DNA of 64,000 nucleotides, taken from the NCBI GenBank assembly GCA_003973385.1, contig QNYK01000062.1:1-64000 (forward strand), written 5' to 3'. This document shows positions 1 through 64,000 of the stretch, piece after piece (the stretch's first letter is position 1; each line of letters opens with the position of its first letter). Below the pieces are notes generated by a model. It saw nothing but the letters and a program-made list of their open reading frames with translations, searched no databases and was not told where the DNA came from. A program made the position numbers and the translations under genes. Source of the stretch: Bacillota bacterium. Its GTDB lineage: Bacteria > Planctomycetota > UBA8108 > UBA1146.

Positions 1-115
1 TTCCCCACGCGCCCCCCCCCCCCCCCGCGGCCCCGCCCTTTTATTTCACGCGGCCCCCCCCCAACCCCCTTGGCCCCCTCTTCTCTTTCGACGGTTCGGA
101 TTTCAGTCAGAGCAG

Positions 116-202
116 TGGTACCGGAGGTGGGACTCGAACCCACAAGACCCGAAGGTCAGCGGATTTTGAATCCGCCGCGTATGCCAATTCCGCCACTCCG
201 GC
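116..202 (-). tRNA. tRNA-Leu (anticodon CAA)
   Basis: Reverse complement GCCGGAGTGGCGGAATTGGCA...GCGGATTCAAAATCCGC...GGGTTCGAGTCCCACCTCCGGTACCA: acceptor stem, long variable arm, T-loop GTTCGAGTC, anticodon loop TTCAAAA (CAA), encoded CCA. Confidence 0.93.
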
Positions 203-331
203 TCATGTTGCTCTGACGTTTCTGACCACTACCGAGGGGTCATGGTAGCGGTCAGCAGCCATTTCGTCACCTTCTCCTGCAATGGATTGCGCACAACTAT
301 TCCCCGGTAAATCAGCCATCGACGAGCGCTG

Positions 332-1060
332 TCACTCGGGCTCCCGCAAGCACGCCGGAGGTCCGAGAATCTCGCGCCATACCAACCGGTTCCGCAATTC
401 GCTCCGACTCAATCTCCAGCGCTGGCCACTGCCGTGCTTCAGTTTTCCGTGCCGCGCACGGCCGGAAGATGGCAGTGAGTAGGCATCTGATGACAGTGAG
501 TAGGCATCTGGACCGTGGACGGGGTCGGAGGCCAGATCATCGACCTGGTAGGCCAGATCCTCGACCTGGTAGGGGTCCGGTTCGGAGGCTGCAGCAGGAA
601 CGTCCTGTTGCATCTGCTGTCGCAGCTGCGCCAGCACATCGAGGGGGTGTGGAGGGACTCCATGGTGGTCGGCGCGCGGTAAGCGAGCGGGTCTGACCGC
701 CGTCGCTGCGGGGGTGGTCGTGGTGCTTTCGCCGGAAATCACTTCGGGCACATCGACCCAGCCGCCTCCGAGTTCGGTCAGAGTCGGGATTTCGGCTGGC
801 AGCGGCGGTGGGGAAGAGTCGACAGGGCGCGGATCTGCAGCGATCCAGCCTTCCTCCTCCTCCTCCTCCATCTCGGCAACGGTCAGAGGCTCATCTTCAG
901 CTTCGGCCGCTGAAGGGGGCCAGGATACATCTCTCCTGCTTGTTTGCCGCGTGGATCGGCGCGTCTCTTTTCTCTTGGCACTTGTGCGAGAATCCATGAA
1001 TCGCTTGAGTAACGGAAGTACCACGAAGAGTAGCAGATAGATCCAGCCCATGTCCTTCAT
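332..1060 (-). CDS. Hypothetical protein: N-terminal TM segment, acidic/Pro-rich middle, C-terminal ILGPP-type motif; last gene of the FloA/NfeD operon
   Basis: ORF 242 aa, MKDMGWIYLLLFVVLPLLKRF..., co-directional and 15 bp downstream of floA; contains in-frame tandem repeats. Confidence 0.7.
   Translation of the reverse strand: MKDMGWIYLLLFVVLPLLKRFMDSRTSAKRKETRRSTRQTSRRDVSWPPSAAEAEDEPLTVAEMEEEEEEGWIAADPRPVDSSPPPLPAEIPTLTELGGGWVDVPEVISGESTTTTPAATAVRPARLPRADHHGVPPHPLDVLAQLRQQMQQDVPAAASEPDPYQVEDLAYQVDDLASDPVHGPDAYSLSSDAYSLPSSGRARHGKLKHGSGQRWRLSRSELRNRLVWREILGPPACLREPE
473..571. repeat. Two short 21-bp tandem repeats inside the CDS at 332-1060
   Basis: cagtgagtaggcatctgatga/cagtgagtaggcatctg (about 473-510) and ggccagatcatcgacctggta/ggccagatcctcgacctggta (530-571). 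Confidence 0.85.
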
Positions 1061-1075
1061 CGTTGTATTGTCCTT

Positions 1076-2140
1076 CTATTCGCTGGCGGCTTCGGACCTG
1101 TCACCGTCTTCATCTCCGACGGACTCCCTCATCGAGGTGTCTGCCTGGAGATTCTTGAGGCGGTAATAATCCATCACTCCCAGGTGGCCTTTTCGGAAGG
1201 CTTCCGCGATGGCCAGAGGAACTTCGGCCTCTGCGAGAACCAGTTTGGCTCTGTTATCGGCGATCTTGGCGATATTTTCCTGTTCCTGTGCAACAGCCAG
1301 TGCACGGCGCTTCTCGGCCAGCGCCTGTGCCACCCGTTTGTCTGCTTCCGCCTGCTCTGCTTGTAATTTCGCACCGATGTTTTCACCGACATCGACATCT
1401 GCGATGTCGATGGAGAGGATCTCGAATGATGTTCCCGAGTCCAGGCCCTTCTCCAGCACCTTTTTCGACATCAGATCGGGATTGGCCAGCACATCCTTGT
1501 GAGTAGTTGCCGATCCGATGGTGGTGACGATTCCTTCGCCCACGCGAGCGATGATGGTCTCTTCCGTGGCTCCTCCCACCAGGCGCGCCAGGTTGGTGCG
1601 GACCGTGACCCGTGCTCGTGCCCGCAACTGGATGCCATCTCCTGCCACTGCGTCGACCGTGGTGCGTGTCCCTTCGCGCGAAGGAGCATCGATGACCTTC
1701 GGAAGCACGCTGGTTCTGACCGCTTCGAGCACATCTCTCCCGGCCAGATCGATGGCGGCAGCCTGGTCAAAGGTGAGTCCGATGTTCGCCTTGTGGGCAG
1801 CGACCAGCGCTTGAGTCACTCGACGAACACTGCCCTTGGCCATGTAGTGTGCTTCGAGCTTGTTTGTATGAACATCTTTGATGCCCGCCTTGGTGCACAT
1901 GATCAGGCTATCGACGATGACTCTCGGGCTCACCCTTCTGAGCCACATTCCGATGAAGGCAAAGACGCTGATCTTGACACCGGAGGAGAGCGCCTGGATG
2001 TACAATCTTCCAAACGTGATGAAGAAGATGAACAGCACCACTCCCATGGCGATCACGATGAAGAGCAGTACCACATTTACAATTGGGTTGCTCGTTTGCC
2101 CCAGCATGAGTGTCGTTGCTAGATCCGGAATACTACCCAT
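1076..2140 (-). CDS. floA: Flotillin-like protein FloA
   Basis: 354 aa; N-terminal TM, SPHF-like core ([31 protein letters not shown]...), Ala/Glu-rich flotillin coiled coil ([28 protein letters not shown]); adjacent to NfeD genes. Confidence 0.93.
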
Positions 2141-2176
2141 CGCGAACTCCTGTCCGACGGCCTTGCCGTCATGATT

Positions 2177-2656
2177 CTAATCGTCTTGAGATTCTTCAGT
2201 GGATTTTCTGACAAGGATGCGGTTGCCATCGGATTGAATGATGACGACCGAATCCCCCTTCTCTATGTAGCCTGTATTGGCGACCACATCGAGGCGCCTT
2301 CCAGCGATCAGGGCGATCCCTGCGGGTCGAAGATCTGACATCACCAGGCCTCGTTGGCCGATCATTTCCTGTGCGGAACGCACATCGTCACCGAGCGCGT
2401 CCTCGTCAAGGCTTGTATGCAGACCGATCTTTTTGACCCAGAACTTGAAGAGTGCCACGGTGTAGAGAACCGTGAAGCCCGCGCAGATGACCGCGAGCCA
2501 TCGATAATCCTGGAGCCATAACTCCCAGATGGAGTAGCCGATGCAGAGCACGGCAGCGATCGCAAGAATCCCGCCGCTGGGGATGAACACTTCCAGGAAC
2601 AGGAGCGTCAGGCCAGCGATGCAGAGCACCGAAAGAAGCCACCATTCCATTCCCAT
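2177..2656 (-). CDS. NfeD-like integral membrane protein (short form)
   Basis: 159 aa; TM segments plus C-terminal OB-like domain (GQRGLVMSDLRPAGIALIAGRRLDVVANTGYIEKGDSVVIIQSDGNRILVRK). Confidence 0.85.
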   Translation of the reverse strand: MGMEWWLLSVLCIAGLTLLFLEVFIPSGGILAIAAVLCIGYSIWELWLQDYRWLAVICAGFTVLYTVALFKFWVKKIGLHTSLDEDALGDDVRSAQEMIGQRGLVMSDLRPAGIALIAGRRLDVVANTGYIEKGDSVVIIQSDGNRILVRKSTEESQDD

Positions 2657-2658
2657 GC

Positions 2659-4290
2659 TCAGGCCTCCTCGACGACAGCACGGACGACGATGCGGTTTCC
2701 CTCGACCTCGACCACTTCAACCAGGCTCTGCTTCTCGATGTAGCCTCCATCGGAGACCACATCGAAGGGAGTGCCCTCGAAATCTACTTTTCCGGCTGGG
2801 TGCAGATCCTGGAGAGGAGATCCTCGTTGACCCACCTCCAGTGCGTTGCCCTCGAATCCAGGCGAGGCGATGGCCTCATCGTCGGTGGCCAGAGTAGATT
2901 TGTCGATGAGAGCCCCGTCTTGCGAGACGCGCCCGGGAAGGATGTAAGAGACGATCAGCAGTGCCAGCAGTCCGGTGGTCAGCCCGCCAGCAACCAGCAG
3001 CGAATCCTCGCTCAACTGGCGCAGGCTCAGTGTCGCATCGACGGGCTGGTAGCACAGACCCAGAGAGACGCACACGACGACCAGGCCGAGGATTCCAGAG
3101 ACTCCGAAACCCGGGATCACGAACAGTTCGACCGCCAGCAGCCCCAGGCCCAGTCCAAACAGGGAGAGTTCGACCCATCCGACATTTCCGTCGGCAAAGC
3201 TGCTGAGCAGGAACACGCACAGGAAGCCGAGCGAAAGGGCGGCACCGAGTCCGACACCGGGCAATTTGAACTCGACCACCAGTGCCAGAGCAGCACCGAA
3301 GATCAGCAAGAACTTGATGAAACGGCCCCAGTCTCGAAACGCATCGAGGGCAAACCCGCCGGGAGTGCCGATGCGTTGATGCCCGAGAGCCTCATCGGCG
3401 GTCAGCACTCGCATCTGCGTCAGGCCGTAATCGGTCAGCAGTTGCTCTCGGGTCAGGCAGATGTGGGAGATGAAGCCGTACTCGAAGGCTTCCTTTTCAT
3501 CGATGGTGAGGATCTCTCCGCGCTCGACGATCCGCTGCGTCTGGGCGCTATTGCGTTCATGCTCCGGCAGGTCCTGAAACTCCTGCTCGGTCAGGTAGAG
3601 GGTACGACCCTCTGCCGTACGGACCTTCAGTACCGTGATCTCCTTCGTCACCATCGCCTCAGCCAGGGCGATGGGGTAGCCGCGATCACGCGCCCAGCGA
3701 CGCATGTCTGCCCTGACCGTGGTCTGGATCTTCTCCGGCAACTCATTGCCGAAGATATCGATCGGTTGCACATCCCCGATGCGGCTATTGTCTCCCATCA
3801 CCAGGTTACGGCACGCCAGAGCCACCATGGTGCCACCGCTGTAGGCCTGCTGGCCATTGGGGACCCAGGCAAAGGTCTCGACACCCTTCTCGGTCAGATT
3901 GTCGATGGACTCGGCCAGTTTTCGGCTGGCATCGATGGTTCCGCCGGGGGTCGAGAGCTGCACGATGACGATTCGAACTTCACGCTCGAGAAGTTCGGCG
4001 ATGGTGGCATCGAAGCGTCGGACGACCGAATCGTCGATCTGCTGATCGATGGAGACCACCACAGCGACATCCCTGAGCGATTTATTCTCGGGGTCGGACC
4101 CGGATTCCTGGGCCATGACGATGCTGTGACTGCACAGCGCCGCCAGCAGCGACCAGGTAAAGAAAAACCGACCCCAACTGGGCGGTCGGCAGGTTCGAAA
4201 GGTCAAGGCGTCTCTCTTCCCGGCTGCGACAGGCACGCACTTCGGATCCTCAAGTCCCCGCATTGTCAGGAGATACCCATGCCTAGGCAA
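2659..4290 (-). CDS. NfeD/ClpP-class membrane-bound serine protease (long NfeD)
   Basis: 543 aa; ClpP-like N-terminal domain (VVVSIDQQIDD...IVQLSTPGGTIDAS), TM bundle and NfeD C-terminal OB domain. The true start may be internal. Confidence 0.88.
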   Translation of the reverse strand: MPRHGYLLTMRGLEDPKCVPVAAGKRDALTFRTCRPPSWGRFFFTWSLLAALCSHSIVMAQESGSDPENKSLRDVAVVVSIDQQIDDSVVRRFDATIAELLEREVRIVIVQLSTPGGTIDASRKLAESIDNLTEKGVETFAWVPNGQQAYSGGTMVALACRNLVMGDNSRIGDVQPIDIFGNELPEKIQTTVRADMRRWARDRGYPIALAEAMVTKEITVLKVRTAEGRTLYLTEQEFQDLPEHERNSAQTQRIVERGEILTIDEKEAFEYGFISHICLTREQLLTDYGLTQMRVLTADEALGHQRIGTPGGFALDAFRDWGRFIKFLLIFGAALALVVEFKLPGVGLGAALSLGFLCVFLLSSFADGNVGWVELSLFGLGLGLLAVELFVIPGFGVSGILGLVVVCVSLGLCYQPVDATLSLRQLSEDSLLVAGGLTTGLLALLIVSYILPGRVSQDGALIDKSTLATDDEAIASPGFEGNALEVGQRGSPLQDLHPAGKVDFEGTPFDVVSDGGYIEKQSLVEVVEVEGNRIVVRAVVEEA

Positions 4291-4373
4291 GTACCGACTA
4301 CGATTTCAGGGCGGCCTATCAGCGCCCGTCGACCGACCAGGTGGGTGTCATCGGGAGCCTGTACTCACACGGA

Positions 4374-5066
4374 TCAGGGGCTCGCAGGGGGCTGGATGGT
4401 GGCGCTGCCGGAGAGCCAGCGGTCGACCGGGGGAGCCACTCGGGCCGCGATGACGGCCACCAGCATCGCGCTGATCACTCCGGTGAAGACGTCCATCGTG
4501 TAATGAGCCCTGAGCACGATCACCGTCGTCATCTCGAACAGCAGCACCAGAACTGCAGGAATCCACCAGCGTCTGCCCAGGCGCCCCATCTCGATGGCGC
4601 CGATGGCAGCGATGGCGGTGTGGCCCGAGAAGAAGAAGTCGTTGGCCACCTCATAGGTGACCAGTAGCGAGGGAAATCCAGGATGGTGCCAGATCATGCC
4701 GGTCGGGGCGGGCAGTGGACTCAGTCCCTGACAGATCTGGCGCAGCGAGAAAAGCATCAGCAGTGCCAGGAAGGGCCGCATCGTCGCTCCGAAGATCGAT
4801 GACAGGATGATGAAGATGGCGACCAGATCGATGACGAGGGAACTGCAGATCAGCAGTGAATCTGCGAGCGATTCGTTGGCGGCCAGCAGCTGGTGCCATG
4901 GGGCACTCCAGCGAAACAGGCCATCGCCATCCGAGAGCACCTGGCCGGCGATCTCGCTGCCGGCGGGTAAACTGCGCGAACCGAGCAATGACTGGGTCAG
5001 AAACCACAGTGCCAGACCAGAGACCACCAGCAACAGGCGCCGCCAGCGATCGGAATTCATCCTCAC
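4374..5066 (-). CDS. PAP2-superfamily / sphingomyelin synthase-like membrane protein
   Basis: 230 aa; motifs NDFFFSGHTAIAA and RAHYTMDVFTG typical of PAP2_C proteins. Confidence 0.75.
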   Translation of the reverse strand: MRMNSDRWRRLLLVVSGLALWFLTQSLLGSRSLPAGSEIAGQVLSDGDGLFRWSAPWHQLLAANESLADSLLICSSLVIDLVAIFIILSSIFGATMRPFLALLMLFSLRQICQGLSPLPAPTGMIWHHPGFPSLLVTYEVANDFFFSGHTAIAAIGAIEMGRLGRRWWIPAVLVLLFEMTTVIVLRAHYTMDVFTGVISAMLVAVIAARVAPPVDRWLSGSATIQPPASP

Positions 5067-6328
5067 TGTTCCTCGGCCAGGCCCAGCGCCTCACGCAGGC
5101 TCGCCTCGACCTGCCCCATCAACGGGTCCTCGCCGCGCACCTTCTCGGCCGGCACCTCGATGCCATCGCAGACATGCAGGGTGACCCGCTGGGGTGGATG
5201 CGGCCGCGCGGTATCTGTCAGGTCCTCCTCGAACCGCTCGACCGTCTCGAGGAAACGCTCGGGGGGAGCATCGGAGGAGAGATAGCCGCGCGGATACAGC
5301 GACAACTGCTGTGCCAGGTACAGCGCTGCAAACTGCTTCCAGCGTCGGTCTCGCTCCTCGTCATCGATGTCTCCCGAGACCATCCCCTTGAGGATCACCG
5401 TGCGCAGGTTCTTGCTGCGCTGGACGACGCTGCCGTCCTGGTGACCATCGAGCCACTCCATCTCGAGCGGATGCAGCAGGTGGTCGATCAGATTCTCGGC
5501 CCGTTCGAACAGGTCGCCGGACTGGGTGCCACCGAGGTGCTCGATCTCCTTGAGGCTCAGCAGCGCGCCTCCGATCTTGCGAATCCGCTGCAGCAGTTTC
5601 AGTTTCCGTTGCGGCGCCCACGACAGCCGCTGCTCGATCTGTTCCAGCACCGGTTCCAGCGTCTCGGTCAGATCGCCCTCGAAGTGATAGCGAAACGCCA
5701 GCGGAAAGATGATCACCTTGCCGCCATCGCCGGCCGCGCGTTTGCGAGCCGCGCCGCGGGCGATGGTCGAGATCCCCTCCATCAACGGATTGAGCAGATC
5801 ATTGGTACGAGAGACCGCACCCTCGGGGAAGATCACCAGTGGCCGCTGCGCCTGTTCGAGGATCTGCATCGCGCACTGCAAGGAAGCGCGATCCATCCCC
5901 TCGCGATGGATACTGAAGGCACCCATCAGGCGAATCACCGCTCGCTGCAGCCGCCCTTCCATGAAGATGTGCCAGCTGGCCATGGCAAAGAAGAGCGATC
6001 GGGTCGCCTGGGTCAGCGGATACAGCGCCACCGGATCTGCGGGTCGTGGGTGGTTGGGTGTGATCAGGATGCCATGACCGGCATCGATCGCGGCTCGGAT
6101 CTTGTCGGCACCGTGCACCTCGCTGGAAACGATCCCGTACCGATCGCGCATCAGTCGTGGGATCAATAAACGCCCCAGCAAGTTCGGCAGGATGTTGCCG
6201 CGATAGGGCGCAACAAACTGGTACGGCTGATCGAAGACGACGTCCTGCATATCCTCCGTGATTCCCTTCGGTTGCGATTCCAACGCCTGATATACACTGC
6301 GGTTCGGAGTGAATACAGCAGTCGTCAT
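5063..6328 (-). CDS. 1-acyl-sn-glycerol-3-phosphate acyltransferase family protein (PlsC-like)
   Basis: 421 aa; NHPRPAD (NHx4D) and FPEGAVSR motifs; 4-bp overlap with the next gene. Confidence 0.82.
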   Translation of the reverse strand: MTTAVFTPNRSVYQALESQPKGITEDMQDVVFDQPYQFVAPYRGNILPNLLGRLLIPRLMRDRYGIVSSEVHGADKIRAAIDAGHGILITPNHPRPADPVALYPLTQATRSLFFAMASWHIFMEGRLQRAVIRLMGAFSIHREGMDRASLQCAMQILEQAQRPLVIFPEGAVSRTNDLLNPLMEGISTIARGAARKRAAGDGGKVIIFPLAFRYHFEGDLTETLEPVLEQIEQRLSWAPQRKLKLLQRIRKIGGALLSLKEIEHLGGTQSGDLFERAENLIDHLLHPLEMEWLDGHQDGSVVQRSKNLRTVILKGMVSGDIDDEERDRRWKQFAALYLAQQLSLYPRGYLSSDAPPERFLETVERFEEDLTDTARPHPPQRVTLHVCDGIEVPAEKVRGEDPLMGQVEASLREALGLAEEQ

Positions 6329-6413
6329 CCATTCTCGCAGGAACCTGTAGAGACAGAGGACCAGGCACTCGAAGGGTCAGATCCACCCGTTCCCGGCCTC
6401 ATTTTCGCCCATC

Positions 6414-6447
6414 AAAAAACGCCCCTTCGTCGTCAGACGAAGGGGCG
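6414..6447 (-). terminator. Rho-independent terminator downstream of tRNA-Ala
   Basis: On the minus strand, hairpin CGCCCCTTCGTC-TGAC-GACGAAGGGGCG followed by TTTTTT. Confidence 0.85.
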
Positions 6448-6460
6448 CATCGGTTTGAAA

Positions 6461-6536
6461 TGGTGGAGCTGAGGGGGCTCGAACCCCTGACCTCCTGACT
6501 GCCAGTCAGGCGCTCTCCCAGCTGAGCTACAGCCCC
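6461..6536 (-). tRNA. tRNA-Ala (anticodon GGC)
   Basis: Reverse complement GGGGCTGTAGCTCAGCTGGGAGAGCGCCTGACTGGCAGTCAGGAGGTCAGGGGTTCGAGCCCCCTCAGCTCCACCA; anticodon loop CTGGCAG; G3:U70 identity pair. Confidence 0.96.
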
Positions 6537-6745
6537 AATGATATCCCCGGAGGGGCCGTTGAAGTGGCTGTTGCCGATGAATCAGCAGCCGCCGCCCGGT
6601 TCCTCCGCCAGGATCTCCAGAGGATAGCCCGGTGCACTCTTGGGTCAAGGGAACCGATTGTCGCCGTACCCTCTGGCACCTACGATCATGCGTTCCTGGG
6701 AGACCGGCTGACTGGTCGGGTAATGCCCTGGGATCGAGGAGGCCC

Positions 6746-9445
6746 TTGTCGGTCGATCTACTGCAACTGGAACGCCGCTGGCGGGAGCACTGGCTCGCGA
6801 ATCCACCCATCTCGCCGATTCAACCCGACTCCGGCGATGCTCACTCACCAGCGGATGGCGAGTCGAACACCGATGCGGGCAGCGTCACGGAGTCTGTTCC
6901 TGAAGATCCTTCAGTCGACGAGACAGCATCCGACGAGACAGCATCCGACGAGACAACATCCGACGAGACGGCTTCGGATGATTCATCCGAGGCAGTGGCC
7001 GTTGACGATGAGAAAACCGAAGCGCCCGAGGTTCAGGAGACCACCGCCGAGGAGACTCGAGGTGGTGACATCAGCGATGATGACTCTGCTGCGGATGACT
7101 CTGCTGCGGATGACTCTGGCGAATCTTCACAGTCTTCTGACGATCAACCTTCACGTCCCTTCTTCTGTCTGGATATGTTTCCCTATCCATCTCTCGACGG
7201 CTTCAGCGTCAATCAACTCAGGGGCATCGCCATCAACGATGTGGTGGCGAGGTATCAGCGATCTCGAGGACGTGAAGTGTTCCGTCCGATGGGTTGGGAC
7301 TCTTTTGGTGTTTCCATCGAGGAGGAAGCGCGAGCCGCGAATATTCCACCGCAGCAGGTTGTCGAGCGAGGCATCCAGAAGATGAGAGACCAGTTGCATT
7401 ACTTCGGTGCAATGGTGCACTGGGATCACGAACTCAACAGTTCCGATCCAGAGTGTTATCGCTGGTCTCAATGGATCTTCCTGAAACTCCACGAAAAGGG
7501 GCTGGTGCGCTACGAAAATGGCTGGAAGGTCGCCATCACGGATTACGCCGAGTCGCTGCACTCGGGATTGAAACAACTCAAATGGCCTGCTCGCACCAAA
7601 CTGCTGCAGAGGAACTGGATCGGACGCCGCGAAGGGACCCGCCTGACCCTCAAGGCCAGCGCTGAGTTGCTCGATGGCTGGGACGAACTCGATGTCTTCT
7701 CGTGGCGCATAGATGCCCTTGCTGAAGCGACCTTCGTGGTGCTTTGCCCGGAGCATCCGCTGCTGGAGAAGATCGTCGATCCGATTCAGAAGGAAGATGT
7801 GGAGCAGTACCTCGAAACGTGCGGCAGCCTCAGCGAACGGGAACGGATCGTCGGACGCGGAAGTGCGGATGGAGTCCCGACCGGCGGATACTGCCTGAAT
7901 CCAGTCACTCTCGATAAGATGCCGATCTGGGTCAGCAGTTATGTGCTACCAGAGATTCGTTTCGGAGCGATCCTCGGCATTCCTTCTGCACATCCAGAGC
8001 ACAAGGAATTTGCCAACAGTTTTGGACTGCCGACGAGTCGGGGCCAGTTGAAACACGGCAGAAGAAGGCGTCGCTCAGGACGTCGCAGGGGAGGCGATGG
8101 ATCGGACTCTTCACGGTCGATGCAAGCATCGCTGGAGGCGCGCGATCTGGTCAAGTCGCATATCGACTGGAAGTTGCACGACTGGGCATTCGAGCGCCAG
8201 AGAGTCTGGGGCGAACCGATACCCATCGTTGAATGTGCAGAGTGCGGCCAGGTGCCGGTACGAGAGGATCAACTTCCCGTGCAGCTTCCTGAGATGGACC
8301 AGTTGAAGGCTCCGGTCGATGGTGAAAGTGGACTCTCTCAGTACGAGGAGTGGATCCAGACCGAGTGCCCCGAATGCGGCGGGTCCGCCAGGCGATGTAC
8401 CGATACGATGCCGGACTGGATCGCTTCCTGCTGGACCCATCTCCGGTCCCTCAACCCCGGACTCGAGGGACAGATCGCCTCGCCGCGGCAGCTGGCCCAC
8501 TGGACTCCGGTGAACCTCTGTGTCGGCGGTATCGAGCATGCTGAGTTACACCTGCTCTATGTCAGATTCGTGAGCCACTTTCTCAAGGAACTGGGAATCA
8601 CCCAGCGGCGCGAACCGTTCCGGAGGCTTTTCAATCAGGGCCGTATCCGTGCCCCCGGTGTCGTGGATGAAGTGGATCCAACCAGCGCCCACAGGGGGCC
8701 CAGGGTGCTCGCCGAGGATTTCCTGGAACAGTACGGTGCCGATGCGATGAGGCTCCACCTGTTGTTCCTCGGTCCTCCTCAGGACCATGCAGAATGGAAT
8801 GAAGAGGGGTTGCGTGGCTGCGCCCGATTCTTGCAACGAACCCACGAAATGATTCTTCACCGCCACGGCAAGGGACGCTTCGTGAGCCGTAATGTACTGG
8901 TTGCCAAGCACCGCCTCGTCAGGAGGGTGAGTCGGGCGATTCGAAATTTCCGCCTCAACAAGGCGATCAGCGCCTTCATGGAATTCGTGAAGTTGCTGCG
9001 AGGAGAGAACCTCAGTATCGAGGAGGTCGACCGACAGACTCTCAAGACATTTGTCGTGCTGCTGGCTCCCTTTGCGCCTCACATGGCTCACGAGTTGTGG
9101 CAGGAGATCGGCGAGACATCCTCGCTGGATCAGGAGCCATGGCCAGATCATAGTGAAGAGTTGCTCGAACCTTCGGAGGTCTCGCTCGCCGTGCTGGTCA
9201 ACGAGAAGATCGTGGATCGGATCACTGTGGATCTGGATGCACCCAAGACTCAGGTGATCGAGCAGGCGCTGAAACTGAAATCTGTCCAGGCAAGGACCGG
9301 CGGGCGTCCTGCAGATCGCGTCGTGCATGTCCCTGATCGATTGCTCAAGTTGATCTATTCAGATGTCATAACAGGTGCCGCTTCAGAGTCACCGGAAGCC
9401 GCATCCGATGCTGGATCGACCGATCAGAAGGCCGATCAGAGCTGA
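6746..9445 (+). CDS. Divergent leucyl-tRNA synthetase-like protein, probably non-catalytic
   Basis: ORF 6632-9445; likely start TTG at 6746 after GAGGAGG. LeuRS landmarks retained: CLDMFPYPS, FRPMGWDSFG, LLQRNWIGRREG, DWAFERQRVWGEPIPIV, CVGGIEHAELHLLYVRF, FNQGRIRAPG, FLEQYGADAMRLHLLFLGP, VLLAPFAPHMAHELW, C-terminal VNEKIVDRITVDLDAP. Signature motifs are altered (see findings). Confidence 0.88.
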   Translation: MSVDLLQLERRWREHWLANPPISPIQPDSGDAHSPADGESNTDAGSVTESVPEDPSVDETASDETASDETTSDETASDDSSEAVAVDDEKTEAPEVQETTAEETRGGDISDDDSAADDSAADDSGESSQSSDDQPSRPFFCLDMFPYPSLDGFSVNQLRGIAINDVVARYQRSRGREVFRPMGWDSFGVSIEEEARAANIPPQQVVERGIQKMRDQLHYFGAMVHWDHELNSSDPECYRWSQWIFLKLHEKGLVRYENGWKVAITDYAESLHSGLKQLKWPARTKLLQRNWIGRREGTRLTLKASAELLDGWDELDVFSWRIDALAEATFVVLCPEHPLLEKIVDPIQKEDVEQYLETCGSLSERERIVGRGSADGVPTGGYCLNPVTLDKMPIWVSSYVLPEIRFGAILGIPSAHPEHKEFANSFGLPTSRGQLKHGRRRRRSGRRRGGDGSDSSRSMQASLEARDLVKSHIDWKLHDWAFERQRVWGEPIPIVECAECGQVPVREDQLPVQLPEMDQLKAPVDGESGLSQYEEWIQTECPECGGSARRCTDTMPDWIASCWTHLRSLNPGLEGQIASPRQLAHWTPVNLCVGGIEHAELHLLYVRFVSHFLKELGITQRREPFRRLFNQGRIRAPGVVDEVDPTSAHRGPRVLAEDFLEQYGADAMRLHLLFLGPPQDHAEWNEEGLRGCARFLQRTHEMILHRHGKGRFVSRNVLVAKHRLVRRVSRAIRNFRLNKAISAFMEFVKLLRGENLSIEEVDRQTLKTFVVLLAPFAPHMAHELWQEIGETSSLDQEPWPDHSEELLEPSEVSLAVLVNEKIVDRITVDLDAPKTQVIEQALKLKSVQARTGGRPADRVVHVPDRLLKLIYSDVITGAASESPEAASDAGSTDQKADQS
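6916..6975. repeat. 4 x 15-bp tandem repeat encoding (S)DETASDETASDETTSDETAS
   Basis: Units cgacgagacagcatc / cgacgagacagcatc / cgacgagacaacatc / cgacgagacggcttc. Confidence 0.95.
7079..7117. repeat. About 2.6 x 15-bp tandem repeat (gatgactctgctgcg) encoding DDSAADDSAADDS
   Basis: Direct reading of 7079-7117. Confidence 0.9.
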
Positions 9446-9616
9446 TCAGATCGTCGCCAGTTCTGCCGTTTCCCGGTCGATACTCACTGAATTCAGCCAG
9501 TTGGGGCTCGGTCTCTTTGCCCGACTTTCCATTCTCATCGTAGTCTTCTTTGAGGGCCATCCTGTCGGGTTGGTCCAGACGGTTCCGGGGCCTGCCCGCA
9601 CCGAAACGGGGGAAAC

Positions 9617-10810
9617 TTGAAGGACTACCATCCAAATCGCGTTGCACTGACCATCTTCGTGGCCTTTGCGCTGCTCTGGACCGTGTCCATCTCATCGATG
9701 GCCACGGATCGGGTCGCGACCGCCGAGGTGACATCCAGCACCGTGGATCACACTTCACACCAGCAGCAAATCGTCGCGACCATCCAGGATGAGCTGGATG
9801 TGGTGGTCAACGCCGATGTCAGTGACTTCGAGGTCGGTCCTGAAACGAGTCCCGTGGTCGAGATCTCGAGCCAGATTCTCGCGGAAGAACGCGCCAGGAT
9901 CATGCGCGAACTGGATCTATCCAGAGATGGCTTGAAGCGTTGGGTCGGTAACGAGATCGATCAGACGCGACAGAAGATCGAAGCCCTGGATTCTCGCATC
10001 GAAGCGCGGATTGACGCGATGACTCCGGAAGTGTTGCCAGTACAGCAACAGTATGTTCCCGGCAATCACCGAGACAAGGTGGAGCGGATGATCTATCCAG
10101 TGGTGCAGCTGAGAGGCAACGGTACCGTTGGAAGTGGCGTCGTGCTCAGCAGTGTTCAGGTGAATGAAAACCAGTGGGCGACCTGGATCGTGACCGCATA
10201 CCATGTCGTTGAAGAAGTGCGTGATTTCTCCAGCGATGAGGTGGTTGTTCGCGAGATCAGGTTCTTCGATCCCGATCTCGGCCGACTGGGGAGCGAGATC
10301 CACGAGGGTGTGGAGATCGCCTCGTTAGCCTCCTCCGACCTTTCTCTGGTGCGAGTCCACTTGGCCGAGAGGTGGGCCTACCTCGCAATTCCTGCGAGCG
10401 AGAAAGCGTGTCTCCAGTTGTCGGTGTTCGACAGCGTGTATGCCGTCGGTTGCCCGCTGGGAAATCAGCCGCTTCCGACCATCGGAGAGATCTCGTCACA
10501 GTACAAGCCAGTCGCCGATGAGGTGTTCTGGATGGTCAGTGCGCCGACCTTCTTCGGCAACTCCGGCGGTGGAATCTTCCTCGCTGGCGATGGCAGACTC
10601 GTCGGCATCAGCAGCATGATCTACACCTACGGCAAGAGGTCTCCGATGGTGGTACCTCATATGGGACTGTTCGTGCCCCTTCAGACGGTACGCTCCTGGC
10701 TGCGCAGGGAGGGTTTTGCGCACCTGATAGGGGATCCCGGGCCGCTGACGCCAGTTCCTGCCGCCAGCAGCCCCGAGCAGGCCAAAAGCAGCGTTTCCGG
10801 GTCGTTTTGA
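9617..10810 (+). CDS. Exported/membrane-anchored trypsin-like serine protease (S1C-like)
   Basis: 397 aa; N-terminal hydrophobic segment, coiled-coil region, GSGVVLSS, TAYHVV (His), SDLSLVRV (Asp), TFFGNSGGGIF (Ser). Confidence 0.8.
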   Translation: MKDYHPNRVALTIFVAFALLWTVSISSMATDRVATAEVTSSTVDHTSHQQQIVATIQDELDVVVNADVSDFEVGPETSPVVEISSQILAEERARIMRELDLSRDGLKRWVGNEIDQTRQKIEALDSRIEARIDAMTPEVLPVQQQYVPGNHRDKVERMIYPVVQLRGNGTVGSGVVLSSVQVNENQWATWIVTAYHVVEEVRDFSSDEVVVREIRFFDPDLGRLGSEIHEGVEIASLASSDLSLVRVHLAERWAYLAIPASEKACLQLSVFDSVYAVGCPLGNQPLPTIGEISSQYKPVADEVFWMVSAPTFFGNSGGGIFLAGDGRLVGISSMIYTYGKRSPMVVPHMGLFVPLQTVRSWLRREGFAHLIGDPGPLTPVPAASSPEQAKSSVSGSF

Positions 10811-10994
10811 CCCGGAGCGGCTGGCACAGTATCCTGCGTAGGTACGAGATTCCGAAATCTGGCTCATGCCGGGTACTCAACGGATGCTGGCCCGATACCG
10901 AGGAACCCACCGTGGACCCCTCGGCGACGATGAATCGGGGCACTGAGAACTGAATCACCGTCGGGGAGCAGAGTTCCCCGGCTCGCTGGAAGGA

Positions 10995-12230
10995 TTGATT
11001 TCGATGAACACTGGTTCCCCCGCCGGAAGATTATTCGCCGGTCTCATGCTGCTGATGGCATTTCTGATCTGGAGTACTCCTGTCCAGCAGGCCGATGCTA
11101 CCCAGCGCCTCCAGGATCCCGCGCCGGTTACTCTCCCGGACAGGGAGACGAAGCAAGCCGCAGTGGATGACATCCTGGGTGAGGACATTCTCGGTATTGC
11201 GAAGAGTGATCCTGCTGCGATGGAAGTGATTCAGAAGTACATCGACGCGGTTGGCGGACGCGAGGCGATGCTGTCGATCACTGACCGTGTCGAGCGGTTC
11301 AAGAACACGAAGATCGATCCGACCAATGAGACCGTGATGAAGATGGCTCGTTTCCTCAAGCGGACCGGTGAAGGTGTGCTGATGATCCGAGAAGAATGGC
11401 AACTGCCAGGTCTTGGTCTGACCAAGAACAATGAGCCCCTCAACTTCGTGCAGGTATATGATGGAGAAAAGGCATGGGTCAAGGCGATGGGGGCTGTGTC
11501 TCCGCTCGCTGGCAAGACTCTCATCGTGTTTGTCTGGGATAAACACATCGATGATTTCTTCATCACCTTCCAGGACAATGGCTACATCGCCAGTCTGAAG
11601 GAAGACCAGACGGTCCTCGGAACTGCCTGCAAGATGGTTGAACTGAAGTCCTTTGCGGGTAACCAGGTGCAGATGTTTGCGTTCTCCGACGAGGACGGGC
11701 TGTTGTTGCGCAAGACCTGGAACGAAGGTCAGGCACCGGCAGTGATCAAGAAGGAAGTATTCTTCAGCGAGTACACTCGAATCCGGTTCAGCGATGATCG
11801 AAATCGCTGGATCAAGATTCCTACCATCAAGAAGATCTTCGAGGACGGTGAACTGAGCCTCGAACAGAACTACGATGAGATCGCACTCAACTCAGGAGTC
11901 TCTCCGACGCTATTTGGTCGTCCTGAGGGTCGATCTTTTGATGAAGTGCGACGTGAGCGCGAAGCGGCTCGCGCTGCCGAGCAGGAGGCGTCCGCAGGTG
12001 ATGCGGAGGCTGGTGAGAAGAAGCCAGTGTGGGAAAGGCCCAAGCCGAAGCCGAAACCAGTGTGGGAAAAGCCGAAGCCGAAACCAGTGATAAAACCGGA
12101 CATTCTGCCAAAGCCAGATCCGAAACCCGATCCAAAGCCAAAACCAGATCCGAAGGTTTTTGATCTCGATTCAAACAACATTCCGGATTTGCTCCAGCGC
12201 GAATCTGCTCTGGTCGATCACTTGTGTTAA
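10995..12230 (+). CDS. Secreted protein with LolA-like N-terminal domain and Lys-Pro-rich C-terminal stretch
   Basis: 411 aa; signal peptide (RLFAGLMLLMAFLIWSTPVQQADA), VIQKYIDAVGGREAMLSI..., then KPKPKPVWEKPKPKPVIKPDILPKPDPKPDPKPKPDPK. Confidence 0.7.
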   Translation: MISMNTGSPAGRLFAGLMLLMAFLIWSTPVQQADATQRLQDPAPVTLPDRETKQAAVDDILGEDILGIAKSDPAAMEVIQKYIDAVGGREAMLSITDRVERFKNTKIDPTNETVMKMARFLKRTGEGVLMIREEWQLPGLGLTKNNEPLNFVQVYDGEKAWVKAMGAVSPLAGKTLIVFVWDKHIDDFFITFQDNGYIASLKEDQTVLGTACKMVELKSFAGNQVQMFAFSDEDGLLLRKTWNEGQAPAVIKKEVFFSEYTRIRFSDDRNRWIKIPTIKKIFEDGELSLEQNYDEIALNSGVSPTLFGRPEGRSFDEVRREREAARAAEQEASAGDAEAGEKKPVWERPKPKPKPVWEKPKPKPVIKPDILPKPDPKPDPKPKPDPKVFDLDSNNIPDLLQRESALVDHLC

Positions 12231-12258
12231 CGGTCGCCATCGAAAGATGATGGATCAC

Positions 12259-12294
12259 AAGGGGAAACCGCTTTGCGGTTTCCCCTTGTTTTTT
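12259..12294 (+). terminator. Rho-independent terminator
   Basis: AAGGGGAAACCGC-TTT-GCGGTTTCCCCTT followed by GTTTTTT. Confidence 0.95.
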
Positions 12295-13369
12295 AGTTCG
12301 GCGAATCTGGGCGCGGCTTGAGCACCAGCTGGCCGCAGGCTCCATCGATATCGAGGCCGCGGCTGCGACGAGCAGTGACGGAGCCCTCGTAGTTCTTCTG
12401 AACCATCGACTGGAATCGACCCACCTCTGCTGCTCCCGCAGCGGTATAAGGCGCACCTTCGAAGGGGTGGAAGGGAAGCAAGTTGATGTGAGCGCCACAT
12501 CTCGCTGCGAAGAGGGCCAGTGCCTTCGCTTCTTCGTCGGAATCATTGATCCCCGGTAGCAGTACATATTCGATGCTGATCCTGCGCGATTCGCCGCGGA
12601 TCTCCTCCAGTACTTCGCCGAGTTGATCGAGATCGTGGCGCGTGTTGATGGGCACGATACTGTTGCGGGTCTCAGGAATAGCACTGTGAAGGCTGACAGC
12701 GAGACGAACCTGGGGGTGATCCTTGACCAGTTCCCGGATTCTGGGAACAACTCCGACGGTCGATACGGTGATGCGACGCGGGCTGAAGTGAAAACCCTGC
12801 GCGGACGAGAACCAATCGATGGCACGAGAGACCGCTGGGTAATTGTGGAGCGGTTCACCCATGCCCATGAACACGACCTGAGTCACACCGCAAAGGCCTT
12901 CGGCGGTGGTTGCCGCATGAACTGCAAGCCACTGCGAGACAATCTCGCGAGAGTGCAGGTTGCGAGTCAACTTCATGGTGCCGGTGGCGCAGAAGGTACA
13001 TCCAGCAGCACAGCCGACCTGGCTGGAGATGCAAAGGGTTCCTCGATCCTCTGTCGGAATCCAGACAGATTCGATCGATAGACCATCCTCGAGAATGAAT
13101 CTGAACTTGATGGTGCCATCGGACGATCGCAATTGCTCTGCTGTGATCAGCGGGGATCGGAGCAGTCCAGTGGATAGATCCTGGCGCAGAGCTTCAGGAA
13201 GGGATGTCATCTCTTCAGGATCGTAGATTCTGCCCTCGATCAGGTGTTGCCTCACCTGCTTTGCCCTGTAACCAGGAAGCTCGTGTTGCTGGCACCACCG
13301 CTCGAGGTGCTGGTCGAGGTACTCCGGGGGCAGGTCGAAGAGGTGTTCCGGTGCTGACGATTCGCTCAC
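12293..13369 (-). CDS. rlmN: 23S rRNA (adenine(2503)-C(2))-methyltransferase RlmN
   Basis: Radical SAM motif CAAGCTFCATG, GMGEPL, SLHSA; C-terminal Cys in DGACGQL. Likely GTG start at 13369 (GTGA overlap with the upstream stop); ORF track extends to 13417. Confidence 0.95.
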   Translation of the reverse strand: MSESSAPEHLFDLPPEYLDQHLERWCQQHELPGYRAKQVRQHLIEGRIYDPEEMTSLPEALRQDLSTGLLRSPLITAEQLRSSDGTIKFRFILEDGLSIESVWIPTEDRGTLCISSQVGCAAGCTFCATGTMKLTRNLHSREIVSQWLAVHAATTAEGLCGVTQVVFMGMGEPLHNYPAVSRAIDWFSSAQGFHFSPRRITVSTVGVVPRIRELVKDHPQVRLAVSLHSAIPETRNSIVPINTRHDLDQLGEVLEEIRGESRRISIEYVLLPGINDSDEEAKALALFAARCGAHINLLPFHPFEGAPYTAAGAAEVGRFQSMVQKNYEGSVTARRSRGLDIDGACGQLVLKPRPDSPN

Positions 13370-13983
13370 GACGAACCCGCAACGATCTCGCCACGGGGGC
13401 CGAGCAGTAGTTTCCACGGTCCGCTTCGCGTCACATCAGGACCACGCCCCTGATACAGCACCGTTCCGTCGCCGCGACGGGTGACACGTGCAGTGGCCAG
13501 TGTCCACACGATGGTGCCGTCCTGGCGCTGCTCCTCCACGACAGCATGCTTGCCGTCACCGACCCAGGTCAGTTGCAGTGCTCCTTCGCGACGGTAGAAC
13601 GGTCGCTCAGGGTCAGGGATACGATGGATCCAGATGATGCTCTCTGCTGGCCAGTTGTAGTAGGCTCCGTCGATCTGAAACCGGGTTCGTTTCAGAGTTA
13701 CCTGGCGATTGCCCACTCGAAGGATGTCTGAGTTGCCCTCATAGAGGTAACGCGGAGTGAGATTCTCCTCACCGGGGGTCAGTTCGAAACGGAATCGAAT
13801 GCCACTCCAGTACAGAGTTGGACTCCAGAGAGTCTGTTCCAGTTGAGCGGAGGTAGCACCACTTCCGGAGTTCTGGCGACTCGACGCGACTCCTTCACAG
13901 CTGATCTGGAGAAGCAGTGCCAGAGCCAGGGTGAGCCAGGTGCACAGGATCCAGGTCCTGGAGATCGATGAGAACCTGATCAA
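13366..13983 (-). CDS. Hypothetical exported protein
   Basis: 205 aa, N-terminal hydrophobic segment ending LLLQISCEG (possible lipobox); ATGA overlap with the upstream ORF. Confidence 0.6.
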   Translation of the reverse strand: MIRFSSISRTWILCTWLTLALALLLQISCEGVASSRQNSGSGATSAQLEQTLWSPTLYWSGIRFRFELTPGEENLTPRYLYEGNSDILRVGNRQVTLKRTRFQIDGAYYNWPAESIIWIHRIPDPERPFYRREGALQLTWVGDGKHAVVEEQRQDGTIVWTLATARVTRRGDGTVLYQGRGPDVTRSGPWKLLLGPRGEIVAGSS

Positions 13984-14390
13984 GGAGTTCCTTGCCGCTG
14001 GAGGTGCCGTGTGAAGTGCTCCAGTCGGAGGATCTCGATTCGGAGTTGCTTCAGTTCATATCGAAGTTGCTGGCGTGCCGTTTTCTTGCTGCCTGTGGCT
14101 TCCAGAAATTGGCGCTCATCGAGCAGCCCCGCCGCGCACAGCAACACCTCATCGATCTGGCTCTGCTGTTGCTCAGATCCGCTCATCGAGGAGCGTGCTG
14201 CTTCGTGGCGGATTCGATTCCTCAACGCCCTCAGCGCGATCCATTCCTGTGCATCGAGAGGTTGGCGTTCGATGCTCTGAAACAATTCATCGACATAAGA
14301 GATGTTGCGAGCATCGAGGCCAGCGGCAATCAAAGTCGGGATGACGGCGGCGAGAAAGAGGCAGGGAGCCACCCGGGAAGCACGAACCAT
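13980..14390 (-). CDS. Hypothetical exported small protein
   Basis: 136 aa, signal-like N-terminus (CLFLAAVIPTLIAAGLDA), charged helical remainder. Confidence 0.55.
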   Translation of the reverse strand: MVRASRVAPCLFLAAVIPTLIAAGLDARNISYVDELFQSIERQPLDAQEWIALRALRNRIRHEAARSSMSGSEQQQSQIDEVLLCAAGLLDERQFLEATGSKKTARQQLRYELKQLRIEILRLEHFTRHLQRQGTP

Positions 14391-14456
14391 GAGGGAGTTC
14401 CTTCCGCGGACTGTTCGGGCGGCGGCAACGCCCTCTCAGAGGGTACACGATGAGCG

Positions 14457-14495
14457 CTCCGGGAGCACGGAATCTTCGATCCAGTGCTCCCGGAG
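14457..14495. repeat. 12-bp inverted repeat (stem-loop) in an intergenic region
   Basis: CTCCGGGAGCAC-15nt-GTGCTCCCGGAG, no U-tract on either side. Confidence 0.7.
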
Positions 14496-14509
14496 ACAAC
14501 AGAGAGGGG

Positions 14510-15148
14510 TTAGCTTGGATTCTGCTCGCTGCAATTTGGCGTCGATTGCACCGCTTCGGCAGCCAGGGGGTAACCGTCATCCCATGAGGTTCTTGTGCCA
14601 GCGATTGCGGAGATGGGGCGCACCTTGAAATGAGATTCGGATCGAGCAAAGCAGGGCGATATGCTGCGAAGCGCAGTTTCGATCTGGCGAGTTTGCTGGT
14701 CGCGCTTCGCGATCTGACCCTTGTAGATGCTGCGGCAATCACTGGAGATCCAGGCATCTGAGATGTCGATGCGTTCACCTGTGCGATCGCATCGAGGTCT
14801 CGGTACCGGATCTCCATCCAGGATCGCCCTCACCACCGGGTGCAGACTCAGCGGAGTTCTCACCTCATCATGACAGGCGCTACAAAACCAGGTCCGGTGA
14901 GGCTGTGTCTCGCCGATCGTTTGCCGCGAACGCTGGCGACAACCGCGGCAGTTCTGCAGGTCATGTTTCAGGTTGAAGTGCAGCCACTGCTTAATGTTTT
15001 GAAAGGAACTGCTTCGAAACTCGTGTTGGTCTTGTTGGTGCAACGTGACTCCTGGGTGGCTTCGGGAGGCCAGTTCTTCATGGGGCTCACCCGGACCAAT
15101 GCATCTACGATGCCAAACCATCGAAATTTGTCCTAAGTACATGGCCAA
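14510..15148 (-). CDS. Hypothetical Cys-rich protein
   Basis: 212 aa ORF with NCRGC ... FCSACHDE (two CxxC pairs); no family recognised. Confidence 0.4.
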   Translation of the reverse strand: MAMYLGQISMVWHRRCIGPGEPHEELASRSHPGVTLHQQDQHEFRSSSFQNIKQWLHFNLKHDLQNCRGCRQRSRQTIGETQPHRTWFCSACHDEVRTPLSLHPVVRAILDGDPVPRPRCDRTGERIDISDAWISSDCRSIYKGQIAKRDQQTRQIETALRSISPCFARSESHFKVRPISAIAGTRTSWDDGYPLAAEAVQSTPNCSEQNPS

Positions 15149-15262
15149 AATGGGGTTGGTAGGCTGCAGGGCACCATGGCGAGATCAGCACCTGTCCGCA
15201 TCGAGAGGGGATTGCCCCAGTTCATGGCAGTGAAGTGAGCAGTAGCGCTCAGTGGTGCAGCA

Positions 15263-16267
15263 GTGGGTAACCGTTTCCGGTCCGCGGCGGAAATCTTGCT
15301 GTGGTGCCCTGCGGCTGCTTCGCGATGCTGCACGCAGAAGGGGGGCACACTGGATTCCCGGCGTCTGGATATTGAGTGGAAACATGACGATGCTGCAGCA
15401 GACGCAGAAGAGTGCGCGCAGGCACGCAGCTTCGAGATCACTGAACCGTGGCGATGGACTCGACAGCATCGGAACTGGCCATCAGAACTGGAATCACTGA
15501 CCCATCCTCCACGGCGATTATGGCTGTGCGGACAGATTCCCGGCTGCTTGCCGACGGTCGCCATCGTGGGGAGTCGAAAAGCGTCTGTTGCGGGTCTCCG
15601 GCTCGCCTTCGAAATCGCTTCTGAACTGACTCTGAGCGGATTCAGGATCGTCAGTGGCCTCGCTCGCGGTATCGATGCTGCAGCGTTGGAGGGTGCGGTG
15701 TGCAGCGCTGCACAGGGCGGGCCTGCTCCGCTGGTGCTGCTGGGAAATGGTCTACCCGCGATCTATCCACCAGAGAATCAGCAGTTGGCTCGGCGAATCG
15801 TCGACCTGGGTGGATCTCTGATGAGTGAATATCGACCAGGGACTGCGCCGTTGCGACATCACTTTCCACACCGAAATCGTCTCATCAGCGGCTGGAGCCT
15901 GGCAGTGGTGGTGGTGGAAGCGACCCGAAAATCAGGATCGATGGGGACCGCATCTCATGCACTCGATCAGGGGCGAGAGGTGTGTGCTGTTCCCGGGCCA
16001 GTTCTGCGTGGAACACACGACGGTTGCCATGATCTGATTCAATCCGGCGCTCACCTGGTCACCTGTGCCCGCGATGTCATCGAGATCTGTGGCGGCATCG
16101 CAGAGGGGGAGGAAGTCTTCGAGAGAGGGTCTCGAGGCGACCGTGTCGAGATGAAGTGCCTCCTGGACCAGCATCAACTCACTCTGGATCAGGTACTGCT
16201 GGTGACCGGCTGGACGCCGCTGCGATTGTTGAGGGCATTCTGTGCCGTGGAGAGCCAGCGCAGCTAG
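15263..16267 (+). CDS. dprA: DNA-processing protein DprA (Smf/DprA Rossmann domain)
   Basis: VAIVGSRKAS, IVSGLARGIDAAALEGA, YPPENQQLA, SEYRPGTAPLRHHFPHRNRLISG, VVEATRKSGSMGTASHALDQGREVCAVPG. Confidence 0.92.
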   Translation: MGNRFRSAAEILLWCPAAASRCCTQKGGTLDSRRLDIEWKHDDAAADAEECAQARSFEITEPWRWTRQHRNWPSELESLTHPPRRLWLCGQIPGCLPTVAIVGSRKASVAGLRLAFEIASELTLSGFRIVSGLARGIDAAALEGAVCSAAQGGPAPLVLLGNGLPAIYPPENQQLARRIVDLGGSLMSEYRPGTAPLRHHFPHRNRLISGWSLAVVVVEATRKSGSMGTASHALDQGREVCAVPGPVLRGTHDGCHDLIQSGAHLVTCARDVIEICGGIAEGEEVFERGSRGDRVEMKCLLDQHQLTLDQVLLVTGWTPLRLLRAFCAVESQRS

Positions 16268-16529
16268 TAGCGGTCAGGGACAGGTGTAATTGCTGCACTC
16301 CAGAGTATCGCCGGTCGGATCGGTGCATCGGGGGATGACCTCTGAATGCTCGGGTTGTGGGAATCGAAACCTCAGGCTGGCATCCATCGCAACGATTGAA
16401 CTCGTGGTAGCCATACGAACGCCACAATGGCCCGATGGCTTCCGCCGATGCAGGCTCCGGGAGGACGAATTCAGCGGATTGTCGTAGAATTAGACGGGAG
16501 CACGGCGATCTCCCCTGAGACGGAGCCCC

Positions 16530-19500
16530 GTGGCCAACTCTGACCCATCCAGAACAGACCGGCCCATCGCAGGCCGATTTTTCCCTGCAGCCTTGCTCGG
16601 GCGTGGCGGCATGGGTGAAGTGTGGCACTGCCGAGACCGGGTGGCCGTCGAGGATGTGGCTCTCAAGCGAGTGGCTCCCGAGGATTCATGCGGGCCGGTC
16701 GGGGATCGCCATCGACGGGAGTTCGATCACCTGACCCGACTGCGTCATCCCTCGATCCTGGCGGTGAAGGAGTATGGCATCGATCCCCGGGATGGGGCTC
16801 GGTGGTTCAGCAGCGAGGTGCTTGCAGGTCCCGTCTCTACCGAGTTGATCGGCACCCTTTCACTGGCTGACTGGCTGGAGATGAGTCGACGATTTCTTCG
16901 CGCGCTCGCATTCATGCATCGAAATGGGTGGGTACATGGAGACATCAAATCGGACAATGTCCGCCTTCGACGGCCGCTGAGACCGGGCGATTCACCCGAT
17001 CCGGTGCTGCTCGATTTCGGGCTGTGCCAGCAACAGGGTCAGCCTCCAGAAGAAAAGATCCTGGGTACTCCTCACGCGATGCCTCCCGAGCAATGGCTCG
17101 GTGAAAGACCGGATGCGCGGGGGGATATCTATTCGTCGGGTGTGCTGCTCTATCAGTGGTGGTGCGGTCATCTTCCATTCGAAAAGAAGGATCGCTCTCA
17201 AATGGGGAAGGCCCATCTGCAGGAGGATCCCGCGCCGCTGAAGGAGTTCAGAGGTGGGCTTCCAGAGGCTGCCATCGTCATCATCGACAAGATGCTCAAG
17301 AAGCGCCCCGATGATCGACCGCACGAAGCGGGTGAAGTACTCGCGTTGCTGGAGCGAGTGTTTCCTTCGGCTGAGGAAGGTTGTGTGGTGGAGTCGGGGC
17401 CCTCATTGGTGGCTCAACTCAGATATCCAGGAGTCGGTGAGGAATTACCTCGATTGGTGCTAGATCAGATCTTTCGAGTCAAGGATGTCGGTGGAGTCGT
17501 CCTTCATCTTCATCGGCGCGAAGGGGATCGACGCAAGATCTCGAATCGTGTCGAGGTGGAACTGATGTCACGGGGACTTCCGGTGCTGGGCGTTGACGCC
17601 GCTACCGATGATCCAATTCAGGATGTCATCAGGTCAATACCCCCTGGATCCACAAGCGTGGTGATCAAGGTCGATGATCCTGACTCCGCGACCCAGACGA
17701 TGCAGCAAGCGATGCAGACGACCGAAGTGCTGGGCTGCAAGTTGATCTGGTGGCTTCACTGTTCGATTTCTCCTGGTGGATTTCTGGGAGAACTCCTCGC
17801 CATGCGCTCGCACCGGGTGATCTGCACCGACGATGGGGCTCCCATCGACCTCGCTGAGTGGCTGGCCATGGCGCTGCCAGGCGCCAACGTGGGATCAAAA
17901 CTGCATCATCGTCTGCAGTGCTGGGGTGCAGGAAGTCCCTCCATCTGGGAGCGCATCCTGATCGGGAGGGTCGTTGCTGGTGATCTGGCCCACGACGGTC
18001 GGCGCTGGATCTGGCAGCAACCGAACTCCCATCCGGAAGATCGCTGGCGGGATCGGGTTGTCGAGCAGGTATTGCACCTCGAGGAAAACAATCGGTCAAT
18101 CCTGGAAGCCCTCGCCATCGTCGGCGCTCCTGCAACAGCATCAGAAGTGGCCACTGTTGCGGGCATCGATCGTGGACTGGTTCCGTCGGTGGTCTCGGGG
18201 CTGGTTCAGAAGAACTGGATTCGCCTCGATGGGGCACTTCACTGGCGAGAGCCGTTTCAGGCAGAAGGGGTGCTGGTGGCGATCGATCCCGGTCGCAGGA
18301 AGCTGATGCACGAGAGGGCAACGGGACTTCCTCAGCGCGATGCTCTGGATCGAGTGCGCCATGAGATGAGTGCGGGGAATACCGATCAGGCGGCTCTGTT
18401 GCTGGAACCGTGGTTCGAAGATGAGGCGAAGCGCACCAGAGATGCTGTCAGGTTGGCCAGTGTGCTGACACCGCTGGTCGATCTGCTCAGGGACCACACT
18501 CAGGCCAGGTGGGCAGATTTGCTGGGGCAAGTCGAGGATCAACTGGGAAACGCGGCCCAACGAGATCGTGCATGGCGAGTTGCAGCCAACTGGCATCAGC
18601 GCGGCACCCTGACCGCGTTGCGATTGGCACGCCTGAGAGCCCACACGACCCGTCGCGATGGAGATCCCCAGCAGGCGCTAGAGATTCTCGACGACGCCTC
18701 TGAATCGTCGCCCAGTCAAGAACACGAGATCGAGCGTGAGCGGATCCTGGTCGCGATAGAACGGTCTCGTATCCTCAGAGCACTGGCGCGCCGAGGAGCA
18801 ACATCGGCTCCGATACTGCAGGTGGAGGTGGGTGAAGACGCACAGGATCTGGTCGAAGAGGCTCTCCTGGAACGTTGTCGATGTGCACTGGCAAGAGGCG
18901 CAAGGCTACAGGCCATCGACCTCGCGCGTCAGGTGATCGATTCCCCAGCAGCAGAAATCCGGGTGCGCCACATCGTGGAAGCGCAGTGTCTTCGTGCGCG
19001 GGCGATGGAGGACCTGAGATCCTTGCGGATCTGGAGTCGCTGGCACCGTCACCTGTGCCTGAAGGAGTTGAGGCGAGAGGGTTCCATCGTCGCGGGGATC
19101 CAAGCTGCTGAAGCATCGCTTCGACTGGGAGAGGGAGCGCTGGCACTCTCTGAAGTCACCGGACTGATCGAGCAAGCGAGACTTCATTGCCGGGGACAGT
19201 TGCCCCGGGCCCTGTTGCTGATGGCTCGCTGTGAGTCGGGTGCGGGCTGGATACGCGCTGCTTCTCGTTGCCTCGAGGAAGCCCTGACCCTTGACGGATC
19301 TGCAGGAATCGTCGCCTGGGAGGGGAATCTGCTCGTCGCAGCTTCAGAATGGGCGGCGGGTCGTCCCAGCACCGCACGTCAGATTCTCGAAGCCACACCC
19401 GTGCATCGAGCACCTCATGAGAAGGAGTCGGTCGACGTCCATGGGCGTCACCTGATTCTCGAGAGCCGATGTGCATTTTCGATGGGGAATCCCTCCGAAG

Positions 19501-20147
19501 CGCTGAGCATCCTGGATCGGGGCATCACTTCATTGCGACTGCGCGGAACGGATCGAGACCTCGCGCCGTTACGTCGAGAGCGCGCCAGCTTGCTGGAGCG
19601 CCTCGGACAGAGTGCGATGGCCCAGACGGAAAGGCGCCGGATCGCCGCCGGAGTGATTCCGGAACCGGGAACCGATCCGGAGCCCGTCGGATTTCGAAGG
19701 GCCAGAAAAGCTCTGGATAGACGCGGAGTGCTGTTGAGGCGACGTCAGCATCAGGAGGCCAACAGGTACCTCGAAGTGGCCGCGCTCGACGCCCTGCGTC
19801 TGAGGGCCCAGCCGATGTCGACCTTGCTGACGCTCGAGCGGAACAACGAAGCGGCCCCGGCGGAAAAGGAGCGAATCGCTCTCAGTGCCTGGAGGAGGCT
19901 GTTGAAACTGGAATCACGTGAGGGCCACGCGGCCGTGTTGCTGTGGTGGGCGAAGGCCAGGGAAGAAGCGGGAGACGATGTGGCGGGCCAGCGGCTGCGC
20001 CAGGCGGCTCTCCGCGAGGTCGATCGATGGCGGCTGCATAGCCCGGCAGGGACACGGTGGCGAGAACTGGCAACGCTGCTCGGCGTCGCAGACCTTGCCT
20101 CGGGATCAGTTTTCGACATGGGTGGCCGAAGCACCTCACTGGCGTAG
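16530..20147 (+). CDS. Large multidomain Ser/Thr protein kinase: N-terminal kinase, degenerate STAND-like central module, helical repeat C-terminus
   Basis: 1205 aa; ALLGRGGMGEVWHCRD, VALKRV, WVHGDIKSDN, LLDFGLC, GTPHAMPPEQW, DIYSSGVLLYQW; later Ala/Leu/Arg-rich helical repeats. Confidence 0.85.
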   Translation: MANSDPSRTDRPIAGRFFPAALLGRGGMGEVWHCRDRVAVEDVALKRVAPEDSCGPVGDRHRREFDHLTRLRHPSILAVKEYGIDPRDGARWFSSEVLAGPVSTELIGTLSLADWLEMSRRFLRALAFMHRNGWVHGDIKSDNVRLRRPLRPGDSPDPVLLDFGLCQQQGQPPEEKILGTPHAMPPEQWLGERPDARGDIYSSGVLLYQWWCGHLPFEKKDRSQMGKAHLQEDPAPLKEFRGGLPEAAIVIIDKMLKKRPDDRPHEAGEVLALLERVFPSAEEGCVVESGPSLVAQLRYPGVGEELPRLVLDQIFRVKDVGGVVLHLHRREGDRRKISNRVEVELMSRGLPVLGVDAATDDPIQDVIRSIPPGSTSVVIKVDDPDSATQTMQQAMQTTEVLGCKLIWWLHCSISPGGFLGELLAMRSHRVICTDDGAPIDLAEWLAMALPGANVGSKLHHRLQCWGAGSPSIWERILIGRVVAGDLAHDGRRWIWQQPNSHPEDRWRDRVVEQVLHLEENNRSILEALAIVGAPATASEVATVAGIDRGLVPSVVSGLVQKNWIRLDGALHWREPFQAEGVLVAIDPGRRKLMHERATGLPQRDALDRVRHEMSAGNTDQAALLLEPWFEDEAKRTRDAVRLASVLTPLVDLLRDHTQARWADLLGQVEDQLGNAAQRDRAWRVAANWHQRGTLTALRLARLRAHTTRRDGDPQQALEILDDASESSPSQEHEIERERILVAIERSRILRALARRGATSAPILQVEVGEDAQDLVEEALLERCRCALARGARLQAIDLARQVIDSPAAEIRVRHIVEAQCLRARAMEDLRSLRIWSRWHRHLCLKELRREGSIVAGIQAAEASLRLGEGALALSEVTGLIEQARLHCRGQLPRALLLMARCESGAGWIRAASRCLEEALTLDGSAGIVAWEGNLLVAASEWAAGRPSTARQILEATPVHRAPHEKESVDVHGRHLILESRCAFSMGNPSEALSILDRGITSLRLRGTDRDLAPLRRERASLLERLGQSAMAQTERRRIAAGVIPEPGTDPEPVGFRRARKALDRRGVLLRRRQHQEANRYLEVAALDALRLRAQPMSTLLTLERNNEAAPAEKERIALSAWRRLLKLESREGHAAVLLWWAKAREEAGDDVAGQRLRQAALREVDRWRLHSPAGTRWRELATLLGVADLASGSVFDMGGRSTSLA

Positions 20148-20193
20148 AATCTCACAGAGGCAGACAACTACCGATCGGGAAAGAGGAGTCGAG

Positions 20194-21990
20194 ATGCTGA
20201 GAAGCCATACCTGTGGTGAACTTCGAGCCGCACATGTTGGCCAGGAAGTCACCCTTGTCGGCTGGATTGATACCGTGCGTGATCACGGGGGACTGCGCTT
20301 CATCGATCTTCGAGATCGATATGGACGCACGCAGGTGACGTTGTCCCCGGACTCCATCGATGTCAACTCGCTGGAATCCCTCCGTTCTGAGCAGGTGCTT
20401 CAGGTGGTGGGCCGAGTCGAGACACGTCCCGATGGAATGAAAAACCCGCGTCTGGAAACCGGTGAGATCGAGTTGATCGGCACCACTGCTTCGATACTGG
20501 GAGACTGTCCTCCGCTCCCCTTCGATTTCTCTCGCGGCGACCAGGTAAATGACGAACTGCGCTTTCAGTACCGTTTTCTGGACATGCGCCGAGCCGAGGT
20601 TCAAAAGCGCTTTCAATTGAGGTCGGATCTTCAGCATGAGATCCGTAATTACCTGCACCAGCGGCGATTTATCGATCTTGAAACGCCGATGCTGACAAAG
20701 AGCACGCCGGAAGGTGCCCGCGATTTTCTGGTTCCGAGTCGACTCAATCCGGGTGAGTTGTATGCGCTTCCCCAGTCTCCTCAGATCTTCAAGCAACTCT
20801 TCATGGTTGCCGGATTCGACCGTTACATGCAGATCGTTCGTTGTTTCCGCGACGAGGACCTGCGAGCGGACCGACAGCCTGAGTTCACGCAACTCGACCT
20901 TGAAATGGCATGCGTCGAGGAAGATGACATCATGGAGCTGCTCGAGGGGCTGATGGCTCATGTCGTTCAAGCACTCACCGGCAAACAGGTCGAGACTCCA
21001 TTTCGCCGCATCTGCTACGAGGACGCGCAACTTCGCTATTCGAGTGACTCACCCGACCTCAGAAGTGATCTGGAGATCTTTGAGCTCTCCGATCTGGCGC
21101 TTGAGATGGGATTCAAGGTCTTTTCGGGGGCTGTCGAGGCAGGGGGTGCGGTCCGCGCCATCCGTGTGCCCGGTGGGGGTGAATGGTCGCGCAAGGAGAT
21201 CGAATCGCTCGAGGCCATCGTCAAGAACCAGGGTGCAGGAGGTCTCGCCTGGATGAAGAGGAGTGATCAGGGCCTGGCAGGTCCTGTCGCAAGATTTTGC
21301 GAGAACGAAGCTGGCGCAGCGCTCGTCGAGCGAAGCGGTATGGAGGTGGGAGATCTGTGCTACTTCGTAGCAGACGCCTCGAAGCGCATCGTGATCAACT
21401 CACTGTCATTTCTTCGCAAGGAACTGGCGAATCGCCTCGGCCATCTGAAACCAGGTGCCCTCGAGTTCTGCTGGGTCACGGAATTCCCCCTCTTCGATGA
21501 AGATGAAGAGAGCGGCCTCCCGGTGCCCTGTCACCACCCCTTCACATCGCCAAATCCCGAGGATCTGGAGCGACTCGAATCGGCGCCACTGTCGGTTCGC
21601 GCTCGCGCGTACGACCTGGTTCTCAACGGCTTCGAGGTGGGTGGTGGAAGCATCAGGATTCACCAGAGAGATCTCCAGGAACGAGTTTTCGAGGCGATCG
21701 GGCTGAGCCACGAAGAGGCGCAGAGTAAATTCAGTTTCCTGCTGGAGGCCCTGAAATACGGGGCTCCACCACATGGAGGTATCGCTCTCGGGATCGACCG
21801 CCTGGTCATGATCCTGGCGGGGGATGAGTCGATCCGTGAGGTGATCGCCTTTCCCAAGACGCAGCGCGGCACTTGCCTGTTGACGGGGGCACCGACCGGT
21901 GTCTCCGATGCTCAACTCGACGAGGTGGGGCTGCAATTGGCCCCCATCGATGAGCCAGATGCTGAGCCGAACGAGGGCGAGAACTGCTGA
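20194..21990 (+). CDS. aspS: Aspartyl-tRNA synthetase, bacterial type
   Basis: MLRSHTCGELRAAHVGQEVTLVGWIDTVRDHGGLRFIDLRDRYG...; class II motifs FRDEDLRADRQPEFTQLD and GIDRLVMILAG. ATG at 20194 after aagaggag; the longer 19918 ORF start is spurious. Confidence 0.95.
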   Translation: MLRSHTCGELRAAHVGQEVTLVGWIDTVRDHGGLRFIDLRDRYGRTQVTLSPDSIDVNSLESLRSEQVLQVVGRVETRPDGMKNPRLETGEIELIGTTASILGDCPPLPFDFSRGDQVNDELRFQYRFLDMRRAEVQKRFQLRSDLQHEIRNYLHQRRFIDLETPMLTKSTPEGARDFLVPSRLNPGELYALPQSPQIFKQLFMVAGFDRYMQIVRCFRDEDLRADRQPEFTQLDLEMACVEEDDIMELLEGLMAHVVQALTGKQVETPFRRICYEDAQLRYSSDSPDLRSDLEIFELSDLALEMGFKVFSGAVEAGGAVRAIRVPGGGEWSRKEIESLEAIVKNQGAGGLAWMKRSDQGLAGPVARFCENEAGAALVERSGMEVGDLCYFVADASKRIVINSLSFLRKELANRLGHLKPGALEFCWVTEFPLFDEDEESGLPVPCHHPFTSPNPEDLERLESAPLSVRARAYDLVLNGFEVGGGSIRIHQRDLQERVFEAIGLSHEEAQSKFSFLLEALKYGAPPHGGIALGIDRLVMILAGDESIREVIAFPKTQRGTCLLTGAPTGVSDAQLDEVGLQLAPIDEPDAEPNEGENC

Positions 21991-22167
21991 AGTGAGAGAG
22001 GTCTGCCCCCGGAGCGCGTTTTTTTTCACAACAACCCTGTAATTCGGGGTTTCCGACTTGCCATCAGACCCCTGTACGGTGTATCCATCGGAGTTCCCAG
22101 AGGCCAGAATTGGCCGATCTACCACACCAGCATGCAGTGATCTGAGGAATCGAGAAGGAGGACCGAC

Positions 22168-22677
22168 ATCGCCGAGCAGACCAAGTACCGGATCATCGAC
22201 AGGCCCGCACCGGGGCAGGTACGCCTCATCGACGACGAGGGCAACCAGGTCGGTGTTGTTGAGCTGAATGCCGCGCTGGAAATGGCGCAGGAACGAGATC
22301 TAGATCTGGTCGAGATGAACCCCAATTCCGATCCGCCATTGTGCAAGTTGATGGATTTTGGCAAGTTCAAGTACGATCAGTCAAAGAACTCGAAGCAGGT
22401 GCAAAAGGTCCGCAAGATCAAGGAAGTGAAACTGAGGCCCAAGACAGAACGACACGATCTGGATGTCAAACTGAAACGAGCTCGGAATTTCCTCGAAGAT
22501 GGCCACAAGGTTCTGGTGACGATGGTTTTCAGGGGGCGTGAACAACGGCACCCTGATCTGGGCCGAGATGTGCTTCTCAGGTTCTTCGGTGAACTCGAAG
22601 AACTGGCAAAGATGGAACGTGAGCCGGTACAAGAAGCAAGAAACCGGATGGCGATGGTGCTGGCAAAGAAGAAATGA
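22168..22677 (+). CDS. infC: Translation initiation factor IF-3 (apparent ATC start codon)
   Basis: IF3 sequence YRIIDRPAPGQVRLIDDEGNQVGVVELNAALEMAQERDLDLVEMNPNSDPPLCKLMDFGKFKYDQSKN... begins upstream of the first ATG (22282). AAGGAGG at 22155-22161, then ATC at 22168; in-frame stop at 22138. Confidence 0.92.
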   Translation: MAEQTKYRIIDRPAPGQVRLIDDEGNQVGVVELNAALEMAQERDLDLVEMNPNSDPPLCKLMDFGKFKYDQSKNSKQVQKVRKIKEVKLRPKTERHDLDVKLKRARNFLEDGHKVLVTMVFRGREQRHPDLGRDVLLRFFGELEELAKMEREPVQEARNRMAMVLAKKK

Positions 22678-22723
22678 GCGATCCCCCTCCCTGTGAGGGT
22701 GACGCGCCTGGAAAGGGGCCCCG

Positions 22724-22927
22724 GTGGCCAGAAAAACTCACAAGCCGCACAAGGGCCTGCAGAAGCGGGTCAAGGTGACGGGAACCGGAAAGATCAAGCG
22801 CCACCGCGCTGGAAAAAGCCATCGGATGGGACCCTGGAACGCAACCAGGGTTCGTCGCGGTCGCCGATCAGAAATCTGCGCAGATTGCGACGCAAAGGTG
22901 ATCAAAGCACTGCTCGGGATCGGCTAG
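22724..22927 (+). CDS. rpmI: 50S ribosomal protein L35
   Basis: 67 aa MARKTHKPHKGLQKRVKVTGTGKIKRHRAGKSH; GTG start; between infC and rplT. Confidence 0.94.
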   Translation: MARKTHKPHKGLQKRVKVTGTGKIKRHRAGKSHRMGPWNATRVRRGRRSEICADCDAKVIKALLGIG

Positions 22928-23080
22928 TTGCCAGATCCGTGGTGCGTAGCGTGAGAAAACTGTTACTAACATCGCGCCGGATGGCGCACCGGCCGGCAAT
23001 TCCAGGGATGACGGACCCGTAAGTCCCGAGCGAATCGATCTTGATTCCTCCTGCGCGTTGCCCACGGAAAGGGAAGTTCG

Positions 23081-23437
23081 ATGGCACGGGTACGTTTTGG
23101 CGTCGCTCGTCACCGCAAACAGAAGCGGATTCTCAGAAAAGCTAAGGGGTTCTTCGGAGCCGCAAGCCGGCAGTACCAGACTGCCAAGCAAACCATCATC
23201 CGGTCTGAAGCCTTTGCGACACGGGATCGGCGGGTTCGAAAGAGGATGATCCGGCGTCTCTGGATCACACGGATCTCTGCAGCTTGTGGTCAGAACGACA
23301 TCTCCTACAGCCGTTTCATTCATGGACTCAAGTGTGCCAAGGTGGATCTGGACCGGAAAATGATCTCCGAGTTAGCGATCCGTAACAACGAGGCCTTCGT
23401 TGCGCTCGTCGGGATTGCCCGCGGCACGCAGCAATGA
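23081..23437 (+). CDS. rplT: 50S ribosomal protein L20
   Basis: 118 aa MARVRFGVARHRKQKRILRKAKGFFGAASRQYQTAKQ... Confidence 0.97.
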   Translation: MARVRFGVARHRKQKRILRKAKGFFGAASRQYQTAKQTIIRSEAFATRDRRVRKRMIRRLWITRISAACGQNDISYSRFIHGLKCAKVDLDRKMISELAIRNNEAFVALVGIARGTQQ

Positions 23438-24441
23438 GCGAGGGATCCCAGGTGGATCTAGAAACCATCCAATCCGAGGCCTTGCAGGCGATCGAGTCAG
23501 CGTCAGACGCCTCAGGATTGGAACTGGTTCGCGTTGGCGTGCTTGGCAAGAAGGGTTCCCTCAAGCAGATTCTCCGCTCCCTGGGTCAATTGCCTCCTGA
23601 GCAGCGCGCTTCGTTCGGGGCTCGCGCAAATGTCGTCAAGGACACTGTCGAGGCTGCACTGGCGGCGGCACGGGAACGCCTTGGGGGCCCTTCTGCAGCC
23701 TCTGCCACCTCGCGGGGGATCGCCCAGACGGATGTCACTCTTCCCGGTCGAGTTCCACATCGTGGCAGCAGGCATCCGGTACAACTGGTCGCCTCGAGGA
23801 TGATCAACATCTTCGGCAATCTCGGTTTCCAGGTCGCTGACGGCCCCGAGGTGGAAGACGAGTGGCATAACTTCACCGGCTTGAACATCCCGGTCGATCA
23901 CATCGCCCGGGATCCCGCAGAGAATTTCTTCCTCGAGGACGACCTTCTGATGCGCAGCCAGACCTCCACTGTCCAGGTTCGCGTCATGGAGAGTACGCCT
24001 CCGCCATTGCGTATCATCGCACCTGGAAAAGTGTTTCGACCCGATACCGTCGATGCGACCCATTCCTACATGTTCAACCAACTCGAAGGTCTCGTCATCG
24101 ATGAGGAGATCAACTTCGGGCACCTCAAAGCGACCCTCTTGAGTTTTTTCCAGCAACTACTGCAGGAAGAAGGAATGAAGTTGAGGTTGAGGCCATCATT
24201 TTTCCCCTTCACCGAGCCCAGTGCAGAAGTAGACCTGTTCTGGCGCGGTGATTGGATGGAGATGGGAGGCTGTGGGATGGTCGATCCGAATGTCCTGGAA
24301 GCGGTCGGTATCGACCCAGAAAAGTGGACAGGGTTTGCATTTGGTCTTGGAATCGAGCGGGTGGCGATGGCTTCCTACAACATTCCAGATATCCGTTACC
24401 TCTACGAAAATGATGTCAGGTTTCTCCAGCAATTCTCCTGA
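23434..24441 (+). CDS. pheS: Phenylalanyl-tRNA synthetase alpha subunit
   Basis: 335 aa; HPVQLVASRMINIFGNLGF, GKVFRPDTVDATHSYMFNQLEGLV, FTEPSAEVD, GFAFGLGIERVAM; ATGA overlap with rplT. Confidence 0.97.
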   Translation: MSEGSQVDLETIQSEALQAIESASDASGLELVRVGVLGKKGSLKQILRSLGQLPPEQRASFGARANVVKDTVEAALAAARERLGGPSAASATSRGIAQTDVTLPGRVPHRGSRHPVQLVASRMINIFGNLGFQVADGPEVEDEWHNFTGLNIPVDHIARDPAENFFLEDDLLMRSQTSTVQVRVMESTPPPLRIIAPGKVFRPDTVDATHSYMFNQLEGLVIDEEINFGHLKATLLSFFQQLLQEEGMKLRLRPSFFPFTEPSAEVDLFWRGDWMEMGGCGMVDPNVLEAVGIDPEKWTGFAFGLGIERVAMASYNIPDIRYLYENDVRFLQQFS

Positions 24442-24477
24442 TGGAGATGGGCAACATAACAACCGGGAGTATATGTA

Positions 24478-26538
24478 ATGAAGGTGTCGCTCGACTGGTT
24501 ACGAGATCATGTGGAGATGGATCTCCCTGTCGAAGATGTAGCGTACAAACTCACAATGTGTGGTCTCAATTGCGAGGCCATCGAAGCGAATGGGACGGAC
24601 CATGTCCTCGAACTCGAGGTGACATCGAACCGTCCAGATCACCTGGGTCATCGCGGCGTTGCCAGGGAACTGGCCTGTATCCTCGATGTACCACTCAAGC
24701 CGCTGGGGCTGGACTTTCCAGAGGTCGCGAAGGACACGGTCGGAAACGCGCTCGATGAAGTCACCAGTATCGAAGTGGATGATGACGATCGCTGTGGCAG
24801 GTACACCGCCAGGGTTGCCTTCGATGTCGATGTCGAAGCCAGTCCTGACTGGTTGATTCGACGCCTGGAAGCGATCGGCCTGAGGTCGATCAATATCGTC
24901 GTGGATTTGACCAACTATGTCATGATGGATCTCGGGCAACCACTCCATGCGTTCGATCTCGACCTGCTTGAGGGGCCAGAGATCATCGTCCGACGTGCTC
25001 TCCGCGGAGAACATTTCGACGCCATCGACGGAACAGAGCTGGAACTCGACTCAGACGATCTGGTGATCGCAGATTCTTCCAGGGCCGTGGCGTTAGCCGG
25101 TGTCATGGGGGGAGCACAGACCGAGGTCAGTGGAACTACACGTCGAATCATGCTCGAAAGTGCCTGGTTCGATCCTGTCCCGGTTCGTGAGACTTCTCGA
25201 CGTCTTGGACTCACCAGTGACTCTTCGCACAGATTCGAGCGACGTGTCGATGTCGATGGTGCAGATATCGCTTCGCGGCGCTTCTTCCATCTGCTCTGTA
25301 GAGAGACTGACGGTAAGGTTCTGGCCGGATGCATGGAAACCACTCGTGTTGGCCTCCTCGCAACCCCGCCAGCGGTGGCCCTTCGACCTCAACGCATCGA
25401 GAAGATTCTCGGTGTTGCGGTTCCGATCGAGGAGATGAACAGCATCCTGGTGGCTCTCGGATTCGAACGGGTTTCAGAATCCGCCTCTGAGAGCCACTGG
25501 GCGGCTCCCTCCTGGCGTGCCGATTGCACCCGGGAAATCGACCTCATCGAGGAAATCGGGCGTATCCACGGACTCGACAGGGTCCCTGATTTCAGTATGC
25601 ATGTGCGGGTGATCCCCGAGGATCAGCAAGCGCTGTTGATCGAACGCACCAAATCACTGCTGGAAGGCACTGGTCACCATGAAGCGCTGACCTTCTCATT
25701 CGGCGAGGAGGGGGCCCTGAAGGATCTGGAAGAGTGGTGGTGTATCGGCGATCCGTGGGTGGTGAGGAACCCTGTTCGAGTCAATGAGGGGGTGCTGCGT
25801 CGCAGCCTGTTGCCGGGATTGCTCTCATGTGTGCGAGGTAATCGCCTCCACGGTGTCGATAGGGTGCGCCTGTTCGAGGTGGCCCGGGTATTCCATCGCA
25901 GAGATGGTATCGACAGGCCAGTCGAGAAGTTGCATCTGGCGTGGGTCCATAGCATTCATGATCCTGTTGCTGGTGCTGATCCATGTCGAGAGATCCGAGG
26001 GATTGCGGATGCAGTGCTGGAGATGCTCAGGCTCGACAACTCAGCACGAAGTTCCATGACATGGAATCCGGTTTCGGGAGGCTCTGGAATGCTGCCAGAA
26101 ACCGCTGCTGCACTCGACCTGTCGAGCGAGAGGCTCGGATTGCTCGGTGCTGTCTGCATCGATGGAGTGTCCGGTGAAACGTGGTGTGGAGAGATGGATC
26201 TCGGAACCCTGATCGACCACGCCAAGTTCAGTCATCGCTACAGCGAGTTTTCTCGTTACCCCGGAGTGCGCCGAGATCTCAATATCGTGGTCGAGGAATC
26301 GGTCCTCTGGAGAGACATTTCTTCCGAGGTGGAATCAGCCCAGCTGGGTCACTTCGAGGAGTTGACGTTTGTCGATGTTTACCAGGGCAAGCAGGTTCCC
26401 AGGGGTCAAAAAAGCGTCACCTTTTCGATGGCGTTTAGAGCTTCCGATCGTTCATTGACCCGTGAAGAAGTGGACGAATCGATCGATGGATTGATGCAGA
26501 GGCTCAAGAGCCGCTTCCAGGCCCAACTTCGAACCTGA
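24478..26538 (+). CDS. pheT: Phenylalanyl-tRNA synthetase beta subunit, short form without the EMAP/OB tRNA-binding domain
   Basis: 686 aa; MKVSLDWLRDHVEMDLPVEDVAYKLTMCGL... ELEVTSNRPDHLGHRGVAREL; B5 domain and C-terminal FDX-ACB (FSRYPGVRRDLNIVVEE). Confidence 0.96.
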   Translation: MKVSLDWLRDHVEMDLPVEDVAYKLTMCGLNCEAIEANGTDHVLELEVTSNRPDHLGHRGVARELACILDVPLKPLGLDFPEVAKDTVGNALDEVTSIEVDDDDRCGRYTARVAFDVDVEASPDWLIRRLEAIGLRSINIVVDLTNYVMMDLGQPLHAFDLDLLEGPEIIVRRALRGEHFDAIDGTELELDSDDLVIADSSRAVALAGVMGGAQTEVSGTTRRIMLESAWFDPVPVRETSRRLGLTSDSSHRFERRVDVDGADIASRRFFHLLCRETDGKVLAGCMETTRVGLLATPPAVALRPQRIEKILGVAVPIEEMNSILVALGFERVSESASESHWAAPSWRADCTREIDLIEEIGRIHGLDRVPDFSMHVRVIPEDQQALLIERTKSLLEGTGHHEALTFSFGEEGALKDLEEWWCIGDPWVVRNPVRVNEGVLRRSLLPGLLSCVRGNRLHGVDRVRLFEVARVFHRRDGIDRPVEKLHLAWVHSIHDPVAGADPCREIRGIADAVLEMLRLDNSARSSMTWNPVSGGSGMLPETAAALDLSSERLGLLGAVCIDGVSGETWCGEMDLGTLIDHAKFSHRYSEFSRYPGVRRDLNIVVEESVLWRDISSEVESAQLGHFEELTFVDVYQGKQVPRGQKSVTFSMAFRASDRSLTREEVDESIDGLMQRLKSRFQAQLRT

Positions 26539-26546
26539 TCAGCGGA

Positions 26547-27752
26547 TCAATCGTGGATGAGGATCCGGGTGCCCAGGCGCATCCAGGGGAAAAACTCCAC
26601 CACATCTTCATTCCGCAGCCGAATACATCCTTCTGATCCCATCGAGCCGATCGTTTCCGGGTCGCTGGTGCCATGAATTCCGAGGCCCTGGTGGGAGGGG
26701 GTATCCTCGAATCCTATCCAGCGCTCGCCCAGAGGGTTCCCCTCGGCACCGTAAGCGATGGGAGTTCGACCATCTCGGGGCTGCCACATCGGTTTCTTCT
26801 GCACCAGATCGACGATGAAATCGCCACTGGGAGTGCAGTTTTCCTTGCCATGTCCGACCGGAAAACCCTGCAACCAGCGACCATCGATGTACAGGTCCAG
26901 CCAGAAATCACTCTTGTCGATTTCTACGCTGAAAATCCCCTTCAGGAATTTCAGTTTCTGTCCAGGATGAATCACATCGGTTTTCAGATGGTTCAGTGAC
27001 CGCAGGGAGTCGACGGTGACCTTGTTGTTTCGGGCGATCCTTGAAAGCGAATCTCCACTGATCACGGTGGCGAAGCCTGCCATCGAGAAGGGACGCTTCG
27101 AGATGACCCAGAAGTCGACAAGGTTGCGTAGCTTCTGTCGAATCGGTGACCGCCATTCGATCTCGTCTGAACTGGAGTAGGCATCAGAGAGCAGTTGCCA
27201 GCACTTGACGGCAGTGGTGTCTGTATCGAATCCGATCTCATCTGCGATGACGAGGCAGGCCTCACCATAGCCGGCGGTATCAGGTCCCGATGGGATGATT
27301 TGCTGCGCTATTCTGATCTGCTCTGTACCCCGTGCTTCTCGCAGTAGCAAGACACGGGCTGTAGCGGAATGATCGACATCTGCTTCCTCGATGCGATGGA
27401 GGATTCCCAGTGCTTCACCCACGTTACGCGGATTTTCGGAGGCCAGGAGAACCTGGGCCAGTCGGATGCGGGTGCCGTCATCCGGGTCCGCTTTCAACTG
27501 GCTTCGCAATTGCTGTATCTGATCAGATTCGATATCGGAAGCATCGGGCTGCAAAACCGTGTCGACGGGATCGATGGGGGCTGGATCGGCTGGATCGGCA
27601 GTGTTCTCCGTTGACGTTGAACTGGAGCCAGAATTTGTCTGTTCGCTGGTGGTACTGCTTTCGTCCATCTCGATCAAATCTGCTTCGAACCAGATGGAGT
27701 ATCCCCACCAGACTCCACCAGCGATGATGAGAAGTAAGAACACAGTACGCAT
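26547..27752 (-). CDS. LysM-containing L,D-transpeptidase (YkuD family)
   Basis: 401 aa; LysM (VISGDSLSRIARNNKVTVDSLRSLNHLKTDVIHPGQKLKF) and YkuD motif HGTSDPETIGSMGSEGCIRLRNEDV. Confidence 0.92.
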   Translation of the reverse strand: MRTVFLLLIIAGGVWWGYSIWFEADLIEMDESSTTSEQTNSGSSSTSTENTADPADPAPIDPVDTVLQPDASDIESDQIQQLRSQLKADPDDGTRIRLAQVLLASENPRNVGEALGILHRIEEADVDHSATARVLLLREARGTEQIRIAQQIIPSGPDTAGYGEACLVIADEIGFDTDTTAVKCWQLLSDAYSSSDEIEWRSPIRQKLRNLVDFWVISKRPFSMAGFATVISGDSLSRIARNNKVTVDSLRSLNHLKTDVIHPGQKLKFLKGIFSVEIDKSDFWLDLYIDGRWLQGFPVGHGKENCTPSGDFIVDLVQKKPMWQPRDGRTPIAYGAEGNPLGERWIGFEDTPSHQGLGIHGTSDPETIGSMGSEGCIRLRNEDVVEFFPWMRLGTRILIHD

Positions 27753-27875
27753 CGGCCCCCCGCCCCAGGATAATTTCAGAGTTATTCTTCATCCGGGCCG
27801 ACGCATCAGCGGTGATCCGGATGGTCAATCATTCTAGGCCCACACGTGGGTAGTTGCCAGAGAGCCGATGACCGA

Positions 27876-29345
27876 TCAGCCGAGGATGGTTTCTACCGAG
27901 AGCCTCGAGAGGTCCACCAGCCAACCAGGAAAGATGCCGATGAAAACGGTCGCGATGGCACAGACAGCCACGGTAAAGATCACGCCCCAGGGTGCCGGAA
28001 CCAGATCGAAGGAAGATCGAGGCTCCCGGAACCACATCGCTACCACGGGCCTCAGGTAGTAGTAGACGCTGATCAAGGTCGTGATGATCGCAATCAGCGC
28101 AAGCGTGAGAAATCCACTGCTGACCGCACCTTGCAGGATCATCAATTTGGCAATAAAGCCGGCGGTCAGGGGTATTCCCGCGAGAGAGATCAACGCGATG
28201 GTGAGTCCGATGGCCAGGAATGGGCGATTTCTGGCCAGCCCATCGAGATCACGGACATCATCGCGGTCCGTGCCGACACTGATGGCAGTGATCACTCCAA
28301 AAGCGGCCAGGGTGGTGGCAGCGTAGGCGAACAGGTAGAAGGGTATGCTCGCGCCTGCGGAGGCTCCCTCTCCTGATACGACGATCACCAGCGGGATCAA
28401 CAGGTATCCAGTGTGGGCGATCCCCGAGTACGCCATCATCCGTTTCAGGCTTCGTTGATTCAGTGCAGCTAGATTCCCGAGTAACATCGAAACGACCGAG
28501 ATGGCTGCGAGGATCTGCGCCAGTTCCTGGCCGCCTCCTGTGAAGAGCAAGAACCTGCACAACGCGAAGAAACTGGACGCCTTCACGGCCACTGCCATCC
28601 AGCCGACGGCCAGTGTGGGGGAGGCCTGGTAGACATCTGGCACCCAGGAATGAAAGGGCACGGCGCCGATCTTGAAACTGAAGCCGATCAGGATCAGTAG
28701 CGTTCCGATGCTGAAGAGCGAATCTCCCTGGCCATTGGATGCGGCGATGTCAGAGAACGATATCGATCCCCCCGTTGTTCCGTAGATGAAGGCCATCCCC
28801 AGTAGCAGAAATCCGCTCGAAAAAGCACCGAGAACGAAGTACTTGAAGGCTCCTTCGCTGGCGGAACGGTTCTCCTTGAAGTAACCCGCCAGCACATAGA
28901 CAGCCAGTGACAGCGTCTCGATGGCGACGAACACGGAAATCAGATTGGTGGCCTGGCAAAGAAGTGCCATCGCTCCAGCACAGAAACAGATCAGGGCATA
29001 AAATTCTGCACGATTGTTGGCACTGCTGGCGAGGTATCCGCCCGACATCAGAGTGCAGAAGAGAGCCGTCATCATGACGACGCCGGCTCCCATGCGGCCG
29101 AACAGATCGTCGGTCATGGCACCAGCATAGAGTGAGCCAGTCGATGCAGCGGTGCCCTGAACAAAGAGCGCCGCAAGAGCCAGCAGCAACCCCGCACCAC
29201 CTATCATGGCGAGGTGAGTCTTTTCGGATCGGGTATCGTCGCCATTTTTTCCGAGATCAGAAAATAGTTGCACCAGGCCGGTGATGAATAGAATCCCGGC
29301 CGGGAGTATCGCCAGGATCTCGGCTCGGGAGATGGTGAGTTCCAA
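27876..29345 (-). CDS. nuoN: NADH-quinone oxidoreductase subunit N
   Basis: 489 aa multi-TM antiporter-like subunit; last gene in nuo order. Confidence 0.95.
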   Translation of the reverse strand: MELTISRAEILAILPAGILFITGLVQLFSDLGKNGDDTRSEKTHLAMIGGAGLLLALAALFVQGTAASTGSLYAGAMTDDLFGRMGAGVVMMTALFCTLMSGGYLASSANNRAEFYALICFCAGAMALLCQATNLISVFVAIETLSLAVYVLAGYFKENRSASEGAFKYFVLGAFSSGFLLLGMAFIYGTTGGSISFSDIAASNGQGDSLFSIGTLLILIGFSFKIGAVPFHSWVPDVYQASPTLAVGWMAVAVKASSFFALCRFLLFTGGGQELAQILAAISVVSMLLGNLAALNQRSLKRMMAYSGIAHTGYLLIPLVIVVSGEGASAGASIPFYLFAYAATTLAAFGVITAISVGTDRDDVRDLDGLARNRPFLAIGLTIALISLAGIPLTAGFIAKLMILQGAVSSGFLTLALIAIITTLISVYYYLRPVVAMWFREPRSSFDLVPAPWGVIFTVAVCAIATVFIGIFPGWLVDLSRLSVETILG

Positions 29346-29354
29346 CTTGGGCTC

Positions 29355-30854
29355 CTAACTCTTCAGCATCTCGACATAGAGGACCAGTGTAGGCTTCACC
29401 ATGTTGATGAATGGAGCCGGGTACAATCCGAGCCAGAACATCATGACGACAAACGGGAGCAAGTAGATGATCTCTCTGACGGAGAGATCAGCGACAGTCC
29501 GGTTCTCCTCATGGACGATCGGGCCAAACAGGAACCGCTTGACCATGTTGAGCAGGTAGAGCGCTCCCAGCACGACGCCGGTGGAGGCGAGTACTCCCCA
29601 GAGCGGGAAATCTCTGAATACCGCAAACAGGATCAGAAACTCACCGACGAAACCATTGAGTCCTGGAAGGCCGATGCTCGACAGTACCGCGATCAGGAAG
29701 AAGATGGTGTACATCGGGATCACCTTTGCGAGACCACCATAATCCGCCAGCTCTCTGGTATGCCTTCTCTCGTAAATGATGCCGATCATCAGGAACAGCA
29801 TCCCCGTCGAGAGTCCATGATTCACCATCTGGAGGATTCCTCCGGTGATCGCTTCGACGCTAGGAATGAAGCAGGCGAGCACCACGAAACCGAGGTGGCT
29901 GACCGAGGAGTAGGCGATCAATTTCTTGATGTCATTTTGAACAAGAGCCATGCAGGCACCAAAGATGATGCCGATAATGGCAAGCCAGCACATCACTCCT
30001 TGAAGATCAAAGGCTGCGTCGGAGAAGAGCGGAATCGAGAATCGGAGCAGCCCGTAGGTCCCCATCTTCAATAACACTCCAGCCAGCACCACCGATCCTG
30101 CTGTGGGAGCCTGGACGTGTGCATCGGGAAGCCATGTGTGGAGGGGGAACAGAGGCACCTTGATGGCAAATGAAAGGGTGAATGCGGAGAACAGCCAGAA
30201 TTGCTGGTCGGGACCGAGCGGATGGGTGCTGCGGATGCGCTCCAGCATCAGGGGCAGATCAAAGGTGCCGGTGTGCTGGTAGAGGTACAGGATGGCGAGG
30301 AACATCAAGAGACTTCCGACCATCGTGTAGATGAAGAATTTGAGCGCCGCGTAGATCCTCTCTCGACCGCCCCAGATCCCGATGATGAGATACATGGGGA
30401 TCAGCATCGCCTCATAGAAGAAGTAGAAGAGGATCAGGTCGAGAGCCAGGAAGGCACCGATCATTCCGGTCTGAAGCAGTAACAGGGCAATCTGGAACTC
30501 CTTGACCCTGTCGTCGATCGCACTCCAGGTGCTCAGGAATACCAGTGGCATCGAGAAACTGGTCAGCAACACCAGAAGTACCGAAATACCGTCGACACCG
30601 AGGTGGTAGCTGATACCGAGAGATTCTATCCATGTGTGCTGCTCTTCGAGTTGCATCGTTCCCACCGCATTGTCGAAGTTGCCGATCATCAGGAGCGAAA
30701 AGAGCAATGTCAGGCAACTGATCATCAGTGCTGCCTGGCGCAGCAGTGCCTTGTTGTTGCGATCGACCAGCGAAAGCAAGATCGCACCGACCGCCGGGGT
30801 CATGGTGATCAGGCTCAGAACCGGGAGGTTGAAAGATTCGAGTTCCGGAATCAC
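29355..30854 (-). CDS. nuoM: NADH-quinone oxidoreductase subunit M
   Basis: 499 aa; YHLGVDGISVLLVLLT, HTWLPDAHVQAPTAGSVVLAGVLLKMGTYG. Confidence 0.96.
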   Translation of the reverse strand: MIPELESFNLPVLSLITMTPAVGAILLSLVDRNNKALLRQAALMISCLTLLFSLLMIGNFDNAVGTMQLEEQHTWIESLGISYHLGVDGISVLLVLLTSFSMPLVFLSTWSAIDDRVKEFQIALLLLQTGMIGAFLALDLILFYFFYEAMLIPMYLIIGIWGGRERIYAALKFFIYTMVGSLLMFLAILYLYQHTGTFDLPLMLERIRSTHPLGPDQQFWLFSAFTLSFAIKVPLFPLHTWLPDAHVQAPTAGSVVLAGVLLKMGTYGLLRFSIPLFSDAAFDLQGVMCWLAIIGIIFGACMALVQNDIKKLIAYSSVSHLGFVVLACFIPSVEAITGGILQMVNHGLSTGMLFLMIGIIYERRHTRELADYGGLAKVIPMYTIFFLIAVLSSIGLPGLNGFVGEFLILFAVFRDFPLWGVLASTGVVLGALYLLNMVKRFLFGPIVHEENRTVADLSVREIIYLLPFVVMMFWLGLYPAPFINMVKPTLVLYVEMLKS

Positions 30855-32842
30855 TGTGCACCTCCTTGCCTGAGAAAGTTCAGTAGCATGAAGAGCAGCA
30901 CCAGCACGCCGCAGGCAAAGGTCAGCAGATATCCAGGAATGAAGCCAGTCTGCATCTTGCGAAACAGGTGTCCGACGTTTCTTGTCAACAATGCTGTTCC
31001 GCTGACCAGGATTCCATCGATCAGGATCCGGTCGATCAAGATGAACATCAGGTGACTGATCGTCTCAAAAGGGCGAACGAACACGGAGTTGTAAAATTCA
31101 TCGACGTAGAACTTGTTCGCGGAGAGGCGCCCCAGCAACTGGCCTGGCCCGCTTTCGATGAAGCGTCTGCGCAGATCCTTGCCCTTGCCGTAACAGTGAA
31201 ATGCGAGCAGCAATCCAGATCCTGCGATGAGAAGACTCAGGATCATGCTTTGCCACTCGGCTGCATGGAGGGCATGGAGAGCCTGCTCTGTTAGCCCCTC
31301 ATGGCCCTGCTGAAGGCCTGTGAAGTGACCCAGCGATGCGTGGCCACCGAGGAACTCGGGGACATTGAGGAACCCACCGAGGGCGCTGGCGATGGCAAGC
31401 ACCAGCAGCGAGAGGCCGATCCAGCCGCCGGGTTCGTGAACCTTGCCCTCGAGGTCGGGATCGATACGGCTCTCGCCCCAGAAGGTCATGGCGACACACC
31501 TGATCATGTAGAAGGCGGTCATCCCTGCGGTCAGGAATGAGATGCCCCAGAACAGCATCGCTGCACCGGATCCACCCAGGAAGCCCTGCTCGAAGCCGGC
31601 AAATAGAATCTCATCCTTGGAGAAGAATCCGGCCAGCGGAGGGACTCCAGCGATGGCCAGAGTTCCGACGAGAAATGTTATATGGGTAAAGGGTAATTGT
31701 TTTCGAAGCCCTCCCATCTTTCTCATGTCTTGTTGGTGATGCATGGCATGGATCACTGAACCTGAGCCAAGAAACAGCAATGCCTTGAAGAATGCGTGAG
31801 TCACGACATGGAAAAAAGCAGCTGAGAAGGCGCCAACCCCGATGGCGAAGAACATGTATCCCAGTTGGCTCACTGTCGAGTAGGCGAGCACCTTCTTGAT
31901 GTCGTTCTGGCCGAATGCGATGAGTGCCGCAAGTAATGCGGTGCAGGCACCGATTCCAGCGATGAGCGTGAGAGCCGCAGGGGCCGCCTGGAACAGCGGC
32001 ATCAGGCGACAGCACAGGTAAACACCGGATGTCACCATGGTGGCTGCGTGAATCAGTGCAGAGACGGGTGTCGGTCCAGCCATCGCATCGGGTAACCATA
32101 CATAGAGGGGAATCTGGGCACTTTTACCGGTAGCACCGATGAACAGAAGCACCACGATCGTGGTGACCAGGCCGACTGACCCCAGCAACGGAATCGTCAG
32201 CGTTTGCGCCGCCACCGTCTGAATCTGGTTCACATCGGTGAGCGCAGACATGGCGAGAGTGCCGAAGTGTGTCAGGCAGAGGAAGATTCCCAGCAAGAAG
32301 GCGAAGTCGCCGATGCGGTTCATGATGAAGGCTTTGCGACCTGCCGCACAGTTGGCGTCATCTTCGTACCAGAACCCGATCAGCAGATAGGAGCAGAGTC
32401 CCACGCCTTCCCAGCCGATGAACATCAGCAACAAGTTGTCGCCGAGCACCAGCAGCAGCATGAATGTCATGAACAGGTTCAGGTAGGCGAAATAGCGGTG
32501 GTACCCCGGATCTCCGCGCATGTAACCGATCGAGTAGAGGTGAATGATAGATCCGACACCGGTGATCACCAGGCACATGACGGCGGCGAGGCCATCGAAG
32601 TGAAGTGAGAACGGGATCTCGACGAGGCCATCGATCCAGATCCATGGGAATCCATCCCAGTGCTGGGGCGACCCCACGTCAACGACATGCCTCCAGGCTC
32701 TGTAGGAGATGAGAAAAGAGATGATCGGCAACCCGCAGGCGATCGCCGAAACTGCCCGGGTACCGATCCTGCGTCCCAGCAGCCCGTTGAAGACGAAGCC
32801 GAGAAAGGGAAGTAGAGGTATCCAGAGGAGATGGATGTCCAA
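30851..32842 (-). CDS. nuoL: NADH-quinone oxidoreductase subunit L
   Basis: 663 aa; GWEGVGLCSYLLIGFW, WLPDAMAGPTPVSALIHAATMVTSGVYL. Confidence 0.97.
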   Translation of the reverse strand: MDIHLLWIPLLPFLGFVFNGLLGRRIGTRAVSAIACGLPIISFLISYRAWRHVVDVGSPQHWDGFPWIWIDGLVEIPFSLHFDGLAAVMCLVITGVGSIIHLYSIGYMRGDPGYHRYFAYLNLFMTFMLLLVLGDNLLLMFIGWEGVGLCSYLLIGFWYEDDANCAAGRKAFIMNRIGDFAFLLGIFLCLTHFGTLAMSALTDVNQIQTVAAQTLTIPLLGSVGLVTTIVVLLFIGATGKSAQIPLYVWLPDAMAGPTPVSALIHAATMVTSGVYLCCRLMPLFQAAPAALTLIAGIGACTALLAALIAFGQNDIKKVLAYSTVSQLGYMFFAIGVGAFSAAFFHVVTHAFFKALLFLGSGSVIHAMHHQQDMRKMGGLRKQLPFTHITFLVGTLAIAGVPPLAGFFSKDEILFAGFEQGFLGGSGAAMLFWGISFLTAGMTAFYMIRCVAMTFWGESRIDPDLEGKVHEPGGWIGLSLLVLAIASALGGFLNVPEFLGGHASLGHFTGLQQGHEGLTEQALHALHAAEWQSMILSLLIAGSGLLLAFHCYGKGKDLRRRFIESGPGQLLGRLSANKFYVDEFYNSVFVRPFETISHLMFILIDRILIDGILVSGTALLTRNVGHLFRKMQTGFIPGYLLTFACGVLVLLFMLLNFLRQGGAQ

Positions 32843-32852
32843 GTCTGTCCCC

Positions 32853-33173
32853 CTAGCCGTTCAACTGGCAAAGTTGGCGAAGATCGATCGATTTCCAGCG
32901 GCGCCAGATGACCAGCAGCAGCGACAGGCCGATGGCCGCTTCAGCAGCGGCCACTGCCAGCACCATCAAGGTAAAGATCTGGCCGCCGTGTTCCCCTGAG
33001 AACGCAGTCAGTGCGTGGGCGCGCCCGAAGGAGACGATGGCGATATTGACCGCGTTGAGCATCAGTTCGAGTGACATCAGGACGACCAGGATGTTGCGCC
33101 GGGCCAGCACCCCGTAGGTGCCAATCGAGAAGAGCAAGGCACTCAGATAGAGCAGCGTCGCGAGGCTAAACAT
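32853..33173 (-). CDS. nuoK: NADH-quinone oxidoreductase subunit K
   Basis: 106 aa; ARRNILVVLMSLELMLNAVNIAIVSF, AAAEAAIGLSLLL. Confidence 0.95.
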   Translation of the reverse strand: MFSLATLLYLSALLFSIGTYGVLARRNILVVLMSLELMLNAVNIAIVSFGRAHALTAFSGEHGGQIFTLMVLAVAAAEAAIGLSLLLVIWRRWKSIDLRQLCQLNG

Positions 33174-33768
33174 CTACGGTCACCTGCCCATCTCCCACGG
33201 TCGAGGGTGATCTCGATGTGCTTCTTCTGCGCATCGCCAGGTGTACTGCTCCAATGATTCCTACCAGGATCAGCACAGAGGTCAGTTCGAACACCAGAAG
33301 ATGGTTATGGAACAGTTCCAGTCCAAAGGATGCGACGGAACCGTGGGAATCTGGAACTGCTGCCAGCGCCGGAATGGACCCCGCCGAGTCCAGCTTCTCG
33401 ACCTGCTGTGAATGAGAGATGGCAAAACTGAGCAGCGAGAAGATCAGCAGGGCGACACCGGCTGCGAAAGCCCTCTCGGGGGCGCCACCTTCATCAGAAA
33501 GATCTCCATCGCGAGGATTGATCAGCATGATGACGAACAGGTAGAGCACCATGATGGCTCCGGCGTAGACCAGCAGCTGCATGAATCCCAGGAACACGGC
33601 ATCCAGTAGCATGAAGATCACGGCCACTGCAGAAAGCATGACGATGAGGAACAGAGCCGAATAGATCGGGTTTCGCCGGGTGACCACGAGCAAGGAACTC
33701 ACGGTAGCCACCACAGCAGCCAGTCCGAAAAACAGGTGTTCCATCACAGGGCTCAACACGGTCTCCAC
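33166..33768 (-). CDS. nuoJ: NADH-quinone oxidoreductase subunit J
   Basis: 200 aa; RNPIYSALFLIVMLSAVAVIFMLLDAVFLGFMQLLVYAGAIMVLYLFVIMLIN. Confidence 0.95.
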   Translation of the reverse strand: METVLSPVMEHLFFGLAAVVATVSSLLVVTRRNPIYSALFLIVMLSAVAVIFMLLDAVFLGFMQLLVYAGAIMVLYLFVIMLINPRDGDLSDEGGAPERAFAAGVALLIFSLLSFAISHSQQVEKLDSAGSIPALAAVPDSHGSVASFGLELFHNHLLVFELTSVLILVGIIGAVHLAMRRRSTSRSPSTVGDGQVTVDV

Positions 33769-33797
33769 CAGCCTTACTTGCTCTACTCACACCGCAA

Positions 33798-34283
33798 TCA
33801 GAGGGAAAGGAGTTTTTCCTTGTTGTAAATTTTTTCGGCACGGGTTAGCGAAGGGATGTTGTAAACAGGTGTCAGTTCGATGGCGTCACAGGGGCAGGCT
33901 TCCTCGCACATGCCGCAGTAGATGCACCGCATCATGTCGATATTGAAGAGCCTTGGACGCTTTTCTCTGTCGTCCCAGGGCGCTTCTTCAGCAATGATTT
34001 CTATACAGAAAGCTGGACATGCAGTGGCACACAGGAAGCAGGCCGTACATTTCTCTCGACCCAGTTCATCTCTCTTGAGGCGGTGTTCACCCCGGTATCC
34101 CGGGTAGGGAGTCCGCCTCTCTTCCGGGTAGTGAATCGTGTTGGGCTCATTGCGGAAGATGTGCTTGAGCGTGTTGATCAACCCCTTGGCCACCGGTACC
34201 GCGAATTTGGCATTCTGCCGCGGTTCGGTGGTGGAGGTGGTCCGCTCCAGCTCTTGTTCTTTGGCATCCTCTTGGTTTGCCAT
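33798..34283 (-). CDS. nuoI: NADH-quinone oxidoreductase subunit I
   Basis: 161 aa; two 4Fe-4S motifs CTACFLCATACP and CIYCGMCEEACP. Confidence 0.96.
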   Translation of the reverse strand: MANQEDAKEQELERTTSTTEPRQNAKFAVPVAKGLINTLKHIFRNEPNTIHYPEERRTPYPGYRGEHRLKRDELGREKCTACFLCATACPAFCIEIIAEEAPWDDREKRPRLFNIDMMRCIYCGMCEEACPCDAIELTPVYNIPSLTRAEKIYNKEKLLSL

Positions 34284-34308
34284 CGGTCTCCGTTCTAGTC
34301 CAACCCTG

Positions 34309-35352
34309 CTAGGGAAGGGGAATCAGCCATTTCCAGCCAAGCACACCTGCGACGGCTGTCAGGCCAAGATTCAGGAGCGAAATCGGAATGAACACTTTCC
34401 AGCCGATGTTCATCAACTGGTCGTACCGAAAGCGCGGAAGTGTCCAGCGTGTCCAGATGAAAATGAAGAGTAACGCGACAAGTTTCAGAGAAAAGATCGC
34501 GACGCTGATGCTGATATCCCAGACGGTGGGTTTGGTCGGGATCTCGATCCACGGAACACTCCAACCGCCGAGGAACAGTGTGATCATCAGGCCAGACATG
34601 GTGATCATCGCCACATATTCACCCATGAAAAAGGTCGCGAATTTGAGACCCGAGTATTCGGTATGAAATCCACCCACAAGCTCTGCTTCGCACTCGGCAA
34701 GATCAAAGGGAAGTCGGTTCGTTTCTGCGAATGCTGCCACGACGAAGATCACTGCGGCGATCGGTTGTTGAAATAGATTCCACTGCATCAATCCAAGTGT
34801 TCCTGCGGCCCACTGTTGCCGGATGATCTCGTTGAGGTCGACGGTCTGGGCCGTCATCAGGATGGCAATGATGGAGAGGCCCAATGCGACCTCGTAACTG
34901 ATCATCTGTGCAGAAGCACGAAGGCCTCCGAGCAACGAGTACTTGTTATTTGAAGCCCAGCCGCCAAAGGCGAGCCCGTACACCGAGAATCCCGAAACCG
35001 TCAGCAGGAAGATCACGCCAACTCCCAATGAGGCGACCTGGAGATCGATTCCGACCGGGATCACGGCAAAGGCGAGTACGGCAGGGGCGTAGACGAGGAA
35101 TGGGCCGAGGCGATAGATCCACTTGTCGGCACCTTGAGGTGTGAGGTCCTCCTTGAACGCCAGCTTGATGACGTCAGCGAGAGGCTGAAGCAGGCCCGCC
35201 GGACCGACGCGGTTCGGGCCAATTCGATCCTGGATCCAGGCGCTGATCCTGCGTTCGAAGTAAACCAGGGCGGGCACAATTTGCAGGATCACCGCGAAGA
35301 TGATGATGGCCTTGATCACGGCAAGCGCGAGTGGAGGCAATTGCATATCCAT
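34309..35352 (-). CDS. nuoH: NADH-quinone oxidoreductase subunit H
   Basis: 347 aa; ERRISAWIQDRIGPNRVGPAGLLQPLADVIKL, ETNRLPFDLAECEAELVGGFHTEYSG. Confidence 0.97.
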   Translation of the reverse strand: MDMQLPPLALAVIKAIIIFAVILQIVPALVYFERRISAWIQDRIGPNRVGPAGLLQPLADVIKLAFKEDLTPQGADKWIYRLGPFLVYAPAVLAFAVIPVGIDLQVASLGVGVIFLLTVSGFSVYGLAFGGWASNNKYSLLGGLRASAQMISYEVALGLSIIAILMTAQTVDLNEIIRQQWAAGTLGLMQWNLFQQPIAAVIFVVAAFAETNRLPFDLAECEAELVGGFHTEYSGLKFATFFMGEYVAMITMSGLMITLFLGGWSVPWIEIPTKPTVWDISISVAIFSLKLVALLFIFIWTRWTLPRFRYDQLMNIGWKVFIPISLLNLGLTAVAGVLGWKWLIPLP

Positions 35353-36965
35353 CAGGCACCTCCCCCAGCACCGACACCTGCGGGGCGGTCGGATAGTAGC
35401 AATCCCGAGGATCCGATATCGCTGTGGTTATGACCGGCGAAGGGAGCGCAAACCTCAGACAACTCCCGGAAAATGCCGGCAGCAGAGAGGCTTCTGGATC
35501 GGGTCCCGAGCGCGGATTGCAATGACTGAAGGAGCACAAGTTCGCCGGGAAACGGAGTTTCTCCCGGTTTCCAGCAGCTGCGGGTTCGCTGAAGGCGATC
35601 GTCTTCGCTGACCCAGGTGCCTTCCTTTTCCAGTGGCGCGGTTGCAGGGAATACCAGTGCTGCTCCGTCGAGCCAGTTGCCTTCTAGCACGGAGAAAAGG
35701 ATGCGAGTCGAGGCCTTTACCAGCGCAGCGCTCCACTCTTGCCCGGGCCCGTCAGGATCTGGGCCACCGCAGAAGGCGACGATCGTCTCGATGGATCCAT
35801 CGTCGAGTGCCCTCTGTAGATGGCTGGCATCTTCACCGAAGACCTGATGACCAAAAACCTGTTCGGCGCCATTTCTATTGGGGTGTTTGTCGGCGCTGAT
35901 CTTGAACCCGGCTGGGAACTCAGCTGCGGCACCTTGCTCTGGCAGCCAGCCCCCGACCAGCGAATCGGAACTGGATGCGGCGAGTGCATGTACGAGGTGC
36001 AGTTCTTCGCAAGTGAGGAATGGATCGATCAAGAATGCAACCCGCGGCGAATTGTCGAGAATCTCGATGAAAGCAGTGATCGATCGGGAAGAATCGAGTG
36101 GCCCAGAGGGACCTCTCGCCTCCAGGACACGATCATCGCTGTAAAGGTGTCTCCAGCCGTAGCGGCCTTCATCGCACATCCACCAGTCATTCACATCCTG
36201 ATTTTCACGAGGCATCAATCGCTTGACGAAACCGTCCAGGGTTTCGACCTCTATATTGCATCCTCTTGAGCATCCGCCGCAGATGGAGTCCTTGCGTTCC
36301 ATATTCCAGACCCGGGCTTCGAACTTGAAGTCGTGGGAGATGAGAGCGCCAACGGGACAGATGTCCACGGTGTTGCCCGCCAGCTGGTTGTCGATGGGTA
36401 TTCCTGGAAATACATCGACCACCGATCGATCACCGCGTTCGACGATGCAGAGTTCGCTGGTACCGCTGATCTCATCGCAGAAGCGGGTGCATCGTGTGCA
36501 CACGATGCACCGGTTTCCCCAGATGGAAATCGTTGGCCCCAGTTCCTTGGTATGCCGGATGTTCTTGTCCTCGATGAAGCGGCTTCGGTCCGGTCCGTGC
36601 GAATAGGAGTGATCCTGCAGGACGCACTCACCAGACTTGTCGCAAACCGGGCAATCCAGCGGGTGGTTGATCAACTGGAACTCCATGACGGAGTTGCGGG
36701 CATCCACCGCTACTTCGCTTTCGGTCTCGATCTCGAGGCCATCTGCGATTCGCTCCGAACAGGAGATCACTGGCTTGGGCGAGCGATTGCTCTCGACCAT
36801 GCAGATACGGCAATTGCCGGCGATCGATAGCCCGGGGTGGTAGCAGAAGCAGGGGATCTCGACACCATGCTCACTGGCAGCCTCCAGGATGGTCATGCCG
36901 GAAGTGTTCTCCACTTCCTGACCGTTGAGAGTCCATCGTGTTGTCGGAGTCTTGATGTCAGGCAT
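35352..36965 (-). CDS. nuoG: NADH-quinone oxidoreductase subunit G (short, 537 aa)
   Basis: 2Fe-2S CFCYHPGLSIAGNCRICMVE; CPVCDKSGECVLQDHSYSHG; CIVCTRCTRFCDEI; CGGCSRGCNIEVE. Confidence 0.94.
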   Translation of the reverse strand: MPDIKTPTTRWTLNGQEVENTSGMTILEAASEHGVEIPCFCYHPGLSIAGNCRICMVESNRSPKPVISCSERIADGLEIETESEVAVDARNSVMEFQLINHPLDCPVCDKSGECVLQDHSYSHGPDRSRFIEDKNIRHTKELGPTISIWGNRCIVCTRCTRFCDEISGTSELCIVERGDRSVVDVFPGIPIDNQLAGNTVDICPVGALISHDFKFEARVWNMERKDSICGGCSRGCNIEVETLDGFVKRLMPRENQDVNDWWMCDEGRYGWRHLYSDDRVLEARGPSGPLDSSRSITAFIEILDNSPRVAFLIDPFLTCEELHLVHALAASSSDSLVGGWLPEQGAAAEFPAGFKISADKHPNRNGAEQVFGHQVFGEDASHLQRALDDGSIETIVAFCGGPDPDGPGQEWSAALVKASTRILFSVLEGNWLDGAALVFPATAPLEKEGTWVSEDDRLQRTRSCWKPGETPFPGELVLLQSLQSALGTRSRSLSAAGIFRELSEVCAPFAGHNHSDIGSSGLLLSDRPAGVGAGGGA

Positions 36966-38274
36966 GGGAAGCCGCTCCTCCTACCACGGAAGGGTGCCGT
37001 TTCTTCCAGGCGGGGCTGCCGCCATTTTGAATCGCAGATTCAAAGTCGCTCTTGAACTTCTTCACGATCGATTCAGCAGGGAATGCAGCGGCATCGGCGA
37101 GAGCACAGATGGTCTTTCCGACCATCCTGTCGCAAACATCCTGGATCAGATCGAGGTCTTCCATCCGGCCTTCACCGTGTGCAATGCGGTGGGTGATTTT
37201 TGCAAGCCATCCGGTGCCTTCTCGACAAGGCGTGCACTGGCCGCACGACTCATGATGGTAGAATCGCATCACATTGAGCATCGCATCGACCATGCAGGTG
37301 GTTTCATCCATCACGATCACACCAGCAGACCCAAGCATCGTTCCGGCTGCTGCGAGAGATTCGATATCCATCGCCACATCGCATTCATCGGCGGTGAGAA
37401 CATGGGCAGAAGACCCTCCTGGAATGACAGCCTTCAATTTTCTGCCCTTCCAGACTCCTCCGGCGTGCTTGTCGATCAGGGTCCGAAGTGGGACTCCCAT
37501 CGGCAACTCGAATGTTCCCGGATTTTCGACATGACCACTGACACAGAACAACTTTGGTCCCGGCGAGTTTTCCGGGCCGATGGCGCGGTAGGCATCCGCG
37601 CCGATCTCGAGGATGTACGGCAGATTCGCCAGGGTTTCGACATTGTTGACCACAGTCGGGCAGCCAAAAACTCCCTCGATGGCGGGGAACGGGGGCTTCA
37701 ATTTCGGATTGCCACGATCCCCCTCGAGGGAGGTGAGCATGCCAGTCTCCTCGCCACAGATGTAGGCGCCTGCGCCGCGGTGAACGGTGACATCGATGCG
37801 CTGTCCGGAGCCGAGTGCATTGTTGCCGAGGAATCCCGCATCGTATGCTTCATCGATCGCTTTCTGGAGCCGCTCCGTGGCAAACACGAATTCTCCTCGG
37901 ATGTAGATGTAGGCGGTTTCGATGCCGACCGCCTTGCAGCAGATCAAGATCCCTTCGAGCAGCAGATGAGGATTTTTCTCCATGATGAGCCGGTCCTTGA
38001 AGGTGCCAGGTTCCGATTCATCTGCATTGACGACCAGATATTTTGGCTTGTCAGTTGTCTTGGGTACGAAGCCCCACTTGACCCCGGTGGGGAATCCAGC
38101 TCCGCCACGTCCGCGTAGATTGGAAGCTTTGACCAGATCGATCAGGGTATCAGGCTTCTTGCGCTTGCTGAGGGCAGCCTTGGCCTGTTCATAACCGCCA
38201 TGCTGCTTGTAAAACGCCATGGTATGGCAGGTCTTCTTCTGGATGTGCTGGGTGAAGATTTTCCTGAATGCCAT
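36958..38274 (-). CDS. nuoF: NADH-quinone oxidoreductase subunit F
   Basis: 438 aa; LRGRGGAGFPTGVKWGF, GAGAYICGEETGMLTSLEG, ESCGQCTPCREG. Confidence 0.97.
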   Translation of the reverse strand: MAFRKIFTQHIQKKTCHTMAFYKQHGGYEQAKAALSKRKKPDTLIDLVKASNLRGRGGAGFPTGVKWGFVPKTTDKPKYLVVNADESEPGTFKDRLIMEKNPHLLLEGILICCKAVGIETAYIYIRGEFVFATERLQKAIDEAYDAGFLGNNALGSGQRIDVTVHRGAGAYICGEETGMLTSLEGDRGNPKLKPPFPAIEGVFGCPTVVNNVETLANLPYILEIGADAYRAIGPENSPGPKLFCVSGHVENPGTFELPMGVPLRTLIDKHAGGVWKGRKLKAVIPGGSSAHVLTADECDVAMDIESLAAAGTMLGSAGVIVMDETTCMVDAMLNVMRFYHHESCGQCTPCREGTGWLAKITHRIAHGEGRMEDLDLIQDVCDRMVGKTICALADAAAFPAESIVKKFKSDFESAIQNGGSPAWKKRHPSVVGGAASHA

Positions 38275-38777
38275 CAGTTGCTTCCCCCCTTCGCGCTCTC
38301 TCGCAGTTGCTCGATCAACTGATCGACGTCGTCGATGGAGAGGTCTTCGTGGTAATCGTCATTCATCTGCAGCATCGGAGCAGTGTCGCAAGAACCTAGG
38401 CACTCCACCTTTGACAGTGAGAAGAGACCGCAATCAGTGGTTTCTCCAGGCACGATACCGAGTCGTTCGGTGATTCTGGTGACCACATCTTCCGATCCCC
38501 TCAGTGCGCAAGAGAGGGTGCTGCACACCTGAATGTGATACTTGCCGGTGCCTGCACGCCGATAGTGGGTGTAGAAGGTGACGACGCCAAATACGAATGC
38601 CGGCGGGATCTCCATCAGATCTGCTACATACCTCATCTCTGGCACACCGATCTCTCCGAATTCCGACTCGGCAAGACGCAGTGTCGGTAGCAACGCTGCT
38701 CTGCGCGTCGGATACCGCGTCAACAACCACTCGTATTGCTTCATCGTCGAGGGAGAAAATGAAAGTGTGACTGCCAA
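38274..38777 (-). CDS. nuoE: NADH-quinone oxidoreductase subunit E
   Basis: VCSTLSCALRGSEDV...VECLGSCDTAPMLQMND; likely TTG start at 38777 after AGGAG, just after the nuoD stop. The ORF-track start (39020) would overlap nuoD. Confidence 0.93.
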   Translation of the reverse strand: MAVTLSFSPSTMKQYEWLLTRYPTRRAALLPTLRLAESEFGEIGVPEMRYVADLMEIPPAFVFGVVTFYTHYRRAGTGKYHIQVCSTLSCALRGSEDVVTRITERLGIVPGETTDCGLFSLSKVECLGSCDTAPMLQMNDDYHEDLSIDDVDQLIEQLRESAKGGSN

Positions 38778-38784
38778 GTTTCTC

Positions 38785-40194
38785 CTACCTGTCCAGTTCG
38801 CCGGCGATGACGTGAAAACTGCTGAGGACGGCGACCGCATCGGAGAGCATTCCGCCCTCGACGAGGCGCGGATAGATGGCGTAGTTGTAGAGGGAAGGGG
38901 GGCGAACGCGCAACCTGTATGCGGTATCACTCCCATCGGAGGCGATGAAAAACCCAAGTTCTCCACAGGGTGCTTCGGTGGCGCTGTAGATGCAGGCGCC
39001 AGGCTCAGGTTTGATTCCATGCCCGAGCATCACCAGTTTGAAGTGGTGGATCAGCGACTCCATGTCGTTATGAACCGCGTCCTTGGTGGGCAAACTGGTC
39101 TTGAAGTCATCGTGAACCACTGGGCCACTCGGCAAGGTCGCCATCGCCTGGCGAATGATCTCCAGCGATTGCTCGATCTCCTCCATCCGTTGCATGTACC
39201 GGGCGAAAGAGTCTCCCTCTGTCTGGACCGGAACCTTGAAGTCGTAGTTTTCGTAGCCGAGATAGGGGTGGTCCCTTCGGACATCGACATCGAGCCCACT
39301 GGCGCGTGCGATGGGCCCCGAGATTCCCCAGGACCTCGCCTGATCCTCGCTGACGATGCCGATATCCTTGACTCGGTCGACGAAGATCCTGTTGTTGAGG
39401 AGCATCGTGTGAATCTCGGTGAGTAACGGCGGGAATTCATCCAGGAAAGAATACACCAGGTCGGGGAAAAACTCGGGGACATCGCGCATGATCCCGCCGA
39501 CCCGGGTCCAGGATGTGGTCAGGCGAGCACCACAGACCGCCTCGATGATGTCGTAGATCAGCTCTCGTTTCTCGAATGCCCAGAGCATGATACTGAAAGC
39601 CCCGAGATCCATTCCCTGGAGGCCGACGCAAAGAATGTGGTCGGCGATTCTCGAGAGTTCACACATGATCACGCGAAGAGACTTGCATCGAGGAGGCACC
39701 TCGATGCCGAGCAAATCCTCAACGGCCACGGAGTAACCAACATTATTGTTGAGGGCGGAGAGGTAGTTCATGCGATCAGAAACCGTGACCCACTGCTGGT
39801 AAGTCATGTTCTCACCGAGTTTTTCAAAACCGGTATGAAGGAATCCGATCTCGACATCGGCCTCGACGATTGTTTCTCCTTCGAGGGTGAAGATGCTCCT
39901 GAGTGTTCCATGAGTCGCAGGATGCTGGGGACCAAAGTTCATGACGAGCCGACCATCCCCATCGGAATCAGACATCTCCATCACGGAAGCTGGACGTGCA
40001 CCTGAACGGTGGGCTCTCAATCCTTTCTCCAGTTCGGTCCTCAGAGTCCTGGCAGATGGGACCGGTGCGTCCCTCGTGCCTTTATCTGGGCTTGGAGTCA
40101 CGTCGGACCTCCTCCTCGTACTCAGGAGTGTGCATCCCTCTTCCGATGCTGGTCGGGTAGTCTTCTGGTTCCTCTTCGACCATCTGATCGCCAC
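38785..40194 (-). CDS. nuoD: NADH-quinone oxidoreductase subunit D
   Basis: MNFGPQHPATHGTLR, core to C-terminal PSLYNYAIYPRLVEGGMLSDAVAVLSSFHVIAGELDR; true start probably nearer 39981 (MEMSDSDGDGRLVMNFGPQHP). Confidence 0.96.
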   Translation of the reverse strand: MAIRWSKRNQKTTRPASEEGCTLLSTRRRSDVTPSPDKGTRDAPVPSARTLRTELEKGLRAHRSGARPASVMEMSDSDGDGRLVMNFGPQHPATHGTLRSIFTLEGETIVEADVEIGFLHTGFEKLGENMTYQQWVTVSDRMNYLSALNNNVGYSVAVEDLLGIEVPPRCKSLRVIMCELSRIADHILCVGLQGMDLGAFSIMLWAFEKRELIYDIIEAVCGARLTTSWTRVGGIMRDVPEFFPDLVYSFLDEFPPLLTEIHTMLLNNRIFVDRVKDIGIVSEDQARSWGISGPIARASGLDVDVRRDHPYLGYENYDFKVPVQTEGDSFARYMQRMEEIEQSLEIIRQAMATLPSGPVVHDDFKTSLPTKDAVHNDMESLIHHFKLVMLGHGIKPEPGACIYSATEAPCGELGFFIASDGSDTAYRLRVRPPSLYNYAIYPRLVEGGMLSDAVAVLSSFHVIAGELDR

Positions 40195-40690
40195 GTGGAA
40201 CCACGCGCGTGAACTGGCGGCGTTCGCCTGCTCCTTTGAGGGGGTAATCCTTGAGAAGTGGAAAAGCCGGATAGTCTTCAGGCATCAGTAGCCTTCTCAG
40301 ATCTGGATTGCCCTGGAAGACGATTCCGAACATATCGTGCGTCTCGCGCTCTCCCCACCTCGCCGAATCCCACAGATCGAACACGCTAGGCAGTTCCGCC
40401 TGATCCTCGCTGAGCCAGACATGGAGGCGAAACTGGTGACCAGAAGCGCCGATTCTTCGCAGTACATAGACGACCTCGAATCGTTCCGGGCGGTCCATTC
40501 CTAGATGGTCCATAGCGGTCACATCGACCAGGTAATCGTATCCCTGCTCATTTCGAAAGTGCTCGAGTAGTTGGCGCTGGTGCTCTGCCTTGCAAGTGAG
40601 CGCGACCTGGCCCTGATGCTCCGTCTGGTCGATGACCAGTGATTGGAGGTCAGGAGCAAGGGCATCGTAGGCAGCATCGTTTGCGGCCAT
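40082..40690 (-). CDS. nuoC: NADH-quinone oxidoreductase subunit C
   Basis: VFDLWDSARWGERETHDMFGIVFQGNPDLRRLLMPEDYPAFPLLKDYPL; likely ATG at 40690 (ORF track to 40804 overlaps nuoB). Confidence 0.94.
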   Translation of the reverse strand: MAANDAAYDALAPDLQSLVIDQTEHQGQVALTCKAEHQRQLLEHFRNEQGYDYLVDVTAMDHLGMDRPERFEVVYVLRRIGASGHQFRLHVWLSEDQAELPSVFDLWDSARWGERETHDMFGIVFQGNPDLRRLLMPEDYPAFPLLKDYPLKGAGERRQFTRVVPRGDQMVEEEPEDYPTSIGRGMHTPEYEEEVRRDSKPR

Positions 40691-40691
40691 A

Positions 40692-41183
40692 TCAACTACC
40701 GTGCTTTCCACTGTCGAGGCGCTCCTGGCCGACGAGTTTCTGAATTTCAAATAGAGCGTCGAGCAAGGACTCGGGGCGAGGAGGGCAGCCGGGCACATAG
40801 ACATCGACGGGCATGAACTGATCGACGCCCTGAATCAGGGTGTAGGTGTCAAATACTCCACCACACGAGGCACAGGCACCCATCGAGATGACCCACTTGG
40901 GCTCAGGCATCTGGCGGTAAATTTTCTGCAGCACGGGCATCATTTTGAGTGAGATTCTTCCACTGACGATGAGCAGGTCAGCCTGGCGCGGACTGAATCG
41001 CACCACCTCTGCTCCGAAGCGAGAAATGTCATAGCGACCAGAAAATGTCGCCATCATCTCGATGGCGCAGCAAGCCGTGCCGAATGGCATCGGCCAAAGA
41101 GCGTTCTTGCGGCCCCAGTTGACGATGCTGTTGACAGTCGTGGTGAGAAATCCTTCTCCACTGATCAGACTCTCTAGTCCCAT
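40692..41183 (-). CDS. nuoB: NADH-quinone oxidoreductase subunit B
   Basis: 163 aa; [49 protein letters not shown]. Confidence 0.97.
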
Positions 41184-41620
41184 TCAAGAGCTCCTCTCCG
41201 CCACAGATATATCAGACCGCTGGTGAGCACAAAGATGAAGGCACCCATCTCGACCAATCCGACCACGCCCAACTGCTTGTAGACCACGGCGTAGGGGAGC
41301 AGGAATACAGTCTCGATGTCAAACAAGATGAACAGAATCGCTACGAGATAGAACTTCACCGTGAACGGTTCACGCGCATCGTCGAGCAGTGGAACGCCGC
41401 ACTCGTAGATACTCTCTTTCTGAACATCTTTACGCTTGGGCCCGAGCAACTCGGAGAGCAACAGCAAGGCTACGCCGACGATCACTGTGACTCCGGCGTA
41501 GGCCAGCAGCGCGTGGAGTTCGTAATCTCCAGCTACTGCGAGCATCGGTATCCAGTTGACGGCGGCAGCTCCGGAGCAGGTGGGCAGAAACACACGACCT
41601 CCGCGGTGGGCTGCAACCAT
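41174..41620 (-). CDS. nuoA: NADH-quinone oxidoreductase subunit A
   Basis: [42 protein letters not shown]; true start may be internal ([14 protein letters not shown]). Confidence 0.95.
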
Positions 41621-41758
41621 CGATTCGGCGAGCGCGGCGGGGGCAGCCTTCCCCGGGCGCTCTGTGATTTTAAGGCAACACGGGAGCGAGAAAAGGGAAC
41701 TCGAACGATTTCCGGAAGCGATTCAGGGCGGTGAGGACTGCCCCGGTCGACGATCGAT

Positions 41759-42679
41759 TCAGGAGCGAATGGATCCGGGCAATCTGTCCATCAGGATTTC
41801 GATGGCATCGATCGGGATTGGCCCCACAGGGGCTATGTTCCAGCCCAGGAGGGGTCCACTCTGATGCTGCTGTTGATGATCGATCAGGGTGCCTTGAATG
41901 TTGCTCAGGATCTCCAGGGAGAGATCGAGGCAATACGCCTCCGGGACCGTTGCCAGCAGAGAATCCAGATGGTCCGGGACCCGGACACCGAGGTAGCGCA
42001 GGAATCCGAGCTGGCGGATCCGTTTGACCGGACACAGGCTCACCAGCAGAGGCACCCCGCAGGCATTGGGAGCCTGAACTTGCAGATCTGACAGTAACGA
42101 GATGATATCTGCGGCATCGAAGATGATCTGGGTCGAGAAGAAGTCAGCTCCATCCTGAACTTTTTGCTCCATGCGGACCGCCTCCGAGATGGGGCTATCT
42201 TCGCGCTGGGGGATACAGATGTTGCCGATGCAAACCTCGCTGGAGCCAAATTGCTGACGGATCAACTGATTCGCCTCGCCGACAGCAGGTCCGGGCCACT
42301 GGCGCCGATCGTGCGGAGCCCCGACGAGCACCAGATTGTGAATATCATGCCCTTGAACCGTCTCGTTCACCCAGTCCAGAAACTGATCGGCGGGATCAAA
42401 AGAAACGACATGATTGACGATCGCCGGGATACCCAGTTCATCCTGGATTCTTCTGCCCAGTTCTCTTGGCTGCATGCGGGCAGAGTATTCATGCCTACGG
42501 TGTCCGCGGTCATTGCGGTTTTCTTCATCGTGAATCTCGGGGATGTTGACGGCGTCAAAGTCACCATTCTCGATGAGTCGCCGAACGCGGGATAGTCGCC
42601 TGTGAAGGCCCTCGAGTCCGCTTTTGAGAGTCGGTGGAAGAACCTCCAGGACTACAGAACCTTCAGGATTCCAGACCAT
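41759..42679 (-). CDS. Methylenetetrahydrofolate reductase-like (MetF-family) protein, divergent
   Basis: 306 aa; VVLEVLPPTLKSG, VNIPEI, NHVVSFDP, LVLVGAPHDRR, PGPAVGEANQLI, GADFFSTQIIFDA. Confidence 0.75.
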   Translation of the reverse strand: MVWNPEGSVVLEVLPPTLKSGLEGLHRRLSRVRRLIENGDFDAVNIPEIHDEENRNDRGHRRHEYSARMQPRELGRRIQDELGIPAIVNHVVSFDPADQFLDWVNETVQGHDIHNLVLVGAPHDRRQWPGPAVGEANQLIRQQFGSSEVCIGNICIPQREDSPISEAVRMEQKVQDGADFFSTQIIFDAADIISLLSDLQVQAPNACGVPLLVSLCPVKRIRQLGFLRYLGVRVPDHLDSLLATVPEAYCLDLSLEILSNIQGTLIDHQQQHQSGPLLGWNIAPVGPIPIDAIEILMDRLPGSIRS

Positions 42680-42734
42680 CTGCTGCCCCCTCTTCCCGGT
42701 TCCCTACAGCGAGTCTACTTGAACACGAGCGGTT

Positions 42735-43358
42735 TCAGGCAGTCACGAAGCGCGCTTCTACTGCAGACCAATCCACGACATTCCAGAACGCATCGATGTA
42801 ATCAGGACGTCGGTTCTGGTAGTTGAGGTAATACGCATGTTCCCATACGTCGAGTCCCAGAAGCGGCGTACCGACACAATCCGCCACTCCAACCATCAGA
42901 GGGTTGTCCTGATTGGCAGTGGAGCAGACGCTCACGGTGCCATCCGTGTTCTGGCAGAGCCACGCCCATCCACTTCCGAAGCGCGTCTTGGCAGCGTTAC
43001 TGAAGGCCTCCTTGAAGGCGTCAAAACTGCCGAACGAGGAATCGATGGCTGCCGCGAGGTCTCCGCCAGCAGTTCCTCCACCTTCTGGACTCATCGATTT
43101 CCAGAACAGGTCGTGATTGAAGTGCCCGCCGCCGTTATTGCGTACAGCGCCTCGAATCGATTCGGGAACCTCTGCAATATTTCGGCACAGATCCGAGATA
43201 CTGGCAGATTGCCACTGCGAATCATCGGCCAGGGCTGCATTGAGGTTACTGACATAGGCAGCGTGGTGCTTGCCATGGTGGATCTCCATCGTGCGTGCGT
43301 CGATGTACGGTTCCAGCGCGTTAAAAGCGAATGACAATTCCGGTACTTCAAAAGCCAT
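42735..43358 (-). CDS. Fe/Mn superoxide dismutase
   Basis: 207 aa; [77 protein letters not shown]. Confidence 0.96.
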
Positions 43359-43469
43359 CAGAGTCTCCTTATATCTTGGTGAACACGGAATGGTGCAGCA
43401 CTACGGCCGACCATGCAGCAGGGTAAATCTGAATTCATGATGGATCAACCGGACAGGGACAGACTCTGC

Positions 43470-44729
43470 TTACAGACAGTCCAGTGGATCGTCTGTGGAG
43501 TCTGGTCCAGGGTCAGGAAAGGGAGCCGGGGGCTGGGGAGACCCGGAGAACAGGTATTGAAGCGCCGTGATCGCATCGGAGATGTCGATGGCACCATCGT
43601 CATTGATGTCCGCAGCATCGGGGCATGGAAAAGGGATGCCTCTGTATGCACCTGCCAGGATGGTGTCCACATCGGCGAGATCTATCGACCCATCCAGGTT
43701 TGCATCTCCTCGGATGAAGTGATCCCACCATGTGATGACACCATCGAGCAGATTTCCTACCGGCGACTGATCCACAAACGAAGCTCCATCGGCCAGATCG
43801 ATGACCCACGAGCCGGGAACCGAGAGTGGCATGGCGATCACCAGGAAACCCAGGGTTTCACCGGAGAGAGCGGGCACGGGGCCACCTGTTGATTCGAGCG
43901 TGATTTCGATCCCTGTCGCGGTGGGCTGTTCGCTGACGGTCCACTGACCCTGAGTGAGGTCGTCAAAATCGCTACCCTGGATCGTCAACTCGCAGACGAT
44001 CCACTCGTCGTATTCGAGGCCCATGGCAAATGTGGTCACGGGGCCATCGGTCCAGGCTCTGATCGGTATCGAGAGTACGGTGTCGAGCGCCGTGGCTTGC
44101 TGGCTCTCGATGAGGAAGAGCGGGAAATCGAAGGCGGTGACGGCACCCGGGATGACCGTGGGAATGACAGTGTTTCCGCTCAGGTCAGTGAGCAGGACAG
44201 GATTGGATTCATTGGCAATCCCACCGACTCCAGAACCTGCGGAACTTCCATCAGGAATCAAATTAATATCGACCAGCGACATCTTGAGGTAGGCAGCGAG
44301 CACGGAGCTTCCCGCCGGGAGTGAATTTCCCCCGGCATAGATGACCTGAAGTCCCAGGTAGGGAGGCAGTGCAGGGCTAGGAATGAGGATCGGCTGCAGC
44401 ATCTCGCTCTCGGTGCCGGCGAAGATCACTTCATCGAACGAAAGCAGTAGTTCGTCATATTCCAGTCCCATCTGCCAGGAGACGATGTCGGTCTCGCTGG
44501 TGATCAGGAGCGGAAGCAGTGCGTGGTCTTCTCCGGGAAAGATGATGGCATCGCCGAGCTCGATGACGGGACCACCAAAACTGCCATTATTGACCTGAGC
44601 AGCGAGAGTCGGAGAGAACGCAAGACACGAGAGCACCAGCGCGAGCGTAGTGAACATCGCCCTCGTTACTCCCCAGGGGGGAGCCGTATGCAGGATGTAG
44701 TGGTGATCCACGCGGCGTAGCATGATCAC
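43470..44729 (-). CDS. Secreted protein with two cohesin-like beta domains and a C-terminal dockerin type I-like repeat pair
   Basis: 419 aa; signal peptide around MFTTLALVLSCLAFSPTLAAQ; RGDANLDGSIDLADVDTILAG and ADINDDGAIDISDAITALQYLFSG. Confidence 0.82.
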   Translation of the reverse strand: MIMLRRVDHHYILHTAPPWGVTRAMFTTLALVLSCLAFSPTLAAQVNNGSFGGPVIELGDAIIFPGEDHALLPLLITSETDIVSWQMGLEYDELLLSFDEVIFAGTESEMLQPILIPSPALPPYLGLQVIYAGGNSLPAGSSVLAAYLKMSLVDINLIPDGSSAGSGVGGIANESNPVLLTDLSGNTVIPTVIPGAVTAFDFPLFLIESQQATALDTVLSIPIRAWTDGPVTTFAMGLEYDEWIVCELTIQGSDFDDLTQGQWTVSEQPTATGIEITLESTGGPVPALSGETLGFLVIAMPLSVPGSWVIDLADGASFVDQSPVGNLLDGVITWWDHFIRGDANLDGSIDLADVDTILAGAYRGIPFPCPDAADINDDGAIDISDAITALQYLFSGSPQPPAPFPDPGPDSTDDPLDCL

Positions 44730-44856
44730 TCCCGTTTATCTTGGGTCAATTCGGGATTGACCCGGGCCTTTGGTGGCCAGGTTCTGTACTCGCAAGCGAG
44801 AATGAACCCACCCTAAGGGTCGATTCTAACCCACCCAGGATGTGTGTAAAGTAGTG

Positions 44857-45054
44857 CCTCAGGGAGGTTTCCGTGCTCCACGCCGGTCTTGACACGACCT
44901 ACAGTGCCGCCTAGGTTCATCCGGGTCTCCCCGGTGCCGGGACCCGGCTTCTGAACTTCCTGGCATGAGATGTAGGGTAGACCCCACCTTGCCGCGTCAG
45001 GTGGATGCCGTGTCGGCCCAGCAAGCGCGACATAAACCCTGTGATAGATAGAGG
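44857..45054 (+). ncRNA. Candidate structured RNA or 5' leader upstream of the polyprenyl synthase gene
   Basis: Nested complementarity read by eye: GGTC/GACC (44885-88/44980-83), CCTAC/GTAGG (44898-902/44972-76), GTGCC/GGCAT (44904-08/44962-66), GTTCA/TGAAC (44915-19/44952-56), CCGGGT/ACCCGG with apical CCCG-GTGC-CGGG; CCACCT/AGGTGG side hairpin; possible closing stem CCTC+AGGG+TTT with AAA+CCCT+GAGG. Confidence 0.45.
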
Positions 45055-45058
45055 TTAG

Positions 45059-46099
45059 ATGGCGAATGAGGGGCCGAGAGAGGATCCTGAAACGGCCTCG
45101 CTGGGCCAGCTCCCTGCAGCACTTGCCCGGTCAGATGGGCGACTGGAGCAGGCCATCTCCACGCGCCTTACGCGGGTTCCATCGCCAGTACTCCAGAGTG
45201 CACTGGAGCGATCCACCAGTGGCGGCAAGCGATTACGACCCCTGCTGGCGCTCTGGTTCAGCGATTCTCTCGGAGTGGCCAGCGATAATGCGGATCGAAT
45301 TGCATGCCTGACGGAGTGGTTACATAGCGCCTTTCTGATTCACGACGATATTCAGGATGGCGATGAGTGGCGCCGCGATCAGCCCACGCTGTGGAAAAGT
45401 CATGGAATCTCGACGGCACTGAATGCGGCGGACTGGTTGCTCTCCGCCGTCTACCTCGAGGTGTCGCAGATGCAGCTGCAGGATGAAATTCGAGCACGTC
45501 TGCTGAGTGCGGTTCAAGATGTCCACAGCCGTACCGTACTCGGTCAGCAATACGATCTCGATGGCAGAGGAGATCCTGATTTTGGTCTCGATCGATACGA
45601 ACAGGCTGTGCGGGCAAAAACCGGTAGATATCTGGCGCTGGGAATGGTGGCTGTCGCCATCGTTGCCCAGTTGAATCAGCGTGCCGTCGAGCAACTCTGG
45701 GCGGTCGGAGACCATCTCGGTCCTGCATTTCAGATTCAAGATGACCTGCTCGATCTGACCAGCAGCAAGGGGCGAGCAGGACAACTTGGAAATGACATTC
45801 GAGAAGGAAAGCCCTCGATACTGTATGCTCATGCGCTCGAGCGAGGTCAACTGACACAGGAGCAGAAAGCCCGCCTAGTCGATGTGATGGCAGAAGAGAG
45901 GGCCCTGACCAGGGATGATGATGTGGAGTGGGTGATCTCACTCTTTCACGATTGCGGTTCGATAGATTTTGCCAGAAACCAGGCCGTCGATCGCGCTGAA
46001 GCGGGGATCGATCTGTTCCGGGATATTCCCGGAGTACCCCGGGAGTTGCACGCCACTTTCGAGCAGGTGGCTCGCTTTGCTGTCGAGAGGAACAGGTGA
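45059..46099 (+). CDS. Polyprenyl (FPP/GGPP-type) diphosphate synthase
   Basis: 346 aa; first Asp-rich motif HDDIQDGDEWRRDQPTLW, second FQIQDDLLDL. Confidence 0.92.
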   Translation: MANEGPREDPETASLGQLPAALARSDGRLEQAISTRLTRVPSPVLQSALERSTSGGKRLRPLLALWFSDSLGVASDNADRIACLTEWLHSAFLIHDDIQDGDEWRRDQPTLWKSHGISTALNAADWLLSAVYLEVSQMQLQDEIRARLLSAVQDVHSRTVLGQQYDLDGRGDPDFGLDRYEQAVRAKTGRYLALGMVAVAIVAQLNQRAVEQLWAVGDHLGPAFQIQDDLLDLTSSKGRAGQLGNDIREGKPSILYAHALERGQLTQEQKARLVDVMAEERALTRDDDVEWVISLFHDCGSIDFARNQAVDRAEAGIDLFRDIPGVPRELHATFEQVARFAVERNR

Positions 46100-46106
46100 C
46101 AAGACG

Positions 46107-47153
46107 ATGGTATCGAGGCATGTGCCCGTCATTTATGGCGGTACCTGGAGTGAACGAAACATTTCCATCCAGAGTGCTCGCTGCGTCATCGGCTGGCTTG
46201 AGGACGCTGGAATCGAACCGGTTCCCGTTCGCTGGGATGACGATGGATGGGTGATTTGTCCTGTCGATGATCTGGAGCAAATCGGCGAACCGGTGAACCC
46301 CTGCGACCTGCTCCAGTCACAGGTTGACTCCGGCATCGAGGAGGTTTTCAACTCCCTCCATGGTGGTGCGGGAGAGGATGGAACCCTTGCTGCGCTTCTG
46401 TCCAGTTTCAAACTCGCTCACACCGGCGCGGGAGTCGTCGGTAGTGCTGTCTCTGCCTGCAAGATCACCTTTCGCCAGAGATTGCGCGGAATCGGAATGC
46501 AGGTCGCGGTGGGAGCCGTGGTGCATGAAGAAATCTGGGCTCGGCGGAGAGGCGAAGTTCTGTCAGGGGTCGCCAAGGAGGTTCACTATCCTTGCATCGT
46601 CAAGGATCCGATGGGCGGCTCTTCCATCGGACTCAAACTTGTCAATGACGAGCTGGAACTCCAGGAGTTCATCGAAAACCTGTTCAAGAAAACAAGGCTG
46701 GTCCTGATCGAGCAGAGGGTCATCGGGAGAGAACTCTCCATCGCTTGCCTCGGAGCTGGACGAGGTTCGTTGCCACAACTTCTGCAACCGATCGAGGTCG
46801 TGCTGAATGACGAACGGGAGATCTTCGATTTCGAGGCCAAATACACCCCTGGAGCTGCACAGGAGATCCACGCATCACTGAGTCCAGAGGAATGGATGCA
46901 GATCGCACAGGAGATTCGTCAGATGCATCTGGAACTGGATCTGGGCACTGCCAGCCGCACCGACCTGATCCTGACCGATGACGGCCCGGTCTACCTGGAG
47001 ACCAACACGGTTCCCGGTTGCACCGATCGCAGCATTTTGCCCATCGCGGCTGGACTCTCAGGAATCAGTGGACCCGAACTGGTCAGGAAACTGCTCGAGA
47101 TTGCAGTCGCCAATCACCTGGAGAGATGGGGTAGGGGACCCAGTGCCTCTTGA
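46107..47153 (+). CDS. ddl: D-alanine--D-alanine ligase
   Basis: ATP-grasp; VFNSLHGGAGEDGTLAALL, YPCIVKDPMGGSSIGLKLV, LVLIEQRVIGRELSIACLG, DGPVYLETNTVPGCTDRSILPIAA. Likely ATG at 46107. Confidence 0.92.
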   Translation: MVSRHVPVIYGGTWSERNISIQSARCVIGWLEDAGIEPVPVRWDDDGWVICPVDDLEQIGEPVNPCDLLQSQVDSGIEEVFNSLHGGAGEDGTLAALLSSFKLAHTGAGVVGSAVSACKITFRQRLRGIGMQVAVGAVVHEEIWARRRGEVLSGVAKEVHYPCIVKDPMGGSSIGLKLVNDELELQEFIENLFKKTRLVLIEQRVIGRELSIACLGAGRGSLPQLLQPIEVVLNDEREIFDFEAKYTPGAAQEIHASLSPEEWMQIAQEIRQMHLELDLGTASRTDLILTDDGPVYLETNTVPGCTDRSILPIAAGLSGISGPELVRKLLEIAVANHLERWGRGPSAS

Positions 47154-47976
47154 TCTGCCGGGAGGTGGGGAACTCGATCCGGTCATCGACCTCATCGAAG
47201 GCGCGGGTGGGTTGTTGCTTGAGTGCCAGAAGAGTTCGCGATCCATTGAAAAAAAGGGATTTCGAGATCTCGTCACCGACGCCGATCTCCGTTCGGAGAG
47301 GTATGTGGTCGCTGGCCTGAATCGGTTGTACCCCGAGGATGCGATTCTCGCTGAGGAGGCTGGAGGCGAACTCCCTTCCAGCGGCCGGTGCTGGATCGTG
47401 GATCCACTCGATGGCACCACTAACTATTCACATCGGCACCCGTTCTTCAGCGTTTCTGCTGCGCTCGTGGATGATGAAGGGCCAGTTGCCTGTGTGACCC
47501 ACTCACCGATTCTCGCCGAGACATGGTGGGCCATCCGTAATCGTGGTGCCTGGAAATGTCGTGGAACCGTTCTGCAAGGTGAGCCACTGACGCTGAAGTC
47601 TACGGCACCACTGGGTGATTGCCTGCTGGCTACCGGGTTCAGCTATCAGAGAAAAGAACTGGATCACGGCGCACTGGATGTCTTCGAGTCCTTGTTGAGG
47701 CGAGCGCGAGAGATCCGTCGCGGTGGCAGTGCCTGCCTGGATCTGGCATTCACCGCAGAAGGTATCTTTCAGGGCTTCTGGGAGTTTTATCTCCAACCCC
47801 ACGATGTCGCCGCGGGAGCCCTGCTGATCCGCGAAGCGGGTGGTGTGGTGACCGATGGGGTCGGGGGAGACGACTGGTTACTGGGGGGGAGCATCGTTGC
47901 GGCAACGGCTGAACTCCATCCGGTACTTCTGGAAGTGGTTCGCCCCGCTGTCCCTCCCACCGAGGGGGATCGATGA
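47143..47976 (+). CDS. Inositol monophosphatase family protein
   Basis: AILAEEAGGE, WIVDPLDGTTNYSHRHPFFSVS, GGSACLDLAFTAEGIFQGFWEFYLQPHDVAAGALLIREAGG; likely GTG at 47143. Confidence 0.9.
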   Translation: MPLDLPGGGELDPVIDLIEGAGGLLLECQKSSRSIEKKGFRDLVTDADLRSERYVVAGLNRLYPEDAILAEEAGGELPSSGRCWIVDPLDGTTNYSHRHPFFSVSAALVDDEGPVACVTHSPILAETWWAIRNRGAWKCRGTVLQGEPLTLKSTAPLGDCLLATGFSYQRKELDHGALDVFESLLRRAREIRRGGSACLDLAFTAEGIFQGFWEFYLQPHDVAAGALLIREAGGVVTDGVGGDDWLLGGSIVAATAELHPVLLEVVRPAVPPTEGDR

Positions 47977-50900
47977 GCACCTCGTCGGGTCGCCCGTTGC
48001 GAGTTCGTGGGGCCAACGAAAACAACCTTCGGAACCTCGATGTCGAGATCCCCAGGGAGCGACTGGTGGTCGTCACGGGAATCAGTGGCTCAGGTAAATC
48101 GACACTCGCACACGGCATCATCTGTCGTGAAGGGCAGCGTCGTTTCGTCGAGAGTCTCAGTTCCTATGCTCGTCAATATCTGGGTCGACTCGATCGGCCT
48201 CGCGTCGAGGCGGTCGAGGGCCTCAGCCCGACCATCTCTATCGATCAGAAAACCATCTCGCGAAACCCCAGGTCCACGGTGGGTACCATCACAGAGATTC
48301 TCGATCATCTTCGACTCCTGTATGCGCGGCTCGGAACACCGCACTGTCCCAGCTGTGGGGATGTCATCGAGGGTCGCAGTCGAGAGCAGATTGTCCAGCA
48401 CAGTTGGCATCAGTTGGCAGGGCAGGAGGTGCTGGTGTGCGCTCCCATCGTTCTGGAGCGAAAGGGCGAGTATCGAAAGGAGATTGAGCAACTCCGCGAG
48501 CAAGGATTTGCTCGGGTTCGCATCGATGGAGACCTGATGCGCCTGTCCGATCCGATTTCGTTGGCTCGTTACGAGCGTCACACGATTGAGGTCGTACTCG
48601 ATAAATTACGGCTGGTGGACGGCAAGCGTGGCAGGCTTGCTGAAGCAGTCGAGAAGGCTCTCACCATCTCAGATGGGCTGGTGACCATCGTGGCTGGAGA
48701 AGTGGCCCATCTCTCCTCCAGCAGATTTGGTTGCCCGACATGCTCGATTTCCTTGCCAGAACTGGAGCCCAGGCTCTTCTCCTTCAACAGTCCACAGGGT
48801 GCGTGTCAAAGATGCGATGGACTCGGCAGAAGGAGGTCTCCTTCGGAACACACCATGGTCAAGGATGCGTCCCTTTCGATCATGGATGGAGCTCTGTTCC
48901 TGAGGCGCCAGGGCAAATCGATCAGGGGCCTTTCTGTGGCCTGGTCGGTGCTGGAGAAAGCAGCCACTCTCGAGCGGATTTCTCTTCAAAGGCCATGGAA
49001 GAAGTTGACCCCCCGAGCACGCCAGTTGCTACTCGAAGGTGCCGAGTCGGTGGGTGGTAAGAGTGACTGGCCAGGTCTGATTCCCCTGGTCGAGGCTGCC
49101 TATGATCTGCACGGGGGGCGAGAACTGGAACGGCACATGCCTCGCACGGAGTGCAATGCATGCGGGGGGACGCGGTTGCAGGAGATGCCTCGTGCCGTTC
49201 GCTACCGCGGTCACGGAATCGATCAGATCTGCTCGATGACGGTAGACGATGCCCACGGCTTCTTCAGTGATCTCGACCTGGATGACAGGGAGCGTCGCAT
49301 CGGCCAGTCACTGTTTCCGGAGATCCAGTCGCGACTGGAATTCCTGTCCAGAGTAGGCCTCGGTTATCTCGCCCTCGATCGGTCTGCCGATACTCTCGCA
49401 GGTGGAGAAGCGCAACGCATCCGGCTGGCGAGCCAGCTGGGGAGTGGGCTTCGTGGGGTGCTGTATGTGCTCGACGAACCTTCGATCGGTCTGCATCCCG
49501 CGGATAATAGAGCGATGCTCGAGATCCTCAGGGGTTTGAGGGATCTGGGCAACTCGGTCCTGGTGGTGGAGCATGATCGTGAAACCATCGAGAGTGCTGA
49601 CCACATCATTGATATCGGACCGGGTGCGGGTACTGCCGGTGGAGAACTGGTCGCCGAGGGGTCCGTGACGGCGGTTCGAAAGGTATCGCGCTCACTGACA
49701 GGTCAGTATCTCGCCGGCAACAAGAAGATCGCAATCCCCGCGAGTCGCAGGAAATCTAGGAGCTGTTTGCGGATTCGTGGCGCGCGGCTGCACAACTTGC
49801 AGGATGTCGATGTTGAGATTCCGCTGCAATCTCTGGTCGTGATTACCGGAGTGAGCGGGTCAGGGAAAAGTACTCTCATCCAGGGAGTACTGCAGCCAGC
49901 AGTCGCAGAATACCTGGATCTGGTGACGGAACCTCCCGGAGATCACGACGGCGTCGATGGACTCGATCAGATCGACAAGTTGATTCGCATCGATCAGAAC
50001 CCCATCGGACGAACCCCCCGCTCCAATCCCGGAACCTACACCAAGGTGTTCGATGATATTCGCGATCTGTTCTCGCGAACCGCAGAAGCTCGTGCCCGGG
50101 GGTGGAAGAGAGGGCGTTTCTCTTTCAACGTCAAGGGGGGTCGATGCGAGGCGTGCGAAGGTGCTGGGGTCATCACCATAGGAATGCAATTCATGGCCGA
50201 CATCGAGGTGGTGTGCGAGGAGTGCAATGGCACCCGCTTCAATGCCGAGACCAGGTCGGTGCGCTGGCGCGGCCACGACATCTCGGAGATTCTCGCGTTA
50301 TCGATCGAGGAGGCATCCTCGCTCTTTGAAGATGTGCCTCAGATCGACCGGACACTTCGAACCCTGCTCGATGTAGGACTCGGTTATGTTTCGCTGGGCC
50401 AGCCCAGCACCACTCTATCTGGTGGCGAAGCTCAACGGGTCAAACTGGCGACGGAATTGCGGAAGAAGAGCACCGGAAGGACGCTGTATCTGCTCGATGA
50501 ACCGACCACAGGTTTGCACTTTGCAGATATCGATAACCTGCTCGGTTGCCTGCATGCTCTCGTCGACAGGGGCAATACGGTCGTGATCATCGAGCATTGT
50601 CTCGATGTGGTGAAACAGGCGGACCATGTCATCGATCTGGGCCCCGCGGGAGGTGCCCAGGGTGGCAGAGTTCTCAGTTGTGGTACTCCTGAGCAGTTGG
50701 CCCGGCTCGGAAGTGCGACCGGGATCGCGCTCTCTGGAGAGATGGGTGGAAAGCGTCGCCCTGCTGCCCGATCCGGAAAGAAGAGGGGCTCTGGTTCGGG
50801 TGAACCCGCCGACAAGTTCCTGATTGTCGGCGCAAGACAGAACAACCTGAAAGATATACGGGTTGAAATCCCTGCCGGGGAGTTCACCGTCATCACAGGA

Positions 50901-53675
50901 CCCAGTGGATCGGGAAAGAGCACGCTGGCCTTCGATATTCTTTTCGCTGAAGGGCAGCGTAGATATATCGAGAGCCTATCGACCTATGCAAGGCGCTTCC
51001 TTGGCAGGATCGACCGACCAGAGGTGGACCGGGTCGAGGGGATCGCCCCGGCCATCGCCATCGATCAGAAAAACAGGGGCTCGAATCCTCGCTCGACGGT
51101 GGCCACCTCTACCGAGATCTATGACTACCTGCGGATCCTCTTCTCCAGGGCTGGAGAAGCGAGCTGCATCCATTGCGATTCGATTCTCGAGGCACACACC
51201 CCGGCGGCAGCCAGCGGCAAGATCCTGGAGGATCGAGCCGAGCAGCCGACCTTGCTGCTGGCGCCGCTGGATGCACCCTTTCCTTCGCCTGGAGAAGTGG
51301 CAGGGGAGGGCTACGCGAGGGTTCGTATCGATGCAGCGGTGAGTCGCCTCGATGAACTGGATTTTGATCATCCCTTCCCGGACGGTGCATCGGTAGAGAT
51401 CGTCGTGGACCGGCTCCGCCCGGCACGTTCGGGGCGTGTGCGTGTCTCTGAAAGTGTCGAGGAAGCCTATCGTAGAGGCGGAGATCGGTTGATTGTCGCC
51501 GATGCTGATGGCAAGGAGGTGGTTCGCTTCACTCGCAGACCATCGTGCCCCGATGGGCACATGATGCTTGTAGAGGACCTGTCCCCGAGGCTGTTCTCCT
51601 TCAATCACCACTCCGGTGCCTGTAACGCCTGCTCGGGGCTGGGTGTGCTGAAACAGGTCGATCCTCGACTGTTGATCACGAATCCTGAACGGCCACTCTT
51701 TTCGGGCGCGATGGATCACCGGCTCGGATCATGGATCGGTCGAAAGAGCGGCCGTGTCCGAAAGGTCATCGATGCGGCACTGGTGGCTCATGGATTTGAT
51801 CCCTCCAGTTCCGTCGATGAACTCGGCGAAGATGGATGGAAGGTGATTCTCGATGGTACGGGAGACCTCTCTTATCCAGTCAGATTCAGGACCCGGCGTG
51901 GAAGTGGGCGATTGCGACGGGTGACAGGCTCCACCTGGGAGGGACTCGTCGAACGAGTCTCCATCTGGCATCAACGCGCCAACTCGCCACGCTGGCGCCA
52001 TGCGATCGAAGAGCACTTGACGGTGCTCACCTGTCCTGGCTGTAGCGGTGGGCGTCTGAAACCGGAACTGCTGGCGGTTCGAATCGGCGGCGAAAACATC
52101 TCACAGCTCTGTGGCCGTACGGTTGATCAGGCCATCGAGTTCTTTGAACAGCTGGAGTTGACCGGTTATCGCCGAGAGGTGGCTGATCAGGTCAGGCTTG
52201 AAGTGGTCAGCCGTCTCTCCTTCCTGCAAAAAGTGGGGCTTGGATACATCGCACTGGATCGAGCCACGGAGACGCTCTCCGGTGGTGAAGCGCAGAGAAT
52301 TCGCCTCGCAACACAGATCGGCAACCAGCTGATGGGAGTGCTCTATGTCCTCGATGAGCCGACCATCGGACTCCATGCACGGGATGTCGATCGATTACTG
52401 GGGTCGCTGGCGGAGTTGCGGGATCTGGGCAACACGCTGGTCGTGGTGGAGCATGACGATAGAACCATTCGAAGTTGTGATCATGTCATCGATCTTGGAC
52501 CCGGAGCCGGAGTCCTCGGAGGGGAAGTGGTCGCCGAGGGTACGCCGGAGCAGATCATGAAGAATCCCCGATCTGCGACGGGGGCGTACCTCTCGGGTCG
52601 TGAGCAGGTCGCACAGATCGGTGCGCCCAGGAGTGGAGACGGTGGCGAGATCCGCATCATCGGGGCGACGGCTCACAACCTCAAGAATATCGATGTGTCG
52701 ATTCCAACAGGTGTCTTGACCTGTGTCACCGGAGTCAGTGGATCTGGAAAATCGACCCTCGTGATGGACATCCTGGCGAGGGAACTGGCGACCCGTCTCG
52801 CCGGCGCCAGGCCAGCAAGCGCAGCTCATGAGAAGATCGAGGGAGATGACGCTTTTGATGGACTGGGAGTGATCGATCAGCAACCTCTCGGTCGCACTCC
52901 AGCTTCCAACGCCGCCACCTACACCGGAGTCATGACTCCAATCCGGAGCCTCTTCGCGCGCACACACCTGGCACGTGTGCGAGGCTGGGGGCCGGGTCGC
53001 TTTTCATTCAATGTCGCGGGCGGGCGTTGCGAGGCGTGCGATGGAAAAGGTGGAGTGCTCATCGAGATGCACTTCCTCAGCGATGTGTGGATCCGATGCG
53101 AGGTTTGTCGTGGTCGACGCTATGAAAAAGAGACGCTGGAGGCGCGCTGGAAAGGATGCAGTATCTCCGATGTACTCGAGATGGATGTTCGAAAGGCACT
53201 TCAACTGTTCGAAGATATTCCAGCCATCGCAACGATGCTCCGGGCGCTCGATGAAGTGGGGCTCGGGTATCTATCGCTGGGGCAATCAGCGACAACCCTG
53301 TCAGGTGGTGAAGCTCAGCGAGTCAAACTCGCTTCTGAACTGGGCCGAAGAGCCAGAGGACGGCGCATCTACATCCTCGATGAGCCGACCACCGGATTGC
53401 ACTTTTCCGATGTTCGCCTGCTTACCCGGATGCTTCACAAACTCGTCGATCGCGGAGACACGGTGATTGTCATCGAGCATGATCTGGACCTGATCGCCTG
53501 CGCTGATCATGTCATCGATATGGGGCCAGAAGGTGGAGATGCCGGTGGCCAGGTGGTGGTCGCGGGAACTCCCGAGAAAGTCGCCAGATCGCGCAAAAGC
53601 CATACCGCGAAGGTACTCAAAGAAGTGCTCCGGAGGAAGGCTCGAACGGATGCCACCTCAGCTCCGCCGCACTAG
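47973..53675 (+). CDS. uvrA: Tandem-fused (double-length) excinuclease ABC subunit A
   Basis: 1900 aa; four Walker A motifs (GISGSGKST, GVSGSGKST, GPSGSGKST, GVSGSGKST), four signature motifs (LAGGE, LSGGE, LSGGE, LSGGE), four Walker B/D-loop motifs (LYVLDEPSIGLH, LYLLDEPTTGLH, LYVLDEPTIGLH, IYILDEPTTGLH), two GGRCEAC...C-EEC/C-EVC zinc modules. Confidence 0.96.
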   Translation: MSTSSGRPLRVRGANENNLRNLDVEIPRERLVVVTGISGSGKSTLAHGIICREGQRRFVESLSSYARQYLGRLDRPRVEAVEGLSPTISIDQKTISRNPRSTVGTITEILDHLRLLYARLGTPHCPSCGDVIEGRSREQIVQHSWHQLAGQEVLVCAPIVLERKGEYRKEIEQLREQGFARVRIDGDLMRLSDPISLARYERHTIEVVLDKLRLVDGKRGRLAEAVEKALTISDGLVTIVAGEVAHLSSSRFGCPTCSISLPELEPRLFSFNSPQGACQRCDGLGRRRSPSEHTMVKDASLSIMDGALFLRRQGKSIRGLSVAWSVLEKAATLERISLQRPWKKLTPRARQLLLEGAESVGGKSDWPGLIPLVEAAYDLHGGRELERHMPRTECNACGGTRLQEMPRAVRYRGHGIDQICSMTVDDAHGFFSDLDLDDRERRIGQSLFPEIQSRLEFLSRVGLGYLALDRSADTLAGGEAQRIRLASQLGSGLRGVLYVLDEPSIGLHPADNRAMLEILRGLRDLGNSVLVVEHDRETIESADHIIDIGPGAGTAGGELVAEGSVTAVRKVSRSLTGQYLAGNKKIAIPASRRKSRSCLRIRGARLHNLQDVDVEIPLQSLVVITGVSGSGKSTLIQGVLQPAVAEYLDLVTEPPGDHDGVDGLDQIDKLIRIDQNPIGRTPRSNPGTYTKVFDDIRDLFSRTAEARARGWKRGRFSFNVKGGRCEACEGAGVITIGMQFMADIEVVCEECNGTRFNAETRSVRWRGHDISEILALSIEEASSLFEDVPQIDRTLRTLLDVGLGYVSLGQPSTTLSGGEAQRVKLATELRKKSTGRTLYLLDEPTTGLHFADIDNLLGCLHALVDRGNTVVIIEHCLDVVKQADHVIDLGPAGGAQGGRVLSCGTPEQLARLGSATGIALSGEMGGKRRPAARSGKKRGSGSGEPADKFLIVGARQNNLKDIRVEIPAGEFTVITGPSGSGKSTLAFDILFAEGQRRYIESLSTYARRFLGRIDRPEVDRVEGIAPAIAIDQKNRGSNPRSTVATSTEIYDYLRILFSRAGEASCIHCDSILEAHTPAAASGKILEDRAEQPTLLLAPLDAPFPSPGEVAGEGYARVRIDAAVSRLDELDFDHPFPDGASVEIVVDRLRPARSGRVRVSESVEEAYRRGGDRLIVADADGKEVVRFTRRPSCPDGHMMLVEDLSPRLFSFNHHSGACNACSGLGVLKQVDPRLLITNPERPLFSGAMDHRLGSWIGRKSGRVRKVIDAALVAHGFDPSSSVDELGEDGWKVILDGTGDLSYPVRFRTRRGSGRLRRVTGSTWEGLVERVSIWHQRANSPRWRHAIEEHLTVLTCPGCSGGRLKPELLAVRIGGENISQLCGRTVDQAIEFFEQLELTGYRREVADQVRLEVVSRLSFLQKVGLGYIALDRATETLSGGEAQRIRLATQIGNQLMGVLYVLDEPTIGLHARDVDRLLGSLAELRDLGNTLVVVEHDDRTIRSCDHVIDLGPGAGVLGGEVVAEGTPEQIMKNPRSATGAYLSGREQVAQIGAPRSGDGGEIRIIGATAHNLKNIDVSIPTGVLTCVTGVSGSGKSTLVMDILARELATRLAGARPASAAHEKIEGDDAFDGLGVIDQQPLGRTPASNAATYTGVMTPIRSLFARTHLARVRGWGPGRFSFNVAGGRCEACDGKGGVLIEMHFLSDVWIRCEVCRGRRYEKETLEARWKGCSISDVLEMDVRKALQLFEDIPAIATMLRALDEVGLGYLSLGQSATTLSGGEAQRVKLASELGRRARGRRIYILDEPTTGLHFSDVRLLTRMLHKLVDRGDTVIVIEHDLDLIACADHVIDMGPEGGDAGGQVVVAGTPEKVARSRKSHTAKVLKEVLRRKARTDATSAPPH

Positions 53676-54829
53676 CGTGGTGCCGCCAGGTCTTTGGTCC
53701 TCTGAAGCAGTCCCTGCTCCAGTTCAGCCTGGTTTTCGAGCCGATCTCCCAGTGTACGGAGCGCTTCGCCGAGAAACTCGAGGACATCTCGATCTTCACC
53801 GCGTCGGTCGAGCAGGTCTCTGACCTGTTCGGTGGCTCTGCGTACTTCCAGGGCACCTTCTGCGTATCGATTGGCACTCTCGTGCAGCGCGATGAAGGCG
53901 CTTTCCCTGTCGCCTGGTGATTTCAAGATTCTCCAGGGGCGACGCCTCAGGTCCGCAGCCAGTCGATGAAGGTTGTCACTGGTGGACTGGAGGTTCTCGA
54001 CGGTGGCGCGCAACGGAGCTCGATTTTCATGAAGCAGCTGGTCTATGCTTCTCAACACCGTTTCACCCTTTCTGCCGACACGAACAATCGACTCGGCCGC
54101 TTCGGGGAGTAAACGCGCGTGGGCTCGCAATTCGAGCAGAATCTCCTCGGCCTGCTGAAGCGAGGAGAGAATCGGACTTCTTCCGTCTCGGATCAAGATA
54201 CGCAGTTCTTCGGCTGTTTCTCTGACGCTGTGACCGGCATCTCCCATGGTTCTGAGGGTCTCCTGGAGCCCACCCTGGCCCTTGATCAGGTCGGTGATCT
54301 GTCCGATCGATTCAGCAGTGTGACGCAGTGCTTCCAGTGTTTTGAGGTATTCATCGGCCGGATCGCCCAGCTGCCGATGGCGAGATACCAGCGTCGAACC
54401 CTTGGCGAGAGGTGCGCCAGATCCGGGCACGATGTCGATCGATGGGGAAGGCTGGTCCCTCAGGGAGACGGAACTGTCCGCCGTGATCTGACCATGGATG
54501 CGGGACTCGATGGATCCGGTGACGATCAATTTCGCGGGGCTGGAGTCTTGCGCCTGAGCGATGTTGCCGCCATCCGCGATCACAAGATCGATGGAATGAA
54601 CCTTGCCGACCGGAATTCCCCTGAAACAAATGGCGCTTCCTGTTCGTAGTGATCCGGCGTGGGGGATTTGAATCGAGAGGGAAGTCATCGAGTCGGACCG
54701 CTCCCACGAGGCCAAGAAACCAGGGATCACCAGAGCGATCAGAACCACGCAACTGGTGACTCCGATTCGAGTGATCCACCGCAAGGTGGGGCTGACTTCC
54801 CGGTTCATGTTGGCCACTCCCGTTCGCAT
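53672..54829 (-). CDS. MCE/MlaD-family protein
   Basis: 385 aa; N-terminal TM then MCE-like SLSIQIPHAGSLRTGSAICFRGIPVGKVHSIDL, followed by coiled-coil helices. Confidence 0.8.
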   Translation of the reverse strand: MRTGVANMNREVSPTLRWITRIGVTSCVVLIALVIPGFLASWERSDSMTSLSIQIPHAGSLRTGSAICFRGIPVGKVHSIDLVIADGGNIAQAQDSSPAKLIVTGSIESRIHGQITADSSVSLRDQPSPSIDIVPGSGAPLAKGSTLVSRHRQLGDPADEYLKTLEALRHTAESIGQITDLIKGQGGLQETLRTMGDAGHSVRETAEELRILIRDGRSPILSSLQQAEEILLELRAHARLLPEAAESIVRVGRKGETVLRSIDQLLHENRAPLRATVENLQSTSDNLHRLAADLRRRPWRILKSPGDRESAFIALHESANRYAEGALEVRRATEQVRDLLDRRGEDRDVLEFLGEALRTLGDRLENQAELEQGLLQRTKDLAAPR

Positions 54830-54929
54830 GGGCGGAGTCGACCAACCAGGCCATCACGAGGCAGTGATGTCGATGGGGGATCGCTCATCACTCTCATCGG
54901 CTGACAAGGGGAATTTCTTCAGTGAATTA

Positions 54930-55334
54930 TCAGGGGCTTGGAGGTTCAGGGCTCGATAGCCGAGTCCACCACTCCTGGTGGTCTGATACGGCATATCGAC
55001 GTTCCCTGGGAGGGGACAGGTAATCGTATTTCGGGGCAGTATTTCGTCGTTCTCCAGCGAGCCACAGGATGGTGGATCGTGCGTTGTACCGGACCCAGCG
55101 GTCGGGATCATTGAGCAGGGGAAAGAGCAGGGGTGCAAAGTTCCGATTGCTCGAACCCTGGATGGCCAGGATGGTGCGCGTGCGCACGACAGGTTCCTCC
55201 GAGGCGAGTCCAGGCCATGGGCCTGTTTCAGAGACCCTGAGACCTGGCATCTGACACGACGCGCAGCAAAGTAGAGTCAGCAGCAGGATCAGAGTCATGT
55301 CGCTCCTGATTACTCGGTGAAACATCCGTGTCAC
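54930..55334 (-). CDS. Hypothetical lipoprotein with HEAT-like segment
   Basis: 134 aa; LLCCASC lipobox-like start; NFAPLLFPLLNDPDRWVRYNARSTILWLAG. Confidence 0.6.
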   Translation of the reverse strand: MTRMFHRVIRSDMTLILLLTLLCCASCQMPGLRVSETGPWPGLASEEPVVRTRTILAIQGSSNRNFAPLLFPLLNDPDRWVRYNARSTILWLAGERRNTAPKYDYLSPPRERRYAVSDHQEWWTRLSSPEPPSP

Positions 55335-55491
55335 GCTCCCTTCGTGGCCCTCAATTCATCAGGAGCCAGATGTGGTCTCTGGCCCGTGACCATACTTGTG
55401 AAGAAGTGGCCCCGGGTCAAGTCGGTCGAGGTGGAGCCAGGGGTGGGGAGGTGATAGTCTCCGTTCTGATGCTGCAGGGAGAGGATGACTC

Positions 55492-56538
55492 GTGAAATCG
55501 CTTCTATGTGATCATCTGGTCGTGGGTGCAGGATCTACCGGGTTGGCGGTGGCAGACCACCTTCTGCGCCGTGGCACCGGTTCTGTGATCCTGATCGATG
55601 CCCTGGACTCGCCGCAGGAGGGTCCAACCGGTGGCAGGATTCCGCTGCTGGCTCCCCGGGGAGTGGCCTGGGCTCCCATCGTCGAGAGGGCACGAGAGTT
55701 GTACGAGGGCTGGACCGACTGGATCGAAATCGATCCCGAACTCCGACGTTGTGGCGCATTGTTGCCAGTCTCGCCCTCTTCGACGCCACCGACAGCACAG
55801 ACACTGCTGGATGCTCCGGACTCATCGAGGCGCTGGTCCTCTCTCCAGGATACAGGCCTCCGTTGTTTTCACGAACCGGAGGCTGCGACCGTCGACCCGG
55901 TGGCAGTGGCCTCGGCTCTGATGTGGAGAATCCGCAAGGTGGGAGGTCACTTTCTTCCTCGATCCTCCTTGACCTCGATGGAGGAGAAAAGTGATGGAGT
56001 TCATTTCTGCGCTGGAGTTCGTACGGGAACGGCAGGGAGTATCTACATCTGCACAGGCACGGACAGTCTGCGCTGGCTCGATCGCCTCGGGCTTCGGCAT
56101 CACTATCATGCAGAGACCGTGTCCAGGTTCACGCTGGAACTCGATGATGAATTGCCCCCCATCATCTACTGGCAGGACGAGCGAGCGATGCTTTTTGAAC
56201 GTGGAGATGGGTACCACGAGTTACTCATGATCAGCGACGTCGTCGCAGAGCACGGGGATGCTCCATCGGTGGACTGGGATCGTTACGCCTCTTTTCGCGA
56301 GGTGTGGAGGCAGTGGATCCCCCTCTTCGAGGACTCCCAGACTCTCAATGCTATGGCCAGCAATCAGGTATCAAGGCTCGACCGCCCCGATCCGCTGATC
56401 AGTGCTGGCGGTCGCATCGTGTTTCCTGGCGCCTGTGGGGAGTTTTCGCAGCTGCTGTTTCCTGCCCTGGCAGAGATGTCAGTGGAGGGGCAACTCGCAG
56501 GCAATGTCGGTGGCTTGCTCGAGGATCCATCCCGGTGA
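55492..56538 (+). CDS. FAD-dependent (DAO-like) oxidoreductase
   Basis: 348 aa; DHLVVGAGSTGLAVADHLLRRGTGSVILIDA (GxGxxG), C-terminal FPGACGEFSQLLFPALAE. Confidence 0.78.
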   Translation: MKSLLCDHLVVGAGSTGLAVADHLLRRGTGSVILIDALDSPQEGPTGGRIPLLAPRGVAWAPIVERARELYEGWTDWIEIDPELRRCGALLPVSPSSTPPTAQTLLDAPDSSRRWSSLQDTGLRCFHEPEAATVDPVAVASALMWRIRKVGGHFLPRSSLTSMEEKSDGVHFCAGVRTGTAGSIYICTGTDSLRWLDRLGLRHHYHAETVSRFTLELDDELPPIIYWQDERAMLFERGDGYHELLMISDVVAEHGDAPSVDWDRYASFREVWRQWIPLFEDSQTLNAMASNQVSRLDRPDPLISAGGRIVFPGACGEFSQLLFPALAEMSVEGQLAGNVGGLLEDPSR

Positions 56539-57425
56539 GCGACATCCACCAGACAGCCTCTTCATGGACATGGATCGCAGGGGAAATCGTACCGACGGCG
56601 GCGGCGTCGATCGGTGTCCTCGATCGTGGTTTTCTCTACGGGGAATCCGTGTTCGAGACGCTTCGCACCGTCGAGAGGAAGGCACTGTTCCTCTCCGATC
56701 ACCTGATGCGGTTGCGCAAATCCGCCAGCCTTCTCGGGATGACGTGCGATTTCGATGACGGCTGGATGGAGCAGTTGATCGACCAGTTGCTGGCTCGTAT
56801 CCCGGCTGGGGAAGATGCAGTGGTCCGGATCACGATGACCAGGGGGAACCGCATCGGTGGCAGACTGGAGGCAGAGGGCTGTCGGTCGCGATGGATCGTC
56901 ACGGCGACGGCGATGGAGCCAGAGAAGTCGAGACCGCCACTACACCTCGTGATCTCGAAGTTCAGGAAAGCTCCCCCCGATGTCCTCGATCCGGCGATCA
57001 AGAGTGGCAATTTCCTCTCCTCCATCCTGGCGAGAGAGGATGCCATCGGCCGAGGTGCCGATGATGGAATCCTGCTCTCACCCGAGGGGATCCTGACAGA
57101 GACATCGTGTGCCAATTTGTTCTGGGTCAGAGATGGGGAAGTATTCACCTGTAGCCGGGAACTGGTTCTCGAAGGGATCACACGGGGGTGTGCGATTCGG
57201 TTGCTGGAATCGAGCGGCATCGAGGTGATCGAGGGACTGTTTCCCGAGCTGGAGATCCGCTCAGCGCAGGAGGCATTTTTGACCTCCTCGGTGACGGGGA
57301 TCGTCGCTGTCGCCAGCATCGACGGACGCGATCTGACCAGCGACCTGGAGTCCTCCATCACCGAAACGTTGCGAACTCAATACCAGCAACAGATCCTCAC
57401 TGCATCTCGAGGAGGAGTGCGATGA
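56535..57425 (+). CDS. Class IV PLP-dependent aminotransferase (BCAT/DAAT/ADCL fold)
   Basis: LDRGFLYGESVFETLRTV, DPAIKSGNFLSSILARE (Lys), GADDGILLSPEGILTETSCANLFWV, EGITRG; GTG at 56535 overlaps the upstream stop (GTGA). Confidence 0.88.
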   Translation: MSDIHQTASSWTWIAGEIVPTAAASIGVLDRGFLYGESVFETLRTVERKALFLSDHLMRLRKSASLLGMTCDFDDGWMEQLIDQLLARIPAGEDAVVRITMTRGNRIGGRLEAEGCRSRWIVTATAMEPEKSRPPLHLVISKFRKAPPDVLDPAIKSGNFLSSILAREDAIGRGADDGILLSPEGILTETSCANLFWVRDGEVFTCSRELVLEGITRGCAIRLLESSGIEVIEGLFPELEIRSAQEAFLTSSVTGIVAVASIDGRDLTSDLESSITETLRTQYQQQILTASRGGVR

Positions 57426-59380
57426 GCGAGTCGATCTGGCATCCGGACCCCGAGCAATTGATGTCGACGCGGGTCGCAGACCTGATGACCACGGTCGGGA
57501 TGCCGATCGACCCGGAGGATGTGGGTGGGTCGGTGCGTCGCTTCGTGCGCTGGAGCCAGCAGCAGCCAGAACGGTTCTGGCCCGCAGTGCTCGATGATCT
57601 GGGGGTCGTCTGGTCGCGGGGGTACAGCCAGGTGGTGGACCTCTCCAATGGGCCAGAATGGGCAGATTGGTTTCCAGGGGGAGAGACCAACATCGCGATG
57701 AACTGCGTCGACATTCCCGCTGCTCAGATGCCGGATGATCTGGCCCTGGTTGCCGAGGACGAGGAGGGGAATTCGCGGCGCTGGAACTTCAGTGAAGCAG
57801 ATCGCGAGATTCAAAAGCTGGCGCAGCTGCTCTCACAACTGGGTATCGAGAGAGGCGATCGGATCGCCTGTCTCATGCCGATGGTGGGTGAGGTGGTTTT
57901 CGCGATGCTGGCGACGATGAAGATCGGGGCGGTTTTCATCCCGATATTCAGTGGATATGCGCCGCCCTCTGTCAGGGAAAGGCTCGAAGACTCCGGTGCC
58001 AGATTGCTCTTTACAGCGGATGTCGGAAACCGAAGAGGACGGCGGTATGACCTCAAATCCCAGGCAGATCTGGCAGTGGATGGACTGGAGTCGCTGCAGC
58101 ATCTGGTGGTACTGCGCCGTGGCGATGGTGGCGCCCCCATGACAGACGGTAGAGACCTGTGGTGGCAAGACTCCATCGCCAGCATCGAGGGCGATTCCTG
58201 TACGGAGATGATGGCTGCGATGGATCCAGCGCTGATGATCTATACCAGCGGAACCACCGGCAAGCCGAAAGGGACGGTCCACACTCACGCTGGATGCATG
58301 GCACAGATGGGTAAAGAGGTCCGGTACAATTTCGATGTCAGGCCCCACAAGGATCTATTCTGGTGGTTTTCCGATATCGGCTGGATGATGGGACCCTGGC
58401 AGATCATCGGGTGCTGGCTCAACCGTGTGCCCTTCCTCGTGTTCGAGGGTGCTCCTGATTTTCCAGGACCCGATCGAGTGTGGCAGATGGTCGAGCGATA
58501 CGGGGTGACTCACCTGGGAATCAGTCCGACTGCCATCCGATTACTGATGCGATCCGGTGATGATCCGGTCGATCGATATCCGATGCAGTCACTGAGAATC
58601 CTCGGTTCGACGGGAGAGCCGTGGGATCACGACAGTTACCGCTGGTATTCAAGAAAGGTCGGGGGCGGCAAACTTCCGATCATCAATATCTCGGGGGGAA
58701 CTGATATTGTCGGCTGTTTCCTCGCGCCACTGCCGGTTTTGCCGATCCGCGAGACATCGCTTCAATCGGCAGGGCTCGGTATGGATATAGACGTCTTCGA
58801 TGAGGATGGGCACTCGGTTCGTGGCGAGGTGGGTTACCTGGTGTGCAAGAGCCCTGCGCCATCGATGACCAGATCCCTCTGGCGCGCAGATGAAAAGTAC
58901 CTTGAAACCTACTGGTCACGATTTCCTGGAGTCTGGAATCACGGCGACTGGGCACTGATCGATGACGATGAGCAGTGGTTCCTGTTCGGAAGAGCCGACG
59001 ATACGCTCAATATTGCGGGACGCAGGGTCGGGCCTGGCGAGATCGAATCGGCCTTGATCGAACACTCTGCGGTGAGCGAAGCGGCCGCCATCGGTGTGCC
59101 GGATGATCTCAAGGGCACTGAACTGGTCTGCTTCGTGGTGCTGCATCAAGGGATTCTCGAGCAGGAGGATCTGCGCCAGCAGTTGGTGCTACAGGTCGTC
59201 GAAGCGCTCGGCAAGGTGGATCGTCCCGGAGCCATCTATTTCGTTGATGATCTCCCGAAGACGCGCAGTGCCAAGATCGTGAGACGTCTGATTCGCGCCC
59301 AGCATATCGGAGACGATCTGGGTGACCTGTCCAGCATCGCAAATCCCGAGGCGCTCGATGCGATCAGGAATTGTCGTTAG
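57422..59380 (+). CDS. AMP-forming acetyl/acyl-CoA synthetase-like ligase
   Basis: LMIYTSGTTGKPKGTVHTHAG, WWFSDIGWMMGPWQIIG, GGTDIVGCF, WFLFGRADDTLNIAGRRVGPGEIESAL, LPKTRSAKIVRRLIR; ATG at 57422 overlaps the upstream stop (ATGA). Confidence 0.93.
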   Translation: MSESIWHPDPEQLMSTRVADLMTTVGMPIDPEDVGGSVRRFVRWSQQQPERFWPAVLDDLGVVWSRGYSQVVDLSNGPEWADWFPGGETNIAMNCVDIPAAQMPDDLALVAEDEEGNSRRWNFSEADREIQKLAQLLSQLGIERGDRIACLMPMVGEVVFAMLATMKIGAVFIPIFSGYAPPSVRERLEDSGARLLFTADVGNRRGRRYDLKSQADLAVDGLESLQHLVVLRRGDGGAPMTDGRDLWWQDSIASIEGDSCTEMMAAMDPALMIYTSGTTGKPKGTVHTHAGCMAQMGKEVRYNFDVRPHKDLFWWFSDIGWMMGPWQIIGCWLNRVPFLVFEGAPDFPGPDRVWQMVERYGVTHLGISPTAIRLLMRSGDDPVDRYPMQSLRILGSTGEPWDHDSYRWYSRKVGGGKLPIINISGGTDIVGCFLAPLPVLPIRETSLQSAGLGMDIDVFDEDGHSVRGEVGYLVCKSPAPSMTRSLWRADEKYLETYWSRFPGVWNHGDWALIDDDEQWFLFGRADDTLNIAGRRVGPGEIESALIEHSAVSEAAAIGVPDDLKGTELVCFVVLHQGILEQEDLRQQLVLQVVEALGKVDRPGAIYFVDDLPKTRSAKIVRRLIRAQHIGDDLGDLSSIANPEALDAIRNCR

Positions 59381-60822
59381 CCGTCACTCCGTGGGCGAGG
59401 TGTGGGCATGCGAGCGCCGGTTTCCTGACGCCATTTTCGGAGCATCTTCGTGAGCCGCAGCAGTACTTCCTGGTGCCGGTCATTCAGGATCGTCGTCTCA
59501 CCAGGATCCTGTCCGAGGTGGTAGAGTTCCAGCCGCTGATCCTCGAGCATCTCGATCAGTTTCCAGTCGCCATCGATCACCGCAGATGCTGGGCTGCCAC
59601 CTTGATTGCCGTAGTGCGGATAGTGCCAGAAGAGCGGAGCCGGCGTACCCGGGTCGGTGCCGGTGAGAGACTTCAGGAAAGAGTGCCCATCCGGTTTCCA
59701 CCCGTCTGGAAATGGCAGCCCGGCCAGTTCCAGCAGAGTCGGCACCAGATCAGTGCTCTGTATCGGGAAATCGCAAACACGGCCAGCCCCCGAGATCCCC
59801 GGACCTCTCGCCAGCCAGGGTACGCGGATTCCGCCCTCGTAGATCCAGCCCTTTCCACCACGCAGCGGCAAGTTACTGGTCGGATGTCCTTCTGAAGTAC
59901 TCAGTCCGCCGTTATCCGAGGTCAGCATCACGATGGTGCTCTGTTCGAGGTCCAGGCGATCGAGGGCATCGAGCACCTTGCCCACCGCCGAGTCCATCGC
60001 CTCGATCATACCCGCGTACACAGCGTGTTCCTGAACCTGTCGGACCTTGCGCTGACCCTCTCGACCCCAGGTCGGTTTCAGTCCCAGTTGCTTCTTCTTC
60101 TGGCGGTACTTCTTGGTCAGATCATCTCGTGCGATCAGCGGAGTGTGGACGGAGTAGAAGCTGAGCACGGCGAGGAACGGATCCTGCTTGTGTTGCTCGA
60201 TGAACTGGATGGTTTCCGAGGCGAGCCGATCAGGGAGGTGTTCTCCATCGGGTCCATCGGTCAGGCGAGGATTACCGTAGGGAGAGAAGTACTTCTTGCC
60301 ACCGTAGGGGCCTCCCCCTGTCCAGCCACCACGGTTGAGCTGGTAACCCTGCTGTTCGGGCCAGTAACCTTCCGGTCCCAGGTGCCACTTGCCTGCAAAA
60401 AATGTCGAATAGCCATGTTCACGGACGATCTCCGCGATGGTCAGTTGATCGAGTGGGAGTCGATCGTTGTAGGGAGCGGGCAGGTGAGATGTGTTTCTGT
60501 TCCACCGAGTGGGCCCAGGTGCGCCGAAGTAATCGGTGGTGGCGAGTCGAGCCGGATGGATTCCAGATTGAAGGCTGACCCGGGTCGGACTGCACACGGG
60601 GCAGGCGGCGTAGGCGCGACGAAAACGAACTCCATCCGCGGCGAAACGATCGATACAGGGGGTCTCGTAGAACTCGCTCCCGGTGACTCCCAGGTCCCTC
60701 CAGCCCAGATCGTCGACGATGATGATCAGCATCGAAGGAGCAGGACTGGTGACCGTTTGTGGGGCAGGCTGATCCGCAGCCAGCAGCGCAGAGAGAAGCA
60801 GCAGGGTGGTGAAAGAGGTCAA
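59377..60822 (-). CDS. Exported sulfatase
   Basis: IIIVDDLGWRDLGVTGSEFYETPCIDRFAADGVRFRRAYAACPVCSPTRVSLQSG (CSPTR formylglycine motif), FAGKWHLG, TSDNGG. Likely TTG start at 60822 after AAGGAG; TTGA overlap with the upstream permease stop. Confidence 0.93.
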   Translation of the reverse strand: MTSFTTLLLLSALLAADQPAPQTVTSPAPSMLIIIVDDLGWRDLGVTGSEFYETPCIDRFAADGVRFRRAYAACPVCSPTRVSLQSGIHPARLATTDYFGAPGPTRWNRNTSHLPAPYNDRLPLDQLTIAEIVREHGYSTFFAGKWHLGPEGYWPEQQGYQLNRGGWTGGGPYGGKKYFSPYGNPRLTDGPDGEHLPDRLASETIQFIEQHKQDPFLAVLSFYSVHTPLIARDDLTKKYRQKKKQLGLKPTWGREGQRKVRQVQEHAVYAGMIEAMDSAVGKVLDALDRLDLEQSTIVMLTSDNGGLSTSEGHPTSNLPLRGGKGWIYEGGIRVPWLARGPGISGAGRVCDFPIQSTDLVPTLLELAGLPFPDGWKPDGHSFLKSLTGTDPGTPAPLFWHYPHYGNQGGSPASAVIDGDWKLIEMLEDQRLELYHLGQDPGETTILNDRHQEVLLRLTKMLRKWRQETGARMPTPRPRSDG

Positions 60823-62123
60823 GACTTCTCCTTCCTGGACACGCCGAGAAACGCTCTCGGGTCGGCGGCATCGCGCAAGCCATCGCCGAGGAAGTTGTAA
60901 GCCAGTACTGCCAGGAAGATGAACAGGCCGGGGGTGACCAGCCATGGATTGTACTTCAGTACCTCGGAGCCCTGGCAGTCCTTGAGCAGCAACCCCCACG
61001 AAGAATCGGGTTCGGTGATTCCAAAACCGAGAAAGGACAGCGCCACTTCGCCGAGGATGTAGTAGGGGACATAGAGGGTGGCGGTGACGATGACGATGGA
61101 GGCCGTGTTGGGCAGCAGGTGGCGAAGGATCACCCGGGTCGAAGAGCCACCCAGCGCCCGGGCGGCGAGGGCGTACTCACATTCCCGCAGGCTCAGCACC
61201 ATTCCCCGGATCATGCGGCCGATGCTGGCCCAGCCGACGATGGCCAGGATGGCGACGATCATCATGTAAGTCTGGCGTGGACTCAGTTCGTCCGGAATGG
61301 CGTAGCGCAGCGTCAGGATCAGGTACAGCCCGGGAATCGCCAGCAGCAATTCGACCAGTCGCATCAACCAGAAATCTACAAGGCCACCGAAGTAACCGGC
61401 AATGCCACCGATGGCGAGTCCGATGGAGATGCTGATGAGGATGCCGATCAGGCCGACCGACAACGAAATCTGTCCGCCGTAGAGGATCCGCGTCCACAGG
61501 TCTCGCCCCAGGATGTCGGTTCCGAGCAGGAACAGACCGGTGTGCAGGTCCTTTCCTGTGGGGTGATCTTCGGCTGCGATCCCCATCAGATGCGGCAGTC
61601 CCTTTATGGGGAAAAATCCACAGAGGCTGAAGATCTCATGCGGCTCGCTGCCCTCGACGAAGAAACTCACCGGTACCGAGATCGATCGATCCTCGGCGAG
61701 GATGTATTCCGTTTCACCATAGGCGTCCCAGGAGACGTATTCGCGCAGGGGATGAACGTGGGGACGGAGGGTGAAGTTGCCATCGCTGTCATGAAAATGA
61801 ACGCCGCCCTCGAACCACTCCCACTTACGGATGTATGTATCGCGGATGATCTCCTCGAAGTTTTCATCCTCGTCGATCAACTCGTCGATCTTCTCGATGA
61901 CGTATCCACCCAGCAGCATCGGACCGTACTTGACGGTGTACTTGTTGATTTCGTTGCTGCCGTAGGGGCCGATGAATCCGCCGAAGCAACTGATCAGGTA
62001 GAGAACCAGGAGGATCGCCGCGCCGCTCATGGCGAGCTTGTTCTTGCGCAGCCGGTGCCACAACATCGTCCACGGTCCACGTGGCGGGGGCAAATTGGAT
62101 TGAGGTGGCTGGGTGTCGGTCAT
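60819..62123 (-). CDS. Opp/Dpp-type ABC transporter permease (OppC/DppC-like) with large extracytoplasmic insertion
   Basis: 434 aa; LLGTDILGRDLWTRILYGGQISLSVGLIGILISISIGLAIGGIAGYFGG, REYALAARALG-type loop (LRECEYALAARALGGSSTRVILRHLLPN). Confidence 0.93.
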   Translation of the reverse strand: MTDTQPPQSNLPPPRGPWTMLWHRLRKNKLAMSGAAILLVLYLISCFGGFIGPYGSNEINKYTVKYGPMLLGGYVIEKIDELIDEDENFEEIIRDTYIRKWEWFEGGVHFHDSDGNFTLRPHVHPLREYVSWDAYGETEYILAEDRSISVPVSFFVEGSEPHEIFSLCGFFPIKGLPHLMGIAAEDHPTGKDLHTGLFLLGTDILGRDLWTRILYGGQISLSVGLIGILISISIGLAIGGIAGYFGGLVDFWLMRLVELLLAIPGLYLILTLRYAIPDELSPRQTYMMIVAILAIVGWASIGRMIRGMVLSLRECEYALAARALGGSSTRVILRHLLPNTASIVIVTATLYVPYYILGEVALSFLGFGITEPDSSWGLLLKDCQGSEVLKYNPWLVTPGLFIFLAVLAYNFLGDGLRDAADPRAFLGVSRKEKS

Positions 62124-63295
62124 GACAACCTCACCCTCGGGTCGACCAGTGCCAGCAACAGGTCCGCCACCAGGTTGCCGAACACCAGCAGCAGGGTCGA
62201 AATCAGCACGCTCGCCAGTACCAGTGGCTCATCCTTGGCACTGATTGCCTCGAACACGAGTCTTCCCAGACCGGGCCAGTTCATGACGATTTCAACCAGC
62301 AGGCTGCCGCTGAGCAGGCTGGCCAGCGAGTAGCCGAACAGGGTGACGAGAGGGTTGACGGCGTTGCGGAACGCGTGCTTGAAGAGCACCGAGTTGTGGG
62401 AGACTCCCTTGGCGCGAGCGGTGCGGACGTAGTCCTGTCCAAGCGCCTCGATCATGTTGCCGCGCGCCTGGCGCATGTAGCCGGCCATGGCTGCGGTGCC
62501 GAGTACGATGGCGGGCAGGAACAGGTGGTGCAGGCGGTCTCCCAGCTTGCCCCAGAACCCGAATAGATCGTAGTCGAGCGAGCGCATGTCACCGATGGGA
62601 AACCATCCGGTGTAAGTGGCAAACAGCACCGCCAGCAGTGCCGAGAAAACGGTCGGAATCGACAGTCCGATGAAGGCGAGGATTCCCGCCGAATGGTCTA
62701 CCAGTGAGTTCGGTTTGACCGCGGCGAAGATGCCGAGCGGGATGCCGAGGCCATAGGCGATCAAGAGCGCCGCGATCGACAGGATCAGGGTGTTCCAGAG
62801 CCGTTCCGCGATGATGCCGAAGACCGGTCGATTGAACTTGTAGGAGCGTCCGAAATCGCCGCTTGCGGCATTGGAAAACCAGGAGAAGAAACTCTCGATG
62901 GGGCCGACCTTGCGGTACACCACTCCCTCGTCATCGCACTGGTACTTGGTCGATTCGATCTGGAAGTTGAGCAGACTGCGACTGGCACTGCGTCCCCTGA
63001 CGACGATTCCATCGCGCAGGATGGTCGGCACCTTTTCCCCGTCGTCACGAAAGGACCACATCGAGCCATCGTCTCGAAACTCTCCGAACTCCTCGAGTTG
63101 GGTTTGACTCAGACGCACCAGTAAGCCTGAGGATTCCTTTTGTCGTAGCACTTCGGTCAGTGAGCGAGCCGGATCTGCCTCTTGTTGGCTGTAGAAATCT
63201 CCCGGTGCTGCCTTCAACAACAAGAAGGTCAGCAGGGAGACCACCAGTACCAGCGGCGGAATCGACAACAACCGACGGAGGGTGAAGGTCAGCAA
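62120..63295 (-). CDS. Opp/Dpp-type ABC transporter permease (OppB/DppB-like) with large insertion
   Basis: 391 aa; GDFGRSYKFNRPVFGIIAERLWNTLILSIAALLIAYGLGIPLGI, EALGQDYVRTARAKGVSHNSVLFKHAFRNAVNPLVT. Confidence 0.93.
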   Translation of the reverse strand: MLTFTLRRLLSIPPLVLVVSLLTFLLLKAAPGDFYSQQEADPARSLTEVLRQKESSGLLVRLSQTQLEEFGEFRDDGSMWSFRDDGEKVPTILRDGIVVRGRSASRSLLNFQIESTKYQCDDEGVVYRKVGPIESFFSWFSNAASGDFGRSYKFNRPVFGIIAERLWNTLILSIAALLIAYGLGIPLGIFAAVKPNSLVDHSAGILAFIGLSIPTVFSALLAVLFATYTGWFPIGDMRSLDYDLFGFWGKLGDRLHHLFLPAIVLGTAAMAGYMRQARGNMIEALGQDYVRTARAKGVSHNSVLFKHAFRNAVNPLVTLFGYSLASLLSGSLLVEIVMNWPGLGRLVFEAISAKDEPLVLASVLISTLLLVFGNLVADLLLALVDPRVRLS

Positions 63296-63314
63296 CGGTT
63301 CTTCTTTGCCATCC

Positions 63315-64000
63315 TCAGTCTCGGATCCACAGGGTTTCGAGGTTCCAGGTCAGTTGTGGGCGCAACAGACTCGGCCACAGATTTCCGAGCCGGTTCGTTT
63401 TCGAAGTGCAATACGAGTTGGCGGCGATCAGATACAGGATCGGGATGTTCTGGCCGATCAGTTCCTGCACCTCGTCGTAGTATTTCTTCCGGACGATGTC
63501 ATCGAGTTCCGCGTCCATCATCGTCATCAGGGAATCGATGCGTGATTCCCATGCGGTGGCCGGTTCCGGCTGCTGCGGGTACCAGGCGTGGAGACGACCG
63601 CTGGAGAGGGTGATGTTCTTACCATTGGCAGGGTCGGGCGGAACACCGGATCCCCAGCCGAGCAGGATCATGTCCCACCTGTGGCTATCTCGCAGGCTGG
63701 TCACGAGATCATTGAAGATGATTGGTTTGAAATTGACCTTGATGCCGACCTTTCTCAGATCCTGCATGATCAGATTTCCGATCTGCTGGCGCAGGTTGTT
63801 CTCGACATTGGTGTTGAGATTGAAAACGATGGGACGACCCTGGTCATCTTCGCGTACGCCATCACCGTCGCTGTCCTTCCAGCCCAGTCCGTCGAGATAT
63901 TCCTTCGCCTTGTCGATCGAGTGCGGATAGGTCGGCACTCCCTTGTGGTACCAGCTTCGATTTCCGGGGGTGATGCTCGACCAGATCGGGGTGGCCCTGC
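63315..64000 (-). CDS. Peptide/oligopeptide ABC transporter substrate-binding protein (partial, runs off the window)
   Basis: C-terminal part: SIDKAKEYLDGLGWKDSDGDGVREDDQGRPIVFNLNTN...MQDLRKVGIKVNFKPIIFNDLV; open reading continues to the window edge. Confidence 0.88.
   Translation of the reverse strand, partial: RATPIWSSITPGNRSWYHKGVPTYPHSIDKAKEYLDGLGWKDSDGDGVREDDQGRPIVFNLNTNVENNLRQQIGNLIMQDLRKVGIKVNFKPIIFNDLVTSLRDSHRWDMILLGWGSGVPPDPANGKNITLSSGRLHAWYPQQPEPATAWESRIDSLMTMMDAELDDIVRKKYYDEVQELIGQNIPILYLIAANSYCTSKTNRLGNLWPSLLRPQLTWNLETLWIRD

Follow-up and report, generated by a model that had tools for sequence, protein, structure and literature searches.

Could a leucyl-tRNA synthetase (LeuRS) gene persist in a bacterial lineage after the protein that it encodes has lost the motifs of aminoacylation? 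This question is raised by the gene at 6746..9445 (+) of the window, that is, the whole stretch of 64,000 nucleotides analysed here, which comes from an uncultured bacterium of the phylum Planctomycetota. Throughout the class to which this bacterium belongs, a protein with the LeuRS fold is retained under purifying selection without the HIGH, KMSKS and editing signatures, and its gene is found at the locus where genomes outside the class carry leuS.

A LeuRS fold without its catalytic motifs

The gene starts, as the initial annotation gave it, with a TTG codon at 6746, ahead of which GAGGAGG is present at 6736-6742, and it encodes 899 amino acids. The claim that the protein has the fold of LeuRS was borne out by profile, domain and structure comparisons. 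The score is 581 bits with TIGR00396, the leuS_bact equivalog (cut-off 548), versus 94 bits with the archaeal LeuRS model, so the protein is not archaeal-type, and the Pfam domains PF13603, PF00133 and PF08264 are all present. The AlphaFold model (mean pLDDT 76.6) is in silico a LeuRS fold, whose best matches in the PDB are bacterial LeuRSs, with 2bte, the T. thermophilus LeuRS with bound tRNA-Leu, at the top (TM-score 0.71). Both the fold and the domain order of LeuRS are present. The N-terminal extension (residues 29-135; 6830..7150, +) is acidic and disordered, with pLDDT <50, and is partly made of 15-bp tandem repeats.

The motifs were read from the alignment to E. coli LeuRS, and all the readings quoted earlier for HIGH, KMSKS, the Thr-rich motif, GHDxRD and Zn-1 were found again. 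The HIGH position reads SVNQ (7205..7216, +). The former KMSKS loop, NQGRIRAPGVVDEVDPTSAHRGP (8633..8701, +), has low pLDDT; the loop reads NQGRIRAPGVVDEVDPTSAHRGPRV, and the KMSKS motif is gone. At the editing positions, SWRIDAL is found in place of the Thr-rich motif (7700..7720, +) and SAHPEH in place of GHDxRD (7985..8002, +), and both editing Asp residues, including Asp345, are replaced by His. The Zn-1 segment is deleted (YENGWK at 7511..7528, +), and the second Cys cluster (CAECG...CPECGG) is still present. The Zn-1 deletion, however, is restricted to genera near that of the window, and four relatives of the same order (G005, G007, G009 and G016) retain CxxC...CxxC. Similarly, the leucine pocket and the CP core GGIEHAELHLLY, the latter of which had been described as retained, are kept only in the window's order and are missing from other families. 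The anticodon-binding and C-terminal domains are indeed both kept. Since the same losses recur in relatives, they are far beyond chance, and the observation of a motif-stripped LeuRS-fold protein at this locus is confirmed as real.

Retention across the class beside an intact leuS

Orthologues with the same losses, for which the initial annotation had proposed a profile search of related genomes, do exist. The paralogue was found in 29 of the 29 available genomes of the class, all metagenome-assembled and divided among six families (f1-f6), and HIGH and KMSKS are absent from every copy readable at those regions. The replacing sequences are unrelated and differ between families, and the loop is shortened in G024, G018, G021 and f3 members. 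In f1 and f2 the HIGH position is fixed as S[VA][NS]Q and the leucine pocket is retained (M40, F41, Y43, D80, H533 and H537 in E. coli numbers), with Tyr527 replaced by Cys in all members and Tyr499 variable, whereas the pocket is destroyed in f3-f6, that is, in four of the six families. The f3 paralogues are the most divergent. The f4-f6 paralogues L048, L052, L056, L058, L060 and L062 were noticed to carry a long acidic insertion of ~100-150 residues, which follows the second Cys cluster and precedes the C-terminal half of the catalytic domain. The dN/dS among close relatives is 0.05-0.18, close to that of the active LeuRS or a little higher. It was calculated by Nei-Gojobori on the entire reading frame, with the low-complexity extension included, and pairs in which dS was saturated were unusable. 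The paralogue is under purifying selection.

When 393 Planctomycetota genomes, the class included, were searched with the paralogue profile, no outsider scored like the well-conserved paralogues, and a very divergent f3-like copy outside the class could escape such a search. The top outsiders, G029 (552 bits) and G117 (536 bits), both have intact HIGH and KMSKS. A contig scan beyond the phylum, sensitive to close relatives only, gave matches in Planctomycetota alone, and the viral contigs searched contained no relative of the paralogue.

Which gene, then, encodes the housekeeping enzyme? A canonical leuS, sought elsewhere in the genome, is present and intact on contig C7 (G000:C7:81480-83900). 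Its product of 807 aa scores 985 bits and carries HVGH, KMSKR, TTRPDTLFG and GHDQRD; therefore, the window gene does not encode the housekeeping ligase. Intact leuS was detected in 24 of the 29 class genomes, and since the other five are only 79, 80, 80, 62 and 55% complete, its absence there is most simply an assembly gap. Among the active LeuRSs of f4-f6, the otherwise intact L049, L051, L053 and L055 have KMGKS in place of KMSKS, with ~30-40 additional residues ahead of it. The number of PF13603 matches per genome was also tried as a detector of a second LeuRS in the phylum and was not clean, as most planctomycetes, class or not, have two to three matches, probably because related synthetases match too.

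We strongly infer from the sequences that the paralogue is non-catalytic; HVGH and KMSKS mutants of the LeuRS of another species, however, are crippled and yet retain residual activity (PMC10450160). The earlier proposal of a non-catalytic pseudo-synthetase instead of a housekeeping ligase is well supported by the intact leuS, the class-wide loss of the ATP signatures and the purifying selection.

The locus and a probable history of replacement

A divergent tRNA-Ala(GGC) gene, located at 6461..6536 (-) in the window, serves as synteny marker for the leuS locus. Wherever the contig extends far enough (19 class genomes), a divergent tRNA-Ala lies upstream of the paralogue, and in the remaining 10 the contig ends within ~0.4 kb of the paralogue. 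Beyond the tRNA-Ala are FloA, two NfeD genes and, where seen, tRNA-Leu(CAA), while a trypsin-like protease gene, a gene of no known family and RlmN are found on the other flank. The corresponding window features, tRNA-Leu(CAA) at 116-202 (-) and the FloA/NfeD/NfeD cluster at 1076-4290 (-), belong to a gene neighbourhood that is conserved class-wide. In G026 the tRNA-Ala next to the paralogue has the anticodon CGC, not GGC (L108:3228-3303). Outside the class, a divergent tRNA-Ala(GGC) adjoins leuS in five families (12 genomes). Three of these leuS genes were checked (G046, G052 and G092), and all have intact HIGH and KMSKS; in G092 the order FloA-NfeD-NfeD-tRNA-Ala is followed by leuS. None of the active leuS genes examined in the class has an adjoining tRNA-Ala. 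Since tRNA-Ala stands beside leuS outside the class, synteny indicates that the pseudo-LeuRS gene occupies the ancestral leuS place.

Between the two divergent genes, an 18-bp block with two -35 boxes (6644..6661) is invariant in seven aligned f1 genomes. The candidate promoter on the gene side consists of TTGTCG (6658-6663) and TACGAT (6681-6686) with a spacing of 17 and 8/12 matches, and that on the tRNA side of TTGACC (6648-6643) and TATCCT (6626-6621); in an automatic promoter scan of the window the latter passed and the former did not. For its transcription the paralogue probably relies on a sigma-70-like promoter, which stands back to back with the tRNA-Ala promoter, likewise sigma-70-like. 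The upstream region contains no T-box or other Rfam element. Downstream, the exported trypsin-like protease (9617..10810, +) is a neighbour conserved class-wide, followed by a second conserved gene with no Pfam family (10995..12230, +). The protease was considered as no more than a candidate functional partner, because the neighbours on both flanks are conserved. Elsewhere in the window, two UvrA-like proteins appear by eye to be fused head to tail in one translated frame of 1900 aa (47973-53675, +), and the gene at 16530-20147 (+), which immediately precedes an aspartyl-tRNA synthetase-like gene, encodes 1205 aa whose N-terminal part resembles a Ser/Thr protein kinase domain, likewise by eye.

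In the LeuRS tree a branch with SH-aLRT 100 separates the paralogues from all other sequences, their exact position being uncertain owing to long branches, and the active LeuRSs of the class split into three places. Forcing the latter to be monophyletic lowers the log-likelihood by 394 and is rejected (p-AU 0.0002). The active f1 LeuRSs resemble those of f78, which does not belong to the class and to whose LeuRSs the active LeuRS of the window genome is 71-72% identical. As the active LeuRSs of the class lie elsewhere in the genome and do not form a single clade, the class probably acquired its active enzyme on more than one occasion. The simplest reading is that this enzyme has been replaced repeatedly by horizontal transfer while the resident gene was retained.

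Possible roles of the retained protein

Along the paralogue, conservation is above that of active LeuRSs in the anticodon-binding domain and below it in the catalytic half, and the former is now the best conserved part. It carries a paralogue-only signature (GRFVSRNVLVAKHRLVRRV at 8873..8929, +), G[KR][FY]VS[RL]xxLVxKHx[LM][IV], which every examined member of f1, f2 and f4-f6 has and which none of the active LeuRSs compared with them contains; f3 is without this FVSR signature. The orthology of the paralogues is based on synteny and the shared signature, and for f3 almost entirely on synteny. Among 20 paralogue-only conserved positions, 13 fall in this domain, which makes up ~1/6 of the compared length (~3e-6 by a hand binomial that assumes independent positions). 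The mean net charge around the first helix of the domain is +5.4 in paralogues vs. +0.3 in active LeuRSs. The C-terminal domain, which in LeuRS touches the tRNA variable arm (PMC5059758), is retained; with this and the new basic signature, RNA binding is the best guess for what the paralogue does.

We slightly favor, over all other readings together, a history in which the displaced, vertically inherited leuS now encodes a non-catalytic factor that binds tRNA or other RNA. The presence of another LeuRS would have freed the resident gene from aminoacylation, after which the use of ATP and editing would have been lost. In at least five of the six families, the anticodon-binding domain would then have become more basic and newly conserved, adjoining the kept C-terminal (tRNA-elbow) domain. 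Such a factor may hold a tRNA, with tRNA-Leu as the first candidate, or an mRNA or rRNA element, and could act as a chaperone or a translation regulator. As a precedent, tRNA mutants can be rescued by the C-terminal domain of human mitochondrial LeuRS, which has no catalytic activity and probably works as a chaperone (PMC4370040).

However, the kept tRNA-binding domains may reflect phylogenetic inheritance, and the conserved surface could bind protein rather than RNA. The protein might thus be a partner or scaffold whose conserved domain is an interface to the active LeuRS, another synthetase or the ribosome, as the confinement of a new invariant signature to one domain and the long acidic disordered regions of many members could suggest. 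Nevertheless, that signature is basic and located in an RNA-binding domain, and a fixed partnership with an active LeuRS swapped several times is unlikely, so we consider this account rather improbable. A shade less probable is a sensor that binds leucine or another amino acid without ATP and signals to a partner, in the manner of HisZ with HisG. The pocket residues kept in f1 and f2 in the face of the lost ATP signatures fit such a sensor, whereas the Cys at Tyr527 and the variable Tyr499 of these families argue against it, and with the pocket destroyed in f3-f6 it cannot be the class-wide role. Therefore, of the tRNA-Leu- or leucine-binding regulator envisaged in the initial annotation, leucine binding may apply in the window's order but is not the function of the class.

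The same kept pocket, together with the residual activity of the HVGH and KMSKS mutants mentioned above, could also be taken for an enzyme with altered motifs that forms adenylate slowly or ligates another substrate. This is quite unlikely, as both signatures and the loop are replaced by unrelated sequence that varies between families, and the loop length is even lost in some members. Least probable of all is a decaying relic: lineage-specific losses such as that of Zn-1 did follow the displacement of the resident gene, but this reading is already contradicted by the retention of the gene in all 29 class genomes, the low dN/dS, the new invariant signature and the kept promoter-like sequence.

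Compared with bacterial LeuS (TIGR00396), the window protein shares the domain order, the fold, the tRNA-binding domains and the ancestral place beside tRNA-Ala, and differs in the missing HIGH, KMSKS and editing signatures, the deleted Zn-1, the coexistence with an intact leuS and the new signature of the anticodon-binding domain. The parallel drawn earlier with Sulfolobales holds insofar as Sulfolobaceae LeuRS-I, like haloarchaeal LeuRS2, is an extra LeuRS of unknown function beside a normal one (PMC9437257). It is otherwise loose, since these duplicated LeuRSs, found in archaea and not in a bacterial class, both have some catalysis left according to a 2022 review: charging is reduced in both and editing in LeuRS-I, but leucyl-adenylate formation persists in LeuRS-I and weak charging in LeuRS2 (PMC9437257), whereas the paralogue has lost both ATP signatures. 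AgnB2 of Agrobacterium radiobacter K84 is also a second LeuRS in a bacterium, but an active, plasmid-borne and antibiotic-resistant one (PMC5059758). HisZ (HisRS-like) and SLIMP (SerRS-like) likewise have a synthetase fold and a role outside charging, HisZ being without amino-acid activation, but they derive from other (class II) synthetases and their partners are known (PMC9437257).

With its catalytic motifs lost, an intact synthetase present and selection acting, the paralogue fits the broad kind of non-catalytic synthetase-like proteins. In the open-access literature we found no LeuRS-derived pseudoenzyme with both ATP signatures lost, and no such protein reported in planctomycetes. To our knowledge, no synthetase-like protein has been described that is encoded in the ancestral place of a housekeeping gene since replaced. 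As a warning for annotation, the window protein and its order-level relative in G016 exceed the leuS_bact cut-off and would be named leucine--tRNA ligase. The LeuRS-derived pseudoenzyme family is apparently fixed in a whole bacterial class, and synteny points to the retired copy as the original gene. It is therefore a test case of how an essential translation enzyme may be freed for a new role once it has been horizontally replaced. That the class kept its original leuS as a dedicated RNA-binding factor that works without ATP and is of conserved importance, through several horizontal exchanges of the housekeeping LeuRS, is a tentative account to which we give a little less than an even chance; if true, it would be the reverse of the usual expectation that a displaced resident gene disappears.
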